Positions 1 through 64,000 of a DNA stretch of 64,000 bases are shown here, piece by piece (position 1 is the stretch's first letter; each line of letters starts with the position of its first letter). The stretch is from Pukyongia salina (GTDB lineage: Bacteria > Bacteroidota > Bacteroidia > Flavobacteriales > Flavobacteriaceae), in contig NZ_CP027062.1 in assembly GCF_002966125.1 (NCBI RefSeq), positions 2,046,001-2,110,000 of the forward strand, given 5' to 3'. Made by a program: the position numbers and the translations under genes. Below the pieces are notes generated by a model. That model was not told the DNA's origin. It ran no database searches and worked only from the letters and a program-made list of their open reading frames with translations.

Positions 1-84
1 CGTGACGACTTTTTCTTCACCTTCTCAGCCGGAATCAATTATCATTTCGGTTCTAAAAGAACAAAATTAAAAACTAACCGATAA
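1..84 (+). CDS. C-terminal end of an outer-membrane protein (partial)
   Basis: The window opens inside a reading frame that gives 27 codons and stops at TAA 82-84. The visible tail alternates aromatic and polar residues and contains the string GINYHFG close to the end, the pattern of the last strand of an outer-membrane beta barrel. A short basic tail follows. It lies 10 nt upstream of the next gene and is probably co-transcribed with it. The family cannot be decided from 27 residues. Confidence 0.6.
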   Translation, partial: RDDFFFTFSAGINYHFGSKRTKLKTNR

Positions 85-94
85 GCGGAAAATT

Positions 95-1588
95 ATGAAA
101 GGGAGTTTTAAATATATAGCACTTATAGCAACTACATTTCTGCTTTTGTTTTCATGTAATGAAGACAAAATTGGTGAGAACGAATTTGGGACACTAAAGG
201 GTAAAGTGGTTGCCTCGGGGTCCAATGCACCTTTGGAAAATGTTAGAATTGCAACGAACCCGGTTTCCAGTACCGTATTTACCGATTCATCGGGAAATTT
301 CACTATTGAGAATATTCTGGTAGGGGATTATTCGGTGGAAGCGCGAACAGATGGTTATATAGCCGATTTCGAACCGGCTACCATCAATGCCAATGTAACC
401 TCCAATGTGGTGTTCGAACTTGATCCGTCCACCGCTAATAACAGACCGCCTACAGCACCGGTTTTGTTATCGCCTGCGGATAATGAAGTCCTTGAAAGTA
501 TAGAGGCGATCTTTAGCTGGAATAGTACAGATCCTGAAGAAGACCCTATTACGTATTCTCTGGAATTGCGAAATGTGGATACCAACGAAGTACTGCTGTT
601 CGAAAACCTTACCGATACTACGCTTACTTATTCTCCATTAACTTTAGGTACACAGTATGTATGGCAGGTAACAGCAACAGACGAGATCAACGATCCGGTA
701 ATAAGTGCTGTAAGCGCCTTCGAAGTAATTAGTGCTCCGGTGGATAACAGAGTACTTTTTGTACGAAAGATCAATGGTAATAACGTGATATTCTCCGCCG
801 ATGAGAACGGACAGGAATTCCAGCTTACCTCTTCAGAAGTAAACAGCTACAGACCACGAAGAAACGTTCGTGCAAATAAGATCGCTTATCTTCAGAATGA
901 CGGCTCTAATGTGGATATTTTTATAATGAACAGAGATGGCTCCGAAAAACGGAAGATCACTGGCCCAGTAAAACCAAATGGATTCAATTTGGACGAAATC
1001 AATATTGATTGGCCGGAAGACAGAGTGAGTATATACTATCCAAGATTTGATAAACTGTATCGAGTACAATTCAATGGATTGGGGACGGTAGAATTATATC
1101 AAACTCCGGACGGATCGCTCATATCTGAGGTGGTCGTTAGTGAAACTAGTGATCTAATAGTACTAAAAACAAACAACTTACAGGGATACGATGCTAAGAT
1201 CTATATCATCAATGAAGCGGGAGTTGTGCTGGACACTATTTTAGACGGTGTAGATGGTGCTGTGGGAGGATTGGATCTGTCCATCGATGACCAGAAAGTG
1301 TTGTATTCTTATGATGTGTCTGGTTTTGAGAATGAAGATTATCGACGATTAGATTCCAGAATGTTTATTTACGATAGGAATACCATGACAGCCACAGACG
1401 TGTCCGACAATAAACCGGATGGTACCAACGATCTCGATCCAATCTTTTCACCAAATGAAGCATTTGTGATGTTTACCAATACATCCAATGACGGACTTTC
1501 TCAAAAAGATGTAATGCGTTTGGATCTATCCACCCAGGATTCCCGGGAACTTCGGCATGAAGACGCCTTTATGCCCGATTGGCAATAA
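95..1588 (+). CDS. TolB-like beta-propeller lipoprotein with N-terminal carboxypeptidase-regulatory-like domain
   Basis: 497 aa. The N-terminus is a lipoprotein signal with the lipid-accepting Cys at about residue 21 (LLFSC). Residues ~33-110 resemble a carboxypeptidase-regulatory-like fold (GKVVxSGSNAPLENVRI, SSGNFTIENILVGDYSV), residues ~118-210 a fibronectin type III-like domain after a proline-rich linker (NNRPPTAPVLLSP), and residues ~215-497 a TolB/PD40-type propeller with repeated short motifs such as DIFIMNRDGSEKRKIT. Such proteins sit on the cell envelope and are thought to bind ligands or partner proteins; I see no catalytic motif. It follows the partial barrel gene by 10 nt and is closed by a strong terminator. 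Specific function unknown. Confidence 0.8.
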   Translation: MKGSFKYIALIATTFLLLFSCNEDKIGENEFGTLKGKVVASGSNAPLENVRIATNPVSSTVFTDSSGNFTIENILVGDYSVEARTDGYIADFEPATINANVTSNVVFELDPSTANNRPPTAPVLLSPADNEVLESIEAIFSWNSTDPEEDPITYSLELRNVDTNEVLLFENLTDTTLTYSPLTLGTQYVWQVTATDEINDPVISAVSAFEVISAPVDNRVLFVRKINGNNVIFSADENGQEFQLTSSEVNSYRPRRNVRANKIAYLQNDGSNVDIFIMNRDGSEKRKITGPVKPNGFNLDEINIDWPEDRVSIYYPRFDKLYRVQFNGLGTVELYQTPDGSLISEVVVSETSDLIVLKTNNLQGYDAKIYIINEAGVVLDTILDGVDGAVGGLDLSIDDQKVLYSYDVSGFENEDYRRLDSRMFIYDRNTMTATDVSDNKPDGTNDLDPIFSPNEAFVMFTNTSNDGLSQKDVMRLDLSTQDSRELRHEDAFMPDWQ

Positions 1589-1605
1589 GATGTATAATAT
1601 AAAAG

Positions 1606-1631
1606 AAAGCTCACATTGTGAGCTTTTTTTT
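1606..1631 (+). terminator. Rho-independent terminator
   Basis: Perfect 9-bp stem (1606-1614 with 1618-1626) with a 3-nt ATT loop, followed by T residues. It ends the lipoprotein transcript. Confidence 0.9.
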
Positions 1632-1645
1632 ATTCCGTACTTTTG
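1616..1645 (+). promoter_or_regulatory. Bacteroidota promoter for purM
   Basis: TTG at 1616-1618 and TACTTTTG (matches TAnnTTTG) at 1638-1645, spacing 19 bp, within the 17-23 bp range known for Flavobacterium promoters. The -33 element lies inside the 3' half of the preceding terminator. The -7 box overlaps a TTG at 1643, so translation should start downstream at ATG 1661. Confidence 0.7.
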
Positions 1646-1660
1646 TATTCAAATTTGAAC

Positions 1661-2842
1661 ATGAGCCAGGAAATTTCTAAACGGTATGCACAAAGAGGTG
1701 TTTCGGCCTCTAAAGAAGACGTTCACAAAGCCATTAGTAAGGTTGATAAGGGACTTTTTCCACAAGCCTTTTGTAAGATCGTACCCGATCATTTAACGGG
1801 TGACGACGATCATTGCCTGGTGATGCACGCAGATGGGGCAGGTACAAAATCATCCCTCGCCTATATGTATTGGAAGGAAACCGGGGATTTATCGGTTTGG
1901 AAAGGTATAGCTCAGGATGCCCTTATCATGAATATTGACGATCTTTTATGTGTAGGTGCGACAGACAATATACTTTTGTCCTCTACCATTGGTCGTAATA
2001 AGAATCTTATCCCAGGCGAAGTGATCTCTGCAATCATCAATGGCACCGAAGAACTAATTTCAGATCTTGGGAAATTTGGCGTCACCATCCATTCAACCGG
2101 CGGCGAAACTGCCGATGTTGGCGACCTTGTACGAACCATCATTGTAGATTCTACGGTAACAGCTCGTATGAAACGTGAGGACGTTATAGACAATGGTAAT
2201 ATTGCTGCAGGAGATGTGATCGTTGGCCTGGCCTCCTACGGAAAGGCTACATATGAAAGTGAATACAACGGAGGTATGGGTAGTAATGGACTAACTTCTG
2301 CCCGGCACGATGTCTTCGCAAAATACCTTAGCGAAAAATACCCCGAGAGTTTTGATCATGCTGTGCCGAACGACTTGGTTTTTTCGGGAAGCAGGAAATT
2401 AACCGATGCGGTAGATGGTAGTCCGTTAAATGCCGGAAAACTGGTGTTATCGCCCACACGAACCTATGCACCGGTTATAAAGAAGATCTTATCAAATATT
2501 GATAGGAAAAGTTTACATGGGATGGTACATTGCAGTGGAGGCGCACAGACTAAGATCCTTCATTTTGTTGAAAACCTGCACATTATTAAGGATTCCATGT
2601 TCGACATTCCGCCTTTATTCAAATTGATCCAGGAGGAAAGCGGTACAGATTGGAAGGAAATGTACCAGGTATTTAATATGGGCCACCGGATGGAATTATA
2701 TGTTTCTGAAGCCGTAGCAGCCGAAATTATTTCCATTTCAAAATCATTCGATATTGATGCCAGGAATATCGGAAGGGTTGAGGCTTCTTCCGAAGGAAAA
2801 AAGCTCACCATCGAAACTCCACACGGCCAATTTTTATATTAG
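1661..2842 (+). CDS. purM: Phosphoribosylformylglycinamidine cyclo-ligase (AIR synthase)
   Basis: 393 aa. PurM closes the imidazole ring in step five of de novo purine synthesis: FGAM + ATP to AIR, in the cytoplasm. The AIR-synthase signature is clear: HADGAGTKSSLA near residues 55-66, NIDDLLCVGA, STGGETADVGD, and a C-terminal region with MVHCSGGAQTKIL and FNMGHRMELYV. It is longer than the ~345-aa enterobacterial enzyme, which fits the Bacteroidota form. The start is ATG 1661; a TTG at 1643 would add six codons but lies in the -7 box. It stands alone with its own promoter, upstream of prfA-pyrF. Confidence 0.92.
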   Translation: MSQEISKRYAQRGVSASKEDVHKAISKVDKGLFPQAFCKIVPDHLTGDDDHCLVMHADGAGTKSSLAYMYWKETGDLSVWKGIAQDALIMNIDDLLCVGATDNILLSSTIGRNKNLIPGEVISAIINGTEELISDLGKFGVTIHSTGGETADVGDLVRTIIVDSTVTARMKREDVIDNGNIAAGDVIVGLASYGKATYESEYNGGMGSNGLTSARHDVFAKYLSEKYPESFDHAVPNDLVFSGSRKLTDAVDGSPLNAGKLVLSPTRTYAPVIKKILSNIDRKSLHGMVHCSGGAQTKILHFVENLHIIKDSMFDIPPLFKLIQEESGTDWKEMYQVFNMGHRMELYVSEAVAAEIISISKSFDIDARNIGRVEASSEGKKLTIETPHGQFLY

Positions 2843-2884
2843 CCATATCCGTTGATACATCCCGCCGGAAATTGGTATTTATTG

Positions 2885-2892
2885 TAAATTTG
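2885..2892 (+). promoter_or_regulatory. -7 promoter box for prfA-pyrF
   Basis: TAAATTTG matches TAnnTTTG exactly and lies 17 nt before the prfA start. No TTG is at the usual 17-23 bp distance upstream, so only the -7 half is supported. Confidence 0.5.
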
Positions 2893-2909
2893 CAGGATTA
2901 GAAAGATTT

Positions 2910-3986
2910 ATGTTAGAAAAACTTCAGATAGTAAAGCAGAGATTCGACGAGGTAAGTGACCTTATCATTCAGCCTGATATCATAAGCGATCAGAAAAGGT
3001 ATATAGAACTAAATAAGGAATATAAAGACCTTCGTATTCTTATGGATAAGCGGGAAGCTTATCTAACTGCCAGGGAACGTATTGAGGAAGCGGAAGAGAT
3101 CATAAAGGACGGCAGTGATCCCGAAATGGTTGAAATGGCTAAGATGCAGTTAGATGAAGCGAACGCGAAAATCCCTCAACTGGAGGAAGAGATAAAATTT
3201 CTACTGGTACCCAAGGATCCGGAAGATGCCAAGAATGCAGTCATGGAGATAAGAGCCGGTACAGGTGGTGATGAAGCGAGTATATTTGCAGGCGATCTCT
3301 ACCGCATGTACGCCAAATATTGTGAAAGCAAAGGCTGGAGGACGAGTGTAGTGGATTTTAGTGAAGGAACCAGCGGCGGTTATAAAGAAATTCAGTTTGA
3401 GATTGAAGGTGATGATGTGTACGGTACCCTTAAATTTGAAGCAGGCGTTCATCGTGTTCAACGGGTACCACAAACCGAAACACAGGGAAGGGTGCATACC
3501 AGCGCCGCAACTGTCATGGTTTTTCCCGAGGCTGAAGAGTTCGATGTCGAGATCGATCCTAAAGATGTGCGTATTGATTATTTCTGTTCCAGTGGTCCCG
3601 GTGGCCAATCTGTGAATACTACCTATTCGGCTGTGCGATTAACGCACGAACCAACCGGACTTGTTGCGCAATGCCAGGATCAGAAATCGCAGCACAAGAA
3701 TAAGGAGAAGGCCTTTAAAGTTCTTCGCTCTCGTCTGTTCGATCTGGAGCTAGCCAAAAAACAAGCTGAAGATGCCGAAAAACGTGGCTCTATGGTTACC
3801 AGTGGAGACCGAAGTGCGAAGATCCGTACTTACAATTATCCCCAGGGACGGGTAACAGATCACCGTATCAATTTAACGCTTTACGACCTTAGTAATATTA
3901 TTGACGGAGACATCCAGAAAATTATTGACGAATTACAGCTTGTGAGTAATACCGAAAAATTAAAAGAAGCCGGAGAAACATTCTAA
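2910..3986 (+). CDS. prfA: Peptide chain release factor 1
   Basis: 358 aa, the normal RF1 length. RF1 recognises UAA and UAG in the ribosomal A site and triggers release of the finished peptide. The catalytic GGQ is seen in [18 protein letters not shown] at about residues 227-244; its Gln is the usual site of PrmC methylation. RF1-type features are the C-terminal [22 protein letters not shown] block, and the protein starts like RF1 ([15 protein letters not shown]). It is followed after 2 nt by pyrF, so the two are one operon. Confidence 0.96.
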
Positions 3987-3988
3987 AT

Positions 3989-4807
3989 ATGAAATTAGAA
4001 TCGCTTATTTCTGAAATTCATAAAAAGAAATCCTTTCTGTGTATTGGGTTGGATGTAGACCTGAACAAGATACCGGCACATCTTCTGGATACAGACGATC
4101 CAATCTTTCAATTCAATAAAGCTATAATAAATGCCACACACCATCTTGCTGTGGCATATAAACCAAATATCGCCTTCTATGAGGCTTACGGCCTAAAAGG
4201 TTGGAAGTCGTTAGAAAAGACCATAGGTTATTTAAATGAACACCATCCTGAAATATTCACTATAGCCGATGCTAAACGTGGGGATATAGGCAATACTTCT
4301 GCTATGTATGCCAATGCATTTCTGAAGGAGATGAATTTTGATAGTATTACGGTTGCCCCGTACATGGGGAAAGATTCGGTGGAGCCTTTTCTGGCTGTAG
4401 AGGGTAAACATACCATTTTACTTGGTTTAACATCGAATGAAGGCGCCTTCGATTTTCAAACTAAAAAGATCGGGGATTCCGAATTGTACAAAGAAGTATT
4501 GCTCACTTCACGAGGCTGGAAACATTCCGATAGGTTGATGTATGTAGTGGGCGCCACCAAAGCCGAATACCTGGCCGACATCCGAAAGATCATACCGGAG
4601 AGTTTTTTATTGATTCCGGGAGTAGGCGCCCAGGGTGGAAGCCTTTCTGAAGTTTGTAAATATGGAATGACCGAAAATATTGGTCTTTTGGTAAATTCGT
4701 CGCGTGGGATCCTCTACGCGTCCAAAGGTAAAGATTTTGCCGACGCCGCAGCAGAGGCTGCCACTGTATTGCAGCTTGAGATGAAAAAATTAATGCAGAA
4801 AAAATAG
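3989..4807 (+). CDS. pyrF: Orotidine 5'-phosphate decarboxylase (type 2)
   Basis: 272 aa. PyrF decarboxylates OMP to UMP, the last step of de novo pyrimidine synthesis. The active-site loop [16 protein letters not shown] at about residues 92-107 carries the Asp-Lys-Asp catalytic set, and the N-terminal strand FLCIGLDVD supplies the substrate Asp. The length and the RGDIGNT form indicate the longer type 2 (Mycobacterium/Bacteroidota) family rather than the ~230-aa E. coli type. The 2-nt gap after prfA implies co-transcription. Confidence 0.94.
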
Positions 4808-4822
4808 AAAAATGAGAGTTGC

Positions 4823-5005
4823 TTAACTGGCTTCTTTTTGAGTATCGTACTTTTTGATCCGGTCGTATAAAACCTTTGCTTCCTTTCTAAGTTTATCACT
4901 CTTTTTTCGGTCCCTAGGCGCAATTTTGAATGATTTCTTCATCAATCTGCAGTACCGATCTTTTAATTTGTCAATCTCCGTTTTAGTTTTAAACCATTTC
5001 AACAT
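4823..5005 (-). CDS. Lacal_2735 family small protein
   Basis: 60 aa, highly charged and helical, of the form MLKWFKTKTEIDKLKDRYCR followed by a Lys/Arg-rich stretch and YDRIKKYDTQKEAS. This matches the Lacal_2735 family, a small uncharacterised protein typical of Flavobacteriia. Start: an upstream in-frame Met (codon 5024-5026) coincides with the -7 box at 5024-5031 and cannot lie on the transcript, so ATG 5003-5005 is used. It is convergent with pyrF. Function unknown; I see only a likely two-helix charged fold. Confidence 0.7.
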   Translation of the reverse strand: MLKWFKTKTEIDKLKDRYCRLMKKSFKIAPRDRKKSDKLRKEAKVLYDRIKKYDTQKEAS

Positions 5006-5023
5006 CTTGGTGAATCCTTTTCG

Positions 5024-5031
5024 CAAAGGTA
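5024..5031 (-). promoter_or_regulatory. -7 promoter box
   Basis: Reads TACCTTTG on the minus strand (TAnnTTTG), about 19 nt before ATG 5005. It fixes the start of the small downstream gene. Confidence 0.55.
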
Positions 5032-5122
5032 CTTTTGGAAGTTGAAAATTTTACTGAAAGAGAGGTTAAAGCAATAATAAAATTTAAGTTACTAGGGGGA
5101 AAGTAGTTAAATAGTTTAACGT

Positions 5123-5833
5123 TTAATCCTGAAGTGCAAATACTTGCTTTAGCAAGGTCGTCGTCCTTGAATTTATTTTGGTTCTGATATTCTTTTCTTC
5201 AACCGCTATCATGGTGTAAACTCCTTTCAGGGCTTCGTTGGTTACATAATCGGTTAGATCCGGATTTACAGGATTCACCAGAGGAATGGTATTGTATTTA
5301 TTTATAATATTTGCCCAGACCTGATCTGCTCCAACCTTCGAAAATGAATTCTGTATTACAGGATTGAATTTGTTATATAAAGCCTGGTTGGTTCTGTTCT
5401 CAAGGTAGGTAGTCGCCGCATTGTCCGGCCCTAGAAGAATATTCTTTGCATCGTTAAAAGTAATTCCCTTTACTGCATCAACAAAAATAGGAGTAGCCTC
5501 CTTTACGGCGTCTTCCGCGGCGCGATTTAACACCTTTAGCCCTTCATCGGCTAGTTTGGACAACCCAATGTTCCTTAACGTTCGATCTACTTTTTGTAAT
5601 TCTTCCGGAAGAAGGATCTTAACCAAAGGGTTTTTGTAGAATCCATCCTTCTGGGTAAGCTTGCTAACCTGTTTGTCGATTCCGAAATCGAGAGCCTGTC
5701 GTAGGCCGTTCCCGATCATTACCGGATCGATCCCCCCTTGTCCGGGTATACTGCCGGCTATTCCCTGTAATTCGGCACAGGAGGTAGATATAAATACAAA
5801 GGTGAAGATAAAGGCAATTTTAATTAAGCGCAT
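5123..5833 (-). CDS. DUF4197 domain lipoprotein
   Basis: 236 aa. Begins MRLIKIAFIFTFVFISTSC, a lipoprotein signal with the Cys at about residue 19. The mature part is a DUF4197 protein: an all-helical domain with KNPLVKILLPEELQKVDRTL, GLSKLADEGLKVLNRAAEDA and FNDAKNILLGPDNAAT, ending with a conserved basic-aromatic tail. Family members are envelope proteins of unknown function in Bacteroidota and Proteobacteria. A GTG seven codons upstream (5854) is possible, but the ATG gives a normal signal peptide. Confidence 0.8.
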   Translation of the reverse strand: MRLIKIAFIFTFVFISTSCAELQGIAGSIPGQGGIDPVMIGNGLRQALDFGIDKQVSKLTQKDGFYKNPLVKILLPEELQKVDRTLRNIGLSKLADEGLKVLNRAAEDAVKEATPIFVDAVKGITFNDAKNILLGPDNAATTYLENRTNQALYNKFNPVIQNSFSKVGADQVWANIINKYNTIPLVNPVNPDLTDYVTNEALKGVYTMIAVEEKNIRTKINSRTTTLLKQVFALQD

Positions 5834-5861
5834 AGGAAAATTTTTAAGAGGCACTAAATAT

Positions 5862-5890
5862 AAAAAAAGCCCTTCAAAATGAAGGGCTTT
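5862..5890 (-). terminator. Terminator of the T9SS cargo gene
   Basis: 10-bp perfect stem (5866-5875 with 5881-5890), 5-nt loop. On the minus strand it is followed by a seven-residue U tract, so it ends the gene at 5922-6833 just before the DUF4197 gene begins. Confidence 0.9.
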
Positions 5891-5921
5891 CTTATAAAGT
5901 ATATTGTACTAAAGTAAATGC

Positions 5922-6833
5922 TTATTTGATAACTTTTACAGTTTTAGTAGCATTTCCAATATTTACCTGTACCATGTAAGCACCTGAAGAAAGTGCACTC
6001 ATGTCGATACTTGGAGAAACAGTGTCTGGCTGAGCCTGAAGAACAACTTTTCCAAGAACGTCATAAACAACAACAGAGTCTACAACAGTTGTAGTACTGA
6101 TGTTAAGGATGTCTTTCACTGGGTTAGGATATACAGTTACAGCAGTTTCTTCTAAGTCACCTGTGCTAAGAAGAGGACCTTGAACGTAGTATGCATCGTC
6201 AACATACATTTCAGAAACAGCAGAACCAGGATAGAAGTTAATTCCTCCTAGCGTAGTATCACCTGTACCTGAGAAAGGAATAGCAGCTGAAGAGTTAGCT
6301 CCGATAGTCAACTGATACGTTAGGTTGTCAACATCTACATAAAGAATACAAGTAAACCACTGATCGTGTGGGAAACTCAACATAGAAAGATCTCCGTTTG
6401 TGTCAGAAACAACACCTGGGTTACTTCCACCTTCATTGAAGTAGATGTCACCAGAATTCCAAACACCACTTAGAGGAGTTCCTTGAGCTGGAATCTCTCC
6501 CTGAATGTTAAAATATCCTTCTTTTCCAGAAGGAATGTAAAACTCCCATCTAAAAGTGTAGTCACCAGAAGTCTGGTTTCCTAATAATAATAGAGGGTCT
6601 CTACCTTGACCACCTTCAGCAAGAATTGATTGGTCACCAGAGTTACTTTGAGTATCCACAACTACAAATCCATCATTAGATGCTCCACCGTCATTTGTCC
6701 AACTGGTCCAAGTACCTGCATTCTGAGTTCCCATTTCACCTAAAGTGTAGAACTCCATGTTGTCATCGATTATTTGAGCATTCACAAAGGTAAATGCAAA
6801 TAACGCCAATGCTAATAAGTAAATTTTTTTCAT
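5922..6833 (-). CDS. Secreted protein with T9SS type A sorting domain
   Basis: 303 aa. Signal peptide MKKIYLLALALFAFTFVNAQ, then a Gly/Asn/Thr-rich beta-sandwich-like region of ~200 residues (YTFRWEFYIPSGKEGYFNIQ, DQWFTCILYVDVDNLTYQL) without a catalytic motif I recognise, then a T9SS type A domain of ~75 residues (VYPNPVKDILNIS, VYDVLGKVVL, SGAYMVQVNIG, ending TVKVIK). Known T9SS cargo is moved across the outer membrane and its tail cleaved by PorU. The gene has its own -7 box, a 5' leader of about 40 nt and a strong terminator, which suggests high-level monocistronic expression. The mature domain could be a carbohydrate-binding jelly roll; that is a guess. Confidence 0.82.
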   Translation of the reverse strand: MKKIYLLALALFAFTFVNAQIIDDNMEFYTLGEMGTQNAGTWTSWTNDGGASNDGFVVVDTQSNSGDQSILAEGGQGRDPLLLLGNQTSGDYTFRWEFYIPSGKEGYFNIQGEIPAQGTPLSGVWNSGDIYFNEGGSNPGVVSDTNGDLSMLSFPHDQWFTCILYVDVDNLTYQLTIGANSSAAIPFSGTGDTTLGGINFYPGSAVSEMYVDDAYYVQGPLLSTGDLEETAVTVYPNPVKDILNISTTTVVDSVVVYDVLGKVVLQAQPDTVSPSIDMSALSSGAYMVQVNIGNATKTVKVIK

Positions 6834-6876
6834 AATAATTAAGTTATTTGTTGTTTAATATTGAACACGCAATATA

Positions 6877-6884
6877 CAAAATTA
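6877..6884 (-). promoter_or_regulatory. -7 promoter box of the T9SS cargo gene
   Basis: Reads TAATTTTG on the minus strand, 43 nt before the start codon. No -33 TTG at consensus spacing. Confidence 0.5.
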
Positions 6885-6963
6885 TTCAATATTCAAGCAA
6901 ATTTTAGTATTTTTTTCGAAAGGTTAAATCTTGGCTGAAGGCAGTAATTTATTACCTTTTTAG

Positions 6964-6971
6964 TAAATTTG
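6964..6971 (+). promoter_or_regulatory. -7 promoter box of icmF
   Basis: TAAATTTG, exact TAnnTTTG match, 27 nt before the icmF ATG. The intergenic region to the divergent gene is very AT-rich. No cobalamin riboswitch elements are visible in it. Confidence 0.5.
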
Positions 6972-6998
6972 CTCCACATTTTATAACCGTACTTACAA

Positions 6999-9900
6999 AT
7001 GCAACAAACTCCACCGTATCAACCAAAAAATAAAGTAAGAATTGTCACCGCCGCTTCCCTCTTCGATGGTCACGACGCAGCCATCAATATCATGCGCAGG
7101 ATCATTCAGGCAACCGGGGTTGAGGTAATTCATCTTGGGCACGATAGAAGCGTGGAAGAGGTTGTAAATACTGCTATTCAGGAGGATGCCAATGCTATCG
7201 CAATGACCTCCTATCAAGGGGGACATAACGAATACTTTAAATATATGTACGATCTGTTGCAGGAAAAAGGTGCCGGACATATAAAGATATTTGGTGGAGG
7301 AGGGGGAGTGATCCTTCCCAGCGAGATAAAAGACTTAATGGATTATGGGATCACCCGTATATATTCGCCGGACGACGGCCGCGAGATGGGACTACAGGGC
7401 ATGATCAACGACCTTGTAAAGCAAGCCGATTTTCCCATTGGGGATTCCTTAAACGGCGAAATTACTGAGCTAAACAAGAAAAATCCGGGAGCTATCGCCC
7501 GGGTGATCTCCTCGGCTGAGAATTTCCCGGAGATCGCCAAAGTAACTCTCGCTAAGATCCACGAAAAGAATAAAACCATCACAACACCGGTACTGGGTAT
7601 TACCGGAACCGGGGGAGCGGGAAAATCTTCCCTGGTGGACGAACTGGTAAGACGCTTCCTAATAGATTTTCCCGACAAGACCATTGGGCTGGTATCTGTG
7701 GATCCCTCCAAACGCAAGACCGGAGGCGCCTTGTTAGGAGATCGGATACGTATGAATGCTATCAATTCTCCAAGAGTGTATATGCGTAGTCTGGCCACAC
7801 GCCAGAGTAATCTTGCATTATCCAAATATGTTTCTGAAGCTATTGAAGTTTTGAAAGCCGCCGAATACGACCTTATCGTTTTGGAAACTTCCGGAATAGG
7901 CCAAAGCGATACCGAGATCCTGGACCACAGTGATGTATCTCTATATGTGATGACTCCCGAATTTGGGGCTGCAACACAACTGGAAAAGATCGATATGCTG
8001 GACTTTGCCGATCTCGTAGCAATTAACAAGTTTGATAAACGGGGTTCGCTGGATGCACTTAGAGATGTAAAGAAACAATACATGCGGAATCATAACCTCT
8101 GGGATACACCACAAGAGGAGCTTCCGGTTTATGGTACCATTGCCTCCCAGTTTAACGACCCCGGGATGAACCAACTGTATAAGGCTATTATGGACCTGCT
8201 GGCCGAAAAGACCAATGCCGGGCTGAAAAGCAATTATACCATTAGTGATGAAATGTCTGAAAAGATATTCGTGATCCCGCCGGCTCGTACCCGGTATCTT
8301 TCAGAGATTGCCGAGAATAATCGTGCCTACGACAACACGGTTGCGGCTCAGGTTGCGGTTGCTCAAAAGCTCTTCGGAATATTCAAGACCATAGAATCTG
8401 TATTGGGTACGCAGCCCACACTGGATAAGGCCGGGCTGGATATTAAAGCTGAGGCTACTTCCGAAGAAAATAAAGAATTTATAAAACTTCTGCTAGGTGA
8501 ATTCGACCGTGTGAAAATGGACCTCGACCCTCATAATTGGGAAGTGATCATCGGTTGGAAGGAGAAAGTAAACCGTTACAAAGCTCCGGTCTATTCTTTT
8601 AAAGTAAGAGGAAAGGAGATCAACATAGACACACATACAAAGTCTTTGTCTAATTCAGAGATCCCTAAGGTGGCGCTTCCAAAATACGAGGCCTGGGGAG
8701 ATATACTGCAATGGGTGCTTCAGGAAAATGTTCCGGGAGAGTTTCCGTACACAGCAGGACTGTATCCATTTAAGCGAATGGGAGAAGACCCCACCAGAAT
8801 GTTCGCTGGTGAAGGTGGCCCGGAACGCACTAACAGAAGATTTCATTATGTAAGCCTTGGGATGCCTGCCAAGCGGTTGTCTACTGCTTTCGATAGTGTA
8901 ACGCTTTATGGTAATGATCCGGATCATCGCCCCGATATCTATGGTAAGATAGGGAATGCCGGAGTATCGATCTGCTGTCTGGATGACGCCAAAAAATTGT
9001 ATTCCGGTTTCGATCTAAGTGATGCGATGACCTCCGTGAGTATGACCATCAATGGTCCGGCACCTATGTTACTTGGATTTTTTCTGAATGCCGCCATCGA
9101 TCAAAATTGTGAGAAATACATCAAGGAACAGGGATTAGAGAAGGAAGTTGAAAAGAAGATCGAAAAAATTTATAAAGAAAAGGGTACTGCACGCCCCAAA
9201 TACCAGGGAGATTTACCGGAAGGAAATGATGGGCTCGGACTCATGCTCCTGGGTGTAACCGGGGACCAGGTACTTCCTTCAGAAGTCTATGAAAAGATAA
9301 AAGCCAAAACCTTAAGTTTGGTAAGAGGAACCGTTCAAGCCGATATCCTGAAAGAGGACCAGGCACAGAACACCTGTATTTTTTCTACCGAATTTGCCTT
9401 GCGCTTAATGGGGGATGTGCAGGAATACTTTATTGAGAAGAATGTGCGTAATTTTTATTCAGTTTCCATCTCGGGGTATCATATAGCCGAGGCTGGAGCC
9501 AATCCTATTACGCAGCTGGCCTTTACACTTGCAAACGGATTTACCTATGTTGAGTATTACCTGTCCAGGGGCATGGATATCAATAAATTTGGACCAAACC
9601 TTTCTTTCTTTTTCAGTAATGGGATCGACCCGGAATACTCGGTAATTGGCCGTGTGGCCAGAAAAATATGGTCTAAGGCTCTAAAGCATAAATACGGTGC
9701 CAACCCAAGGGCACAGATGCTGAAGTATCATATTCAGACCTCGGGAAGATCGTTGCATGCCCAGGAGATAGATTTCAACGATATTAGAACCACCTTACAG
9801 GCCTTGTACGCCATTTACGATAATTGTAATTCTCTACATACTAATGCCTACGATGAGGCTATTACTACCCCAACAGAGGAAAGCGTGCGCAGGGCGATGG

Positions 9901-10424
9901 CCATTCAGTTGATCATCAACAAGGAATTGGGGCTGGCCAAGAATGAAAATCCTATCCAGGGATCGTTTATCATCGAGGAGTTAACAGAGCTGGTAGAGGA
10001 GGCTGTGCTGGAGGAATTCGACCGGATCACAGAACGCGGGGGAGTTCTAGGTGCAATGGAAACCATGTATCAGCGCAGTAAGATCCAGGAGGAGAGTTTG
10101 TATTATGAAACCCTCAAGCATACCGGAGAGTTTCCAATTATTGGAGTAAACACTTTTTTAAGTAGTAAAGGTTCCCCAACCATCCTACCCGCGGAAGTGA
10201 TAAGAGCGACCGAGGAAGAAAAACAGCAGCAGATCGATACGCTTAAAAACCTCCATAAAACCTATGAAGACAAATCTGTAGAGGTGATCAGGGAGGTCCA
10301 GCACGCGGCAATTCAGAATGAAAATCTCTTTGAGAAGTTAATGGAAGCCACGAAGTATTGTTCGTTGGGACAGATCACCAATTCACTATTCAAGGTTGGC
10401 GGACAATACCGCAGAAACATGTAA
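6999..10424 (+). CDS. icmF: Fused isobutyryl-CoA mutase with G-protein chaperone (IcmF)
   Basis: 1141 aa. IcmF interconverts isobutyryl-CoA and n-butyryl-CoA by adenosylcobalamin radical chemistry. Domain order is as in known IcmF: N-terminal B12-binding domain (~11-140; [13 protein letters not shown] holds the cobalt-ligand His of the DxHxxG-type loop), a MeaB-like GTPase (~190-400; Walker [10 protein letters not shown] near residue 200, NKFD near 342), and a C-terminal TIM-barrel mutase (~560-1110; [39 protein letters not shown]). The fusion sets it apart from methylmalonyl-CoA mutase, with which it is often confused. Which acyl-CoA it prefers depends on two active-site positions I could not align safely. 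Monocistronic; a hairpin tandem repeat follows it. Confidence 0.9.
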
Positions 10425-10430
10425 GCAGCG

Positions 10431-10637
10431 AACCACTTTTTCGGAACGAAAAAGTGTGTGAGTCGCTTATCCTGTGTTCAACACAGGATCTCTTCATTCC
10501 CAAGTCTAAATGTATAAACCACTTTTTCGGAACGAAAAAGTGTGTGAGTCGCTTATCCTGTGCTCAACACAGGATCTCTTTCTTCCAGAGTCTAAACATG
10601 TAAACCACTTTTTCGGAATGAAAAAGTGTGTGAGTCG
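10431..10637. repeat. 86-bp tandem repeat with two hairpins per unit
   Basis: Two full units (10431-10516, 10517-10602) and a truncated third (10603-10637), exact 86-bp period. Each unit begins with hairpin A (10434-10456 in unit 1: 9-bp arms, extendable by a G-C pair to 10 bp around a GAA loop) followed by hairpin B (10469-10489: 9-bp arms, TCA loop). Hairpin A occurs three times, hairpin B twice. Units 1 and 2 are identical over the first 46 nt and differ at 10477/10563 and in the last ~20 nt. The array fills the space between the convergent ends of icmF and the next gene. No open frame in it looks coding. Confidence 0.9.
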
Positions 10638-10648
10638 TAATTCGATCT

Positions 10649-11044
10649 TTATAAAGTAAGCATCCAGTTGCGCTGCAACTTTCTAAACTTCTTGATCTCA
10701 CCTCTTAGGATAGGTAGAAAATCCTTCCCGTTAGTATTGGCAAGTTCCAGGCGTTCACAGTTTTTATAAAGCCTGTTTACCAAACTCGTAACCGAAGCTG
10801 CGTATTTGTGCTTTTCTTCGGCGTAGGTCTGACTTTCAGCCTTTAGAATTTCAGGGGCAAGCGAAATAGATTGCTGTACGATATCACCCCCGAAATAGAT
10901 CGATGGATCTTCCTTGCCATCCTCCCGTAACACGGCTAGATCGTCTGTGATATAAGACGAAATATGACGGGATAGGGTAAAGATCTCCTGCGCCTTTTTA
11001 TAGATAGGCGAATGCGGTAGTTTATTTGGAAAACTCGGTATCAT
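10649..11044 (-). CDS. Conserved hypothetical, helical (possibly four-helix-bundle type)
   Basis: 131 aa. Starts MIPSFPNKLPHSPIYKKAQ and is nearly all alpha-helical by eye, with long amphipathic stretches (IYKKAQEIFTLSRHISSYI, SLAPEILKAESQTYAEEKHK, ASVTSLVNRLYKNCERLELA) and a basic C-terminus (KKFRKLQRNWML). The layout resembles small four-helix-bundle proteins, but I do not recognise a named family. A GTG at 11074 would add ten codons, but it lies 2 nt from the -7 box at 11076-11083, so ATG 11044 is preferred. Its 3' end faces the tandem repeat. Confidence 0.6.
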   Translation of the reverse strand: MIPSFPNKLPHSPIYKKAQEIFTLSRHISSYITDDLAVLREDGKEDPSIYFGGDIVQQSISLAPEILKAESQTYAEEKHKYAASVTSLVNRLYKNCERLELANTNGKDFLPILRGEIKKFRKLQRNWMLTL

Positions 11045-11075
11045 CTTTGGAGCAAGCAATTTTTTTAAAGTCACT

Positions 11076-11083
11076 CAAATTTA
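11076..11083 (-). promoter_or_regulatory. -7 promoter box
   Basis: Reads TAAATTTG on the minus strand. Transcription from it would begin at about 11068-11070, after the GTG at 11074, which argues for ATG 11044 as the start of the downstream gene. Confidence 0.5.
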
Positions 11084-11172
11084 CTACTAACTAAATCGAT
11101 TTTAATATAGAATTTAAATTAAAAATGTATATTTACTTTAAGAATTAAAAATTTACAAGAAAATACTTTAAA

Positions 11173-11613
11173 ATGAACATAGATGTGCTAAACCGTAAAA
11201 TTCTAAAATGTTTGCAGGAAAACGCGCGTCTTTCTAATGCCGAGATTGGTAGGCGGGTTGGTATTAGTTCCCCCGCAGTTGCAGAGCGAATACGGAAGAT
11301 GGAAGACTCAGGTCTTATCCATGGATATAAGACGGTGGTATCTCCGTTCGAAGCCGGCTACCAATTAAAGGCCATCGTTACTTTACGTGCCTTTATGGGG
11401 AAACTAAAACCCTTTCTCGAAAAAGTAAAGGAATATGACGAAGTGCTAAACTGTTACCGTATAACAGGGAACGAGAACATCATCATGGAAGTGGTGCTAA
11501 AAAACCAATTTCACCTCGAAAAATTTATCGATCAGCTCATCGTGTACGGGGAGTCGAAAACCCAGATCGTGCTCTCCCATACCATCGCTAACAACGAGAT
11601 TAAACCGGTATAA
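11173..11613 (+). CDS. Lrp/AsnC family transcriptional regulator
   Basis: 146 aa, normal length. N-terminal winged HTH (~1-60): LNRKILKCLQENARLSNAEI then GRRVGISSPAVAERIRKMED, the recognition helix region. C-terminal RAM/ligand-binding domain (~65-146) with LKAIVTLRAFMGKLKPFL and CYRITGNENIIMEVVLK. Lrp/AsnC proteins form octamers and sense amino acids or related small molecules. It is divergent from the hypothetical at 10649-11044 across a ~100-bp AT-rich region that could hold its operators. Its stop codon abuts the stop of the convergent DJ-1-like gene with no gap. The effector is unknown. Confidence 0.88.
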   Translation: MNIDVLNRKILKCLQENARLSNAEIGRRVGISSPAVAERIRKMEDSGLIHGYKTVVSPFEAGYQLKAIVTLRAFMGKLKPFLEKVKEYDEVLNCYRITGNENIIMEVVLKNQFHLEKFIDQLIVYGESKTQIVLSHTIANNEIKPV

Positions 11614-12372
11614 TTAATCTTTAGGAGATTCGATCACCAAATGAGGAACCGCGTTCAGATTCCAGTCTATCACCAGTCCTTGCGCCAGAGACTGCGCAAT
11701 TTCTTTTCCGTATAGAAATTCACACAGATATAAGGCGGCTTCGAAACTCTTTGCACCTCCGGCAGATGTTATGTATTTGCCGTCATGAACAAAAAGGACT
11801 TCCTTTCTAATATCCAGTACGGGAAACATCTCTCGCATCTTATCTATATCACTGGGAAAAGTGGTAGACACAATCCCGTCTAGCAATCCGGCTTTGGCCA
11901 GAACAAAGGCACCGTCACAATGGGAGGTAACAAACCGGGCCCGGGCGTCTGCCTTTCGTACAAAATCCAGCATAGCCTCATCTTCCAGGTCGGTGTCTAA
12001 ATGGTGTTCGGCACTGGGAACCACCAGGATATCGATGGGCGGGAGGGAATCGGTTATATAATTTAGATCTGGAAGGATGCGCATCCCTTCAAAACTGGTG
12101 ATCGCCTCATTGGTATTGGCAACTGTAAATACGTTCATTGCCTTTATTCCTTCTCTAAAGATGGTGTGTTGAAATATATCGTAGGGCGCGGTGAGTTCGG
12201 TATTGTAGACTCCGTCCATGATTAGGAAGGCAACATTGTATCTGCTCGTATCGAGTTTGGGGAATTGTTTTTTTGCTTCGGAAGTATCTTTACCTTCTTT
12301 TTTTATTTCCGAAGAAGAATTACCACAACTTAAAATTCCGAAGAAAATACAAACTAACAAAAACGACCTCAT
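11614..12372 (-). CDS. DJ-1/PfpI family lipoprotein
   Basis: 252 aa. Lipoprotein signal MRSFLLVCIFFGILSCG with Cys at about residue 16, a charged Lys/Glu linker, then a class I glutamine amidotransferase-like DJ-1/PfpI domain (~45-240). The nucleophile elbow FVTSHCDGAFVLAKAGLLDG contains the conserved Cys. Similar domains form the ligand-sensing half of GATase1-AraC regulators, but here no HTH follows, and export to the envelope is predicted. Lies 8 nt downstream of the MFS pseudogene on the same strand and may share its transcript. Enzymatic role unknown. Confidence 0.8.
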   Translation of the reverse strand: MRSFLLVCIFFGILSCGNSSSEIKKEGKDTSEAKKQFPKLDTSRYNVAFLIMDGVYNTELTAPYDIFQHTIFREGIKAMNVFTVANTNEAITSFEGMRILPDLNYITDSLPPIDILVVPSAEHHLDTDLEDEAMLDFVRKADARARFVTSHCDGAFVLAKAGLLDGIVSTTFPSDIDKMREMFPVLDIRKEVLFVHDGKYITSAGGAKSFEAALYLCEFLYGKEIAQSLAQGLVIDWNLNAVPHLVIESPKD

Positions 12373-12380
12373 AATTATAT

Positions 12381-13604
12381 TTAATAAGAAGTAAAGTTAG
12401 GCGATTTTTTCAAGTATCGATACAGGAATAGTGCCATCACGGCAACCCCGATGAGTACATAGAACATAACATACCAGGTGCTATCATAACCGAAAGAATT
12501 AACTAGATTCATTCCGCTGTTGTGACCTATGATGTGCGATAGCGAAAAACTCATGCTGTACACACCCATATAGCTTCCTTTGCGTCCTTTGGGCGCCATA
12601 GATAGTGCCAGGGCATTCGAAAACGGAGAACCGATCATTTCCCCCAGGGTCATAAGAAGCATCCCAATAATTAGGACGCCAGTCCAGCTGCTTAGATTTA
12701 GCACAAGAAAACTCAACGCCAGAAATACGATACCCCAGAAAGTAGCCATTGTTCTTGAGATCTGGATGCGTTCCAGCCAGCCCACCAAAGGCATTTCAAC
12801 AAGTACGATCACCGCTCCGTTGATAAACAACAAAGCGCCAATGAGATCTTCGGAAAGGAAATGAACTTCCTTATAGTATAATGGCATCACCGAAAAGTAC
12901 TGGATGAACATGATACCGTTTGCCACCATGATCACAAAAAACAGCATATAGGCAAAGTTTTGGTAAGGCGGAACTCCTTCTTTTATAACTATTTCTTTGG
13001 GTTCATCCTTACTAACCTTTTTTGGTTTTAGCACGAAATAAAGTAAACCGGCCGCGATCATACATGTTAAACCATCAATCCAGAATAACGAGTTGTAATT
13101 GATCCGGGCAATGATCAATCCACCCAGCACCGGGCCTATGGAAAATCCTAAATTGATCGCCAGCCGGATAAGCGCAATACTACGTGTCACATTTTCGGGT
13201 TTACTGTAAGCATCACAGGCAACAAAAATTGCCGGTCGGTACGAATCGGCAAGGAAGATCACCACAAATATCCCCAGACAGACACTGTAAAAAGTATCCA
13301 GGAATTGGATGCCAATAAAACCTAGGCCTCCAAGGAAAAGGCTCAAAACAATAACACGGTAAAAACCAATATTATCTGTTAACCTACCACCAACATAAGT
13401 ACCAGCAAGCTAACCGAGACCGTAGGCGGACATGATCCAGCCAACCTGCGGCAGGCTAAACCCTTTATCGCTTACCAGATAAAGTGAAAGAAAGGGGATC
13501 ACCATGGCACCTGCTCGGTTTATAAAGGTTACCAACGAGAGTAACCAGATCTCGCGGGAAAGTCCTGTGAAGTTCCTGATATATGTGGAAAATAGTTTCT
13601 TCAT
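12381..13604 (-). pseudogene. MFS transporter interrupted by an in-frame amber codon
   Basis: The frame 13604 to 12381 would give a 407-aa, 12-TM major facilitator superfamily exporter but has one TAG at 13412-13410. The part before it (64 codons) reads MKKLFSTYIRNFTGLSREIW... up to AYGLG; the part after continues in frame with LAGTYVGGRLTDNIGF, the classic MFS loop 2-3 motif (GxxxGGRLTDRxG), and runs to TSY at the end. No other frameshift or stop is seen, so the lesion is a single base, probably a Ser codon (TCG or TCA) changed to TAG. It may be a fresh pseudogene, a sequencing error or, less likely, readthrough or restart. An attenuator-like leader lies directly upstream. Confidence 0.85.
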
Positions 13605-13626
13605 TATTGGTTGGTTATATAAAATT

Positions 13627-13656
13627 AAAACGTCCCGGCAGCTACCGGGACGTTTT
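13627..13656 (-). terminator. Terminator-like hairpin in the leader of the MFS gene
   Basis: Perfect 12-bp stem (13627-13638 with 13645-13656), 6-nt loop. On the minus strand it is followed by TTTTAATTTTAT, a usable U tract, and it ends 22 nt before the MFS start codon. No gene ends here, so it is either the terminator of the small upstream unit or an attenuator of the MFS gene. Confidence 0.75.
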
Positions 13657-13685
13657 ACAATCGAATTATTCTATGTGTTTATAAA

Positions 13686-13760
13686 TCAATGCATACATCG
13701 CCGGAAGTCTGTTGATGTGACTTTCTGGTTGGTGGTTTGGATATATGTATTGACCTTCAT
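13686..13760 (-). CDS. Possible 24-aa leader peptide
   Basis: ATG 13760 to TGA 13686 encodes MKVNTYIQTTNQKVTSTDFR plus RCMH. It begins about 17 nt after a TAnnTTTG box and ends 29 nt before the 12-bp terminator hairpin, the layout of a leader ORF in a transcription attenuator. At this length it could occur by chance. No family is recognised. Confidence 0.3.
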   Translation of the reverse strand: MKVNTYIQTTNQKVTSTDFRRCMH

Positions 13761-13777
13761 TTTATTATTTTGTAATT

Positions 13778-13785
13778 CAAAAGTA
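13778..13785 (-). promoter_or_regulatory. -7 promoter box of the MFS leader
   Basis: Reads TACTTTTG on the minus strand, an exact TAnnTTTG match. No TTG at the usual upstream spacing. It would drive the leader ORF, the hairpin and the MFS gene. Confidence 0.4.
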
Positions 13786-13832
13786 GGAATTATTTCTGAA
13801 GTCGATTGGTTATCTTTACTGAAATTCATTTT

Positions 13833-14447
13833 ATGAGAACCATTTTCTTGCTTTTTGCATTGATATCTTCCTCCCTTGTGTGGACACAGAGCAAAGGAGA
13901 AATTATACGTGAACTTGAGGCGTATCGAGCGGCCGAAAATGAAATGTTCAAGGATCCGGCGCGAACTCCTTTAACCAAAGAAGGACTGGCAACCTTTAAG
14001 ATGTTGGATTATTACCCCATCGATCTGGGTTACCGGGTAAAAGCTAAAATTGTACGCACTCCCGGAGAGGAGCCGTTTCTTCTTCGTACCAATACAGATC
14101 GATTACCGGAATATGTAAAATTTGGGGAAGCGCATTTCAGTCTTTATAACAGGGATCTCGTACTCAATCTTTACAGAAGTACAGAATCTGAAGACGGATC
14201 GGGCATGAGTAACACTTTGTTTGTGCCGTTTACAGACCTAACCAGCGGCGATGGATCTTATGGAGGAGGGCGTTATCTTGAGTTCCCCATTCCTGCTGGG
14301 GATACTATGATCATCGATTTTAATATGGCCTTCAACCCATACTGCGTGTATAACGAAAATTATTCCTGTCCTATCACTCCCCGCGAGAATGATCTTTTTG
14401 TACGTATAGAAGCGGGGATGAAAGACTTCAAGGGATCAGGAAAGTAG
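13833..14447 (+). CDS. DUF1684 domain protein, exported
   Basis: 204 aa. Signal peptide MRTIFLLFALISSSLVWTQ, then a DUF1684 domain: ELEAYRAAENEMFKDPARTP, MLDYYPIDLGYRVKAKI, LFVPFTDLTSGDGSYGGGRY, FNMAFNPYCVYNENYSCPIT. The invariant GGGRYL and NPYC.YN...CP blocks of the family are present. DUF1684 proteins are predicted secreted or periplasmic with unknown activity. ATG 13833 is used because the upstream TTG at 13806 would add residues in front of a normal signal peptide. The last 12 nt overlap the convergent crcB gene. Confidence 0.85.
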   Translation: MRTIFLLFALISSSLVWTQSKGEIIRELEAYRAAENEMFKDPARTPLTKEGLATFKMLDYYPIDLGYRVKAKIVRTPGEEPFLLRTNTDRLPEYVKFGEAHFSLYNRDLVLNLYRSTESEDGSGMSNTLFVPFTDLTSGDGSYGGGRYLEFPIPAGDTMIIDFNMAFNPYCVYNENYSCPITPRENDLFVRIEAGMKDFKGSGK

Positions 14448-14810
14448 ACGCCCCAGCCATATTCCCAGGAACACCGCTGCAAACCCCAGTACCAGGCTGC
14501 CAAGGGTATATAGGCTAAAGGTGAGCAGATCGCCATTCTTTAGCAGGTTGTAATTTTCGTAAGCGAAAGCCGAATAGGTTGTGAATCCGCCGCATAAACC
14601 TGTCACTAGAAATAACACCGAACTTTGAGAAACAGAGCTATTGCGTAAGGCAAGGCCCATAATTAGCCCTATTAATAAACTTCCCAATATATTAACTGTA
14701 AAAGTACCCAGGGGAAACGGGGCCCACGAACCGCCTGCCCATTTACCTACACCATATCTAAGGACACTACCCAAACCTCCGCCAAGAAATACTAAAAGAA
14801 GGTGTTTCAT
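14436..14810 (-). CDS. crcB: Fluoride ion channel CrcB/FluC
   Basis: 124 aa, four TM helices, the normal length. CrcB exports fluoride as an antiparallel dimer in the inner membrane. Family motifs are GGGLGSVLRYGV at the N-terminus, PLGTFTVNILGSLLIGL, and GLCGGFTTYSAFAYE with the fluoride-lining Thr/Ser and Phe region. Its ATG shares one base with the stop of the SRPBCC/GyrI gene upstream (TAATG arrangement), so the two are translationally coupled. No fluoride riboswitch is visible upstream of the pair. Confidence 0.92.
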   Translation of the reverse strand: MKHLLLVFLGGGLGSVLRYGVGKWAGGSWAPFPLGTFTVNILGSLLIGLIMGLALRNSSVSQSSVLFLVTGLCGGFTTYSAFAYENYNLLKNGDLLTFSLYTLGSLVLGFAAVFLGIWLGRLLS

Positions 14811-15871
14811 TAATTTAAGCCGGACATTGAAGGAGTTAAAACAGGTATATAGATCTCGGTAACCCAGTTTGCAGGGTTAGGTTCCATCCCCGGATCGTTG
14901 GCGTAAATCTCAAACATATCCCGCGATGGATCGACCGTGATATTATTCGTTTTCAAATATTCCTCGGCCTGGGCATATGCTTGGGATAGATTTTCGTATT
15001 TACCTTTAAGGGTAGTTTTTAAGGCATTAACCGGTTCCATATAATTGCATAATACAGGACTACCTTTAGGTGTGATCACGCGGGCCGCTACCGGAATGGC
15101 TGCTGAAAAGATCACTGTGCCATTTTGTTCATCTATCTCGTGGTAGATGGTAAATGGCATCCCGGCCATACTTAGATTATTCTGTGTCATATAATCGTGC
15201 AACTGCCCCATCATCGGTCCTATCTTTTCACCTATTTCCGAAAGCTTGGAGGAAGTTGTGTTGTACATATAGAATCCCCCTCCATATCGGGTAAGTCCAT
15301 CAACTGTGACGGTGTATGCGTTCATCGACTTACCAACTTCCTCTTCCAGGTTATCGAGGCCTTTGCCATACATCTGCCGGAGAACAGTTTCGAAATCTTC
15401 AGACTGAAAAGACATAAAGACTTTCTCCAAAAAACTGTGTTCCCCTTTCATACCCCAGGTGACTTTGGTCTTACCGGCTTCTTCCGCAGGTTCGAAACGC
15501 CAGTAAATATCACTTTCCGAATCTCCAAGTGGTGTGTTGAAGATGATCTTCTGGTCGATCTCTTTGTTAGGGATCACTTTAACGGTTTGCATAGTTCCGT
15601 CTCCCATGACGGCACTTGTCCATGAATACGAGGCACCCTCACCTTCCGTCTTTTCGGCATAATTGTAGACTATGTTCGCATCTTCTTCCGCCCAGGGCCC
15701 CCAACTTTCCCAGTTCTTGAAATCCTTCACATTATTGTAAATAACTTCTGCGGGAGCATCGAATACTTTGGTGTTAGCAACATCGAAGGTGCCGTCTTTT
15801 GTCCCGAAGTAAATGCCACCTGCAACAATCACAATGAGCAGTAGAAATAGTATGTATTTTAAGATTTTCAT
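14810..15871 (-). CDS. SRPBCC (polyketide-cyclase-like) and GyrI-like effector-binding protein
   Basis: 353 aa. N-terminal TM anchor (MKILKYILFLLLIVIVAGGIY), then an SRPBCC/START-like lipid-binding domain (~30-175; FDAPAEVIYNNVKDFKNWESW, VTWGMKGEHSFLEKVFMSF), then a GyrI/AraC-effector-binding-like domain (~185-353; SKLSEIGEKIGPMMGQLHDY, YHEIDEQNGTVIFSAAIPV, YAQAEEYLKTNNITVDPS). Both domains bind small hydrophobic ligands; the pairing is common in Bacteroidota but uncharacterised. ATG 15871 is chosen because it opens the membrane anchor. It overlaps crcB by 1 nt. Confidence 0.8.
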   Translation of the reverse strand: MKILKYILFLLLIVIVAGGIYFGTKDGTFDVANTKVFDAPAEVIYNNVKDFKNWESWGPWAEEDANIVYNYAEKTEGEGASYSWTSAVMGDGTMQTVKVIPNKEIDQKIIFNTPLGDSESDIYWRFEPAEEAGKTKVTWGMKGEHSFLEKVFMSFQSEDFETVLRQMYGKGLDNLEEEVGKSMNAYTVTVDGLTRYGGGFYMYNTTSSKLSEIGEKIGPMMGQLHDYMTQNNLSMAGMPFTIYHEIDEQNGTVIFSAAIPVAARVITPKGSPVLCNYMEPVNALKTTLKGKYENLSQAYAQAEEYLKTNNITVDPSRDMFEIYANDPGMEPNPANWVTEIYIPVLTPSMSGLN

Positions 15872-15952
15872 AAGGGTGAGGAGTTGATAGTTTATGCTAA
15901 GATAATCAATTTTATACGTGCCTAAAATCTTTAAAAGCATGAAATGATTTGC

Positions 15953-15960
15953 TACATTTG
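15953..15960 (+). promoter_or_regulatory. -7 promoter box of the DPP III gene
   Basis: TACATTTG, exact TAnnTTTG match, 21 nt before ATG 15982. Confidence 0.5.
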
Positions 15961-15981
15961 TGGAAATTTAAAATCAATACT

Positions 15982-18015
15982 ATGAAGAGTACGTTTTTTA
16001 TAGCGATGGCTATGAGCGGATTATTGCTCATTTCGTGCGGGGATGATAAGAATAATGAACAACAAAACCCCGATGTCGCAGAAGTTGTCGCTGATAACTT
16101 CGATTACCAGGTCGACCAATTTGCCGACCTGAAAGTATTACGTTACCAGATCCCGGGTTGGGACGATCTATCCTTGGATGAGCAAAAGCTTGTTTACTAT
16201 CTAACACAGGCAGGTCTTGCCGGTCGTGATATTATGTGGGCGCAGAATTATCGACATAACCTTACCATTAGAAAAGCCCTGGAAAATATCTATACTTCCT
16301 ATAACGGTGATAAGAATAGTGAAGATTGGAAGAACTTCGAGATCTATCTGAAAAGAGTTTGGTTCTCTAACGGGATACATCATCACTACAGTACTGCTAA
16401 AATAAAGCCCGATTTCTCGGCAGATTATCTTCGTAGTTTACTAACGGCTACTGGAACAACCTTGGAAGGTGAAGCTTTCGATGTGATCTTCAATGATAAG
16501 GATGCGAAAAAAGTAAATCTTTCTAAAGATGCTGATATAGTGTTGGAAAGTGCCATTAACTTTTATGGGCCCGATGTTACCAATGCCGATGTAGAGCGAT
16601 TCTACGGTGCTATTGAGGTAGATAGTGAAGAACCTATCGAAGTTGGATTAAATACTAAATTGGTGAAGGAAAATGGAGTTTTGGTAGAAAAAGTTTATAA
16701 GAGTGGTGGTCTATATGGAGAAGCTATCGATAAGATCATTTACTGGCTTGAAAAAGCAAAAGGGGTGGCCGAAGATGAAAAGCAGGCCACAGCACTAGGC
16801 CTTCTTATCGACTACTATAAAACCGGAGATCTGGAAACCTGGGATGACTATTCGGTGGCCTGGGTGAATTCCACCGAAGGAGATATAGACTGGATCAATG
16901 GGTTTATTGAGGTGTATAACGATCCCAAAGGATATAAAGGCTCTTATGAGACCATCGTTGAGATAAAAGATTTCGACATGTCCAAAAAGATGGCCGTCTT
17001 ATCTAAAGAAGCACAATGGTTCGAGGATAACTCACCACTCATGCCCGAGCACAAGAAGAAAGAAGTTAAAGGAGTATCGTACAAGACCGTGATCGTTGCT
17101 GGAGAAGCGGGTGACGCGTCACCTAGTACTCCTATTGGAGTAAATCTTCCTAATAACAACTGGATTCGCCAGAAACACGGAAGTAAATCTGTTTCACTTG
17201 GAAACATAATCAACGCCTACAATAATGCCGGCGGAAGTGGTCGACTTGAGGAATTTGCGCATGATGAGGAAGAGATCGAACTTGAAAAGAAATACGGTCA
17301 ATTGGCCGATAAACTTCACACGGCACTTCACGAAGTGGTTGGACATGCATCGGGACAGATCAATCCGGGAGTTGGAACTCCCAAGGAAACCCTGAAAAGT
17401 TATAAATCGACTATTGAAGAAGGACGTGCAGATCTTTTTGGTCTTTATTATTTAATGGATCCGAAATTACAGGAACTTGGCCTTGTTGAAGATTGGGAAG
17501 CAACTGGTAAAGCTGCTTACGACGGGTATATTCGTAACGGACTATTAACGCAATTAATTCGTCTTGAACTTGGTGATGATGTGGAGGAATCTCATATGCG
17601 TAACAGGCAGTGGGTTAGTGCCTGGGCCTTCGAAAAAGGTCAGGTAGACGGTGTGATCGAGAAAGTTACTCGTGATGGAAAAACCTACTACGATATTAAG
17701 GATTACAATAAATTAAGAGAGATCTTCGGGATGCTATTGAAAGAAACTCAGCGTATAACTTCTGAAGGAGATTACGAGGCTGCCAAAGCCCTGGTTGAGG
17801 ACTACGGTGTAAAAGTAGATCCTGTTATACACAAAGAAGTGCTGGATAGAAACAGCAAGTTCAAATCTGCTCCCTATAGTGGATTTGTAAATCCTGTTAT
17901 CGTTCCAAGTACCAATGACGCAGGTGAGATTACTGGTTTTATGATCAAACAACCGGATACTTTCGAGGAGCAAATGCTTAACTATTCGAAGGAATACGGA
18001 TATTTATCGAACTAA
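15982..18015 (+). CDS. Dipeptidyl-peptidase III (M49) lipoprotein
   Basis: 677 aa. M49 enzymes are zinc exopeptidases that remove dipeptides from the N-terminus of oligopeptides. The M49 hallmark HEXXGH is present as HEVVGH at about residues 450-455, and the third zinc ligand lies in EEGRADLFGLYYL near residue 480 (EECRAE in eukaryotic DPP III). The N-terminus MKSTFFIAMAMSGLLLISCG is a lipoprotein signal, so this copy is predicted to be exported and lipid-anchored, unlike cytosolic animal DPP III. Start ATG 15982 gives the signal; a TTG upstream lies at the -7 box. Ends before a strong terminator. Homologues in databases may carry misleading names. Confidence 0.88.
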   Translation: MKSTFFIAMAMSGLLLISCGDDKNNEQQNPDVAEVVADNFDYQVDQFADLKVLRYQIPGWDDLSLDEQKLVYYLTQAGLAGRDIMWAQNYRHNLTIRKALENIYTSYNGDKNSEDWKNFEIYLKRVWFSNGIHHHYSTAKIKPDFSADYLRSLLTATGTTLEGEAFDVIFNDKDAKKVNLSKDADIVLESAINFYGPDVTNADVERFYGAIEVDSEEPIEVGLNTKLVKENGVLVEKVYKSGGLYGEAIDKIIYWLEKAKGVAEDEKQATALGLLIDYYKTGDLETWDDYSVAWVNSTEGDIDWINGFIEVYNDPKGYKGSYETIVEIKDFDMSKKMAVLSKEAQWFEDNSPLMPEHKKKEVKGVSYKTVIVAGEAGDASPSTPIGVNLPNNNWIRQKHGSKSVSLGNIINAYNNAGGSGRLEEFAHDEEEIELEKKYGQLADKLHTALHEVVGHASGQINPGVGTPKETLKSYKSTIEEGRADLFGLYYLMDPKLQELGLVEDWEATGKAAYDGYIRNGLLTQLIRLELGDDVEESHMRNRQWVSAWAFEKGQVDGVIEKVTRDGKTYYDIKDYNKLREIFGMLLKETQRITSEGDYEAAKALVEDYGVKVDPVIHKEVLDRNSKFKSAPYSGFVNPVIVPSTNDAGEITGFMIKQPDTFEEQMLNYSKEYGYLSN

Positions 18016-18038
18016 AGAATCTACCACATATTGATAGA

Positions 18039-18066
18039 AAAAGCCCCGCAATCGCGGGGCTTTTAT
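18039..18066 (+). terminator. Rho-independent terminator
   Basis: 11-bp stem (18039-18049 with 18054-18064), AATC loop, followed by TTATTTTG. Ends the DPP III transcript. Confidence 0.9.
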
Positions 18067-18119
18067 TTTGTAATAAATGCTTATCTTTTCCATCGCAAAC
18101 TATTACCAACCTAAATGTC

Positions 18120-19871
18120 ATGAAGATTTTAATACCCTCTGTTTTACAAGTAGTTCTATTGTTTAATTTCGCCTTAATTTATGGCCAGGCGCAATTTGAA
18201 AATCAAGCCGAGTCTCTTGGAGCGGGGATCGCTTATGGAAATATACAGCTTGGAGCGGGAGTCTCATTTTTCGATTACAATAACGACGGTCTTGACGATA
18301 TCACTATACCCGCCTCAAATTCCCGAAATTTCACCTTCCTGAAGAATATGGGCGGTACTTTTCAGGAGGAAAACCTGGGAATCGACAGCAACGGTTTTCA
18401 ATCGAGGCAAGCGATGTGGGTGGATTTTGATAATGACGGTGATAACGACTTTTTCGCAACCAGTGACCAGGATTGGTCCCGTTTGTACCAAAACAACGGT
18501 GACGGTACCTTTACAGACATTACACTGGCTGCAGGCCTTCCCACTGTGATCTACGATACCTACGGAGCTGCATGGGGAGATTTTAATAACGACCGGCATT
18601 TGGATGTTTTTTACTCAATTCGGGATGAGAACCAGATCATACCCAATATCCTATACCAGAATAACGGAGATGGTACCTTTACCAATGTGACAATAGCAGC
18701 TGGGTTGGAAACCACAGGATATTTGTCCTTTTGTGCTTCTTTTTTCGATATGGATAAGGATGGCGATCAGGACCTGTATGTAGCTAATGATAAGTACGAC
18801 TCTCCCAACTTGATGTATAGAAATAATGGAGATGGAACCTTTACCAATGTGAGTGCATCCTCAGGGACAGGGATAGAGATTGATGCTATGAGTACAACTA
18901 TTGGCGATTACAACAATGATGGGTGGTTGGACATCTATGTGACCAATACCGAATTTACACCCCCTCCTCCCGGTGTAAACGGTAACGTACTGTTCAGAAA
19001 TAATGCAGATGGAACCTTCACCAATGTGGCTGCTTCAACCGGCACGATCTTTAACAGTGTAGGCTGGGGGGCGGTCTTCCTCGATGGCGATAACGAAGGA
19101 TTTACCGATCTCTATGTGAGTGGTGAATTTGAGGTTGATCCTGTATATCTTCCTTCCGCCTACTATGAGAACCAGGGCGATCACACCTTTGTCATCCCTA
19201 CGGGTATTGGTTTCGAGAATGATACACGACAAAGTTATGGTAATGCGATAGGGGATATCGACAATGATGGCTACCCAGACATTGTTGTGATGAACAACAA
19301 CGATCAAAACATATTCCTGTGGAAGAATACTAGTATTCAAAACCATAACTGGCTTAAAGTTAAATTGGAGGGCACACAAGGTAACCGGATGGGCATCGGT
19401 TCCTTTATTGAAGTGGGAACCACTCATGGAACCCAACTTCAATTCACGGTTTGTGGAGAAGGGTATCTAGGTCAGAATAGTGCATACGAATTCTTCGGCT
19501 TGAACGATGCCACCAACGTGGATTTCGTGAGAGTTACCTGGCCAAGTGGTATCGTGGATTATTTTGAGGATCTCAACGTTAATCAGCATATCACGATAAT
19601 AGAAGGAACTGGGATTTTATCTTCGGATAGTGCGAGTTTCGCGGTCTTTTCTATGTATCCGAACCCAGCCAGCGAATTGGTTTTTTTAAATTTTCCTTCG
19701 GAGGCAGAACGGCAATTAGTAGTATTGGACGTAACGGGTAAGGTGGTCATTTCAGAAGAAATATTTGGAAATACCCATCAAATGGACCTGTCTGTAATAT
19801 CAGGTGGAGTATATATTGTTGAGGTTCGATTTAACGGAAATGTGCACAGAAAGAAACTGATAAAGCACTAG
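18120..19871 (+). CDS. CRTAC1-like FG-GAP/VCBS repeat protein with T9SS sorting domain
   Basis: 583 aa. Signal peptide (MKILIPSVLQVVLLFNFALIYGQ), then about seven FG-GAP blades each with a calcium-binding DxDxDG-type loop (DYNNDGLDD, DFDNDGDND, DMDKDGDQD, DYNNDGWLD, DIDNDGYPD), then an ASPIC/UnbV domain (~410-490; WPSGIVDYFEDLNVNQHITI), then a T9SS type A domain (MYPNPASELVFLNF, SGGVYIVEVRFNG, ending KKLIKH). Such proteins are exported to the cell surface and are thought to be adhesive or scaffold propellers; no catalytic site is seen. ATG 18120 is the only sensible start. Confidence 0.9.
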   Translation: MKILIPSVLQVVLLFNFALIYGQAQFENQAESLGAGIAYGNIQLGAGVSFFDYNNDGLDDITIPASNSRNFTFLKNMGGTFQEENLGIDSNGFQSRQAMWVDFDNDGDNDFFATSDQDWSRLYQNNGDGTFTDITLAAGLPTVIYDTYGAAWGDFNNDRHLDVFYSIRDENQIIPNILYQNNGDGTFTNVTIAAGLETTGYLSFCASFFDMDKDGDQDLYVANDKYDSPNLMYRNNGDGTFTNVSASSGTGIEIDAMSTTIGDYNNDGWLDIYVTNTEFTPPPPGVNGNVLFRNNADGTFTNVAASTGTIFNSVGWGAVFLDGDNEGFTDLYVSGEFEVDPVYLPSAYYENQGDHTFVIPTGIGFENDTRQSYGNAIGDIDNDGYPDIVVMNNNDQNIFLWKNTSIQNHNWLKVKLEGTQGNRMGIGSFIEVGTTHGTQLQFTVCGEGYLGQNSAYEFFGLNDATNVDFVRVTWPSGIVDYFEDLNVNQHITIIEGTGILSSDSASFAVFSMYPNPASELVFLNFPSEAERQLVVLDVTGKVVISEEIFGNTHQMDLSVISGGVYIVEVRFNGNVHRKKLIKH

Positions 19872-19878
19872 ATCGCCA

Positions 19879-20067
19879 CTATTGCTTCAGTAACCATTTT
19901 GCCATTAACAACAGGCCTACGAAAACCAGGAAACCTACCAGGATCCAGATAGTTCCTTTGTAATGCCGACGGTGTAATTTTTTATCTCTACGATAGGCAA
20001 TAACCACAATGGTTACAAACACAATTACAAAGCAAATAGAGAAGATCAACTGTCCGGTAGTGAACAT
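19879..20067 (-). CDS. Small membrane protein, two TM helices
   Basis: 62 aa. Helix 1 ~7-26 (LIFSICFVIVFVTIVVIAYR), a basic loop RRDKKLHRRHYKG, helix 2 ~39-59 (GTIWILVGFLVFVGLLLMAK). The positive loop predicts both ends outside the cytoplasm. It has its own -7 box 22 nt upstream and is divergent from the MazG-like gene. Function unknown, family not recognised. Confidence 0.65.
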   Translation of the reverse strand: MFTTGQLIFSICFVIVFVTIVVIAYRRDKKLHRRHYKGTIWILVGFLVFVGLLLMAKWLLKQ

Positions 20068-20074
20068 AAATTTG
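20067..20074 (+). promoter_or_regulatory. -7 promoter box of the MazG-like gene
   Basis: TAAATTTG, exact match, 40 nt before ATG 20115. It overlaps the first codon of the divergent small membrane protein gene. Confidence 0.45.
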
Positions 20075-20088
20075 TAGTTTTACGACTT

Positions 20089-20096
20089 CAAAAATA
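20089..20096 (-). promoter_or_regulatory. -7 promoter box of the small membrane protein gene
   Basis: Reads TATTTTTG on the minus strand, 21 nt before the start codon at 20067. Together with 20067-20074 it makes a crossing pair of promoters. Confidence 0.45.
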
Positions 20097-20114
20097 CAAC
20101 CTTAAACCCACTTT

Positions 20115-20501
20115 ATGAAAAACAAAATTGCTGCGGTACACGAATTTCATTCGGCATTCGGACTCGGAATAAAAAACGAACCTACGGCCAACCTCGGAGA
20201 GGCAAAAAACCTGTTGCGATACAAACTAATGAGGGAAGAAAATGAAGAGTACCTCGAAGCAGCCAATAAAGATGATCTGGTTGAAGTAGCCGATGCGCTC
20301 GGGGATATGTTATACATTCTTTGCGGTACTATAATCGAACACGGGATGCAGGAAAAGATCGAAGAAGTTTTCAATGAAATACAACGAAGTAATATGAGTA
20401 AGTTGGGAGCCGATGGTAAACCTATTTATCGTGAGGACGGGAAAGTACTGAAAGGGCCCAATTATTTTAAACCCGATATTGAGAACATTCTCTCCAAATA
20501 A
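20115..20501 (+). CDS. MazG-like nucleotide pyrophosphohydrolase
   Basis: 128 aa. All-alpha NTP-pyrophosphatase fold: EFHSAFGLGIKNEP, then the metal-binding acidic set REENEEYLEAANKDDLVEVA and DALGDMLYILCGTIIEHG, i.e. the ExxE...ExxD arrangement that coordinates Mg2+. The C-terminal YREDGKVLKGPNYFKPDIE is typical of the phosphoribosyl-ATP-pyrophosphohydrolase-like subgroup of MazG superfamily proteins. These enzymes hydrolyse (d)NTPs to (d)NMPs and pyrophosphate; the true substrate here is unknown. It is not beside his genes, so a HisE role is unlikely. Confidence 0.82.
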   Translation: MKNKIAAVHEFHSAFGLGIKNEPTANLGEAKNLLRYKLMREENEEYLEAANKDDLVEVADALGDMLYILCGTIIEHGMQEKIEEVFNEIQRSNMSKLGADGKPIYREDGKVLKGPNYFKPDIENILSK

Positions 20502-20574
20502 CAGATATCAAGTTTCCTTTACCCCTAATAAAGACACTTAATGTTTTGAAAGTTTGTGCTGCCGCACTTGTAGA

Positions 20575-21645
20575 TTACAGCACCCGGTATCTCCAGCCAA
20601 ATGGATCTTCAGATCGGTTGTATTGAATATCCATTAACTTAGATTTGAACATGGTGGCGTAGCTTTCTTCCAGCACAGGTAGATCGAAGATCTTCTCTCC
20701 ATGGCCAAAGGTGCTTATAGGACTAATTACCGCGGCGGTTCCCGCTCCAAATATTTCCATCAGAGTACCATTTTTATGTGCTTCTTTGATCTCACTAACC
20801 TTTACTCTTCTTACTTCGGTAGGAATATTGAGAGTTTCAGCTAGTTTTAAAACACTCTTTCGGGTAACTCCATCCAGAATGCGGTCACTTGTTGGAGCCG
20901 TTATCAGGGTATCGTTTATTCGGAAGAAAATATTCATGGTACCGGCTTCCTCCAGGAATTCATGACTATGAGAATCTGTCCAGATCACCTGTTGAAAACC
21001 TTTTTCCCTGGCAAGGTTTGTAGGATAGAATTGCGCTCCGTAATTCCCTGCAGCTTTGGCAAATCCAACTCCACCATCGGCCGCCCGACTGTAGTGCTCA
21101 GAGAAGACCACTTTCACATCTCCGGTATAATACGCCTGGGCAGGAGATAATAAGATCATAAACTTATATTCGGTGGAAGGAGAAGCAGAAACTCCAGCTT
21201 GGGTGGCAATTACAAATGGTCTTATATACAAGGAATTTCCTATACCGGGTTTGATCCATTCTGAGTCCAGTTGCAGAATTTCGTTTAGAGCGTCAAAGAA
21301 CAGCTCTTTAGGAAATTCCGGGATTGCCATCCGTTTAGCCGATTTGTTAATGCGTTTAAAGTTTTGTTCAGGCCTGAAAAGAAAGATACCCCCATTGTCG
21401 TCTTTATAGGCTTTCATACCCTCAAACACGGCCTGACCGTAATGAAATACCTTGGCAGCTGGCGAAATAGTGAGCGGACCAAAAGGTTGAATTATGGGAT
21501 CCTGCCAGCGACCCTCCTTGAAATCGCAAGAGAACATATGGTCTGAAAAAACACTCCCAAATTGCAATGAATTGAAATTAACTTCATTAATTCTTGAGGA
21601 GGGAATTTTGCGCACCGTTATCTTGGAGGGAGTGGTTATATTCAT
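20575..21645 (-). CDS. ilvE: Branched-chain amino acid aminotransferase
   Basis: 356 aa, fold type IV PLP enzyme. It transfers the amino group between glutamate and the 2-oxo acids of Leu, Ile and Val. Signature regions: FHYGQAVFEGMKAY, SLYIRPFVIATQ, the PLP-lysine in FAKAAGNYGAQ at about residue 195, EFLEEAGTMNIFF and SDRILDGVTRKSVL. The length matches the eukaryotic-like/Bacteroidota BCAT subgroup. It stands alone; an inverted repeat lies in the shared promoter region with the divergent DUF4920 gene. Confidence 0.93.
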   Translation of the reverse strand: MNITTPSKITVRKIPSSRINEVNFNSLQFGSVFSDHMFSCDFKEGRWQDPIIQPFGPLTISPAAKVFHYGQAVFEGMKAYKDDNGGIFLFRPEQNFKRINKSAKRMAIPEFPKELFFDALNEILQLDSEWIKPGIGNSLYIRPFVIATQAGVSASPSTEYKFMILLSPAQAYYTGDVKVVFSEHYSRAADGGVGFAKAAGNYGAQFYPTNLAREKGFQQVIWTDSHSHEFLEEAGTMNIFFRINDTLITAPTSDRILDGVTRKSVLKLAETLNIPTEVRRVKVSEIKEAHKNGTLMEIFGAGTAAVISPISTFGHGEKIFDLPVLEESYATMFKSKLMDIQYNRSEDPFGWRYRVL

Positions 21646-21670
21646 CGTGGGGTGGTTTAAAGGGTAAAAT

Positions 21671-21688
21671 TAGGCAAAAAATTGCCTA
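21671..21688. promoter_or_regulatory. Inverted repeat in the ilvE / DUF4920 intergenic region
   Basis: Perfect 7-bp arms TAGGCAA and TTGCCTA around AAAA, 26 nt upstream of the ilvE start. It overlaps a near-match to the -7 box (ATTTTTTG on the minus strand), as expected for an operator, but a hairpin or chance is possible. Confidence 0.4.
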
Positions 21689-21754
21689 TAAAAAACGTAA
21701 AATATTCATAAAATTGCAGTATATTATTAGCTATACTAAATTTAAACTACTACT

Positions 21755-22282
21755 ATGAAAAAATTATCATTATTGGCCTTTGCACTTGTTGTTTTAGTGG
21801 CCTGTAATTCTGATAAAAAGAAAGAAGAATCTGTTGTTGAGACCGAAACTCAGGAAATTGCATACCAGTCTTTTGGTGAAAAAATTACTGCGGAAAATGT
21901 AATATCTCGCGATGATCTTATCGAAAAATACAAAAACCTCAAACCCGGGGATTCTGTACTTGTTAAGTTTACTTCTGAAGTAAAAGAAGTGTGCCAGAAT
22001 AAAGGGTGCTGGATGAAAATGGATATGGGCGAAGACCAGGCCATGGTCCGCTTTAAAGATTATGGATTCTTTATGCCGAAGGATCTTGCAGGAACAGAGG
22101 TTATAGTTGAAGGTTATGCGTTTGTAGACGAAATGAGTGTGGATGATCAACGCCACTATGCAGAGGATGCAGGTAAATCGCCCGAGGAAATTGCTGCCAT
22201 TACCGAACCAAAAAGAACACTTTCCTTTACTTCCAGTGGTGTTCTAATTCCGCAAACAGAACCTGCCGTAGAGAAACAATAA
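21755..22282 (+). CDS. DUF4920 lipoprotein
   Basis: 175 aa. Lipoprotein signal MKKLSLLAFALVVLVAC (Cys ~17), an acidic linker, then a DUF4920 domain of OB-like beta character: YQSFGEKITAENVISRDDL, VLVKFTSEVKEVCQNKGCWM, VRFKDYGFFMPKDLAGTEVI, RTLSFTSSGVLI. The VC..KGCWM block with two Cys and the Trp is the family hallmark and could bind a metal; the function is unknown. It is followed after 3 nt by mnmD, so the two are co-transcribed. Confidence 0.85.
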   Translation: MKKLSLLAFALVVLVACNSDKKKEESVVETETQEIAYQSFGEKITAENVISRDDLIEKYKNLKPGDSVLVKFTSEVKEVCQNKGCWMKMDMGEDQAMVRFKDYGFFMPKDLAGTEVIVEGYAFVDEMSVDDQRHYAEDAGKSPEEIAAITEPKRTLSFTSSGVLIPQTEPAVEKQ

Positions 22283-22285
22283 ATT

Positions 22286-22957
22286 TTGAAACGTGAATTC
22301 CTTATTACGGGAGATGGTTCGTTAACGATCCATCTCCCTGAATGGAATGAACAATACCATTCTAAACACGGTGCCCTGGCAGAAGCACAGCATGTGTTTA
22401 TAGAAAGTGGTCTGCACCATTTCATTGGTAAGGAAAATCCCAAAACCGTCTCCATCCTTGAAATTGGTTTTGGTACTGGCCTCAATGCGTTTCTTACCTT
22501 ACTTTTTTGTTCAGATAGGAACATTGATATCACGTACACGGGCGTTGAAGCCTACCCGGTGATGGCGGATGAGATCGAAAAGCTCAATTACGCCCAATTA
22601 ACAGAGGTATCTGCAACCTTATTTAAAGATCTTCATAATACTCCCTGGGAGGTACCTGCGGAAATAACCAACTCGTTTCAGCTTACAAAACAAAAGAAAT
22701 TCTTTTCGGAAATAAATAACGAAGAGGAATTCGATATCATCTATTTCGATGCTTTTGGCCCAAGGGTACAACCCGATCTCTGGACCGAAGAGATCTTCAG
22801 TAAAATGTACAGTGCCCTAAAGCCCGGAGGTGTGTTGGTAACGTATTCGGCTAAAGGAAGTGTTAGGCGAGCGATGCAGGCCATGGGTTTTACTGTTGAA
22901 CGCCTTCCCGGCCCACCCGGCAAAAGAGAGATGCTAAGAGGTAGCAAAATTCCATAG
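22286..22957 (+). CDS. mnmD: tRNA U34 methyltransferase MnmD
   Basis: 223 aa. Stand-alone counterpart of the MnmC methyltransferase domain: it methylates the nm5(s2)U34 intermediate in certain tRNAs to mnm5 using SAM. Motifs: SLTIHLPEWNEQYHSKHGAL, motif I LEIGFGTGLNAFLTLL, YTGVEAYPV, the DAFGPRVQPDLWTEEIF block, and KGSVRRAMQAMGFTVERLPG then GKREML. No C-terminal oxidase is present, as usual outside enterics. The start is a TTG three bases after the preceding stop; no in-frame ATG gives the conserved N-terminus. Confidence 0.88.
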   Translation: MKREFLITGDGSLTIHLPEWNEQYHSKHGALAEAQHVFIESGLHHFIGKENPKTVSILEIGFGTGLNAFLTLLFCSDRNIDITYTGVEAYPVMADEIEKLNYAQLTEVSATLFKDLHNTPWEVPAEITNSFQLTKQKKFFSEINNEEEFDIIYFDAFGPRVQPDLWTEEIFSKMYSALKPGGVLVTYSAKGSVRRAMQAMGFTVERLPGPPGKREMLRGSKIP

Positions 22958-23097
22958 CACCTAGATCATACTGGAAGATACAGCTATAATTTATTATGAT
23001 CTTAATCTGAAATTGTACACCCACGGGCACTACCTCCTAAACTTGCGTTAAACACTTGGAGTTCCGTGCTATTTGAATTAATTTCGATAAAAATTTT

Positions 23098-24006
23098 ATG
23101 AAAGTTTTAATCACGGGAGCCACTGGTTTGATAGGATCTCGTTTAGCAAAAGCCTGTCTGGAAAAGGGCTATGAAGTAAACTATCTCACCACAAGCAAAG
23201 AAAAGGTTGATTCTGAAAACGGATCTCAAGGATTTTATTGGAATCCTAAAAAAGGAGAGCTTGATGCTGAAGCACTTACTGATGTTTCGGTGATTTTTCA
23301 TCTGGCCGGGGCCAGCATTTCAAAACGTTGGACACAGTCTTACCGAAAGACTATAATCGAAAGCAGGACTAATACTGCAGACCTCTTATACAAGGCACTT
23401 CAGAATAAAACCCATACCGTAGAACACTTTATCTCGGCCAGTGGCATAGGAATTTACCCGGCTTCTTATACTAATTTGTATACAGAAGACAGCAACGAAC
23501 AAAACCCGGCTTTTCTGGGAGAGGTAGTTCGTGTATGGGAGAAGGCCGCAGATCAATTCGAATCGCTGGGAATTTCTGTAACTAAAGTACGTACCGGTTT
23601 GGTACTGGCGAAGGACGGAGGAGCTTTACCGGAGATCGCTCGTCCCATAAAGATGTGGGTTGGTGCTCCTCTTGGATCGGGAAAGCAATGGCAATCCTGG
23701 ATCCATATAGAGGACATGATAAGGATCTATATGTTTATTATGGAAGAGCATCTGGAAGGTACTTTTAATGCAGTAGCCCCTAATCCGGTGACCAATGCAC
23801 GGCTTACCAAAACCATAGCTAATATTCTTCAAAAACCACTATGGTTACCCAATATCCCGTCATGGGTGTTAAGACTAATCCTGGGAGATATGTCTAAGCT
23901 TATTCTTGAAGGGCAACTGGTAAGTTCAGAAAAGATTGAAAAACATGGTTTTACCTTTTATTATACCAAGCTGGAGAATACTCTTCAGGATCTTTTAAAA
24001 AAATAA
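23098..24006 (+). CDS. TIGR01777 family epimerase-like SDR protein
   Basis: 302 aa. Atypical extended SDR (YfcH-like). Rossmann motif ITGATGLIGSRL at the N-terminus, FHLAGASISKRWT, FISASGIGIYP, then VRTGLVLAKDGGALPEI and WIHIEDMIRIYMFIMEEHLE, with a C-terminal DUF1731-like segment (PLWLPNIPSWVLRLILGDMS). The usual SDR Tyr-x-x-x-Lys pair is not obvious, as typical of the family. Substrate unknown. The upstream region has only a near -7 box (TAATTTCG). A palindromic terminator overlaps its stop codon. Confidence 0.86.
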   Translation: MKVLITGATGLIGSRLAKACLEKGYEVNYLTTSKEKVDSENGSQGFYWNPKKGELDAEALTDVSVIFHLAGASISKRWTQSYRKTIIESRTNTADLLYKALQNKTHTVEHFISASGIGIYPASYTNLYTEDSNEQNPAFLGEVVRVWEKAADQFESLGISVTKVRTGLVLAKDGGALPEIARPIKMWVGAPLGSGKQWQSWIHIEDMIRIYMFIMEEHLEGTFNAVAPNPVTNARLTKTIANILQKPLWLPNIPSWVLRLILGDMSKLILEGQLVSSEKIEKHGFTFYYTKLENTLQDLLKK

Positions 24007-24036
24007 TGGGCGGCCCTTGGGCCGCCCATTTAATTT
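24005..24036 (+). terminator. Terminator overlapping the stop codon
   Basis: 26-nt almost perfect palindrome: 24005-24016 pairs with 24019-24030 around TT, then TTAATTTT. The first two bases of the stem belong to the stop codon TAA 24004-24006. It faces the convergent YceI gene and may work in both directions. Confidence 0.8.
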
Positions 24037-24051
24037 TAGATTTTAATCCGC

Positions 24052-24717
24052 TTACCTTTTAGCCTTCACATCGATAGTGATCTCCATTTCGTCTGAAATG
24101 AATTTATCTCCAATATCGGTAAAGATGGTTTTGGAGCCGAAATTCACACCCCATAAGGTTCGGTCCAGTACAAACGGTTCACTTTTTATGTTCACATTTT
24201 CGGCATCTACGGTTACCGTTGCAGGAAATTCTATATTATTGGTTTTGTCCTTAATGGTTAGGTTACCGCTAATCAAAGTCTTTCCTTCTTTTTCGGTCAT
24301 TCCGGTCAATTCGAAAGTTGAAACAGGATATTTTGTTACATTAAAGAAGTCTACCTCTTTTCCTTCAACAGTTCCTTTCAGGTGATTTTCCAGATTGGTT
24401 TTCATCTTTCCTTCCAGGTCAAGATCGGTAATAGTATGCATATCGATAGTAAAGTTCCCACTTTCTATCTTATTATCTTTAACTGCAACCTGTCCCTCTT
24501 TCAGAGAAATGGTACCGTGATGGGTCTTTAAAGGTTTTGAACCTTTCCAAAGGATCTGGGATGCGTCTGTATCTACCGTATAGGTCACAGCAGCTGCAGA
24601 TGTTTGTGCCACTTCTTTAACTTCGGAAGTGGTAGCATCGGCCCCCTTATCCTTGCACGATATTAATCCGGTAGCGATAAATGCTACCATTGCGGTATTT
24701 AAAAGCAACTTTTTCAT
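24052..24717 (-). CDS. YceI family lipoprotein
   Basis: 221 aa. Lipoprotein signal ending TGLISC (Cys ~21), a Thr/Ala-rich linker, then a YceI lipocalin-like beta-barrel (~45-221): YTVDTDASQILWKGSKPL, FTIDMHTITDLDLEGKMK, LENHLKGTVEGKEVDFFNVT, FELTGMTEKEGKTLISGNLT, LWGVNFGSKTIFTDIGDKF. YceI domains bind long isoprenoid or amide-bearing lipids in the periplasm. It is monocistronic between a terminator and the grpE promoter region. Confidence 0.87.
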   Translation of the reverse strand: MKKLLLNTAMVAFIATGLISCKDKGADATTSEVKEVAQTSAAAVTYTVDTDASQILWKGSKPLKTHHGTISLKEGQVAVKDNKIESGNFTIDMHTITDLDLEGKMKTNLENHLKGTVEGKEVDFFNVTKYPVSTFELTGMTEKEGKTLISGNLTIKDKTNNIEFPATVTVDAENVNIKSEPFVLDRTLWGVNFGSKTIFTDIGDKFISDEMEITIDVKAKR

Positions 24718-24808
24718 AGTAATTTCAGGTTTAATGGTTTAGGTGGTAAAAGTATTCAAGAAGTCGATATTAAGGTCTTAAACTTTTATTAAAATAAAGT
24801 GGTGACAT

Positions 24809-24841
24809 TTTGGCATTATAGCAGAATTGGCAATACTTTTG
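24809..24841 (+). promoter_or_regulatory. Promoter of grpE-dnaJ
   Basis: TTTG ending at 24812 and TACTTTTG at 24834-24841, spacing 21 bp: a full Flavobacterium-type promoter 35 nt before grpE. No CIRCE-type inverted repeat is seen, so heat control must use another route. Confidence 0.7.
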
Positions 24842-24876
24842 CTACCCCAAGAATACATTGAAAATTTAGATTTTAG

Positions 24877-25431
24877 ATGAGCAGAAAAAATAAAAAAGAT
24901 ACGGCTGTGGCCGAAGAAGAATTGAATCTCGAACAGCAGGAGACTTCAGAAAAGAAAAAAGGAAAACAGGATAAGAAAGTTGATGAGGTAGAACGTCTTA
25001 ACGCTGAATTGCAAACGGAGAAGGACCGGTACTTACGGTTATTCGCCGAATTTGAGAATTACAAGAAACGTACAGGCCGCGAACGGATAGAATTGTTTAA
25101 AACCGCGAGTCAGGATGTAATGGTATCCCTGTTACCGGTTATAGATGATTTCGACCGTGCGTTGAAGGAGATCGAAAAATCTGAAGATGACAACCTATAC
25201 AAAGGTGTTGAATTAATAAGCAATAAACTTAGAGAAACCCTAAGATCGAAAGGCCTGGAGCCGGTTGGCACCAAAGAAGGAGATACATTCGATCCCGAGA
25301 TACACGAAGCTGTCACTCAGATTCCTGCTCCTTCAGATGACATGAAGGGTAAGATAATCGATGTAATAGAAAAGGGGTATACCCTTGGGGATAAGATCAT
25401 TCGATTTCCAAAGGTTGTGATCGGACAATAA
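24877..25431 (+). CDS. grpE: Nucleotide exchange factor GrpE
   Basis: 184 aa. GrpE releases ADP from DnaK in the cytoplasm. A charged low-complexity N-terminus is followed by a long helix (VERLNAELQTEKDRYLRLFA, EFENYKKRTGRERIEL) and the C-terminal beta wing (GVELISNKLRETLRSKGLEP, FDPEIHEAVTQIPAP, GYTLGDKIIRFPKVVIG). All family blocks are intact. It is followed after 85 nt by dnaJ on the same strand; dnaK is not in the window. Confidence 0.95.
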   Translation: MSRKNKKDTAVAEEELNLEQQETSEKKKGKQDKKVDEVERLNAELQTEKDRYLRLFAEFENYKKRTGRERIELFKTASQDVMVSLLPVIDDFDRALKEIEKSEDDNLYKGVELISNKLRETLRSKGLEPVGTKEGDTFDPEIHEAVTQIPAPSDDMKGKIIDVIEKGYTLGDKIIRFPKVVIGQ

Positions 25432-25516
25432 TACTGTGATGCCCATCTTTGTTGAGAACGATGTGTGAGAAGCGAGGGCGTACGGATTAAACACCTAGAA
25501 TAATTAAACAGAAAAG

Positions 25517-26638
25517 ATGAAAGAGGACTTCTACGATATACTTGGCATTTCAAAGAATGCAACTGCGGCTGAAATAAAAAAAGCCTACAGGAAAAAGGCG
25601 ATCGAGTACCATCCCGATAAAAATCCGGGAGATGCCAAGGCAGAGGAGATGTTTAAAAAGGCTGCTGAAGCCTATGAAGTATTGAGCGATCCTGATAAAA
25701 AAGCTAGATACGACCAGTACGGCCACCAGGCATTTGAAGGCGGTGGTTTTGGTGGTGGAGGTATGAATATGGAAGATATCTTCAGCCAATTTGGGGATAT
25801 CTTCGGAAGTGCTTTTGGAGGCGGTGGCTTCGGAGGTGGATTTAGCGGTTTTGGCGGCGGTCAGCGTCGGGTTAAAGGAAGTAATCTTCGGATCAGAGTA
25901 AAATTAACTCTGGAAGAGATAGCGAATGGGGTGGATAAGAAGATCAAGGTAAAACGTAAAAAGGTAGCCCAGGGTACAACCTACAAAACCTGTACTACCT
26001 GTAACGGACAAGGCCAGGTAACCAGGATACAGAACACCATCCTGGGTAGAATGCAAACTGCGACTACCTGCTCCACCTGTGGGGGAACCGGACAAATAAT
26101 TGACAAAAAGCCAGTAAATGCCGATGCCCAGGGAATGCTGTTAACCGAAGAGACTGTATCTATAAAGATCCCTGCCGGGGTAGTAGACGGGATGCAATTG
26201 AAAGTATCTGGCAAAGGAAATGAAGCGCCAGGCGGCAATGGGATCCCGGGAGATTTATTGGTAGCCATCGAGGAACAACCACATCCTACCTTACAGCGTG
26301 AGGGGGATAATTTACATTACGATCTGTACATTAGTTTTTCGGAAGCGGTTTTAGGAACTTCAAAGGAAATAGATACCGTAACCGGGAAGGTGCGAATAAA
26401 GATCGAACCTGGGACTCAAAGTGGAAAGATCCTTAGATTACGCAAAAAGGGCGTACCAAGTATCAATAGTTATGGGACCGGGGATCTCCTGGTGCATGTA
26501 AACGTCTGGACTCCCAAATCATTAAGTAAGGAACAAAAGGATTTCTTCGAAAGTATGAGAACTGATGATCATTTTCAGCCTAAACCGGAGAAAGAAGACA
26601 AGTCGTTCTTCGAAAAGGTGAAAGATATGTTTTCATAA
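25517..26638 (+). CDS. dnaJ: Chaperone DnaJ with reduced zinc-binding region
   Basis: 373 aa. J domain 1-70 with HPD at residues 32-34, a Gly/Phe-rich region (~75-115), a cysteine region, then the CTD I/II substrate-binding domains (IKIPAGVVDGMQLKVSGKGN, VRIKIEPGTQSGKILRLRKK). Type I DnaJ normally has four CxxCxGxG repeats. Only two are present: CTTCNGQG (~159-166) and CSTCGGTG (~185-192), corresponding by flanking sequence to repeats 2 and 3. Where repeats 1 and 4 should be, the protein reads KVAQGTTYKT and VNADAQG without Cys. So zinc centre II remains and centre I is absent. Operon with grpE. Confidence 0.93.
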   Translation: MKEDFYDILGISKNATAAEIKKAYRKKAIEYHPDKNPGDAKAEEMFKKAAEAYEVLSDPDKKARYDQYGHQAFEGGGFGGGGMNMEDIFSQFGDIFGSAFGGGGFGGGFSGFGGGQRRVKGSNLRIRVKLTLEEIANGVDKKIKVKRKKVAQGTTYKTCTTCNGQGQVTRIQNTILGRMQTATTCSTCGGTGQIIDKKPVNADAQGMLLTEETVSIKIPAGVVDGMQLKVSGKGNEAPGGNGIPGDLLVAIEEQPHPTLQREGDNLHYDLYISFSEAVLGTSKEIDTVTGKVRIKIEPGTQSGKILRLRKKGVPSINSYGTGDLLVHVNVWTPKSLSKEQKDFFESMRTDDHFQPKPEKEDKSFFEKVKDMFS

Positions 26639-26680
26639 GATTATCAGCCAAATTAAATAATTTTATATATATTTGATTTG

Positions 26681-26698
26681 TCACTAATCTTTTAGTGA
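26681..26698 (+). terminator. First hairpin after dnaJ
   Basis: 7-bp stem (26681-26687 with 26692-26698), TCTT loop, followed by TAATTTTTCTTTTTC. Plausible primary terminator of grpE-dnaJ. Confidence 0.6.
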
Positions 26699-26727
26699 TA
26701 ATTTTTCTTTTTCATAGCAATTTTTTT

Positions 26728-26760
26728 CCCACCCTTTAAGTAATTTGAGGGTGGGTTTTG
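26728..26760 (+). terminator. Second terminator after dnaJ
   Basis: 8-bp GC-rich stem (26728-26735 with 26748-26755), 12-nt loop, then TTTTG. It backs up the first hairpin and may also act on the opposite strand, where a run of U would follow. Confidence 0.75.
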
Positions 26761-26956
26761 CATTTTTAAGCCATAACTGTTTACAATCGTTTTTAACAGG
26801 TAAACAGGCCGATTTTATATTAATACCGATAATTACAGGGTAAACGATCCCAATATGTGTAACGTTTTATATTCCTGGTGTACAAACTTTAATATTGCTG
26901 TTAATGGGAGTTTCAACCGTGGCAATACTATATCTTTACAATCACAAAAATAATCT

Positions 26957-27883
26957 ATGGACAATCTTTTAGTCGCGGAAAATGTTTCGAAATCTTTTGG
27001 GGAATTCAAAGCATTGAACGATGTTTCCATCGCTGTTCCAAGAGGTAGTGTTTTTGGGCTACTAGGCCCTAACGGAGCAGGCAAAACCACACTAATTCGT
27101 ATAATAAATCAGATCACCATGCCCGATACCGGGACGGTGTTACTTGATGGACACCCTCTGAAGGCGGACGACATCCGTCATATTGGCTACTTGCCCGAGG
27201 AACGAGGGCTTTACAAGTCTATGAAGGTAGGAGAACAGGCGCTCTATCTGTCTCAGTTAAAAGGTCTGTCGAGACCCGAAGCACGAAAGAGATTGAAATA
27301 CTGGTTTGAGCGTCTGGAGATAGGAGACTGGTGGAATAAAAAGATACAGGAATTGTCTAAAGGGATGGCACAGAAAATCCAGTTTGTGGTTACCGTCTTG
27401 CACGAACCCAAATTGCTCATCTTTGATGAACCCTTTAGTGGATTCGACCCCATCAATGCAAACCTTATAAAAGACGAGATTCTACGACTTAGGGACGCCG
27501 GGGCAACGGTGATTTTCTCTACCCACCGTATGGAATCGGTAGAGGAAATGTGCGATCATATTGCCCTTCTCAATCATTCTGAAAAGATATTAGATGGGAA
27601 GCTAATTGATATTAAACGTGAATATCGTGCCAACACCTACGAAATTGGCCTAATTACTCAGGACCATACCACGACCGAGAAATTAATTCGTGAACATTTC
27701 GAACTCATTCCTGCAAATTTCAAGACCATTAACGAGGAATTTCAGTGTAAAGTGAAGATCCCTGAAAACACCTCGGCAAACGAATTGGTGAATTTTTTAA
27801 CCACTAAAGGCCAGCTCACCCATTTTGTTGAAGTGGTTCCCTCAGCAAACGATATTTTTATTCAAACGGTTCAAAACAACTAA
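26957..27883 (+). CDS. ABC exporter ATP-binding protein (NatA-like)
   Basis: 308 aa. ATPase of an ABC-2 type exporter. Walker A GPNGAGKT (~37-44), signature LSKGMAQKIQFVVT (~145-158), Walker B LLIFDEPFSGFDP, switch His in STHRMESV. The ~80-residue C-terminal extension (ITQDHTTTEKLIREHFELIP) is the DUF4162-like domain seen in NatA-type proteins. The permease starts 11 nt downstream, so this is the cytoplasmic half of one transporter. The substrate is unknown; sodium or drug extrusion are possibilities from the family. Confidence 0.88.
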   Translation: MDNLLVAENVSKSFGEFKALNDVSIAVPRGSVFGLLGPNGAGKTTLIRIINQITMPDTGTVLLDGHPLKADDIRHIGYLPEERGLYKSMKVGEQALYLSQLKGLSRPEARKRLKYWFERLEIGDWWNKKIQELSKGMAQKIQFVVTVLHEPKLLIFDEPFSGFDPINANLIKDEILRLRDAGATVIFSTHRMESVEEMCDHIALLNHSEKILDGKLIDIKREYRANTYEIGLITQDHTTTEKLIREHFELIPANFKTINEEFQCKVKIPENTSANELVNFLTTKGQLTHFVEVVPSANDIFIQTVQNN

Positions 27884-27893
27884 ACATCACAGC

Positions 27894-29201
27894 ATGAATC
27901 ATCTTTCATTAATAATAAAACGGGAATATCTTACCAAGGTAAAGAACAGGGCATTTATAATCATGACCTTCTTAAGTCCGCTGATCATGGTGGGTATCTT
28001 TAGCCTTGTTGCCTATTTATCATCCATTAACAATGATAATGTACGGAATATCTCGGTTTTGGATGAGAGTGGACTTTTTATATCCGAATTTGAAAGTAGT
28101 GATAATTTAAAATATACGTTTGTGACAGGCGAGAACCTGCCGGCGGCGAAAAAAACCGTGGAAGAATCCGGAGATTACGGCCTGTTGTATATTCCGAAAG
28201 TAAATTCTCTGGACGAGTTAGCAGAACAAATCACCTTTTATTCGGAAGACTCACCTTCTATTACCGTTCTGGATAATATAGAAAATACAATTGAGGACAA
28301 GGTGAACACCATCAAATTAAAGGAGGCAGGAATGGATCCTAAAGAAATAGAAGCGTTACAAATTCGCATCGATACTAAATTGGAGACCTTCGGAGGAGAG
28401 CAAACCTCCGAATTAAGCACCTGGTTAAAGTTAGGATTTGGAGGTATGTCCGGATACCTGCTGTTTATGTTCATTATCATATACGGGAATATGATCATGC
28501 GGAGTGTTATCGAAGAGAAAACCAGCCGGATCATTGAAGTGATCATCTCGTCTGTGAAGCCTGTAAAACTACTTTTGGGTAAGATAATAGGGACTTCTCT
28601 GGCGGGAGTAACTCAGTTCCTTGCCTGGGTAATTCTCATTGGGATCTTCGCTACGGTCTTATCTTCTATTTTCGGGATCGATCCCGCAGCTGCCCAGCAA
28701 CAACAGGCACTGGAACAGGCGCAGGCATTAACCGGGAACGAAAATATGTTACAGGAATTCATGACCGAATTTTTTAAACTACCATTGCTTAACCTGGTAA
28801 TTATGTTCGTCCTCTTCTTTATAGGGGGCTACCTGCTGTATGCATCACTTTATGCGGCCATAGGCGCGGCGGTGGATAGCGAAACAGACACACAACAATT
28901 CTTATTACCCATACTAATGCCTCTCATCCTTGCTGTATATGTAGGTTTCTTTACGGTGTTCGATAATCCGCATGGGACTGTTTCACAGGTTTTCTCCTTT
29001 ATCCCATTCACCTCTCCGGTGGTTATGTTAATGCGAATTCCATTTGGTGTGCCATTGTGGCAACAAATCCTTTCTGTCGTAATTTTATTTGCTACATTTA
29101 TAGGCACTGTTTGGTTCGCCGCCAAGATCTATCGCGTTGGTATCCTCATGTATGGAAAAAAGGCGAGTTATAAAGAACTAATCAAGTGGCTTAAATATTA
29201 A
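27894..29201 (+). CDS. ABC-2 type permease (NatB-like)
   Basis: 435 aa. N-terminal TM (~20-40; IIMTFLSPLIMVGIFSLVAY), a large extracytoplasmic domain (~45-185), then five TM helices (YLLFMFIIIYGNMIMRSVIE, ITQFLAWVILIGIFATVL-type segment, LVIMFVLFFIGGYLLYASLY and so on). VIEEKTSRIIEVIISSVKP is the coupling-helix motif conserved in NatB-like permeases. ATG 27894, just after the ATPase stop, is chosen over a TTG inside the ATPase gene. It is followed by the MscS gene after 2 nt. Confidence 0.87.
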   Translation: MNHLSLIIKREYLTKVKNRAFIIMTFLSPLIMVGIFSLVAYLSSINNDNVRNISVLDESGLFISEFESSDNLKYTFVTGENLPAAKKTVEESGDYGLLYIPKVNSLDELAEQITFYSEDSPSITVLDNIENTIEDKVNTIKLKEAGMDPKEIEALQIRIDTKLETFGGEQTSELSTWLKLGFGGMSGYLLFMFIIIYGNMIMRSVIEEKTSRIIEVIISSVKPVKLLLGKIIGTSLAGVTQFLAWVILIGIFATVLSSIFGIDPAAAQQQQALEQAQALTGNENMLQEFMTEFFKLPLLNLVIMFVLFFIGGYLLYASLYAAIGAAVDSETDTQQFLLPILMPLILAVYVGFFTVFDNPHGTVSQVFSFIPFTSPVVMLMRIPFGVPLWQQILSVVILFATFIGTVWFAAKIYRVGILMYGKKASYKELIKWLKY

Positions 29202-29203
29202 GG

Positions 29204-30109
29204 ATGTTTCAGGAAGAAAACGTAACAGATACCATAGAGGAAGTTGTCACTGAAGACATTTGGGGTTCGATCAAAGAATTTCTCGAATTGGGAATTCGAT
29301 TCGGTGAAGGAGATAAGGAGATCAACATCACGGTTGGACTGCTCTTACTCATTACCGTCTCGTTTTTTGTAGCAAGTTTTGTCCTTGGGTTAATTCGTAA
29401 ACTCTTCACCCGAAGAATGAGTGAAACCGATACACTGAAATTCATCAGTGTGTTCAAGTTCATCAAATATGTAGTTTATATAATTGTTGTTTTTGCGGTA
29501 TTAAGCCTGGCTGGGATTAACATCACACCGTTCCTGGCGGCATCTGCAGCATTACTGGTTGGACTTGGTCTCGCACTACAGGAACTCTTCCAGGATGTGA
29601 TAGCCGGTATCTTTATTATCATAGATAAGTCTCTGCTTGTGGGTGATATCATAGAGGTGGAAGGTAAGGTAGGGAGAGTGATCGACATCAAGTTGAGAAC
29701 TACCCGAACTATCACCCGTGATGATAAGATCATTATTATTCCGAACCATAAATTTATTAGTGATTCCATAATAAATTATACTCAAAATCATAAAACTACC
29801 CGAGAAAGCGTTCAAGTAGGTGTGGCCTATGGAAGTGACACAAGGTTGGTAGAAAAGCTTATGTTACAATGTGTGGATACTCAAAAAGGAGTTTTAAAAA
29901 AACCCAAACCTTTTGTGCTGTTCGAGGATTTTGGAGATTCGGCATTAATTTTTAGATTGTGTTTCTTTATTAGTGATAGTTTTATCGACCCCTATATAAA
30001 GAGTGAACTTAGGTATAAGATCGATGAAGCATTCCGAACCAACGGTATCACGATTCCGTTCCCACAACGCGACGTACATATTTATCCAACCCAACCAACC
30101 GAAAAGTAA
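29204..30109 (+). CDS. Small-conductance mechanosensitive channel (MscS family)
   Basis: 301 aa. An N-terminal acidic cytoplasmic or periplasmic stretch, three TM helices (~45-65, ~90-110, TM3 ~115-140), then the MscS beta domain and C-terminal alpha/beta domain. TM3 and the pore region read FLAASAALLVGLGLALQELF then QDVIAGIFIIIDKSLLVGDI, the MscS hallmark. The beta domain has VEGKVGRVIDIKLRTTRTI and IIIIPNHKFISDSIINYT. It opens under membrane tension to release solutes. Starting 2 nt after the exporter permease, it belongs to the same operon. Confidence 0.92.
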   Translation: MFQEENVTDTIEEVVTEDIWGSIKEFLELGIRFGEGDKEINITVGLLLLITVSFFVASFVLGLIRKLFTRRMSETDTLKFISVFKFIKYVVYIIVVFAVLSLAGINITPFLAASAALLVGLGLALQELFQDVIAGIFIIIDKSLLVGDIIEVEGKVGRVIDIKLRTTRTITRDDKIIIIPNHKFISDSIINYTQNHKTTRESVQVGVAYGSDTRLVEKLMLQCVDTQKGVLKKPKPFVLFEDFGDSALIFRLCFFISDSFIDPYIKSELRYKIDEAFRTNGITIPFPQRDVHIYPTQPTEK

Positions 30110-30150
30110 AGTTTTATATTATTAAGCAGTTTTCAATTATATGTATAGGA

Positions 30151-31023
30151 TTGGTATGGGCAATATTTGGCCTGTGTACCCTTTCTGCCCAGACAACAGA
30201 TCTGGCCCGACTTGAATACACGCTTATCCCGCAGGCGAATTCGGACAATAGTATAAATCGCTTCCGGGGTTTTGTAAATTTTCCTATTCCTTTAGAATGG
30301 GATGGGAGCTACCTGGTCCCGGGTTTGGAGTACCGGAATGTGGATCTTGATATCGAGGATCCCGTTCCATTCGATATTAAGAATGTTCAGAAATTTCAAA
30401 TGTTTCGCCTCTCGATGGGATATACCTTTAAAATGAGTAAGGCATGGCGCGTGGGTATGAAAGTAGGAGTAGAGATCGCCTCTAATTTTGAACAGAGAAC
30501 AGCTAAAGGGTCGGATCTAAGGTTCACTGGAGCAGGATATGTAATAAATGACAGAACTGCCGATTCAATTGCGAAAAAAGACAGGCTAATTATAGGGCTG
30601 CAATACAGTACTAATGCCGGAAGGCCTTTTCCAATTCCAGTTGTAAATTACTACAAGGAATTTCATCCAAATTGGTCCTACACCCTGGGGGTGCCAAAAA
30701 TGAACCTTAAGCGCACTCTAACCGATAAGCAAACGGTTCAGGCCTTTATTACCATTGATGGTTTTTTCTCAAATTTACAGAACGATCTTCCTATTAATAA
30801 CGGAACTGATATACCAGGGATGGCCGATAATATTTCGATGACGGTCGTACTTGGAGGCCTGGGATACGAATACTTTTTTAGTAGGCATTTATTATTCTAT
30901 TTTTATGGAGGTTATACCGGGTTTAATGAAATAAGATTGCGCAAAAGTAACAGGGAAACACTATATAAGATCAACGAGGAAAATACTTTCTATATTAGAA
31001 GTGGAATTAAATTCAAATTGTAA
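30151..31023 (+). CDS. DUF6268 family outer-membrane beta-barrel protein
   Basis: About 290 aa. The mature part is rich in alternating aromatic strands (LVPGLEYRNVDLDI, MFRLSMGYTFKMSKAWRVGM, LIIGLQYSTNAGRPFPIPVV, GGLGYEYFFSRHLLFYFYGG) and ends with the strand FYIRSGIKFKL, as in DUF6268/outer-membrane barrels. The start is unresolved: TTG 30151 leaves only VWAIFGLCTLSAQ before the cleavage site, while the open frame continues upstream through KFYIIKQFSIICIGL, which would complete a proper signal peptide from an ATT codon at 30118 or 30121. It is followed after 2 nt by the REC-AAA+ gene. Confidence 0.78.
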   Translation: MVWAIFGLCTLSAQTTDLARLEYTLIPQANSDNSINRFRGFVNFPIPLEWDGSYLVPGLEYRNVDLDIEDPVPFDIKNVQKFQMFRLSMGYTFKMSKAWRVGMKVGVEIASNFEQRTAKGSDLRFTGAGYVINDRTADSIAKKDRLIIGLQYSTNAGRPFPIPVVNYYKEFHPNWSYTLGVPKMNLKRTLTDKQTVQAFITIDGFFSNLQNDLPINNGTDIPGMADNISMTVVLGGLGYEYFFSRHLLFYFYGGYTGFNEIRLRKSNRETLYKINEENTFYIRSGIKFKL

Positions 31024-31025
31024 CA

Positions 31026-32189
31026 ATGTCGAAAATTTTAATTATTGAAGATGAGGCGGCTATCCGCAGGGTACTGGTAAAGATACTTTCTGAAGAAAGC
31101 GACACCTATCAGGTTATCGAATCGGAAGATGGACTTGAAGGGATTGAGCTTATAAAAAAGGAGGATTTCGATCTCATTCTTTGTGATATTAAAATGCCAA
31201 AAATGGACGGAGTTGAAGTGCTGGAAGCGGTCAAGAAGATCAAGCCCGAAATCCCCATTGTGATGATCTCTGGTCATGGAGATCTGGATACGGCTGTGAA
31301 TACAATGCGACTTGGAGCATTCGATTATATATCAAAACCTCCCGACCTCAACAGGCTACTTAATACAGTACGCATCGCCCTGGACAGGAAGGAACTCGTG
31401 GTTGAAAATAAACGACTTAAGAAAAAAGTAAGTAAGAACTACGAAATGATAGGCGAATCTCCGGCCATTGTTCAGATAAAAGAAATGATCGAAAAGGTGG
31501 CCCCTACTGAAGCAAGGGTTCTTATAACTGGCCCCAATGGTACGGGAAAGGAACTGGTTGCTCACTGGTTGCACCAGAAAAGCGAACGTGCCGGAGGGCC
31601 CTTAATAGAAGTGAACTGTGCCGCTATTCCCAGCGAACTGATAGAAAGTGAGTTGTTTGGCCATGTGAAAGGCGCTTTTACTTCGGCAAACAAGGACAGA
31701 GCCGGGAAATTTGAAGCGGCCAACGGCGGGACAATCTTTCTCGATGAAGTTGGTGATATGAGTTTATCCGCCCAGGCAAAAGTACTGAGAGCCTTACAGG
31801 AAAATAAGGTGCAAAGGGTAGGAAGCGATAAAGATATCAAGGTGGACGTACGTGTTATTGCCGCAACCAATAAAGACCTGATGAAAGAGATCGCCGAAGG
31901 AAATTTTCGTGAAGACCTTTACCATAGGTTGGCGGTGATCCTTATCAATGTTCCTTCTCTTAACGATAGGCGGGAAGATATTCCGTTACTCGTGGATTAT
32001 TTTACCCAAAAGATCGCCGATGAACACGGTACCGCCCAAAAGGTATTTACCGAAAAAGCCCTGAAAAAGTTAAAGGAATACGATTGGACGGGAAATATTA
32101 GAGAATTACGAAATGTGGTGGAAAGACTTATCATCTTAGGAAACGCCGAAGTGAGCGAAGAGGATGTAAAGCTCTTTGCCTCAAAATAA
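31026..32189 (+). CDS. Sigma-54 activator-type response regulator (REC-AAA+) without DNA-binding domain
   Basis: 387 aa. Receiver domain 1-120 with acidic pocket EDE (8-10), phospho-acceptor D54 and the conserved KPPDL; AAA+ sigma-54 interaction domain ~140-375 with Walker A GPNGTGKE (~169), a GAFTGA-like loop reading GAFTSA (~215), Walker B TIFLDEVGDM and the WTGNIRELRNVVERLIILG sensor II/R-finger end. The protein stops right there, so the Fis-type HTH found in NtrC proteins is missing. It could act from solution on RpoN holoenzyme or do another job. No kinase gene is adjacent; ppk2 follows after 6 nt. Confidence 0.9.
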   Translation: MSKILIIEDEAAIRRVLVKILSEESDTYQVIESEDGLEGIELIKKEDFDLILCDIKMPKMDGVEVLEAVKKIKPEIPIVMISGHGDLDTAVNTMRLGAFDYISKPPDLNRLLNTVRIALDRKELVVENKRLKKKVSKNYEMIGESPAIVQIKEMIEKVAPTEARVLITGPNGTGKELVAHWLHQKSERAGGPLIEVNCAAIPSELIESELFGHVKGAFTSANKDRAGKFEAANGGTIFLDEVGDMSLSAQAKVLRALQENKVQRVGSDKDIKVDVRVIAATNKDLMKEIAEGNFREDLYHRLAVILINVPSLNDRREDIPLLVDYFTQKIADEHGTAQKVFTEKALKKLKEYDWTGNIRELRNVVERLIILGNAEVSEEDVKLFASK

Positions 32190-32195
32190 AAATTT

Positions 32196-33074
32196 ATGGA
32201 TAACATTAAGAGTGAAGACTATAAGATCAGTTCGAAGGTTAGGATAAAGGACCTGAATACCTTCGAGGATTTCGATAGTGATAAGCAAACGCTATCCAGT
32301 GCCCTGAGGGAAACAAGGAAAAAGCTTGGGAAACTTCAGGATACCTTGTACGCACATGGAAAATACGCTGTATTGGTTTGTCTTCAGGGAATGGATACGG
32401 CTGGTAAAGATAGCCTTATTAGGGAAGTCTTCAAGGATTTTAATGCAAGGGGAGTTGTGGTACACAGCTTTAAAGTCCCTACTGAAATTGAGAGAAAGCA
32501 CGACTATATTTGGCGTCACTATATCGCCTTACCGGCCCGTGGCAAATTTGGAGTTTTCAACAGAACACATTACGAAAATGTTCTGGTTACCCGAGTACAT
32601 CCCGAATATATCCTTGGGGAATATCTTCCCAATGTAAATAGCACAGATGATATTGATAAAGAATTTTGGGATCGCAGGTTCGAACAGATCAATAACTTCG
32701 AAAATACTATTGCGGAGAATGGCACGCTCATTTTTAAGTTTTTTCTGAACCTATCTAAGGAAGAACAAAAAAACAGATTAATACGAAGACTCAACAAACC
32801 CGAAAAGAACTGGAAATTTTCACCCGGCGATTTAGACGAACGTGAGCTTTGGGACCAGTATATGCAATGTTATGAAGACATTCTGAACAGGTCATCTAAA
32901 CCTCACGCGCCATGGTTTGCTATTCCGGCAGATAATAAACCGGCTGCAAGATTGATAGTGGCATCCATATTGCTGCAGGAGATCTCAAAGTATAAAGACA
33001 TCAAGGAGCCGGTACTCGACCCTGAGATCAGTGCGAAGATCTCGGAGTACAAAGAGCGGCTTCAGAACGAATAA
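32196..33074 (+). CDS. ppk2: PPK2 family polyphosphate:nucleotide phosphotransferase
   Basis: 292 aa. PPK2 enzymes move phosphate between inorganic polyphosphate and NDPs or NMPs. P-loop LQGMDTAGKDSLIREVF (~65-80, GxDxxGK form), lid/Walker B blocks HSFKVPTEIERKHDYIWRHY, NRTHYENVLVTRVHPEY, and FFLNLSKEEQKNRLIRRLNK with the conserved catalytic Arg/Lys set. The length fits one-domain PPK2. It is in one transcription unit with the REC-AAA+ regulator (6-nt gap), which suggests linked stress or energy control. Confidence 0.9.
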   Translation: MDNIKSEDYKISSKVRIKDLNTFEDFDSDKQTLSSALRETRKKLGKLQDTLYAHGKYAVLVCLQGMDTAGKDSLIREVFKDFNARGVVVHSFKVPTEIERKHDYIWRHYIALPARGKFGVFNRTHYENVLVTRVHPEYILGEYLPNVNSTDDIDKEFWDRRFEQINNFENTIAENGTLIFKFFLNLSKEEQKNRLIRRLNKPEKNWKFSPGDLDERELWDQYMQCYEDILNRSSKPHAPWFAIPADNKPAARLIVASILLQEISKYKDIKEPVLDPEISAKISEYKERLQNE

Positions 33075-33096
33075 AAATTGCCCTAATTAAGAATTT

Positions 33097-34530
33097 ATGA
33101 AATACTCAAAATTGCATCTATCAATCGCAGTTACTTGCCTCGCGCTACTCTGTTCTTTTGCGAACATCTACGCGCAGCAAGTTAATAAGGAAGATTCGTT
33201 AACGATCAGGAAAATATATGATAAGGCCTTACTCAATGGAAAGAGCTATGATTGGCTGGATTACCTATCGAATAATATTGGTGGCAGACTGTCGGGATCG
33301 TTGGAAGCCGAAAAGGCTGTTCGTTATACCGAAGCCGAGTTAAAGAAATTAGGCCTGGATAAAGTATGGCTGCAACCCGTAATGGTTCCTAAATGGACTC
33401 GTGGAGTAAAGGAGTACGCCTATATAGAAACCGCGCCGGGAATTACATCCACTACTAATATTTGTGCCCTTGGTGGCTCTGTACCAACCCCGAGTGGAGG
33501 ATTAAAGGCTCACGTGGTAGAAGTTCAAAACTTCGAAGATCTTGCCCAATTGGGCCGGGAGGCTATCGAAGGCAAGATCGTTTTTTATAACAGACCCATG
33601 CAGGCTAATCTAATTAGAACCTTCGAAGCCTACGGTGGTTGTGTGAATCAGCGATATGCAGGTGCTATGGAAGCTGCAAAATACGGGGCCGTGGGAGTGG
33701 TAGTTCGATCCATGAATTTGCGAAACGATGACTTTCCACACACAGGATCTATGAGTTATGGCGATACCCCCGCCGATCTTCGTATACCAGCCTGTGCCAT
33801 AAGTACCAACGGAGCCGATTACCTAAGCAGTGCATTGAAACTTAAACCGGATCTCAAGTTTTATTTTAAACAGTCCTGCAAAACCTATCCCGACGTACAA
33901 TCCTATAACGTGATAGGTGAGATCACCGGTACAACGTATCCCAATCGTTATATGATCGTTGGAGGCCACCTGGATTCCTGGGACCTTGGAGACGGGTCGC
34001 ACGACGATGGGGCCGGCTGTGTTCAATCCATGGAAGTGCTAAGACTTTTCAAAGAAATTGGGTACAAACCTAAACACAGTATTAGGGTGGTTCTCTTCAT
34101 GAACGAAGAAAATGGTTTGAGAGGAGGTAGAAAATATGCCGAAGAAGCTCGCCTGAAGAACGAACAGCACGTATTTGCCCTGGAAAGTGATGCAGGTGGT
34201 TTTACACCACGGGGCTTTTCGTTCGATACCGATAAGGAAAACTTTGCACAGATCGAGAGTTGGAAAAATTTATTCGAACCCTATCTCATTCACTCCTTTA
34301 CAATGGGAGGGAGTGGAGCCGATATTGGGCCGCTTAAGGACGGTAGTATAGTACTGGCAGGTCTAAGGCCGGACTCCCAACGATACTTCGATTATCACCA
34401 TGCCGAGAACGATACCTTCGATGCCGTAAATAAACGAGAACTGGAGCTAGGAGCTGCTACTATGGCCAGCCTGGTGTACCTTATGGATAAATACGGTACC
34501 AGAAATGAATTAAAGGAGATCAAAAAGTGA
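33097..34530 (+). CDS. M28 family zinc peptidase, carboxypeptidase Q-like
   Basis: 477 aa. Signal peptide (MKYSKLHLSIAVTCLALLCS, cleaved after YAQ), then an M28 catalytic fold with an inserted PA-type domain (~125-260; ALGGSVPTPSGGLKAHVVEV, AKYGAVGVVVRSM). The cocatalytic zinc ligands are visible: His in VGGHLDSWD, Asp in GSHDDGAGCV, Glu-Glu in FMNEENGLRGG, Asp in LESDAGG, His in YHHAENDTF. It should cleave dipeptides or short peptides in the periplasm or outside. It follows ppk2 by 22 nt and precedes the DUF2071 gene by 1 nt. Confidence 0.9.
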   Translation: MKYSKLHLSIAVTCLALLCSFANIYAQQVNKEDSLTIRKIYDKALLNGKSYDWLDYLSNNIGGRLSGSLEAEKAVRYTEAELKKLGLDKVWLQPVMVPKWTRGVKEYAYIETAPGITSTTNICALGGSVPTPSGGLKAHVVEVQNFEDLAQLGREAIEGKIVFYNRPMQANLIRTFEAYGGCVNQRYAGAMEAAKYGAVGVVVRSMNLRNDDFPHTGSMSYGDTPADLRIPACAISTNGADYLSSALKLKPDLKFYFKQSCKTYPDVQSYNVIGEITGTTYPNRYMIVGGHLDSWDLGDGSHDDGAGCVQSMEVLRLFKEIGYKPKHSIRVVLFMNEENGLRGGRKYAEEARLKNEQHVFALESDAGGFTPRGFSFDTDKENFAQIESWKNLFEPYLIHSFTMGGSGADIGPLKDGSIVLAGLRPDSQRYFDYHHAENDTFDAVNKRELELGAATMASLVYLMDKYGTRNELKEIKK

Positions 34531-34531
34531 T

Positions 34532-35242
34532 ATGAGCTTTTTAACGGCAGAATGGAGAAAATTACTTCTCGTTAATTATGAGATAGAGCCCCATCTGCTA
34601 AAGCCGTATTTGCCTTATAAAACCGAGCTCGACACCTGGAATGGGATTCACTATGTAAGTCTGGTAGGCTTCATGTTTCTAAATACCAAAGTGTTCGGAC
34701 TTAAATTTCCCTTTCATATCAATTTTGAAGAAATAAACATTAGATTCTACGTGCGGCATCACGACGGAAAGAATTGGAGAAGAGGAGTGGTTTTTATCAA
34801 AGAATTGGTGCCTAAACCTATTATTTCCTTTATTGCCAACACCGTGTATAACGAACATTACGCTACCCGAAAAATGTATCATTCCTGGATGGAGGATGCA
34901 GATTCGCTTAACATCGAATATGGATTCTTAGAGAAGGGTAAAAATCATTCCATGCAGGTGAACGCATCAAAAACGGCCACTGAGATCCCACCAAATTCGG
35001 AAACCGAATTCATCACCGAACATTATTGGGGATATAGCTCCATCTCCGGGAAAAAGACCACCCAGTACGAGGTTACTCACCCCAGATGGTTGGCCTACGA
35101 GGTAAAGGATTATAAGGTAGATATGGATTTTGGCCAGGTTTACGGCGATAGATTCATAATTTTAAATGGGCTTGAACCCAGATCTGTAATGCTTGCCGAA
35201 GGTTCTTCCATCACGGTAGAATCTAAGACTATCCTGAAATAA
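34532..35242 (+). CDS. DUF2071 (YqjF-like) protein
   Basis: 236 aa, no signal peptide. DUF2071/acetoacetate-decarboxylase-like beta-rich fold: FLTAEWRKLLLVNYEIEP, LPYKTELDTWNGIHYVSLVG, FMFLNTKVFGLKFPFHINFE, INIRFYVRHHDGKNWRRGVV, FITEHYWGYSSI, and HPRWLAYEVKDYKVDMDF. The W.G..YVSLVGF and R.YV blocks are the family signature. Function unknown. Its ATG lies 1 nt after the M28 peptidase stop, so it is the last gene of that operon. Confidence 0.85.
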   Translation: MSFLTAEWRKLLLVNYEIEPHLLKPYLPYKTELDTWNGIHYVSLVGFMFLNTKVFGLKFPFHINFEEINIRFYVRHHDGKNWRRGVVFIKELVPKPIISFIANTVYNEHYATRKMYHSWMEDADSLNIEYGFLEKGKNHSMQVNASKTATEIPPNSETEFITEHYWGYSSISGKKTTQYEVTHPRWLAYEVKDYKVDMDFGQVYGDRFIILNGLEPRSVMLAEGSSITVESKTILK

Positions 35243-35258
35243 AAAGCCCGCACGAATC

Positions 35259-35290
35259 TTGTTCGATAATAAACGGCTTCCTTACCTTTG
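35259..35290 (+). promoter_or_regulatory. Promoter of the MATE gene
   Basis: TTG at 35259-35261 and TACCTTTG at 35283-35290, spacing 21 bp: both elements match the Flavobacterium consensus. The -7 box contains the TTG at 35288 that would otherwise be read as a start codon, placing the true start downstream. Confidence 0.75.
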
Positions 35291-35308
35291 CCGAAAATCC
35301 CGGCTACC

Positions 35309-36685
35309 TTGCTTAAGCAATATACCAAAGAATTTAAATATAATTATCGGCTAGCTACTCCGGTTATACTGGGGATGCTGGGTCATACGGTAGTCGCCCT
35401 CGTAGACAATATCATGGTAGGGCAGTTGGGTACTGCCGAACTTGCTGCTGTGTCGTTAGGAAATAGTTTCCTGTTCATCGCCATGTCACTGGGTATTGGT
35501 TTCTCAACTGCTATTACACCTTTGGTGGCCGAAGCCGACGGAGAGAATAATTTTGAAGCGGGGAAATCTTCGTTCAAACATGGGTTATTTCTATGTACCA
35601 TCCTTGGTATAGCCCTGTTCCTCATGGTCTTCATCGCCAAGCCTTTAATGTATCATATGCGGCAACCCGAAGAGGTAGTAATTCTCGCTATGCCGTATCT
35701 CAATCTGGTGGCGGTTTCTCTCGTACCACTTATTGTGTTTCAGGCATTTAAACAGTTTAGTGACGGTTTATCAATGACCCGTTACCCAATGTATGCAACG
35801 ATCCTGGCAAACATTGTCAATATAGTGCTGAACTATATTTTTATCTTCGGAAAGTTGGGAATGCCCCAACTTGGGGTGGTAGGTGCCGCCATTGGTACCC
35901 TTGCATCAAGGGTTATCATGGTAGCGTATTTGTGGTATTTACTATCGCAACACCATAAATCTCGTCCCTTTGTACTGCATATCAAGCTATTTCAACTTTC
36001 AAAAAGAATGTTGAAAAAGATTATGAGTCTTGGCTTTCCTTCTGCTTTGCAGATGTTTTTCGAAGTGGCCATTTTCACCGCTGCTATATGGCTGTCGGGG
36101 ATTTTAGGGAAAAACCCTCAGGCAGCAAACCAGATCGCCCTTAACCTCTCTTCTATGACCTTTATGGTAGCTATGGGCTTTAGTGTGGCTGCGATGATCC
36201 GTGTGGGAAATCAGAAAGGATTAAAGCGCTTCCGTGAGCTCAGGCGCATCGCCTTTTCCATTTTTCTATTGTCTACCATGCTCGCCGTTATCTTTGCTAT
36301 CCTGTTCGTTGTCTTTAAAGACGCGTTGCCTAAACTATACCTGGATTTTGATAACAAAGCCGAATTTGCCGATAATTTCCAGGTTGCCACCATCGCGGCG
36401 AAACTCTTACTGATCTCGGCCGTGTTTCAAATTTCCGATACCCTGCAGGTGGTCGTTCTCGGTGCATTAAGAGGTATGCAGGATGTAAAGATCCCAACTC
36501 TCATCACCTTTGTGGCCTACTGGCTTATAGGTTTCCCAATTTCGTACTATCTCAGTATGATTAGCGATTATGGCAGCGCCGGAATTTGGATCGGCTTGCT
36601 TGCCGGCCTAACGGCTAGTGGTTTAATGCTTTTTATCCGCTTTAATTATCTATCTAAGCGACTCATAGAAGCAAATACAGAATAA
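35309..36685 (+). CDS. MATE family multidrug efflux transporter
   Basis: 458 aa, twelve TM helices in two homologous halves. MATE proteins expel cationic drugs and dyes using Na+ or H+ gradients. N-terminal half: TPVILGMLGHTVVALVDNIM and VGQLGTAELAAVSLGNSFLF; C-terminal half: GFPSALQMFFEVAIFTAAIW and NPQAANQIALNLSSMTFMVA, both typical. The DinF/NorM-type family fits. TTG 35309 is chosen since the longer TTG 35288 is inside the promoter -7 box; it still leaves a ~20-residue cytoplasmic N-terminus (LLKQYTKEFKYNYRL). Substrate unknown. Confidence 0.88.
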   Translation: MLKQYTKEFKYNYRLATPVILGMLGHTVVALVDNIMVGQLGTAELAAVSLGNSFLFIAMSLGIGFSTAITPLVAEADGENNFEAGKSSFKHGLFLCTILGIALFLMVFIAKPLMYHMRQPEEVVILAMPYLNLVAVSLVPLIVFQAFKQFSDGLSMTRYPMYATILANIVNIVLNYIFIFGKLGMPQLGVVGAAIGTLASRVIMVAYLWYLLSQHHKSRPFVLHIKLFQLSKRMLKKIMSLGFPSALQMFFEVAIFTAAIWLSGILGKNPQAANQIALNLSSMTFMVAMGFSVAAMIRVGNQKGLKRFRELRRIAFSIFLLSTMLAVIFAILFVVFKDALPKLYLDFDNKAEFADNFQVATIAAKLLLISAVFQISDTLQVVVLGALRGMQDVKIPTLITFVAYWLIGFPISYYLSMISDYGSAGIWIGLLAGLTASGLMLFIRFNYLSKRLIEANTE

Positions 36686-36948
36686 CTCGAGATAGTAACT
36701 TCGGCCATTTATAAATTACGACCGCTATTTCATAAATGCCGACTCCTAACCCTTTGATTCTGATATACAATATGTTAGATTAGAGAAATAATCAATCAAT
36801 CCTTACAGTCTCTTAAGTGCTGTGAGGGCTAACCACACAAATATTAGCAAAGCGATCTTAGTTGAAAAGTTATTTTTGTTTAGTATGAAAGACCCCGGGA
36901 ATATGCCGGGGTTTTTTTATTTGCTGTATTTTAGCACAAAACTAATGT
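36686..36948 (+). other. 263-bp gap with no gene and an orphan terminator
   Basis: No ORF above ~15 codons looks real. The region has a TATTTTTG -7-like box at 36871-36878 and, only 13 nt later, a strong terminator (36892-36918). A small RNA between about 36690 and 36918, or a leader of the next gene, is possible but not shown by any recognised RNA motif. Confidence 0.4.
36892..36918 (+). terminator. Rho-independent terminator
   Basis: 7-bp stem (36892-36898 with 36906-36912), 7-nt loop, followed by seven T. It is 207 nt after the MATE stop and 31 nt before the next ATG, so it may end a long MATE 3' UTR or an unknown RNA. Confidence 0.85.
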
Positions 36949-37179
36949 ATGGAACTTCCAAAATATCTGCTGGGCGATAATACCGATTACCCCGATGCGA
37001 TCTTTATAATTCATACCGAATTCCCTCGATTTGTGATCAACCTGGCAAATGATGAGGTTGAGTGGCTGGAGGAATTCGATCAGCACGATCAGAAAGAACT
37101 GGAAACCGAAACGGAGAATTATATTCGGGAGGCTACAGAATTCTACGACCGGGAAGTGGCTCGTTACGAGAATGATTGA
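36949..37179 (+). CDS. Small acidic conserved hypothetical protein
   Basis: 76 aa. Begins MELPKYLLGDNTDYPDAIFI, then HTEFPRFVINLANDEVEWLE and a strongly acidic helical C-terminus (EEFDQHDQKELETETENYIR, EATEFYDREVARYEND). No TM segment or signal. Its stop codon overlaps the start of the PAP2 gene (ATGATTGA), so translation is coupled. Family not recognised; function unknown. Confidence 0.72.
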   Translation: MELPKYLLGDNTDYPDAIFIIHTEFPRFVINLANDEVEWLEEFDQHDQKELETETENYIREATEFYDREVARYEND

Positions 37180-37738
37180 AACCCTACTTACATACGATAC
37201 AGAATTATTTCTCTACCTGAACAATCTGGGTACAGAAAAGTGGGACGGCTTCTGGTTGATCGTTACCGAAAAATGGTCTTCTATCCCTGTTTATGCGGTA
37301 CTTCTGTACCTGGTGTACCGTCATTACGGATTAAAGGGCACCCTTGTCATTCTGGTATCGGTCGCATTGATGATCACCGCCACAGATCAGCTTGCTAACT
37401 TATTTAAATACGGCATCCAAAGGCCAAGACCCTGCCGTGTGGAAGCCCTGCAGGATCAAATGCGGTTTGTAGCAGAAGGCTGTGGCCGCTTTGGATACTT
37501 TTCTGCCCATGCGGCCAGCTCGATGGCAGCCGCTGTTTTTCTTGGTCTTGCCTTGCGAAAGCATTACAAGTACCTGCCTTTTATCCTGATCTTCTGGGCC
37601 GTGATAGTTGCCTATAGCAGGATCTATCTGGGGGTACATTATCCCCTGGATATCATTAGTGGATTTATAGCAGGGGGTTTATTGGGCTGGGGCTTTTACA
37701 GGCTTCAGGTTTGGGGGCAAAAAAAATTCAACGGTTAG
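37172..37738 (+). CDS. PAP2 superfamily membrane phosphatase
   Basis: 188 aa, about five TM helices. The three-part phosphatase signature is present: KYGIQRPRPC (KxxxxxxRP), FSAHAASSMAAA (SAHA instead of PSGH, with the catalytic His), and SRIYLGVHYPLDI (SRxxxxxHxxxD). Family members dephosphorylate polyprenyl diphosphates, phosphatidylglycerol phosphate or lipid A. It overlaps the preceding small gene by 8 nt and, at its 3' end, the convergent GT39 gene by 11 nt. The next genes point to an envelope-lipid substrate. Confidence 0.88.
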   Translation: MIETLLTYDTELFLYLNNLGTEKWDGFWLIVTEKWSSIPVYAVLLYLVYRHYGLKGTLVILVSVALMITATDQLANLFKYGIQRPRPCRVEALQDQMRFVAEGCGRFGYFSAHAASSMAAAVFLGLALRKHYKYLPFILIFWAVIVAYSRIYLGVHYPLDIISGFIAGGLLGWGFYRLQVWGQKKFNG

Positions 37739-39362
37739 AGTTTACCACATAAAGATCCCTATATAAGCGCGGCTTGTGTGAACGATCTTCTTCCCCTTTC
37801 GGATTCATATCGTAGCGTGTAATTAAACGAGTATCGTAATCTTTAAATGTCCGTTTAAATAATTCTACATCATCCCTGGATACTAGGACTGCAAAAGAAT
37901 CTTCTTCAGGAATGCTAACAGTTCCTTCTTTCCGAAGAACTTCAATAGGCTTTCCATAAGCCCAGATCAGTTCGGGGGTAAAGTAGGTCATTTCATAAAC
38001 TTCCAGGCCTGTTTCGGTTTGCCATTGAGGTAATTCGGCCATGCTTTTAAAACCGGGATTTACGGTAAGGGTCTTAGCCAGGGGCATTCCGAAGCAAATA
38101 ATCGCTGCTATAAATAATATGGTCGCGTAAAAGACGCCCTTGATCTGCTTTCTGAGTAGATTTCGGAAGATGTATATTCCTATCCCAAACAAACTTATGG
38201 ATAGCAGTATAAACCATATCCATTTTCCGGCCAATTGATCTTTCAGGAAGAGATAACCGGCTACTGGGAATACTACCCCTATAAAGGCAATGAGCCCAAA
38301 ATTAAAGTAAACAGGCCAGGTTTCTCTTTTGTCTTTTATTTCTGAAAACCTTCTGAAGAGGTACTCGATATAAAAACCCGTGTTCAACGCAAGAGGGATG
38401 AGTACCGGTAGCAGATAGCGAGATTTCTTCTCGGGTATCACTGAAAGTAATACCAGCGATAACAACGTCCAAAGCAAGGTAAAACGATAAGCCTTCTTAT
38501 TGAACACACGATCTTTCAGGTAAGGATACAGCAGCCCGATGAATGCGATCAGGGTCCAAACCCCACTTTGTGTGAAGAAACTCCAGTAATAGTAGAAGGG
38601 TCGCACATTATAACCTGTCCAGTTGGAAGTTTCTTTTTGGGTGATCGCAGCTACAGTTTCCGGATCGTAGGTATAGGTATACCAATGCCACCAACCGGAA
38701 ATTACAAGAGCAACCAGAATAAAGAGAATTAAGGGCAGAATACGTTTTTTGATGTTTTTATAACGGTAGACGATTCCGAAGGAAATAAGAAAAGGAAGTA
38801 ATAGGGCATAAAGGGAAACAGGACCTTTACTCATAAATGAAAATCCGAAAAAGACAGCTGCCAGAAGTGCGCGTTGGTACTTCTTATCTTCAGAAGTAAA
38901 AAACAGGTATAGCTGCCAAATACCTACCATCATGAAGGCATGGGTAAAAATATCCCAATTACCGTCCCGGCTGGCAGAAACCACGTAAAAAGATGTAGCC
39001 ATAACCAAACAAGCCAAAAATGCATAGGTTTTGTCCTTGGTTAATTTTACGGCAAACAGGTAAGAAGTCAATACCAGGAGAAGTCCCATGAGTGCTGCTG
39101 GCATACGGAGAGCAGCAATATTCTTTAGCCCGAAAATAGCACCCGAAACTGCCGTGATCCAAGTTGGCAGAGGAGGTTTCTGATATCGTGGTTCGCCATT
39201 AAGGGTGGTAAGTAGCCAATTTCCGTCGTCCAGCATTTCGCGTGCTGTGGTAAAATTTCTTGCCTCCATGATATTTACATAGAGAGCGTCCAGATTCACG
39301 AAGAAAATAGCGATACAGGCCAGTATAAGCCACAGGATGTGTTTGTTTTTAATCGCTTTCAC
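37728..39362 (-). CDS. GT39/ArnT-like membrane glycosyltransferase
   Basis: 544 aa. Multi-TM GT-C enzyme of the PMT_2/ArnT family, which takes a sugar from polyprenyl phosphate and places it on lipid A or another acceptor on the periplasmic side. N-terminal loop NIMEARNFTTAREMLDDGNW, LTTLNGEPRYQKPPLPTWIT carries the acidic and KPPL motifs, followed by ~10-12 helices and a ~110-residue soluble C-terminal part. The start is GTG and overlaps the LAB_N gene by 14 nt. Third gene of the GT2-LAB_N-GT39 operon. Confidence 0.87.
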   Translation of the reverse strand: MKAIKNKHILWLILACIAIFFVNLDALYVNIMEARNFTTAREMLDDGNWLLTTLNGEPRYQKPPLPTWITAVSGAIFGLKNIAALRMPAALMGLLLVLTSYLFAVKLTKDKTYAFLACLVMATSFYVVSASRDGNWDIFTHAFMMVGIWQLYLFFTSEDKKYQRALLAAVFFGFSFMSKGPVSLYALLLPFLISFGIVYRYKNIKKRILPLILFILVALVISGWWHWYTYTYDPETVAAITQKETSNWTGYNVRPFYYYWSFFTQSGVWTLIAFIGLLYPYLKDRVFNKKAYRFTLLWTLLSLVLLSVIPEKKSRYLLPVLIPLALNTGFYIEYLFRRFSEIKDKRETWPVYFNFGLIAFIGVVFPVAGYLFLKDQLAGKWIWFILLSISLFGIGIYIFRNLLRKQIKGVFYATILFIAAIICFGMPLAKTLTVNPGFKSMAELPQWQTETGLEVYEMTYFTPELIWAYGKPIEVLRKEGTVSIPEEDSFAVLVSRDDVELFKRTFKDYDTRLITRYDMNPKGEEDRSHKPRLYRDLYVVNSNR

Positions 39363-39981
39363 GGAATTGCTTTTTCCAGATAAAGATATTACGAATATAT
39401 ATTATTAGGCCTGCAATATGGCCTACAAATAGTACCGGGTCCTTTCGGAAAATGGCATAAGTGAGAATTAACGAAGCTCCTAAAACACTCATTCGCCAGA
39501 AACCAACAGGCAGCTGTGAAGTTTTGGTTCTTTCAGAATAGATCCACTGATACACGAACCTCAGGGTAAAGATCAATTGGGAGACAATTCCCAGGATAAG
39601 AAGCCAGAGGGAGATATTTTCCTTACTGAAGAATTGTTCGAGATCATACTCGCCGTTATTGTAAGAATAGATCACGATGATCACCGGACAGACTATAAGA
39701 AACCACTGGAACCATTTAGGGGCTTTTTGCCATTCGCCTTGAAGCTGTAAATTCCTGATATAAATGAAGTAAGTTAACGATTGCCCCAGCATGATGGCAA
39801 AATCATCTCTTAGATAGCCGTAGACAAAAAGAAGAAATGAAGCAAGCAGACTCAACTTCCAGAAGAGGGAAGGGGTAACCACCCTTTTTCTTTTTTCTGA
39901 AACGATCCACTGTGCCAGTAATCTTCCCGAAAATAAGATCTGAGCCGTAAAACCAATGCTGTAAATAAGCAGATCGCTCAT
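39349..39981 (-). CDS. Duplicated LAB_N-domain membrane protein
   Basis: 210 aa, about six TM helices arranged as two copies of the LAB_N domain (first described at the N-terminus of some lipid A disaccharide synthases). Copy 1: FSGRLLAQWIVSEKRKRVVT ... FWKLSLLASFLLFVYGYLRD ... YFIYIRN; copy 2: FTLRFVYQWIYSERTKTSQL ... FWRMSVLGASLILTYAIFRK ... LIIYIRN. The R...QWI.SE..K, P..FW+.S, R.D and IYIRN elements recur in both. It has no LpxB domain and its function is unknown. ATGA overlap with the GT2 gene; ATG 39981 chosen for this reason. Confidence 0.85.
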   Translation of the reverse strand: MSDLLIYSIGFTAQILFSGRLLAQWIVSEKRKRVVTPSLFWKLSLLASFLLFVYGYLRDDFAIMLGQSLTYFIYIRNLQLQGEWQKAPKWFQWFLIVCPVIIVIYSYNNGEYDLEQFFSKENISLWLLILGIVSQLIFTLRFVYQWIYSERTKTSQLPVGFWRMSVLGASLILTYAIFRKDPVLFVGHIAGLIIYIRNIFIWKKQFRESD

Positions 39982-40688
39982 TCTTTTTGCTTCACCTCGT
40001 AGTTTATATACTTTTTCTTCATCCAAAGGTAGGCAAAGCAATCCATAAGGGGTCCAAGCAGTCTGTTCCATAGACCAAACTTGGCCTTCCCGGCTATTCT
40101 GGGGAAGTGACGCACAGGTACTTGTAGAATTTTCCCATTCTGAAGCAGGATCATTGCAGGTAGAAAGCGATGTAATCCTTTAAACATAGGGATACGTTTT
40201 GCATAATCTGTTTTGATCACTTTAAGCGGACAACCCGTATCGTCCATCCCGTCGTGAGTGAAAGCACGACGGATCCCATTTGCGATCCTGGAGGACATAT
40301 TCTTAACAAACGAATCCTTCCTGTCTGCCCGAACACCGGTCACCAGGTCGTATTCTCCTATATGCTCCAGTAATACATTAAAATCTTCAGGCGAAGTTTG
40401 TAAGTCGGAATCTATATAGCCTAACAATTGGGTGGACACATGGTCGAAACCGGCCTTTATAGCGGCGCTTAGTCCGCGGTTTTCTTTAAACGAAATATAA
40501 TCGAAGGCCTCGTTTCTCTTACAAATTTCTTTAATAAGCTGTTCGCTCTTATCCACGGAGCCATCATTCACAAAAAGTATGGCCGTCTTTTTTGTTGCGA
40601 TTTTGGTATAGGCCAGTAGTTCCTGTTCCACACGTTCCAGGTTGTCCTCCTCATTGTAAACCGGCACTATAATAGTAAACTCGTACAT
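39978..40688 (-). CDS. Glycosyltransferase family 2 (polyprenyl-phosphate sugar synthase-like)
   Basis: 236 aa. GT-A fold of the DPM1/ArnC type: TIIVPVYNEEDNLERVEQEL, FVNDGSVDKSEQLIKEI, ENRGLSAAIKAGFDHV, LLGYIDSDLQTSPEDFNVLL (DxD-type metal site), GVRADRKDSFVKNMSSRIAN, PVRHFPRIAGKAKFGLWNRL. It lacks C-terminal TM helices, so it resembles soluble dolichol-phosphate-mannose synthase. It likely makes a polyprenyl-phosphate hexose used by the GT39 enzyme. ATG 40688 chosen: the longer reading (40715) would begin inside the -7 box. First gene of the operon. Confidence 0.88.
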   Translation of the reverse strand: MYEFTIIVPVYNEEDNLERVEQELLAYTKIATKKTAILFVNDGSVDKSEQLIKEICKRNEAFDYISFKENRGLSAAIKAGFDHVSTQLLGYIDSDLQTSPEDFNVLLEHIGEYDLVTGVRADRKDSFVKNMSSRIANGIRRAFTHDGMDDTGCPLKVIKTDYAKRIPMFKGLHRFLPAMILLQNGKILQVPVRHFPRIAGKAKFGLWNRLLGPLMDCFAYLWMKKKYINYEVKQKE

Positions 40689-40712
40689 AAAACTTTGCTC
40701 GAAAGATTTGTG

Positions 40713-40720
40713 CAAAAGTA
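40713..40720 (-). promoter_or_regulatory. -7 promoter box of the GT2-LAB_N-GT39 operon
   Basis: Reads TACTTTTG on the minus strand, 25 nt before ATG 40688. No -33 TTG at consensus distance. Confidence 0.5.
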
Positions 40721-40785
40721 TTTCTTTTTTGAAGAATAGGGCAGAATGCTATAAAAGATGTTTCTTTGTATACCAATTCACTTCT

Positions 40786-41727
40786 ATGCGAATATTAGTA
40801 ACGGGAGCAGCTGGATTTATTGGATCTCATACTTCGGAAAGGCTTTCCGATATGGGCCATGAGGTTCTGGGCGTTGATAATTTCTCCGATTATTACGATG
40901 TAAAACTGAAAGAGTTAAATGCCAGGACCCTTTCAGAAAAAGGAATAGAAATAAAAAAGATCGATCTGTGCATTGATGACCTTAGCTCACTTTTTGAAGA
41001 CCAAATAGACTATATATTCCATTTTGCAGCCCAGCCTGGGATAGCCGTATCGTCTACCTTTAACGACTATATCAGCAACAATTTTATCGCTACCCAACGC
41101 CTACTGGATGCGATCGAACGATTAGACGACAAGCCTTTTTTTGTGAATATTGCCACCTCTTCGATCTACGGATTACAAGCTACCATGACCGAAGTAGAGG
41201 CGCCAATGCCTGCCTCCTGGTATGGGGTGACGAAACTGGCTGCCGAACAACTCGTGTTGGCCTATAGCAGGCGTGGACTCTTGCAGAGTACTAGCTTGCG
41301 TTTGTATTCGGTTTATGGTCCCAGAGAACGACCGGACAAGCTTTACACCCGACTTATCGACTGCGGATTGAACGACAAGGCTTTTCCGTTGTACGATGGT
41401 AGTGAAAGACATTTACGCAGTTTTACATACGTTCAGGATATTGTCGACGGAATTGTAAGTGTGATTGGCCGGGAGGAAGTTACCAACGGTGAGATATTCA
41501 ATCTTGGGACGGAAGAGGAGAATTCCACTGCCACCGGGATTGCAACTGTAGAGAAGATCCTTCAGAAAAAAATAAAGATAGACCACAAACCTGCCAGGCC
41601 GGGCGATCAATCCCGTACCAAAGCGAATATCTATAAGGCCCGTAAGTTGTTACAATACGATCCCGGAACCAGCCTGGAAGATGGCCTCAGGGAACAAGTG
41701 GCCTGGTTCAAGGAAAACTTTAAATAA
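40786..41727 (+). CDS. NAD-dependent epimerase/dehydratase (UDP-glucuronate 4-epimerase-like)
   Basis: 313 aa extended SDR. NAD-binding MRILVTGAAGFIGSHTSERL, FHFAAQPGIAVSSTFND, catalytic Ser region NIATSSIYGLQ and YGVTK, then LRLYSVYGPRERPD and RSFTYVQDIVDGIV. This pattern is closest to UDP-glucuronate/UDP-galacturonate 4-epimerases (GalE-like) that supply sugars for surface polysaccharides. It is divergent from the GT2 operon with ~100 bp between. ATG 40786 gives the normal N-terminus; upstream codons are not conserved in appearance. Confidence 0.87.
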   Translation: MRILVTGAAGFIGSHTSERLSDMGHEVLGVDNFSDYYDVKLKELNARTLSEKGIEIKKIDLCIDDLSSLFEDQIDYIFHFAAQPGIAVSSTFNDYISNNFIATQRLLDAIERLDDKPFFVNIATSSIYGLQATMTEVEAPMPASWYGVTKLAAEQLVLAYSRRGLLQSTSLRLYSVYGPRERPDKLYTRLIDCGLNDKAFPLYDGSERHLRSFTYVQDIVDGIVSVIGREEVTNGEIFNLGTEEENSTATGIATVEKILQKKIKIDHKPARPGDQSRTKANIYKARKLLQYDPGTSLEDGLREQVAWFKENFK

Positions 41728-41765
41728 TAAGCCAGGGAATTTCTTCGTTATAAAGCTATCCTCAT

Positions 41766-42803
41766 ATGATAGCTATCTTACAGATCGTTGCCTTGATACA
41801 GGGAATTTTCCTGATCCTTGTATTATTCTCTAAGCGTGAGTCTTATAAAAAACCCACCCTCGTTTTACTGTTGTGTAGCATCGCCTCAATACTATTGTTT
41901 TTAATTGGAGACGACCAGAATAACCTAATCTCGAAAGATGTGGACTGGTTCTTTTTTGATACCTCATTATTTATAACCTTTCTCTTTCTGTTTGTAAAAT
42001 ATTATGTTTCTAAACGGGAACGATTTAGTAGATGGGACTTGTTATATTTTATTCCGAATCTACTTTATCTCGGCTTCGAGATCTTCGAAATATTCCTAAT
42101 GCCAGCCGAGAACAGGGTGGTGGAACTATTAGAATTGGGCATCGAACTCACTTTTCTTGCGTATTTGATATTTACGCTAAGGATACTTCTGTTCTCCGGA
42201 AAGCAAAGGTGGTTACTCATGTTTATCTTTCCTCTCGTATTGTTGACCAGCACCTCTATCTTAAACGATATTTTAAATTGGTTCTCATTGAACGAGATCG
42301 CAATGTTCAACGATGCCAATTTTAATTCGTTTGTCATGATCACGGTGGCAGCTCTATTTTATGTGGTTAGTATGAAACTAGTGATAGCTCCCGGAGATGT
42401 GCTTTTACCTCACGAAACAAGTCGATATCAAAGCTCCGGACTTAACCGCAACCTTATTGAAGAGTATAAGCAAAGGATCCTGGAGAGTATGGATACGCAA
42501 AGGATCTTCTGTAATCCTAAACTATCGTTAACATCATTGTCGCAAGAACTCGAGATCCCTAAACAATACATTTCGGAAATTCTAAATGTTCACCTTCGTA
42601 CGAGTTTTCAGGATTTTGTGAACGGGTATCGTGTTAATGCCTTTATCGCATGTCTGGGTGAAGAACAATATGAACATTTTACACTAATGGGAATTGCTTC
42701 GGAAGTTGGGTTTAACTCCAAGTCGAGCTTCTATTCCATCTTCAAGAAACACCAGGGATTAACGCCTTCAGAATATAAAAAAACCAAGTTTGAACAAGGG
42801 TAA
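41766..42803 (+). CDS. Membrane-bound AraC-type transcriptional regulator
   Basis: 345 aa. About seven TM helices in residues 1-210 (LQIVALIQGIFLILVLF, LFITFLFLFVKYYV, FLAYLIFTLRILLFSG, NSFVMITVAALFYVVSM), then a linker and a C-terminal AraC double HTH (~240-340): LSLTSLSQELEIPKQYISEI, MGIASEVGFNSKSSFYSIFK and HQGLTPSEYKK. This 7TM-AraC form is common in Bacteroidota and should sense an envelope or membrane signal while bound to DNA. It is preceded by the epimerase by 38 nt. Target genes are unknown. Confidence 0.88.
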   Translation: MIAILQIVALIQGIFLILVLFSKRESYKKPTLVLLLCSIASILLFLIGDDQNNLISKDVDWFFFDTSLFITFLFLFVKYYVSKRERFSRWDLLYFIPNLLYLGFEIFEIFLMPAENRVVELLELGIELTFLAYLIFTLRILLFSGKQRWLLMFIFPLVLLTSTSILNDILNWFSLNEIAMFNDANFNSFVMITVAALFYVVSMKLVIAPGDVLLPHETSRYQSSGLNRNLIEEYKQRILESMDTQRIFCNPKLSLTSLSQELEIPKQYISEILNVHLRTSFQDFVNGYRVNAFIACLGEEQYEHFTLMGIASEVGFNSKSSFYSIFKKHQGLTPSEYKKTKFEQG

Positions 42804-42885
42804 TTAGTTCAGAATCTTCATACTGGACTAATTGATGTTATTTAAGTGATATAAAACCCCTTTATAGATATATATTTATATCATA

Positions 42886-42972
42886 ATGAAGGGTTTAGGT
42901 GCGAGATTAATTAATTTGTCTATTCCCCTTTGTATTATTCCATTCGGGATTATCGGGATGACTTTCGATTAA
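42886..42972 (+). CDS. Possible 28-aa hydrophobic peptide
   Basis: ATG 42886 to TAA 42972 encodes MKGLGARLINLSIPLCIIPF then GIIGMTFD: a basic N-terminus and a hydrophobic core long enough to enter a membrane. The start codon lies in the 3' arm of an imperfect hairpin (about 42853-42895). No family is recognised and the frame may be chance. Otherwise the 194-bp gap to the next gene is empty apart from a 9-bp hairpin (about 42804-42831) after the AraC gene. Confidence 0.25.
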   Translation: MKGLGARLINLSIPLCIIPFGIIGMTFD

Positions 42973-42997
42973 AAATTTACTGAAAAAACCACTATAT

Positions 42998-43462
42998 ATG
43001 AAAACTACTCTGCGTATCGCATTGACGATTTTGATCTTTGGGTTTTACAGCTGTACTGATAAGGATACCGATGTACCCGAAGCGGTTAAACAGTCATTTA
43101 TTTCAAAATTTCCGGATGCCGAGGAAATAGAATGGGAGAAAGAAGAGGACAATGAGTGGGAAGCCGAGTTTGAGTTAGGCGATATCGAATATACTGCCTC
43201 CTTCGATAATAAAGGCTCCTGGCTGGAAACAGAGCGATATGTAAAAGAGGTAGACCTGCCCCATATTGTCTTAGAAAAACTGAAAGCTAATTATCCAGAT
43301 CATAAGATCGAGGAAATAGCCTTAGTTGAGAACGAAACCAATAGTTATTACGAGATCGACCTTACATACGGAGATGAATCTTTGGAGGTGGCCATTAGTG
43401 AAGATGGAAATACGCTTAGCATGAACGAAACAGAGGATGATGATAATGAGGACGATGATTAA
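42998..43462 (+). CDS. PepSY-like (DUF2874) lipoprotein
   Basis: 154 aa. Lipoprotein signal ending FGFYSC (Cys ~19), then two PepSY-like repeats: VPEAVKQSFISKFPDAEEIE with WEAEFELGDIEYTASFDNKG, and LPHIVLEKLKANYPDHKIEE with YYEIDLTYGDESLEVAISED. The C-terminus is a run of Asp/Glu. Proteins of this class (BLIP-like fold) are periplasmic and are thought to inhibit or regulate proteases or to bind metals; the role is unproven. It precedes the methyltransferase by 34 nt. Confidence 0.82.
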   Translation: MKTTLRIALTILIFGFYSCTDKDTDVPEAVKQSFISKFPDAEEIEWEKEEDNEWEAEFELGDIEYTASFDNKGSWLETERYVKEVDLPHIVLEKLKANYPDHKIEEIALVENETNSYYEIDLTYGDESLEVAISEDGNTLSMNETEDDDNEDDD

Positions 43463-43496
43463 TAGTATTCGGTAGAATTTTAAACTCCTAAAACAT

Positions 43497-44249
43497 ATGC
43501 CCTTAAGGGAAGAATTTAAGAAGCAGGGGGATTTCCTTTTCAGGAATCGCAGTTATCTGCCACTTTTGTTTTTGGCGGTAGGTCTTATGGTATTTATTAC
43601 CACCAAGGATTTTTCGAAGGAAATTTTAAAAGCTTGCGTATTCGAGCCCTATAAGTTTGCATGCCTGGGTGTGTGTTTGATCGGACTTGCAATTAGAGTG
43701 ACCACTGTAGGGCATACGCCTGGTTTAACGTCGGGCCGGAATACCACAGAAGGTCAAATAGCCGATGAATTAAATACCACCGGAATTTATTCTCTGGTGC
43801 GACACCCGCTTTACCTGGGTAACTTCTTTATGTGGCTGGGCGTGGCCATGCTAACCGAAAACTTTTGGTTTATAATCGCCTTTATTTTCTTTTACTATGT
43901 GTATTATGAACGCATTATGTTTGCTGAAGAGAATTTTCTTCGGAATGAGTTTGGGGAACGCTATCTGCAGTGGGCCAGTAAGGTGCCGGCATTTATACCA
44001 AGGTTCAGAAAATATACAAAAGCGAAGTATGGGTTTTGCTTAAAAAAGGTGCTGAAGCAGGAGAAGAACGGCCTGGCGGCTGTCTTTCTGCTATTCTGGC
44101 TATTCAGTGTGATTAGTGACATCAAGGTTAGCAAACACTTTATAATCACCTACGACTTCTGGTTTTATGCTGCAATTATCAGTTCTATGTTCTATCTGGT
44201 GCTGAAGATTCTGAAAAAAAAGAGGTTATTGGAGCAGAAAGGTAGGTGA
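43497..44249 (+). CDS. Isoprenylcysteine carboxyl methyltransferase-like membrane methylase
   Basis: 250 aa, about five or six TM helices. The SAM-binding ICMT/PEMT core is GIYSLVRHPLYLGNFFMWLG with the conserved RHPxY, followed by YYERIMFAEENFLRNEFGER and YLQWASKVPAFIPRF. Bacteria have no prenylated CaaX proteins; characterised relatives methylate lipids, including the 1-phosphate of lipid A in Leptospira. Since PAP2, GT39 and LAB_N genes lie 4-6 kb away, a lipid A or membrane-lipid substrate is plausible but inferred. It is convergent with meaB. Confidence 0.8.
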   Translation: MPLREEFKKQGDFLFRNRSYLPLLFLAVGLMVFITTKDFSKEILKACVFEPYKFACLGVCLIGLAIRVTTVGHTPGLTSGRNTTEGQIADELNTTGIYSLVRHPLYLGNFFMWLGVAMLTENFWFIIAFIFFYYVYYERIMFAEENFLRNEFGERYLQWASKVPAFIPRFRKYTKAKYGFCLKKVLKQEKNGLAAVFLLFWLFSVISDIKVSKHFIITYDFWFYAAIISSMFYLVLKILKKKRLLEQKGR

Positions 44250-44255
44250 AGAAAA

Positions 44256-45347
44256 TTATTGGTGCTTTTTATATAAACCCAACAGGTAGTTCGCCGCCTC
44301 GAAAGGGGTTGTTTTATTATCCCCAAGGGCTTCTAGTTGCTTCTTTAACTCAGCTTTAATCCTGGGATCTTCATAGAACTCGTTCTTCAGGGCATTTTCT
44401 ATGGTTTGTAAAAGCCAAAACTCATTTTGTTCGTTTCTTCGCCTTTGGAAAAATCCGTTTGCCTTGGTTTTTTCTACATAGCGCTCAATAAGCTCCCCAA
44501 TCTCATGTATACCCTCATTCTGCAGAGCGGAACATGTGAGTGTCTTTGGCGACCAGCCGCTTTCTTTTTCAGGAAACAGATGTAGAGCACGGTTAAACTC
44601 GGTTTTAGCAAGTTTGGCGGCTTTAACGTTCTCACCATCTGCCTTATTGATCACAATGGCATCGGCCATTTCCATAATGCCGCGTTTTATCCCTTGCAGT
44701 TCATCACCGGCACCGGCAAGTTTCAACAATAAGAAGAAGTCTGTCATTGAATGTACCACCGTCTCGCTTTGACCAACACCTACTGTTTCAATAATGATAA
44801 TGTTATAGCCCGCAGCTTCGCACAGGATAATAGCTTCACGCGTTTTTCGCGCAACTCCGCCCAGGGAGGTCCCACTGGCTGACGGCCGGATAAATGCGTT
44901 TTTATCCTTCACAAGTTCTTCCATTCGCGTTTTATCGCCCAGGATACTACCCCTGCTTAGCCGGCTGCTGGGGTCTACAGCGAGTACAGCAACATTGTGT
45001 CCCTGCCCGGTGTATAGCTTCCCGAAACTTTCTATGAAGGTGCTTTTACCTACACCCGGTACACCCGTAATCCCAATCCGTAAGGAATTGTTGGCGTGTG
45101 GAAGGCAGGATTCCAGCAATTGAGCCGCCTGTTTTCGATGAGTGGTTTTGGTGCTTTCTACCAGGGTAATGGCCCGGCTAAGTGCACTTTTATCACCAGA
45201 TAGGAGGCCTTTGAGAAGTTCTTCGTTAGAAAGTGTTTTTTTTCGGCGTTCCTTTACCTTATTCGCTACCTTATCGCTAAGCGAAGAAGGAGGTGTGATC
45301 CCCTCCATTTCATGCAATGCACCTGTATTTTTACCAGACTTGCTCAC
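44256..45347 (-). CDS. meaB: Methylmalonyl-CoA mutase-associated GTPase MeaB
   Basis: 363 aa. G3E-type GTPase that loads adenosylcobalamin into B12 mutases and protects them from inactivation. Walker A ITGVPGVGKSTFIESFGKL (~92-110), AVDPSSRLSRGSILGDKTRM (switch I region), ETVGVGQSETVV (switch II), VINKADGENVKAAKLA (NKxD), and the C-terminal dimerisation arm. It stands alone, although its normal partner methylmalonyl-CoA mutase (mutA/mutB) is not in the window; IcmF 35 kb away has its own built-in G domain. Confidence 0.93.
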   Translation of the reverse strand: MSKSGKNTGALHEMEGITPPSSLSDKVANKVKERRKKTLSNEELLKGLLSGDKSALSRAITLVESTKTTHRKQAAQLLESCLPHANNSLRIGITGVPGVGKSTFIESFGKLYTGQGHNVAVLAVDPSSRLSRGSILGDKTRMEELVKDKNAFIRPSASGTSLGGVARKTREAIILCEAAGYNIIIIETVGVGQSETVVHSMTDFFLLLKLAGAGDELQGIKRGIMEMADAIVINKADGENVKAAKLAKTEFNRALHLFPEKESGWSPKTLTCSALQNEGIHEIGELIERYVEKTKANGFFQRRRNEQNEFWLLQTIENALKNEFYEDPRIKAELKKQLEALGDNKTTPFEAANYLLGLYKKHQ

Positions 45348-45404
45348 GAAGTGAAGTTATAACATTTTTATAAATTTAAGATTCCTTGCAACACAGATAC
45401 TATT

Positions 45405-45992
45405 GTGTCGTCTTTTAACCGAACAGCAACCAAAAAACCATCATTCGTGGCAGACTCGTTCCTTATAGAGAAATGCAAACAAAACGATCGGAAAGCTCAA
45501 TTAGAGTTGTATCGAAAGTATTGCGATGGCATGTTCATCGTCGCGAGCAGATATTTAAAGGACGGAGCTGCTGCCGAAGACGCATTGCAGGAAGCGTTTA
45601 TTAAAGCGTTTCAAAAACTCGATCAGTTCAAAGGGGACGTCACCTTTGGAGCCTGGTTGAAAAGGATCGTCATCAATAAATGCCTGGATATTATCAAGGC
45701 GAGAAAGATGGAGGTTCAATCCCTGGACGACGGGGTATTACATATTGCAGAAGGAGAAGGCGATTGGGATATAGGTGAACAGGTCACAATGGACGAAGTT
45801 TATCATGCCATCGACTCGCTACCTGAGAATTACCGGGTAGTGGTAAAACTCTTTCTTATGGAAGGCTACGATCATCAGGAGATCTCGGAGATCCTGGGAA
45901 TTACAGAGAGTGCCTCCCGAACAAACCTGCATCGCGGCAAATTAAAATTGAAACAAACACTTAAACACTTGGAATATGGGACAGGATATTAG
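45405..45992 (+). CDS. ECF-type RNA polymerase sigma factor
   Basis: 195 aa. Region 2: LYRKYCDGMFIVASRYLKDG, AEDALQEAFIKAFQKLDQF and FGAWLKRIVINKCLDIIKAR; region 4: LPENYRVVVKLFLMEGYDHQ and EISEILGITESASRTNLHRG. No region 1 or 3, as in ECF sigmas. The start is GTG 45405; no ATG precedes region 2 in frame. The last 17 nt overlap the next gene, which carries the TM helix of an anti-sigma, so the pair is a signalling module whose first output gene is probably 46538-48166. Confidence 0.88.
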   Translation: MSSFNRTATKKPSFVADSFLIEKCKQNDRKAQLELYRKYCDGMFIVASRYLKDGAAAEDALQEAFIKAFQKLDQFKGDVTFGAWLKRIVINKCLDIIKARKMEVQSLDDGVLHIAEGEGDWDIGEQVTMDEVYHAIDSLPENYRVVVKLFLMEGYDHQEISEILGITESASRTNLHRGKLKLKQTLKHLEYGTGY

Positions 45993-46557
45993 AAAGATGA
46001 TGCGGGATTACAAACCCGGGACGCCAAAGTTATCGGAAGGGCATGAAAAGCGTTTTGAAGCCCGATTAGACGCTCAGTTGTCTAAGCCGGAACGACCTAT
46101 GATCTATTGGTTGAAAATAGCAGCCGTGATAGTGGCCTTTCTCGCCGTTGGTTCATTTGCCTATTTCTCCATCAATGACAAAGGTGCGGAGGATGGTCTC
46201 ACCACTGTAGAAAACACAAATACGGAAACTATTCCGGAATCTGTGATCACTTTAGGAGACCTATCGCCGGATTTGAAAAAGGTGGAATCTTATTACACAA
46301 CCGGGATAAATGTGCAATTGGCTTCGTTGAAGGTAAATGACGATAATAAGGAACTGGTGGACAGTTATATGAAACGGTTAAACGAACTCCACACCGAATA
46401 TAAAGTACTGAATAAAGAATTAAACGAAGTAGGGCCCAATGAGGCAACCATCACTGCTTTGGTTGATAATTTGCAATTGCGTTTGGAACTGCTGTTCAAA
46501 CTAAAAAACAAATTGGAAGAACTTAAAAAACAAAACAATGAGAACTATACAATATAA
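45976..46557 (+). CDS. Putative membrane anti-sigma factor
   Basis: 193 aa. Cytoplasmic N-terminus (MGQDIRKMMRDYKPGTPKLS, GHEKRFEARLDAQLSKPERP), one TM helix (~42-63; MIYWLKIAAVIVAFLAVGSF), and an extracytoplasmic helical part (~75-193) with a likely coiled coil (LELLFKLKNKLEELKKQNNE). No ZAS zinc motif. The inference to an anti-sigma rests on topology and the 17-nt overlap with the sigma gene. It also overlaps the following gene by 20 nt. Confidence 0.75.
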   Translation: MGQDIRKMMRDYKPGTPKLSEGHEKRFEARLDAQLSKPERPMIYWLKIAAVIVAFLAVGSFAYFSINDKGAEDGLTTVENTNTETIPESVITLGDLSPDLKKVESYYTTGINVQLASLKVNDDNKELVDSYMKRLNELHTEYKVLNKELNEVGPNEATITALVDNLQLRLELLFKLKNKLEELKKQNNENYTI

Positions 46558-48166
46558 AGTTTTAATCGCAGTCGCTCTGTTATTAGGCAGTACAACTCTT
46601 GTAGCACAAGTGAAAGAGACAGAGCGTTTTAACGTGAATGAAGACGTGGTGGTATCTGTAAATACGTCTTACACAAATGTTATATTCGAAACATGGAATA
46701 AAAACGAGGTGGAAGTAACAGCCTCGGTGGACGGAGACGATCTTACCCAGAAGGAAAAACAAGAGATCCTGGATAATTGGGATTATGAAGTGTTGGGAAG
46801 TAGTAAACAAGTGAGGATCACCTCTAATACCGGCGGCGGTTGGATGGGAATGGATCATCTTAGTGGTTTTAAAGGACTACACGGCCTGGAGGCTCTTAAA
46901 GCGTTGGAGAATATGGATATGCTAAAGGATATGCCAAAGTTTGTCATGCCCGATTTTGATTTCAATTTCAACGATAATTTCAATTTCGATGTAGAAACAC
47001 CCGAGTTGGATGAATTCCCAAAATGGCCTTTTAGTGGGGAGCGCCCTAATTTCAAAGACGGAAGCGAATATAATCACTACAACGTGCAACATGGTAAAGG
47101 CACTACGTTCGACAGAGGCGAATACAAGAAGAACAAGCAGGCCTATGTAGATAAATTGAACAAGAAACACAATTCAAAAGTCACCGTTCGACAGGTAGAC
47201 GATTGGTTGGTGGAAGTGGACGATTGGTCTGCCAATGTAGAGAAGGTGATGGAAGAGTGGGGAGAGAATTTCGGTAAACAATTTGGAGAGAAGTTTGGGG
47301 CCGATTTCGAAGAGAAGATGGAGAAATGGGGCGAGGAATTCGGTGAAAAATTTGGTAAAGACATGGAGAAATGGGGTGAGGAGTTTGGTGAAAAGTTTGG
47401 TAAGGACATGGAGAAATGGGGAGAAGACTTCGGTAAAGAAATGGAAGAATGGGCCAAACATTTTGAAGAGCAGGGTGGAAATTATAGTCAACAGATCATG
47501 ACCGATCCCTATGGAAATAAGACCATAATTATCCAGGGTGATAAGAAGGGAGAATATAAAAAGGTGAAAGCGATCAAGACTATCCGAATTAAAATGCCAA
47601 AAGGATCGAAAACCGAGATAAATGTAAGACACGGTGAAATAAAAATGGCCGATGCCTACAATGTAAGAGCGACATTGAACTATTCGCCATTTACAGCTAA
47701 CAGTATTGATGGGGGGAACACCCTCATCAATGCTGCTTATGCACCTGTAACAGTTAACTTATGGAACAACGGAAATCTGCTTGTAAAATATATAGACGAA
47801 TGCCGGATCAATAAGGTAAAGCGTATCGACCTGGAATCTAATTCGAGTAATGTGGATATTAATTATGTTTCGGATGTGGCCATTTTAAGCGGGTCTTTTG
47901 GCGATATCAGAATAAATGCAGTTGACGATGGATTTAATACAATACGCCTCGACCTTGATAATACAGATGCCTTTATATCCATTCCTAATACATCATTTAC
48001 GTTCGATTTCAATGGAAAACGATCCACCTTGCTGTATCCAAAATCCATGGCGCTGGATAGCAGGAAGCAAAATGGGCTCGTGCTCATAAGCGGTTACAAC
48101 CAGAACTCGAGGTCGAATAAATCCTTTACAATAAATGCGGCCTACAGCAATATAAAATTGCAATAA
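46538..48166 (+). CDS. Secreted DUF4097-like adhesin with amphipathic repeats
   Basis: 542 aa. Signal peptide ending TTLVAQ, residues ~28-95 a beta segment, ~95-200 a low-complexity part (FVMPDFDFNFNDNFNFDVET), ~238-315 repeats of W and F with Gly/Lys/Glu (MEKWGEEFGEKFGKD twice exactly, then MEKWGEDFGKE and MEEWAKHFEEQ), and ~340-542 a right-handed beta-helix-like stretch as in DUF4097 putative adhesins (IRIKMPKGSKTEINVRHGEI, LLVKYIDECRINKVKRIDLE, SNVDINYVSDVAILSGSFGD). It is expected in the periplasm or on the outer membrane. The 20-nt overlap with the anti-sigma gene makes it part of the module. Confidence 0.8.
   Translation: MRTIQYKVLIAVALLLGSTTLVAQVKETERFNVNEDVVVSVNTSYTNVIFETWNKNEVEVTASVDGDDLTQKEKQEILDNWDYEVLGSSKQVRITSNTGGGWMGMDHLSGFKGLHGLEALKALENMDMLKDMPKFVMPDFDFNFNDNFNFDVETPELDEFPKWPFSGERPNFKDGSEYNHYNVQHGKGTTFDRGEYKKNKQAYVDKLNKKHNSKVTVRQVDDWLVEVDDWSANVEKVMEEWGENFGKQFGEKFGADFEEKMEKWGEEFGEKFGKDMEKWGEEFGEKFGKDMEKWGEDFGKEMEEWAKHFEEQGGNYSQQIMTDPYGNKTIIIQGDKKGEYKKVKAIKTIRIKMPKGSKTEINVRHGEIKMADAYNVRATLNYSPFTANSIDGGNTLINAAYAPVTVNLWNNGNLLVKYIDECRINKVKRIDLESNSSNVDINYVSDVAILSGSFGDIRINAVDDGFNTIRLDLDNTDAFISIPNTSFTFDFNGKRSTLLYPKSMALDSRKQNGLVLISGYNQNSRSNKSFTINAAYSNIKLQ
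47318..47440 (+). repeat. 45-bp coding tandem repeat
   Basis: Two adjacent 45-nt copies (47318-47362, 47363-47407) encode the identical 15-residue unit MEKWGEEFGEKFGKD with several silent changes (for example GGC/GGT, GAA/GAG). They are followed by two 11-residue variants (47408-47440 and the next 33 nt). Silent divergence with protein identity indicates selection on the peptide. Confidence 0.9.
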
Positions 48167-48167
48167 A

Positions 48168-48201
48168 AAACCGTTCCATAACATTTGCTATAGAACGGTT
48201 T
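48168..48201 (-). terminator. Bidirectional terminator between convergent genes
   Basis: 9-bp stem (48168-48176 with 48193-48201), 16-nt loop with some internal pairing. On the minus strand a U-rich tail follows, fitting the DUF6249 gene; in the plus direction the T run is short. Confidence 0.7.
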
Positions 48202-48224
48202 GGCTAACTAATAACCAACTTTAG

Positions 48225-48575
48225 TTAAGCGTCTTTGTTTAGTTTTTTAGTGACATAATATCCGGTGAATAAACCAAGACCAGCCATAAAGAAGATAACT
48301 CCCGGAAAGGCAACTTCCTCGTCCATTCCAAATCCCTGCACGAATCCTTCGGCAATCAAGGTCCCCAGACCAATACCCATAAGCAGAAAAGCCAGATTGA
48401 TAATAATTACTTTCCACATAGGCGTCGCTCTGCGAGTACTACTATAAAAAATAGACGCATCCGCACCTTTTTCGATGAGTGCCAGGCGTTCCTTATTTCT
48501 AGCGGAAATGTATAAATAGAAGATTCCGAAGAGAACTCCGAACATGATTGGCACTAAAATTACTTCTGATCCCAT
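48225..48575 (-). CDS. DUF6249-like small membrane protein
   Basis: 116 aa, three TM helices (~3-22 VILVPIMFGVLFGIFYLYIS, ~53-75 VIIINLAFLLMGIGLGTLIA, ~88-108 GVIFFMAGLGLFTGYYVTKK) with the cytoplasmic loop ARNKERLALIEKGADASIFY. The N/RxERLALIEKG motif after TM1 is typical of DUF6249 proteins, which often sit next to ECF sigma genes in Bacteroidota. It is divergent from the second sigma gene. Function unknown, possibly part of the same regulatory circuit. Confidence 0.75.
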   Translation of the reverse strand: MGSEVILVPIMFGVLFGIFYLYISARNKERLALIEKGADASIFYSSTRRATPMWKVIIINLAFLLMGIGLGTLIAEGFVQGFGMDEEVAFPGVIFFMAGLGLFTGYYVTKKLNKDA

Positions 48576-48713
48576 AATATTGAGTGTTTAAGATTTTAAA
48601 ATTGTTCGTTTCCATCTAAGACGGCGATGTTGACAAGCCGGTTACATTTATTTTGTAAATTATTATTCTGAATTCGATGTAACCTAACTAAGGTTCCCTT
48701 CGTCTTACACCTA

Positions 48714-49301
48714 ATGATGCAACGCGCTGACCACTATTACATTCGAAGGACGCTAAAGGGTGACACCAACGCTTTTTCCGAATTGATCACCAGATACAGA
48801 GACCTGGTGTTTACTGTGATCTTCCGTGTGGTGAAGAGCAGGGAGGAAGCAGAAGAAGTCGCCCAGGATACATTCCTTAAGGCTTTCGAATCCCTGAGTA
48901 GTTTTAGAGGCGAGGCGAAATTCTCAACCTGGCTGTATAGTATTGCCTATAGGAAAGCACTCGATCAGGTACGAAAGAACAACAGGATAAAATCTGTGGA
49001 GCTGGTTGAAGACATAACCGAAAAACAAGTACAGAAAATTGAGAATGCTCTGGACCTCATCGAACAGCAGCAGCGCCGGGAAGTTATAAATAAATGTATA
49101 GCTGCATTGGCAGACCAGGATGCTGCGATAGTTACATTTTACTATTTTGAGGAACTATCGGTACGCGAGATAGCCGCTATCACAGGGCTAACAGAAGATA
49201 ATATTAAAGTGAAATTACACAGAAGCAGAAAAAAATTGTTTACTTTGCTGAAACAATTTGTACTGCCCGAAATGACAAATAGCAATGGAAGAGCAATTTA
49301 A
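48714..49301 (+). CDS. ECF-type RNA polymerase sigma factor (second module)
   Basis: 195 aa. Region 2: LITRYRDLVFTVIFRVVKSR, EEAEEVAQDTFLKAFESLSS and FRGEAKFSTWLYSIAYRKAL; region 4: LADQDAAIVTFYYFEELSVR and EIAAITGLTEDNIKVKLHRS. It has the same length as the first sigma but clearly different sequence. Begins with two Met codons (MMQRADHYY). It overlaps the next gene by 17 nt, just as in the first module. Confidence 0.9.
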   Translation: MMQRADHYYIRRTLKGDTNAFSELITRYRDLVFTVIFRVVKSREEAEEVAQDTFLKAFESLSSFRGEAKFSTWLYSIAYRKALDQVRKNNRIKSVELVEDITEKQVQKIENALDLIEQQQRREVINKCIAALADQDAAIVTFYYFEELSVREIAAITGLTEDNIKVKLHRSRKKLFTLLKQFVLPEMTNSNGRAI

Positions 49302-49665
49302 AAAGGAAGATCGAATCTTAAAGAAACTTATTTCTGAAGCAGGTACCGAAAAGCTCGGTTCCAATTTCAATATGAAGTTAATGGAGCAAATCGAGCAACG
49401 TGCTTCCGAACGAATTCAGTATCAACCATTGATCTCTAAAAAGGGATGGGTTTTATTAAGTATTATCTTCATATTACCTACTTTGTTATATTTCACAATA
49501 CCGGTAGAACTCAATGGTCTTCCATTCGATCTGCCATGGAAAAGTCTTGGCCAAATGTTACCCGAATTTAAAATTTCGAAGGTATTTATGTACGGAACTA
49601 TATTTTTAGCCTTGTTTTTCCTACAAATTCCATTGCTGAAGAAATACGTAGAAGCTAAATATTAG
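49285..49665 (+). CDS. Putative membrane anti-sigma factor (second module)
   Basis: 126 aa. A charged N-terminal cytoplasmic domain (~1-50; MEEQFKKEDRILKKLISEAG, FNMKLMEQIEQRASERI) and two TM helices (~52-70 GWVLLSIIFILPTLLYF, ~97-115 FMYGTIFLALFFLQIPLL). No zinc motif. Its position and the 17-nt overlap with the sigma gene support an anti-sigma role; sequence homology does not show it directly. It faces the convergent lipoprotein gene 6 nt away. Confidence 0.72.
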   Translation: MEEQFKKEDRILKKLISEAGTEKLGSNFNMKLMEQIEQRASERIQYQPLISKKGWVLLSIIFILPTLLYFTIPVELNGLPFDLPWKSLGQMLPEFKISKVFMYGTIFLALFFLQIPLLKKYVEAKY

Positions 49666-49671
49666 CAACTT

Positions 49672-50229
49672 CTAGTCCAGAAGAGACATAAGAAGATAGC
49701 TGCCGTCGGGTCCGTGCTTAAAAATTCCTGTAACTTCATTTTTCTGTTCGATTGCCCTGTCCAGATCCGGACAGAAATAATTACACTTAAAAGGAATTTC
49801 ATTTCCTAAGATAAACGTAGAGTCGGCCTGCCGCCTGATAAAAGTTGCCATACCACGACCATTAATGAATTTGATCATCGGGATCCTGAACTCGGCGTCC
49901 GGACGCACCGCCTGCCGCGAATCCATAGAAGTTGCTTTATAACGTATTGTTTTAGTATTGGTACCTGCATTTTCTGTGGTTGTTTTGGTTGCCCTTAGAG
50001 AATAGGTATATCCGGGTTCAAAATTAAAATTATCTATCTGTCCGTATACCCTGGCATTTTCATCACCCAGACTACCATTTTCATAGATCACAAATGCGGT
50101 TCCGTTGTAGGCTGAGGTAGTTTTATAATGATCTACAGCAAGATCAACCTCTTCGGAGGTAATACTTTCATCAGTAGCGCTGCATGAAAAAATAAGCGCA
50201 GCAAGCAGGAGTAGGATAGCATTTTTCAT
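49672..50229 (-). CDS. DUF4377-like lipoprotein
   Basis: 185 aa. Lipoprotein signal MKNAILLLLAALIFSC (Cys ~16). A central segment VYGQIDNFNFEPGYTYSLRA resembles the DUF4377 core (IxGFxYEPGYxYxLRV), and the rest is beta-rich with FKCNYFCPDLDRAIEQKNEV near the C-terminus. DUF4377 domains are small envelope modules of unknown role. Assignment is by motif only and could be wrong. Not in an operon. Confidence 0.6.
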   Translation of the reverse strand: MKNAILLLLAALIFSCSATDESITSEEVDLAVDHYKTTSAYNGTAFVIYENGSLGDENARVYGQIDNFNFEPGYTYSLRATKTTTENAGTNTKTIRYKATSMDSRQAVRPDAEFRIPMIKFINGRGMATFIRRQADSTFILGNEIPFKCNYFCPDLDRAIEQKNEVTGIFKHGPDGSYLLMSLLD

Positions 50230-50310
50230 AAGAGTTTTTTATTCAGAAATGCCACAAAAAATATACCGATTTTAACGTGAAAAAATGTTAAACTTCTGTA
50301 ATACAGGTGA

Positions 50311-51978
50311 TTATTTTACAAATTTCAATGTTCTGGACTGGTTGGCTACCTGCACGGATGCGAAATACATCCCGCGAGCCAAGGTGGAAGTGCTAATATC
50401 TACTGCAGTTGCATTAGGCGACAATCTCATGATCTCCTGTCCTGTGAAATTGTAAATGATCACTTCAGAGATCAGCTCGTTGTTGCTGATCACAAATCGA
50501 TCATCCACCGGATTTGGGAATAAATTCAAATTGGCAAATATTCTATCCTCCTGACCGAGCACAGGTTCACAAGTTATTTCTAATTCGAAGTCCCCCGAAG
50601 CAGTTCCGGCTCCCTCAACAAGGATGTAAGTTGTTTCCAGATCATAGCTGGGAAATTCCAATTCAGATTGTGTGCCGCAGAAATCATCGTTCGTTATTTC
50701 ATTATTGAACGCGCAATCGGTAAAAGATCGAAGAACTGTATCGAAATTCGTACCCGAACCACATAAGGAAACTGTTATAGTTGATAACTGACCATTTCCT
50801 GTATAACTGTAAAAAACATCGGGAGACGAATTACCTCCATTGTCTGTAGCCGTCGTTGTAGATCCGAAAACTATAGAATTACACGATACGGGAATAGCTG
50901 TAGAACAGGTGTTATTAATAGGTACATCCGGTAATCTTAGTACGAATCCGGAACCCGAGTCTGTTAGTCCCACTATCGTACTTCCATCATCCGAGATGTC
51001 GAGCGGCAAGGCTAATATAGCTCCCTGTACATCAATTCCAAGAGATATAGCAAGGTCTGTGAGATCCAGCATACCTGTGGCATCGGTATGAATAATTCCT
51101 CGTCCAAATACAGCTGGGGCAGGGAAGGGCCTGTAAAACCCTACGGCGATCGATCCATCTTCAGAGAGTCCGCTAATCGCCCCTCTCCATCCTGCAGTGG
51201 GAGCAGGTCCTATATCTATGATGCCGGTGTTCATACTCCATTTCCATGCCTGAAAATTATTTCCGAATCCCTGACCACCACCCATCCAAACTCCATCTCT
51301 GGACATTGCACCTACCTCTGTAGCGCTATCGCCATTAGGATGTGTAATTAAGGTTTGTACCCCGTTTATCCAAATGGCACCCTGACGGAAACCACTTGAT
51401 GAATCCTGCCATCCACCTATTATCGAGCCATCGTTATTGGCTTTATTCGCTCGTGTACTTCTACCCGCAACTGTACTTCCAAGATCCTCGATACCACCTC
51501 CACTGGTCCACTTGATGGCATGTGCATTTCCGGCACTTATCCATCCCAGGCCTACGATTGTAGACCCATCTGCCGAGAATCCCCATGCCGAACTAGCCGA
51601 GTTTCCAGAAGATGAACCTAGAGACCCATGTGAGGTCCAGGTTTGGGTTCCCAGGTTATAAGAGCTAAGTTCCCCTAAATTATTACCAGGATTAACACGC
51701 GTTCCGGCAACCACAGTCCCGGCGCCATTCACCGAAGTCTGGCCACCAAATCCTGAAGGTCCAACCCCACCAATGAGGGTAATCCCACCGGATTCGGTCC
51801 ACACAAAATGTTCAGATCCATTATCACCAACAACGACGGTTCCGTCTGAATTTGTATCAGTAGCATTAAATCCGCCACCAAGAAGGAATAGCTGGGCGTT
51901 GACGTTATGAATACTGAATATGGCGATTAGTGTGAAAAGACCAAGCATTTTCACCCTGAGTGAGGAATAATTTTTCAT
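50311..51978 (-). CDS. HAF-repeat-like secreted protein with T9SS sorting domain
   Basis: 555 aa. Signal peptide cleaved near SIHNVNAQ, then ~330 residues of repeats with ADGSTIVGLGW, NDGSIIGGWQD, EDGSIAVGFYRPF and DDGSTIVGLTDSG, resembling HAF/extracellular repeats that form a propeller; then a CBM-like beta domain (~365-470; TCSTAIPVSCNSIVFGSTTT), then a T9SS type A tail (LFPNPVDDRFVISN, TLARGMYFASVQV, ending LKFVK). ATG 51978 chosen because it opens the signal peptide. Predicted to be exported to the cell surface or medium; activity unknown. Confidence 0.85.
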   Translation of the reverse strand: MKNYSSLRVKMLGLFTLIAIFSIHNVNAQLFLLGGGFNATDTNSDGTVVVGDNGSEHFVWTESGGITLIGGVGPSGFGGQTSVNGAGTVVAGTRVNPGNNLGELSSYNLGTQTWTSHGSLGSSSGNSASSAWGFSADGSTIVGLGWISAGNAHAIKWTSGGGIEDLGSTVAGRSTRANKANNDGSIIGGWQDSSSGFRQGAIWINGVQTLITHPNGDSATEVGAMSRDGVWMGGGQGFGNNFQAWKWSMNTGIIDIGPAPTAGWRGAISGLSEDGSIAVGFYRPFPAPAVFGRGIIHTDATGMLDLTDLAISLGIDVQGAILALPLDISDDGSTIVGLTDSGSGFVLRLPDVPINNTCSTAIPVSCNSIVFGSTTTATDNGGNSSPDVFYSYTGNGQLSTITVSLCGSGTNFDTVLRSFTDCAFNNEITNDDFCGTQSELEFPSYDLETTYILVEGAGTASGDFELEITCEPVLGQEDRIFANLNLFPNPVDDRFVISNNELISEVIIYNFTGQEIMRLSPNATAVDISTSTLARGMYFASVQVANQSRTLKFVK

Positions 51979-52060
51979 TAGATCAATTTTTTTTGGTGGT
52001 GAATAAATAAATATACCGAATTTCATTAACATTATTATTTTCCATATCCTGTGATAATAA

Positions 52061-52090
52061 AAAAACCCGGGTTGAACTACCCGGGTTTTT
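52061..52090 (-). terminator. Terminator of secA
   Basis: 12-bp perfect stem (52061-52072 with 52079-52090), 6-nt loop, and a U tract in both directions. It lies 21 nt beyond the secA stop on the minus strand. Confidence 0.92.
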
Positions 52091-52110
52091 TTAATACTTA
52101 ATGGATTTGT

Positions 52111-55100
52111 TTATTCGTCCACCAGCACCCATTCGCCTTTATCAATTAAAGGGATGGCTTGTTTGTATTTAACGGTCTTGTTCTCACCACTCATCACATT
52201 TTTAATAGTAACCCGCTCGTTACGGCCAATTTTTGGTCGTTCGCGAACAATCGTTTCGGTAATTTGTGGTTTAGGTTGAGTATTTCCTGCTGCTCTGGAC
52301 TGTGCTGCCCGTTCGTCCATATTAGGGATCTCGTCTTTCTGCTCACTAAGCTTTTCTTTACGTTTTACCTCCCGGGCTTCCTGGATCTGTTGCTGGTTCT
52401 CCTGTGGTAATTCCCCTTTGAAAAGGAAGGATATCACATCTTTGTTCACTTTCTCTATCATAGCCTTAAAGAGCTCGAAAGCTTCAAACTTGTATATAAG
52501 CAACGGATCTTTTTGTTCGTGAACTGCCAGCTGCACCGATTGTTTTAACTCATCCATTTTACGAAGATGTGTTTTCCAGGCATCATCGATAATGGCCAAA
52601 GTGATATTTTTCTCGAAATCCTGAACCAGTTGCTTCCCGCCCGATTCGTAAGCCTTCTCAAGGTCGGTCGCAACATTAAGGGTTTTAACCCCATCGGTAA
52701 ACGGCACAAGGATACGCTTATACTGGTCTTTATGGTTTTCGTATACATTCTTGATCACCGGGAAGGCCATATCGGCGTTTCTGGTCATCTTATCCTGGTA
52801 GTGCGAGTAGGCAGCCTTATAGATAATACCGGCAATCTCCTGCGCACTTTTATTCTCAAATTCTTTTGCTGAAACCGGCGAGCTCATCGAGAAATAACGA
52901 ATCAATTCAAACTCGAAATTCTTGTAATCCTGGGCTGCTTTGTTGGTTTCGGCTATGATCTCGGACGTATCGTAGATCATATTGGCGATATCCACCCGAA
53001 GTCGTTCGCCAAATAAGGCGTGATAACGTCGTTTGTAAACAACCTCTCGCTGAGCGTTCATCACATCATCATATTCGAGCAGGCGTTTTCTTATTCCGAA
53101 GTTATTTTCCTCTACTTTTTTCTGGGCACGCTCGATAGATTTAGAGATCATACTGTGCTGGATCACTTCCCCTTCTTTCAGTCCCATACGGTCCATCATC
53201 TTGGCAATTCGCTCACTACCAAAAAGTCGCATTAGATTATCTTCCAGGGATACATAGAATTGCGAGCTTCCTGGGTCTCCTTGTCGGCCGGAACGACCAC
53301 GTAACTGTCTGTCCACACGTCGCGAATCGTGCCTTTCGGTACCTACAATCGCCAAACCACCGGCTGCCTTCACCTCATCACTCAGTTTTATATCGGTACC
53401 ACGTCCCGCCATATTGGTCGCTATTGTAACCATTCCGGCTTTACCGGCTTCAGCTACAATATCTGCCTCCTTCTTATGCAATTTCGCGTTCAGTACATTA
53501 TGAGGGATATTCCTAATGCTGAGCATACGGCTTAATAATTCGGAGATCTCAACCGAGGTGGTACCAATAAGTACAGGCCTTCCTGCCTGACTCAATTCGG
53601 TCACCTCTTCAATTACAGCGTTGTATTTTTCACGTTTAGTCTTATAGATCTTATCTTCCATATCCTTACGGGCGATTGGCCTGTTGGTAGGAATTTCCAC
53701 CACATCGAGCTTATAGATCTCCCATAATTCTCCGGCTTCGGTTACCGCTGTACCCGTCATACCTGCAAGTTTGCGGTACATCCTGAAATAATTCTGTAGC
53801 GTAATGGTTGCAAAGGTCTGAGTGGCTGCTTCAACCGTTACATTTTCCTTGGCCTCGATCGCCTGGTGGAGTCCGTCACTATAGCGACGGCCTTCCATTA
53901 TCCTACCCGTGGATTCGTCTACGATCATTACCTTATTGTCTATCACCACATACTGAGTATCCTTTTCGAAGATAGTGTAGGCTTTCAGCAACTGGTTCAT
54001 GGTGTGAATACGTTCGCTTTTCACGGCAAAATCACGGAACAGATCTTCCTTCAGCTCTGCTTCTTCCTCAGGGCTCAACCCTTTCTCTTCGATCTTGGCG
54101 ATCTCGGTACCAATTTCCGGCATTACAAAGAATTCCGGATCGTCCTCCCCAGAAAGGAAGTCCACACCTTTATCGGTAAGATCGATCTGATTGGTTTTTT
54201 CTTCGATCACAAAATACAACTCGGCATCTACTTTAGGCATCTCCCGGTTGTTGTCCTGCATGTAGAAATTCTCTGTCTTCTGAAGGATCTGTTTCACCCC
54301 TTCTTCCGAAAGAAATTTAATAAGGGCTTTGTTTTTTGGCAAACCACGATGTACGCGAAGAAGTTGAAATCCGCCTTCCTTGGTGTCCCCTTCCTTAATG
54401 AGTTTTTTGGCTTCGGCCAATACTCCGGTAAGATATTTTCTCTGGATCTCCACCAGTTGTGCGATCTTGGGTTTCAGTTCGTTGAATTCGTGAATATCGC
54501 CTTTAGGAACAGGACCGGAAATGATCAAGGGGGTTCTCGCATCATCGATCAAAACCGAGTCTACCTCATCCACAATTGCGTAGTGATGCGGCCGCTGAAC
54601 AAGATCTCCCGGGGCGTGCGCCATATTATCACGCAGATAGTCGAAACCAAACTCGTTATTGGTTCCGTAGGTGATATCGGCATTATAAGCTTTTCTTCTG
54701 TCTTCCGAATTGGGCTGATGGTAATCTATACAGTCTACTGTTAAACCATGAAACTCGAAGATGGGTGCCATCCAGGCCGAGTCACGTTTGGCAAGGTAAT
54801 CGTTCACCGTTACAAGATGTACTCCGTTCCCGGCCAGGGCGTTGAGGTAAACTGGTAATGTTGCTACCAGCGTTTTACCTTCACCGGTCTGCATTTCGGC
54901 AACCTTTCCCTGATGCAGAGCTACACCACCTACTAGCTGAACATCGTAATGTACCATGTCCCAGGTAACTTCCTTTCCAGCGGCGTCCCATGAATTCTTC
55001 CAAATAGCTTTTTCCCCGTCCAGGGATACATAGTCCTTGGATCCGGAAAGTTCGCGATCGAAGGGGGTAGCGTTTACAGTTAAAGTTTCATTGTCCTTAA

Positions 55101-55467
55101 ATCGCTGTGCTGTTTCTTTGATCACGGCAAAAGCTTCGGGCAGGATGTCGTCCAGGGTTTTTTTCTCGATCTCGTATCGATCGTTTTTCAGAGAGTCGAT
55201 CTGGTTATAGATATCTTCCTTTTTGTCGATATCTTCCATTTCTTCGGCTTCCTTCTGAAGTTTTTCGATTTCGGCATTGATCTCTGCCTGATCTTCCCTG
55301 ATCCGTTTTCTGAATTCGTCCGATTTTCCCCTTAGTTCATCTATTGTAAGTTTGGATATCTCGGGTTCGAAGGCTTTGATCTGGTCTACAATGGGTTGGA
55401 TCTCACCGATATCCTTTTTGGATTTATCTCCAACAAAAACTTTTAATACGCTATCTAGCAATCCCAT
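52111..55467 (-). CDS. secA: Preprotein translocase ATPase SecA
   Basis: 1118 aa. SecA pushes unfolded preproteins through SecYEG using ATP. Walker [15 protein letters not shown] (~191-204), DEAD-type Walker [24 protein letters not shown]2 [18 protein letters not shown] and [20 protein letters not shown], and the preprotein cross-linking, helical wing and scaffold regions are all present. It is longer than E. coli SecA (901 aa), with extra insertions around residues 330-480, as usual in Bacteroidota. The C-terminus ends [18 protein letters not shown] without the CxCxSGxxYKxCHG zinc motif. Confidence 0.96.
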
Positions 55468-55582
55468 GATTTATATGTTATTTCGGCTCAACGACACTTG
55501 AAGGTTAAGGCATACAAAAAAACTGTAAAAAAACCAGTCTGCCAAAAGCTTGAACGCTTTTTATTTCCAGTTTGTCGGGCAC

Positions 55583-55612
55583 AAAAAAAGCCTCGTAAAC
55601 GAGACTTTTTAA
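55583..55612 (-). terminator. Terminator of the DUF2795 gene
   Basis: Interrupted stem: CTCGT/ACGAG (55592-55596 with 55599-55603) plus a mismatch and an A/T-rich lower stem. The minus strand then reads a run of U. It ends the small upstream gene before secA. Confidence 0.7.
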
Positions 55613-55641
55613 ATTATTTTTATGTTGCAATGCAACGTGAA

Positions 55642-55863
55642 TTAATATTCATCTTCATTCCACAGATAATCTTCATCTGTAGGATAGTCTGGCCAGATCT
55701 CCTCGATAGAATCGTATGAGTCTCCTTCATCTTCGATCGCTTGTAAATTTTCAACTACTTCAAGCGGAGCTCCGGTTCTGATCGCGTAATCGATCAACTC
55801 GTCTTTAGTCGCCGGCCAGGGCGCATCACTCAAATATGATGCTAATTCTAATGTCCAGTACAT
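55642..55863 (-). CDS. DUF2795 domain protein
   Basis: 73 aa. MYWTLELASYLSDAPWPATK, DELIDYAIRTGAPLEVVENL form a DUF2795 helical domain; the C-terminus is very acidic (DEGDSYDSIEEIWPDYPTDE). DUF2795 proteins are small cytoplasmic proteins, often highly expressed, with no known activity. It has a complete promoter and its own terminator, so it is probably strongly and separately transcribed. Confidence 0.88.
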   Translation of the reverse strand: MYWTLELASYLSDAPWPATKDELIDYAIRTGAPLEVVENLQAIEDEGDSYDSIEEIWPDYPTDEDYLWNEDEY

Positions 55864-55889
55864 AGTACGTAATAGTGTTTAATATTTTG

Positions 55890-55919
55890 CAAAAATAATT
55901 TTTTGTTTCAAAAAGTCAA
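55890..55919 (-). promoter_or_regulatory. Promoter of the DUF2795 gene
   Basis: On the minus strand TTG (55917-55919) and TATTTTTG (55890-55897), spacing 19 bp, both consensus elements. The -7 box is 26 nt before the start codon. Confidence 0.7.
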
Positions 55920-56007
55920 GAAAAAAATGAATTATTTCAGCTGTATTTTAAAGAACGTGTATAAGTAACTGAAAAACAGCAACTTAAAATAAGTTTACAA
56001 AAGGAAT

Positions 56008-56580
56008 TTACAGTTTCTCAGGAATCCATTTAATTTCTTCTGCCTGAAGGTCATTAGACAACTTCCGTGCCAGTACAAAAAGATAATCGGATAGTCTGTT
56101 CAAATACCTTAAAACCGCCTCATCAATGGGTTCTTTGGCATTTAAAAAGGTAGCCAAACGCTCGGCGCGACGGCAAACACAGCGCGCTATGTGACAATAT
56201 GACACGGTGGTGTGCCCACCGGGAAGAACAAAGTGCGTCATTGGTGGCAGTGCGTCATTCATGCTGTCCATTTCTGTTTCCAGCAAGTTGATATCGGCTT
56301 CGTTTATTTTTGGGATGTTTAATCGTTCTTTTCCGCTTTTAAGGGTAGCTTTGGCCGGATCTGTGGCAAGGATAGCGCCCACAGTAAATAATTTTTCCTG
56401 AATACCAATTAGCATTTGCTTATAATGTGCGTCGATCTGTTGGTCGCGAATAAGACCCAAATACGAATTTAATTCGTCTACAGTACCATAACTCTCTATC
56501 CTGATATGATGCTTCTCTACCCTGGTTCCTCCAAATAAGGCTGTTGTACCTTTGTCACCTGTTCTGGTGTATATTTTCAT
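56008..56580 (-). CDS. Cob(I)alamin adenosyltransferase, PduO type
   Basis: 190 aa. PduO-type ATR makes adenosylcobalamin from cob(I)alamin and ATP. Signature N-terminus MKIYTRTGDKGTTALFGG (~1-18) binds ATP; ESYGTVDELNSYLG, THFVLPGGHTTVSYCHIARC and VCRRAERLATFL contain the conserved Arg/Asp/Asn active-site residues. It provides the cofactor for IcmF and any methylmalonyl-CoA mutase. It overlaps the preceding 61-aa gene by 4 nt (ATGA), so they are co-translated. Confidence 0.93.
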   Translation of the reverse strand: MKIYTRTGDKGTTALFGGTRVEKHHIRIESYGTVDELNSYLGLIRDQQIDAHYKQMLIGIQEKLFTVGAILATDPAKATLKSGKERLNIPKINEADINLLETEMDSMNDALPPMTHFVLPGGHTTVSYCHIARCVCRRAERLATFLNAKEPIDEAVLRYLNRLSDYLFVLARKLSNDLQAEEIKWIPEKL

Positions 56581-56762
56581 TGATCGGTCTTATTATGTTG
56601 TTCCCGTTCCTTTTTCTTTTCGTAATAGGCATCTCTGAAACTTCGCTGCTGTCTTTTGCGATTCGTCGATACATTCTTCCTGCTCCATACATACACCAGT
56701 ATTACCAGGAACATAAGCCCGATAATTATAACATATGGATTCGTGAGCAAATCTGAATTCAT
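56577..56762 (-). CDS. Small single-TM membrane protein upstream of the adenosyltransferase
   Basis: 61 aa. One TM helix (~8-27; NPYVIIIGLMFLVILVYVW), then a basic, polar cytoplasmic tail (SRKNVSTNRKRQQRSFRDAY, YEKKKEREQHNKTDQ). Its stop overlaps the adenosyltransferase start (ATGA), so it is probably real and co-expressed. Family not recognised; whether it takes part in cobalamin metabolism is unknown. Confidence 0.65.
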   Translation of the reverse strand: MNSDLLTNPYVIIIGLMFLVILVYVWSRKNVSTNRKRQQRSFRDAYYEKKKEREQHNKTDQ

Positions 56763-56820
56763 AGCATAAAGATACTGAAATTTGAAAAGACCAAAGCCGC
56801 ATGTAACCGAGGAAATATCC

Positions 56821-57627
56821 TTATTTCTTCCGCAGATGTAGATTTAGTTGCATACAAGAATAGAGGTGAGAGTTGCTAACCGCAGAGCGTTCCCAATCGT
56901 AACGATGTGCAGCTTTTCCCCAACGTAGTTTTTTCTCTTTCGAAAACGGTAGCATGGCGTACAAGAAATACCATTTGGATTTCCCTAATACCCCGCGTCT
57001 CTCTAACAGCTCGAAATTCGATTCAAATTTTCGGTATGTTTTTCTACTGAAAGGCCACTCCCAGGCTGCATCGCTCTGAAATGGACGATACAGCATCCTG
57101 ATAAACCAAATTGGATAACTGGTTTGCAAGGGATCGTAACTAATGATCTCACCACCCGGAGCTAGTTTTTCATCCAGTCTCAGGATAAGATTATCCACAT
57201 TCTTAAAATGATGCAACACCCCATAGGCATAAATAAGGTCGAAGTTAGATTCTGTAAAATCCTCCGAGAAGAAATCGGCCGCGATCGCCCTGGCATGAGG
57301 TATATCCTTAAGTTTCTCATTTAGCTTCGCTATCGCCACATCACTAAGGTCTAGACCAACATAGGTTTTGCAATTTGTTGCCATATAGCGCGACAGGCTA
57401 TTCCCCGAATAGCACCCAAGGTCCAGCACCCTTTTATTGGAAAGATCTCCCATCCATTGCTGGTGCAACGCATAGGATTGCTCGAGTATACCGAGTTCTT
57501 TTCTAATATTTTTCAAGGATTTTTCCCGTACGAACGACCAGATCCGGGAGGGTAAGGACTTCTTTTTCTTATTGTAGAACTCCTTTTGTTTTTCGTTCTT
57601 TTTCAGGGTATCCTGCAGGGTTTCCAT
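56821..57627 (-). CDS. Class I SAM-dependent methyltransferase
   Basis: 268 aa. Motif I NKRVLDLGCYSGNSLSRYMA, KTYVGLDLSDVAIAKLNEKL, AIAADFFSEDFTESNFDLIY, YGVLHHFKNVDNLILRLDEK and PGGEIISYDPLQTSYPIWFI are the Rossmann-type Methyltransf_11 set. N-terminal ~60 residues are basic and helical. The acceptor cannot be read from the sequence. It has its own -7 box (57632-57639), just after the ABC gene upstream. Confidence 0.85.
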   Translation of the reverse strand: METLQDTLKKNEKQKEFYNKKKKSLPSRIWSFVREKSLKNIRKELGILEQSYALHQQWMGDLSNKRVLDLGCYSGNSLSRYMATNCKTYVGLDLSDVAIAKLNEKLKDIPHARAIAADFFSEDFTESNFDLIYAYGVLHHFKNVDNLILRLDEKLAPGGEIISYDPLQTSYPIWFIRMLYRPFQSDAAWEWPFSRKTYRKFESNFELLERRGVLGKSKWYFLYAMLPFSKEKKLRWGKAAHRYDWERSAVSNSHLYSCMQLNLHLRKK

Positions 57628-57631
57628 GCAG

Positions 57632-57639
57632 CAAAGATA
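57632..57639 (-). promoter_or_regulatory. -7 promoter box of the methyltransferase gene
   Basis: Reads TATCTTTG on the minus strand, 4 nt before ATG 57627 is reached, so the transcript would be almost leaderless. It lies 1 nt after the ABC gene ends. Confidence 0.4.
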
Positions 57640-57640
57640 C

Positions 57641-58327
57641 TTATTTAATCCGGGTATCGCTCTCTACCATTCCGTCTCTCAGCCTGATAATTCGATGGGC
57701 ATGTGCTGCGATATCTTCTTCGTGTGTTACGATGATCACCGTATTTCCGTTACGGTGGATCTCGTCGAAAAGGTTCATGATCTCATCCGAAGTCTTAGAA
57801 TCCAGGTTACCGGTTGGTTCATCTGCCAGAATAATGGAAGGCTTGTTTACCAGGGCTCTTCCAACGGCTACCCGTTGTCTCTGTCCTCCGGAAAGTTGGT
57901 TGGGTTTATGGTCCATTCGATCTGCCAGGCCTACATCGCTAAGGACCTCCTCGGCACGCAGCTTTCGCTGACTCTTACTCGCACCGGCATAGATCATCGG
58001 CAGGGCCACATTTTCCAGAGCCGTTGTTCGCGGAAGTAAATTAAAGGTTTGAAAAACAAAACCTATTTCGGTATTCCTAATTTCCGCCAGCTCATCATCC
58101 GTCATATTACTTACATCCTTCCCATTGAGTTCGTAGGTACCCGCTGTAGGAGTGTCCAGGCAACCCAGGATATTCATAAGGGTAGATTTTCCCGAACCGG
58201 AAGGGCCCATCAAAGCCACGTATTCACCGCGTTCGATATCGAGATCGATTCCCATAAGAACTTTTACAACTTCCTGTCCCAGAGGAAAATCTCTTCGAAT
58301 TCCCCTAATTTTAATTACATAGTCCAT
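57641..58327 (-). CDS. ABC transporter ATP-binding protein (MacB/LolD-like)
   Basis: 228 aa. Single ABC domain: Walker [10 protein letters not shown] (41-49), Q-loop [20 protein letters not shown], signature [20 protein letters not shown], Walker [14 protein letters not shown], switch [17 protein letters not shown]. The subfamily is that of LolD/MacB/FtsE, which pair with FtsX-type permeases to move lipoproteins, peptides or macrolides. No permease is adjacent, so its partner is unlinked. Confidence 0.9.
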
Positions 58328-58399
58328 AGTGATCGCAGGCGGTTTTTAAGTTCTGCAAGATAGTAGTTTTTAGCATATGACGCAGCCTCAGCCCTGTTG

Positions 58400-59170
58400 T
58401 TACACGCGAATCCTAAAATCTTGTTTTTTCTGTTCTTTTCTGAAAAAGATCAACCCCCATTGAAAAGTGTCTATACTTACCGTAACCTGTTTATTAGCGA
58501 TGATCTTCTTCCAGGCAGCATTCATTTCGCGGCTCCAGTGGATATCATCCAGGATCACGATGCTGTTATAGTGAATGCATTTCAGAAGTAATTCAAAATA
58601 ACGAAGCGTATCTTTTTCGGTGTGATTTCCGTCCACATAAATAAGATCGAAAGATTCGTTACAGCCAGAAAGATAAGTATCGAAATCGGTGTTGAGCATT
58701 TCAATATTATTCACACCAAATTGGTTAAAATATTCCTTTGCCTTGTTCGCTGTGGCCGGGCACCCTTCCAGCGTGGTGATCGTGGATTGCTCGTGACCTA
58801 ATGCCATTGCAAAGGTGGATAACCCAAGGGATGTCCCAAGTTCGAGTATACTGTTAGGTTGGTGAAAACGGGTTAACCTGTACAGCAGTTTTTGTCTTTT
58901 AATACTCATTCCGGCATGCCTGGCTATAGCCGAAATTTTTCTCACCTCGGATTTGAACACCCTGGATCCTGCGCCCAGATCGGTCACCGAGATCGTACTA
59001 TCATCTGCTAGCAGTGCCTTTCTATGTGCTGAAAGAGCATCGTAGGCGGGGTAATAAGACCGGTCGTAAAAACATTGGGTGAGGAGATTATACACAAAAG
59101 GCGAATGAACCCCGTGCTGGTTTGAGGCTCCAGTGAGAAATTTTAGATAGGATGTAAATGGGTAGATCAT
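58400..59170 (-). CDS. SAM-dependent methyltransferase, O-methyltransferase-like
   Basis: 256 aa. N-terminus MIYPFTSYLKFLTGASNQHG has the conserved HGVHSPFVY segment of a Bacteroidota family. The Rossmann core has NSILELGTSLGLSTFAMALG, TITTLEGCPATANKAKEYF, FDLIYVDGNHTEKDTLRYFE and SIVILDDIHWSREMNAAWKK, the acidic residues being the putative metal ligands of catechol/O-methyltransferase-like enzymes. Substrate unknown. It starts 8 nt after the ABC-F gene, probably one operon. Confidence 0.83.
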   Translation of the reverse strand: MIYPFTSYLKFLTGASNQHGVHSPFVYNLLTQCFYDRSYYPAYDALSAHRKALLADDSTISVTDLGAGSRVFKSEVRKISAIARHAGMSIKRQKLLYRLTRFHQPNSILELGTSLGLSTFAMALGHEQSTITTLEGCPATANKAKEYFNQFGVNNIEMLNTDFDTYLSGCNESFDLIYVDGNHTEKDTLRYFELLLKCIHYNSIVILDDIHWSREMNAAWKKIIANKQVTVSIDTFQWGLIFFRKEQKKQDFRIRV

Positions 59171-59178
59171 AAGGAAAT

Positions 59179-61050
59179 TTAAGCTTCCATTTTTGCAGAT
59201 AGTTCGAACCAGCGTTCGGTTTTCTCCTCGATGCTATCTGTGAGTTGCTGCAGTATTCGGGATTGTTTGTCTATTTCTTCACCATCCCAGCCTTCGGTGG
59301 CAAATTTATTCTGAAGCGTTTCCCGCTCGCTTTCAAGTTTAACGATCTCTTTTTCCAGTTTCTGAAATTCCTTCTGTTCGTTATAACTTAGTTTTACTTT
59401 GTTGCTGTCGTCCTTCCAGCTGTTCTTTTTCTTCTGAATCGGTTCCTGTGAAGATTCTTCATTCCGGGCGGCACTATCGGTATAGCTGCGGTAATCTGAA
59501 TAATTCCCCGGGAAATCATCTATGGATCCCCCTTCCGAAAACACGAACAAATGGTCTACGATCTTGTCCATAAAATAGCGATCGTGAGAAACCACCACCA
59601 CGCAGCCCGGAAAGTCCATCAGGAAATTCTCCAGAACATTGAGGGTAACTATATCCAAATCGTTGGTAGGTTCATCGAGGATGAGGAAATTGGGATTTTG
59701 AATTAGGACGGTACACAAGTACAGTCTTTTACGTTCCCCACCGCTTAATTTCTCAACAAAATCGTACTGTTTTTTCCGGTCGAACAGAAAGCGTTCCAGT
59801 AATTGCTGAGCAGAGATCTGCCTGCCTTTTTTCAGGGGGATATAGTCTCCAAACTCACGAATCACGTCGATCACCTTCTGGCCTTCCTTAATGGTGATGC
59901 CGCGCTGGGTGTAATAGCCAAACTTTACTGTTTCGCCTATAACCACTTTTCCGCTGTCTGGTTTCAGGCTCCCGGTGATTATATTGAGGAAGGTGGATTT
60001 TCCGGTCCCGTTCTTTCCAATAATTCCCAGGCGTTCCCCCCTCAGGAAATTATAGCTGAATTTTGTAAAGAGTTGCTTCTCCTCGAATGCCTTGGAGATC
60101 CCGTGGATCTCCACCACCTTGGTGCCAAGCCGTTCCATGTTCAACTCTAGCTGCACCTCGTGTTCACTGCGTCGTTTATATGCTTGCGACTTGATCTCGT
60201 GAAAATCGTCTATACGGGATTTACTTTTGGTGGTACGGGCTTTGGGCTGCCTGCGCATCCAGTCCAATTCCTTTTTGTAAAGCTGCTTGGCTTTCGCGGT
60301 TTCTGTAGCTTCGTTTTCAATACGGGCCTGTCTTTTCTCCAGGAAGTAACTGTAGTTTCCCTTGTAGCTGTACAGTTTCCCTTCGTCCAGTTCTACGATC
60401 TCATTACATACCCGTTCCAGGAAATAGCGGTCGTGGGTAACCATGAACAAGGTAATGTTCTCCCTAGCGAAAAAACTTTCCAGCCATTCTATCATTTCCA
60501 GGTCCAGATGGTTGGTAGGCTCGTCCATAATAAGGAGCTCGGGCTGGGTAAGCAGGGCATTGGTTAAGGCAAGCCGTTTCTTTTGGCCACCGCTTAGGGT
60601 TTTCACCTTTTTATTGAGATCTTCCAGCTTAAATTTAAAGAGAAGCTGTTTGTAGAGGGTTTCAAAATCCCAGGCGTTAAAAGCATCCATATCGTCGAAG
60701 GCCTTCTGATAGGCTTCGGTGTCGTGAGGATTCTGCAGTGCTTTTTCGTAGGCAGCGATGATCTTCAGGATAGGATTATCTGAAGAGAATATGGTCTCTT
60801 CCACGGTAAGCCCGGGGTTGAGATCGGGTTCCTGTGAAAGGAATGCGGTACGAAGGTTTTTACGGTAGGTTACCGTGCCGGAATTCGGAGTATCCTTCCC
60901 CGATAAGATATCGAGAAGGGATGTTTTTCCGGTACCGTTCTTCGCTACAAAACCTATCTTCTGGCCGGCATTGATTCCGAAGGAAATATCGGTAAATAAA
61001 ACCCGCTCACCATACGATTTTGCTATATTTTCGACCGAAAGGAAGTTCAC
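59179..61050 (-). CDS. ABC-F family ATPase (Uup-like)
   Basis: 623 aa with no TM helices. Two ABC domains: Walker A FVAKNGTGKTSLLDILSGKD and IIGKNGTGKSTFLNIITGSL; signatures LSGGQKKRLALTNALLT and LSGGERKRLYLCTVLIQ; Walker B LLIMDEPTNHLDLEM and FLILDEPTNDLDIVT. The linker (~230-320) is basic (MRRQPKARTTKSKSRIDDFH) and the C-terminal ~80 residues form a coiled coil (QKEFQKLEKEIVKLESERET), as in Uup. ABC-F proteins act on ribosomes; Uup helps remove stalled complexes and affects DNA precise excision. Start is GTG. Confidence 0.92.
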   Translation of the reverse strand: MNFLSVENIAKSYGERVLFTDISFGINAGQKIGFVAKNGTGKTSLLDILSGKDTPNSGTVTYRKNLRTAFLSQEPDLNPGLTVEETIFSSDNPILKIIAAYEKALQNPHDTEAYQKAFDDMDAFNAWDFETLYKQLLFKFKLEDLNKKVKTLSGGQKKRLALTNALLTQPELLIMDEPTNHLDLEMIEWLESFFARENITLFMVTHDRYFLERVCNEIVELDEGKLYSYKGNYSYFLEKRQARIENEATETAKAKQLYKKELDWMRRQPKARTTKSKSRIDDFHEIKSQAYKRRSEHEVQLELNMERLGTKVVEIHGISKAFEEKQLFTKFSYNFLRGERLGIIGKNGTGKSTFLNIITGSLKPDSGKVVIGETVKFGYYTQRGITIKEGQKVIDVIREFGDYIPLKKGRQISAQQLLERFLFDRKKQYDFVEKLSGGERKRLYLCTVLIQNPNFLILDEPTNDLDIVTLNVLENFLMDFPGCVVVVSHDRYFMDKIVDHLFVFSEGGSIDDFPGNYSDYRSYTDSAARNEESSQEPIQKKKNSWKDDSNKVKLSYNEQKEFQKLEKEIVKLESERETLQNKFATEGWDGEEIDKQSRILQQLTDSIEEKTERWFELSAKMEA

Positions 61051-61125
61051 GTTTCAATTTTTTGCAAATTAAACAGAAATTACCCAGTTACTCCAAAATA
61101 TATTTTATTATTAGCCTGCTTACGT

Positions 61126-61133
61126 TATATTTG
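61126..61133 (+). promoter_or_regulatory. -7 promoter box of the polysaccharide export locus
   Basis: TATATTTG, exact TAnnTTTG match, 23 nt before the Wza-like ATG 61157. Confidence 0.5.
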
Positions 61134-61156
61134 TCTTCAAACAACCCCGACTGTCC

Positions 61157-61951
61157 ATGAAATCGAAGTACCTCTTACTATTTCTATTTGTAGCAGTACT
61201 CTTTTCTTCCTGTGTTTCCACCAAACAACTTACCTATCTTCAGGAAGGTGATATAAAGGCCGACAGCATCATCGCACTACGTAAAAAACAAGAACCGTAC
61301 AGGTTGCAGATAAACGATCTGTTAAGTATACGGGTAAAGGCGCTGGACCAGGAAACTGTGGGGATCTTTAATCCAATTGGTGATGCCAATTTAAACGCTA
61401 CGGGTGAAGAACGTCTATACTACGATGGCTTTGTAGTAGACCCGCATGGAAACATACGTATTCCCACGTTGGGAGAGGTAAATGTTTTGGGGTATACGGT
61501 CGAGGAGGTACGCGAGGAGATCGAAAAACGATTGCTCAGGGACTATTTCAAGGCAGAAGCCAACATCTTCGTTACGGTAAAGATCGCCGGGATAAGGTAT
61601 ACTATTAGTGGGGAGATAAGCAGTCCGGGCTCTAAGATCATCTACAGGGACCAGGTGAGTATTATGGAAGCGATTGCCAATAGTGGAGATATACCTGTTA
61701 CGGGAGACAAGACCGATGTAATAATTATTAGACAGTATCCCTTGGGCCAGAAAGTGCATCATATAGACCTCACCAAGATCGATGCGATGAATTCACCTTA
61801 TTACTATGTGCAGCCTAACGATCTTATACTTATTAATCCATTACCGGAGAAGTCTATCGGTACGGGAATTACCGGCCTGGATACCTTTAGGACCATACTA
61901 ACTGTGGTAACAGCGGCTGCTACAACCATACTCTTGTTTACACGTCTCTGA
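61157..61951 (+). CDS. Wza-like polysaccharide export lipoprotein
   Basis: 264 aa. Lipoprotein signal ending VLFSSC (Cys ~19), Poly_export domain (~45-130; YRLQINDLLSIRVKALDQET, FVVDPHGNIRIPTLGEVNVL) and an SLBB domain (~145-220; VKIAGIRYTISGEISSPGS, ISIMEAIANSGDIPVTGDKT-like segment), then a C-terminal TM (~242-262). It should form the outer-membrane export channel for capsule or exopolysaccharide. The tyrosine kinase gene starts 1 nt downstream. Confidence 0.9.
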   Translation: MKSKYLLLFLFVAVLFSSCVSTKQLTYLQEGDIKADSIIALRKKQEPYRLQINDLLSIRVKALDQETVGIFNPIGDANLNATGEERLYYDGFVVDPHGNIRIPTLGEVNVLGYTVEEVREEIEKRLLRDYFKAEANIFVTVKIAGIRYTISGEISSPGSKIIYRDQVSIMEAIANSGDIPVTGDKTDVIIIRQYPLGQKVHHIDLTKIDAMNSPYYYVQPNDLILINPLPEKSIGTGITGLDTFRTILTVVTAAATTILLFTRL

Positions 61952-61952
61952 T

Positions 61953-64000
61953 ATGAGTGAAGAATTCGAAATAAAGGAAGTTCAAACCACCTTCGACTTT
62001 AAAGGTTTTATCTTTAAATTATTGAGTTACTGGCCTTTGTTTATTATCTCGCTCGCGATAGCATTTGGGATCGCCTACTATATCAATGTACGGAAAGTAC
62101 CTATCTATCAAATGGAAAACCTGGTATCTATCAAGGATGACCAGAACCCATTTTTCACCACTAATACAAGTTTAACCTTTAACTGGGGAGGAACCACAGA
62201 TAAGGTAAATACAGCCATCATCACCCTTCGGTCCAGATCTCATAACGAACAAGTTGTGGAACGCTTACAGTACTATCTCAATTATAAGGTAGATGGGAAA
62301 TATCAGCAGATCGATGCGTATGGCAGAACTCCCTTTTTAATTGAAGTTAATAAGGAAAAACCGCAGATCCTCAATAAACAGATGAAGGTGGTTTTTAAGG
62401 ATACCTCCACCTTTGTGATTTCCACGAGCTTTGGTGGTAGAGACCATATGCTCCAAACTTATAACGAGAAAAAAGAGAAGAGTAGGCTGTTTATAGACAA
62501 GGAAGAATTTAGCCGAGAATTTAAAATGGGTGTCCCTATCGAATTACCCTTCTTCAATGGGACATTTATACCCAACAGAAAAGTAAAGGTTAGGCCTGGT
62601 AGCGTGTACTATTTTAGTTTCTCAGATTTCGACAATTCTGTGCGGCGTTACGTAAATATTGTCGTTAATCCTGAAACTAAGGGTTCTTCAATTATCCGAA
62701 TGACATTAAATGGCCCAAACAAAGCCAAATTGGTAGATTATCTCAATACCTCGGTTGAGGTGTTGAGTGATGATATGCTGGATAGAAAGAACCTGTTTGC
62801 TACCAAAACCATCGAATTTATCGATGAAAGCCTCAGGGATAAAGCAGAGGAACTAAAAGACGTAGAAGAAGAATTAAATAAATTTAAGGACCAGAATGCC
62901 ATCTTCGATCTGGCCATTGAAGGTAACCAGATCAATGAACGCCTTACCAGCCTTGATCTTCAAAAGGAAGCGATCAACAGGGAAATAAGCTATTACAATA
63001 TCCTGGAGGATTACCTTGTAAGCAGAAACGACTACAGGGATGTGCCGGCACCATCTGTCGCAGGGATTTCGGAGCCCAGTATAGCTGAAGGTGTGGGCCG
63101 CATCATCTCGCTGGCAGAACGCCGTAATAAATTACAATACTCCTACAAAGATGGAGCGCCGGTATTTTCGGATATAGACCGGCAGATAGATGCTGTGAAG
63201 GCAGTTCTCCTTGAAAATATTACCTCGTCTAAAGGCCTTAAACAAGAGCAACTAAGATCTATCAACAGGGATATTGGTCGCTATGAAAGTGAGATTAGGA
63301 AGTTGCCCAAGGAACAGCAGGAATTATTACGCATAGAACGGAGATATAATTTAAGTCAGGGATCGTACAATCTTTTCCTGGCAAAACGAAGCGAGGCCAG
63401 CCTGGTAAAGGCCGCTAATGTAAGCGATGTGCTCATGATAGATCCTGCCAAGGACACAGGGGGTGGTAGAGTAGGTCCCAATACCCGGTTAAATTATATG
63501 ATCGCGGCTATGATGGGATTGCTTATTCCCTTTCTCTTTGTCCTGGTGATCGCTCTTGTGGATACCAGAATAAAGAATATAAAAGATGTTGAACGGCTCA
63601 CCCGCATACCAATCCTGGGTGCAATTGGCAAGAGTTATACAGAGACGAACCTGGTGGTATTGGACAACCCAAAATCGGCTATCGCCGAAAGTTTCAGGTC
63701 GTTGCGTTCCAGCCTACAGTTTATATACAAAAAGCGTGGGATTGAAGGAGCCAAAACTGTCCTTATCACTTCTTCGGTTAGTGGGGAAGGAAAAACCTTT
63801 TGTTCGATCAATATTGCTTCGGTCTTTGCATTAAGTGAGAAGAAAACCATTCTCGTAGGTTTAGACCTTAGAAAGCCAAAGATCTTTGGGGATTTTAATA
63901 TCAATAACAATATAGGGGTGGTGAATTATCTCATCAATGATTCTGAAATGAATGAGGTGATTCAGAAAACCGAACTGGAGCACCTGGATATTATCACTTC
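61953..64000 (+). CDS. Wzc-like polysaccharide co-polymerase/tyrosine autokinase (partial, cut by window end)
   Basis: At least 682 codons; the gene runs off the right edge. Wzz domain with TM1 (~27-45; YWPLFIISLAIAFGIAYYIN), a large periplasmic coiled-coil part (~260-500; FIDESLRDKAEELKDVEEEL), TM2 (~517-537; LLIPFLFVLVIALVDTRI), then the BY-kinase domain with Walker A SSVSGEGKTFCSINIA (~605-620) and Walker A' ILVGLDLRKPK (~633-643). The tyrosine-rich tail is beyond the window. ATG 61953 lies 1 nt after the Wza-like stop. Confidence 0.93.
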   Translation, partial: MSEEFEIKEVQTTFDFKGFIFKLLSYWPLFIISLAIAFGIAYYINVRKVPIYQMENLVSIKDDQNPFFTTNTSLTFNWGGTTDKVNTAIITLRSRSHNEQVVERLQYYLNYKVDGKYQQIDAYGRTPFLIEVNKEKPQILNKQMKVVFKDTSTFVISTSFGGRDHMLQTYNEKKEKSRLFIDKEEFSREFKMGVPIELPFFNGTFIPNRKVKVRPGSVYYFSFSDFDNSVRRYVNIVVNPETKGSSIIRMTLNGPNKAKLVDYLNTSVEVLSDDMLDRKNLFATKTIEFIDESLRDKAEELKDVEEELNKFKDQNAIFDLAIEGNQINERLTSLDLQKEAINREISYYNILEDYLVSRNDYRDVPAPSVAGISEPSIAEGVGRIISLAERRNKLQYSYKDGAPVFSDIDRQIDAVKAVLLENITSSKGLKQEQLRSINRDIGRYESEIRKLPKEQQELLRIERRYNLSQGSYNLFLAKRSEASLVKAANVSDVLMIDPAKDTGGGRVGPNTRLNYMIAAMMGLLIPFLFVLVIALVDTRIKNIKDVERLTRIPILGAIGKSYTETNLVVLDNPKSAIAESFRSLRSSLQFIYKKRGIEGAKTVLITSSVSGEGKTFCSINIASVFALSEKKTILVGLDLRKPKIFGDFNINNNIGVVNYLINDSEMNEVIQKTELEHLDIIT

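Follow-up and report, generated by a model that had tools for sequence, protein, structure and literature searches.

What a strictly periodic amphipathic helix might do inside a secreted protein encoded beside a sigma factor is the question raised by a locus of Pukyongia salina (Flavobacteriaceae), which we analyzed within a window of 64,000 nucleotides (contig NZ_CP027062.1, positions 2,046,001 to 2,110,000; coordinates below are those of the window). The protein proved to carry a Toastrack-type domain. Domains of this kind commonly accompany envelope-stress systems, and we know of no mode of sensing or signaling for them. A preliminary description of the locus had reported 15- and 11-residue amphipathic repeats with right-handed coiled-coil periodicity and under selection as peptide, a link to a sigma factor, and a DUF4097-like beta domain; it had offered a membrane-surface helix as an alternative, and had named a structure prediction and the 3-4 spacing of orthologues as tests.

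The gene for this 542-aa protein (46538–48166, + strand) is the third of an ECF sigma/anti-sigma operon whose regulators presumably act in membrane stress. It is preceded by the genes for a 195-aa ECF sigma factor (45405–45992, +; Pfam Sigma70_r2 at 6.2e-15 and Sigma70_r4_2 at 3.7e-15) and a 193-aa protein with a single transmembrane (TM) helix (45976–46557, +), and the middle reading frame overlaps those on either side. All 73 named relatives with sufficient upstream sequence carry genes for an ECF sigma factor and a single-TM protein directly upstream and co-directional, which supports the proposed sigma-factor link. The 45976–46557 product is presumed to be anti-sigma-like from its position, its TM topology and its homology to the counterpart in a second operon of the same genome (profile match, E 1.1e-21); searches of Pfam and NCBIfam returned no match for it, known anti-sigma domains included. 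A 58-row alignment delineates a short N-terminal part with a GHE.RF motif, the TM helix, and a periplasmic helical domain, in which AlphaFold predicts helices at residues 98–117, 125–152, and 156–187 (pLDDT mostly >90).

The operon is flanked upstream by a divergent gene (44256–45347, −), which we take from its sequence to encode a MeaB/ArgK-like GTPase and which occupies the same place in most relatives. On the other side, positions 48225–49665 adjoin the operon with a DUF6249 protein (minus strand), a second ECF sigma factor, and a 126-aa TM protein; the DUF6249 gene is retained in 28 of the 73 relatives and the second sigma gene in 27. Neither the surroundings of the operon start nor the region before the second sigma gene showed short repeats, direct or inverted.

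The 542-aa protein opens with a signal peptide (residues 1–24, ending in LVAQ; 46538–46609, +) that has no lipobox Cys and whose Q24 is conserved in relatives. In an AlphaFold monomer model built with 30 relatives, the signal peptide is followed by the first part of a beta-helix (residues 25–97; 46610–46828, +; strands at pLDDT about 72–90), a proline-bearing segment with short helices (residues 98–216; 46829–47185, +; low pLDDT over most of 99–149), a predicted continuous helix of 95 residues (217–311; 47186–47470, +), and the main part of the beta-helix (residues 345–542; 47570–48163, +), the last with pLDDT of 88–98 nearly throughout. Compared as a whole with VIA-align 2, the model aligned over 154–220 residues to six solved putative-adhesin/Toastrack-type structures with Z scores of 12.6–17.1, i.e., 3lyc (3lyc_L, 17.1), 3ljy (3ljy_A, 16.7), 3jx8 (16.3), 3pet (3pet_A, 15.6), 4ygu (12.7), and 4qrk (12.6), the first five being putative adhesin/lipid-binding structures. 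Foldseek alone had returned 4qrk at E 5e-3 and no match below 1e-3, a picture that VIA-align clarified. PF13349 (Toastrack DUF4097) matches 9 of the 30 relatives (best 5.9e-9), the window protein itself having no match. In a survey of Toastrack domains (PMC11237479), the domain unifies DUF4097, DUF2154, and DUF2807, and 4qrk is one of its two example structures. A Toastrack/GIN (DUF4097/DUF2807) beta-helix is thus a well-supported assignment for the beta part as modeled, in line with the domain first suspected.

It is likewise well supported that an insert of ~245 residues, consisting of the proline-bearing segment and then the long helix, enters one loop of this beta-helix; the paralogue from the same genome has only a short loop there. 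The repeats therefore belong to an insertion into a Toastrack domain and are preceded by a proline-bearing segment, and similar repeats occur in another type of ECF operon (see below), none of which the preliminary description had noted. Given the signal peptide, the lack of a lipobox, and the lack of a match in a profile search of the window protein for a T9SS sorting domain, we infer a periplasmic rather than a surface location; a pure surface adhesin or T9SS cargo is not favored, on account of the missing sorting-domain match.

The first half of the insert (46829–47104) contains runs of hydrophobic-P-x triplets across the family, with up to 13 triplets (e.g., LPELPEMPE); they are strongest in relatives L031 and L109 and degenerate in the window protein, and a run of at least five occurs in 24 of 86 relatives. 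In one further relative (L023), the insert includes a second copy of the pre-repeat segment (an extra Y.RNPQATLDRLNKKYGT part). The lengths of the proline and helix segments correlate across relatives (rho 0.62). This lends mild support to a hairpin arm in which the proline strand would lead out and the helix back, the support being weak because the correlation drops to r 0.32 (p 0.003) with phylogenetic contrasts.

The amphipathic repeats occupy residues 238–315 (47249–47482, +), where they had been placed from the start. A single chain of 3- and 4-residue steps takes in all 20 hydrophobics of this region (M238, W241, F245, F249, F253, F257, M261, W264, F268, F272, M276, W279, F283, F287, M291, W294, F298, M302, W305, and F309), while none of 20,000 composition-preserving shuffles gave an equal chain and the longest shuffled chain was 13, so that the 3-4 spacing is real. 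In order, the units measure 23 (3-4-4-4-4-4), 15, 15, and 11 residues, with a closing 3-4 half unit: the first unit has 23 residues and not the 15 originally given, and the helix is likely to break within it at GADF/GPDF. The two 15-residue units are copies of MEKWGEEFGEKFGKD (residues 261–275, 47318–47362, +; residues 276–290, 47363–47407, +) that differ in five codons, every difference being synonymous; they are followed by the 11-residue unit MEKWGEDFGKE (residues 291–301, 47408–47440, +). Tandem Repeats Finder reports the array as 2.8 copies of a 45-base period. The structure prediction does not render the repeats as disordered but places them in the later part of the continuous helix 217–311, whose block-mean pLDDT is ~92 at the start (confident to about residue 240) and drops to ~44 near the end; over the repeats it is about 44–81, i.e., low to moderate, in a monomer model to which pairing is not visible.

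This grammar is shared across the family. Protein searches of 199 Flavobacteriaceae genomes gave matches in 128, some of them possibly plain Toastrack proteins, and 79 loci emerged when named genomes were scanned, from genera including Aureitalea, Altibacter, Ulvibacter, Aequorivita, Dokdonia, Bizionia, and Winogradskyella, the closest record (97%) being an uncultured Flavobacteriaceae bacterium. When 296 genomes sampled across the phylum were searched, profile matches at E ≤ 1e-15 were confined to the window protein's own family. In 86 distinct relatives, successive ME.WG units were nearly always 11 (96×), 15 (50×), 19 (44×), 23 (39×), or 27 residues (18×) apart, and 249 of 264 distances equaled 3 modulo 4 (11+4n): the 3-4 spacing is retained, and the unit consensus ME.WGE.FGK. 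is lengthened by four-residue FG.K-like cassettes. In 11- and 15-residue units, conservation of the M, W, and F positions is 86–100%. The 23-residue units carry a Pro at their 18th residue (GPDFE) in 62% of cases, which reads as a helix start following a break, and some relatives continue into MEQR-type helical sequence. Unit number differs among close relatives, e.g., [27,11,11] versus [27,11]. Against six close relatives (59–97% identity), dN of the repeat region was 0.000–0.095, the lowest of any gene region in four comparisons and no more than 0.003 above the minimum in the remaining two. Together with the kept spacing, this low dN indicates strong constraint on the peptide itself, beyond that on the DNA array, and the synonymous-only differences between the copies had already pointed to selection on the peptide. 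The matched stretch of relative L123 includes an in-frame TAA, possibly marking a decaying copy.

Next, we considered the geometry that this spacing imposes. Hydrophobicity of residues 261–311 repeats every 3.715 residues/turn (median 3.705 in 41 relatives), and the concentration of M/W/F on one face is 0.88 at this period versus 0.59 at 3.6 and 0.11 at 3.5, where the strip is nearly lost. Since core periodicities above 3.63 residues/turn correspond to a right-handed supercoil (PMC4786415), the observed 3.70–3.72 is a right-handed periodicity, as originally proposed. At 3.715 residues/turn, Gly lies at +85 degrees, Lys at −136 degrees, and Glu opposite the M/W/F stripe, which the glycine stripe flanks on one side only. 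Gly at every fourth position is unusual for soluble coiled coils. Helix geometry and one-sided glycine stripe fit a right-handed, glycine-assisted coiled coil, in which the 19- to 27-residue units would need breaks because they exceed a comfortable coiled-coil periodicity.

Right-handed hendecad and pentadecad coiled coils (PMC4786415) have the 11/3 and 15/4 periodicities in common with the window helix, which differs by its regular Gly stripe and its added 19-, 23-, and 27-residue units and is known here from a monomer prediction. The GxxxG repeats of FliH/YscL (PMC2674601) and glycine-zipper helices are likewise soluble helices of variable length with Gly at every fourth residue and aromatic neighbors. 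In FliH, however, Tyr/Phe follow Gly (x1 of GxxxG) and hardly ever occupy x2 or x3 (PMC2674601), whereas the window helix has W/F before Gly (x3) and 3-residue resets that produce the 11+4n units, and thus departs from the FliH type.

We then looked for similar helices elsewhere. Searching its own genome with a helix-only profile returned the 542-aa Toastrack protein as sole match, and the same profile matched 21 of 80 genomes of another Flavobacteriales family (f55). The f55 gene set comprises an ECF sigma factor, a TM protein, and a 385–455-aa protein, to which some genomes add a periplasmic protein of ~160 aa that has ME.W repeats and ends in a Pro tail; a sigma gene lies near the match in 14 of 17 regions, one of the other three stopping at a contig edge. 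The 385–455-aa protein has N-terminal ME.WGE repeats, in most cases a Pro-rich linker, and then an outer-membrane beta-barrel (PF13568 at 30.1 bits versus a cut-off of 27 in one protein). This operon can be likened to Dma2, a dual membrane-spanning anti-sigma of Bacteroides that ties an ECF anti-sigma factor to the outer membrane (PMC13088901), although Dma combines a disordered tether and beta-barrel in one protein (PMC13088901) while f55 uses separate genes and helical repeats. Because repeats of biased composition score easily, the ME.WG-like helices may share ancestry or only chemistry. It is conceivable, if doubtful, that the 11+4n ME.WG helix and the Pro-rich linker form a periplasmic module that ECF systems of Flavobacteriales can move between proteins, mounted on at least two unrelated scaffolds (Toastrack; outer-membrane beta-barrel, plus the small periplasmic partner), which would dock envelope proteins in register and report to anti-sigma factors.

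Other profile hits were set aside. The YggN/DUF2884 profile (PF11101) weakly matched 13 of 30 relatives, with scores of 17–22 bits (17.1 and 22.1) below the gathering cut-off of 30.6; in the window protein, it is the helix that matches. YggN is listed in regulon data as a sigma-E regulon member, but E. coli YggN has no ME.WG pattern. As a control, a reversed copy of the window helix matched Yae1_N at 1.4e-5; since this chance match was the better one, we took the DUF2884 match as an effect of composition and rejected homology. Matches to the profiles of kinetoplastid KMP-11, TipAS, and fulvocin were all sub-threshold, and a profile search of the sequences of solved structures gave chance-level matches only (best 0.0055; apolipoprotein A-I 0.096). 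One distant hit (L143), from a remote family within the phylum, is a protein that looks PspC-like by eye, carries a FG.EAE..GEKFG helical repeat, and sits beside a LiaF-like gene.

The origin of the insert can be examined through the second operon of the same genome (about 2683000–2686000 of the genome), where the gene after those for ECF sigma, anti-sigma, and Toastrack encodes a DUF2807 protein (185 bits). Its 361-aa Toastrack protein has neither insert nor helix, and its alignment to the profile of the window protein's family (E 9e-8) ends at residue 100, where the insert starts. As plain sigma/anti-sigma/Toastrack triplets also occur in other Flavobacteriales families (L125, L124) and homology stops at the insert, the best reading of the latter is that it arose within a single branch.

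The published Toastrack proteins offer a first comparison. In the survey by Ravi et al. 2024 (PMC11237479), Toastrack proteins have the beta-helix fold and the sigma-factor/membrane-stress association in common with the window protein, which differs by its signal peptide, the lack of the PspC/LiaF TM part, and the ~245-residue proline and helical-repeat insertion; we found no description of such an insertion in the passages of the survey consulted. There, Toastrack domains are argued to be intracellular in the fusions studied (PMC11237479), a placement that the signal peptide contradicts for the window protein's family.

How, then, might the arm work? Our leading reading, still tentative and with somewhat less than even chances, is that of a Toastrack protein acting in envelope stress in the periplasm, whose inserted arm docks or oligomerizes by helix pairing and so relays the state of the Toastrack part to sigma release. 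Specifically, the proline-bearing strand would lead out of the beta-helix loop and the long acidic alpha-helix back into it; the Met/Trp/Phe stripe at steps of 3-4-4-(4)n, with its glycine flank, would pair in a right-handed coiled coil, either with a second copy of the arm or with another periplasmic helix, for which the helical domain of the neighboring anti-sigma protein is the most plausible candidate; and occupancy or assembly state of the Toastrack part may thereby be relayed to sigma release.

We regard as the main rival, though an unlikely one, a ligand- or client-binding arm, whose acidic, aromatic-lined surface would catch unfolded outer-membrane proteins or antimicrobial peptides of cationic type, leaving control of the stress regulator to the Toastrack part. 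The repeat helix is strongly acidic, with a net charge of −13 over 74 residues (238–311) and a negative charge in 98% of relatives, and its aromatic residues are nearly invariant. The same two-part logic is found in LiaX of enterococci, an envelope-stress protein in which an exported helical domain senses antimicrobials and a PF13349 domain restrains the regulator (PMC10269926). LiaX appears to be the closest worked-out parallel to the window protein, to which it is likened by description and not by sequence; its helical domain is N-terminal and serves the LiaFSR three-component system, whereas that of the window protein lies within the beta domain. A loose binding surface, however, would not require the rigid 11+4n register.

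Less probable still is a helix lying flat on a membrane leaflet, of the apolipoprotein/LEA-like 11-residue-repeat type, and reporting or buffering lipid packing. Its 11-residue periodicity and W/F/M face would suit the window helix, and a similar f55 neighbor protein weakly matches an apolipoprotein profile (21 versus a cut-off of 90 bits). Yet a membrane-surface helix would be expected to have a neutral or positive net charge and a HeliQuest D above about 0.7, and the window helix, at −13 and a HeliQuest-like D ≤ 0.29, has neither. Its acidity and low score thus disfavor ordinary anionic-membrane binding and weaken the membrane-surface option of the preliminary description. Moreover, the stripe needs 3.70–3.75 residues/turn, and on a straight helix of 3.6 each 15-residue unit would drift by 60 degrees. 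Finally, a length-variable spacer without specific contacts, growing by slippage so that only reach counts, would account for the variable unit number and the correlated segment lengths but is very improbable given that no region of the gene has a dN clearly below that of the repeats and that their M, W, and F positions are conserved.

Taken together, the helical-arm Toastrack protein is genuine, conserved, and well bounded, and the combination, for which the preliminary description knew no family, is described in none of the sources searched, i.e., Pfam, NCBIfam, and the literature. The Toastrack domain here adjoins a sigma factor of its own, and about two thirds of the sampled Flavobacteriaceae genomes have a member of the family (some possibly with plain Toastrack proteins). 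Because the arm is regular, removable, and absent from the paralogous operon of the same cell, its role is directly testable, and its quantized 11+4n units provide a clean natural series for right-handed, glycine-rich helices.
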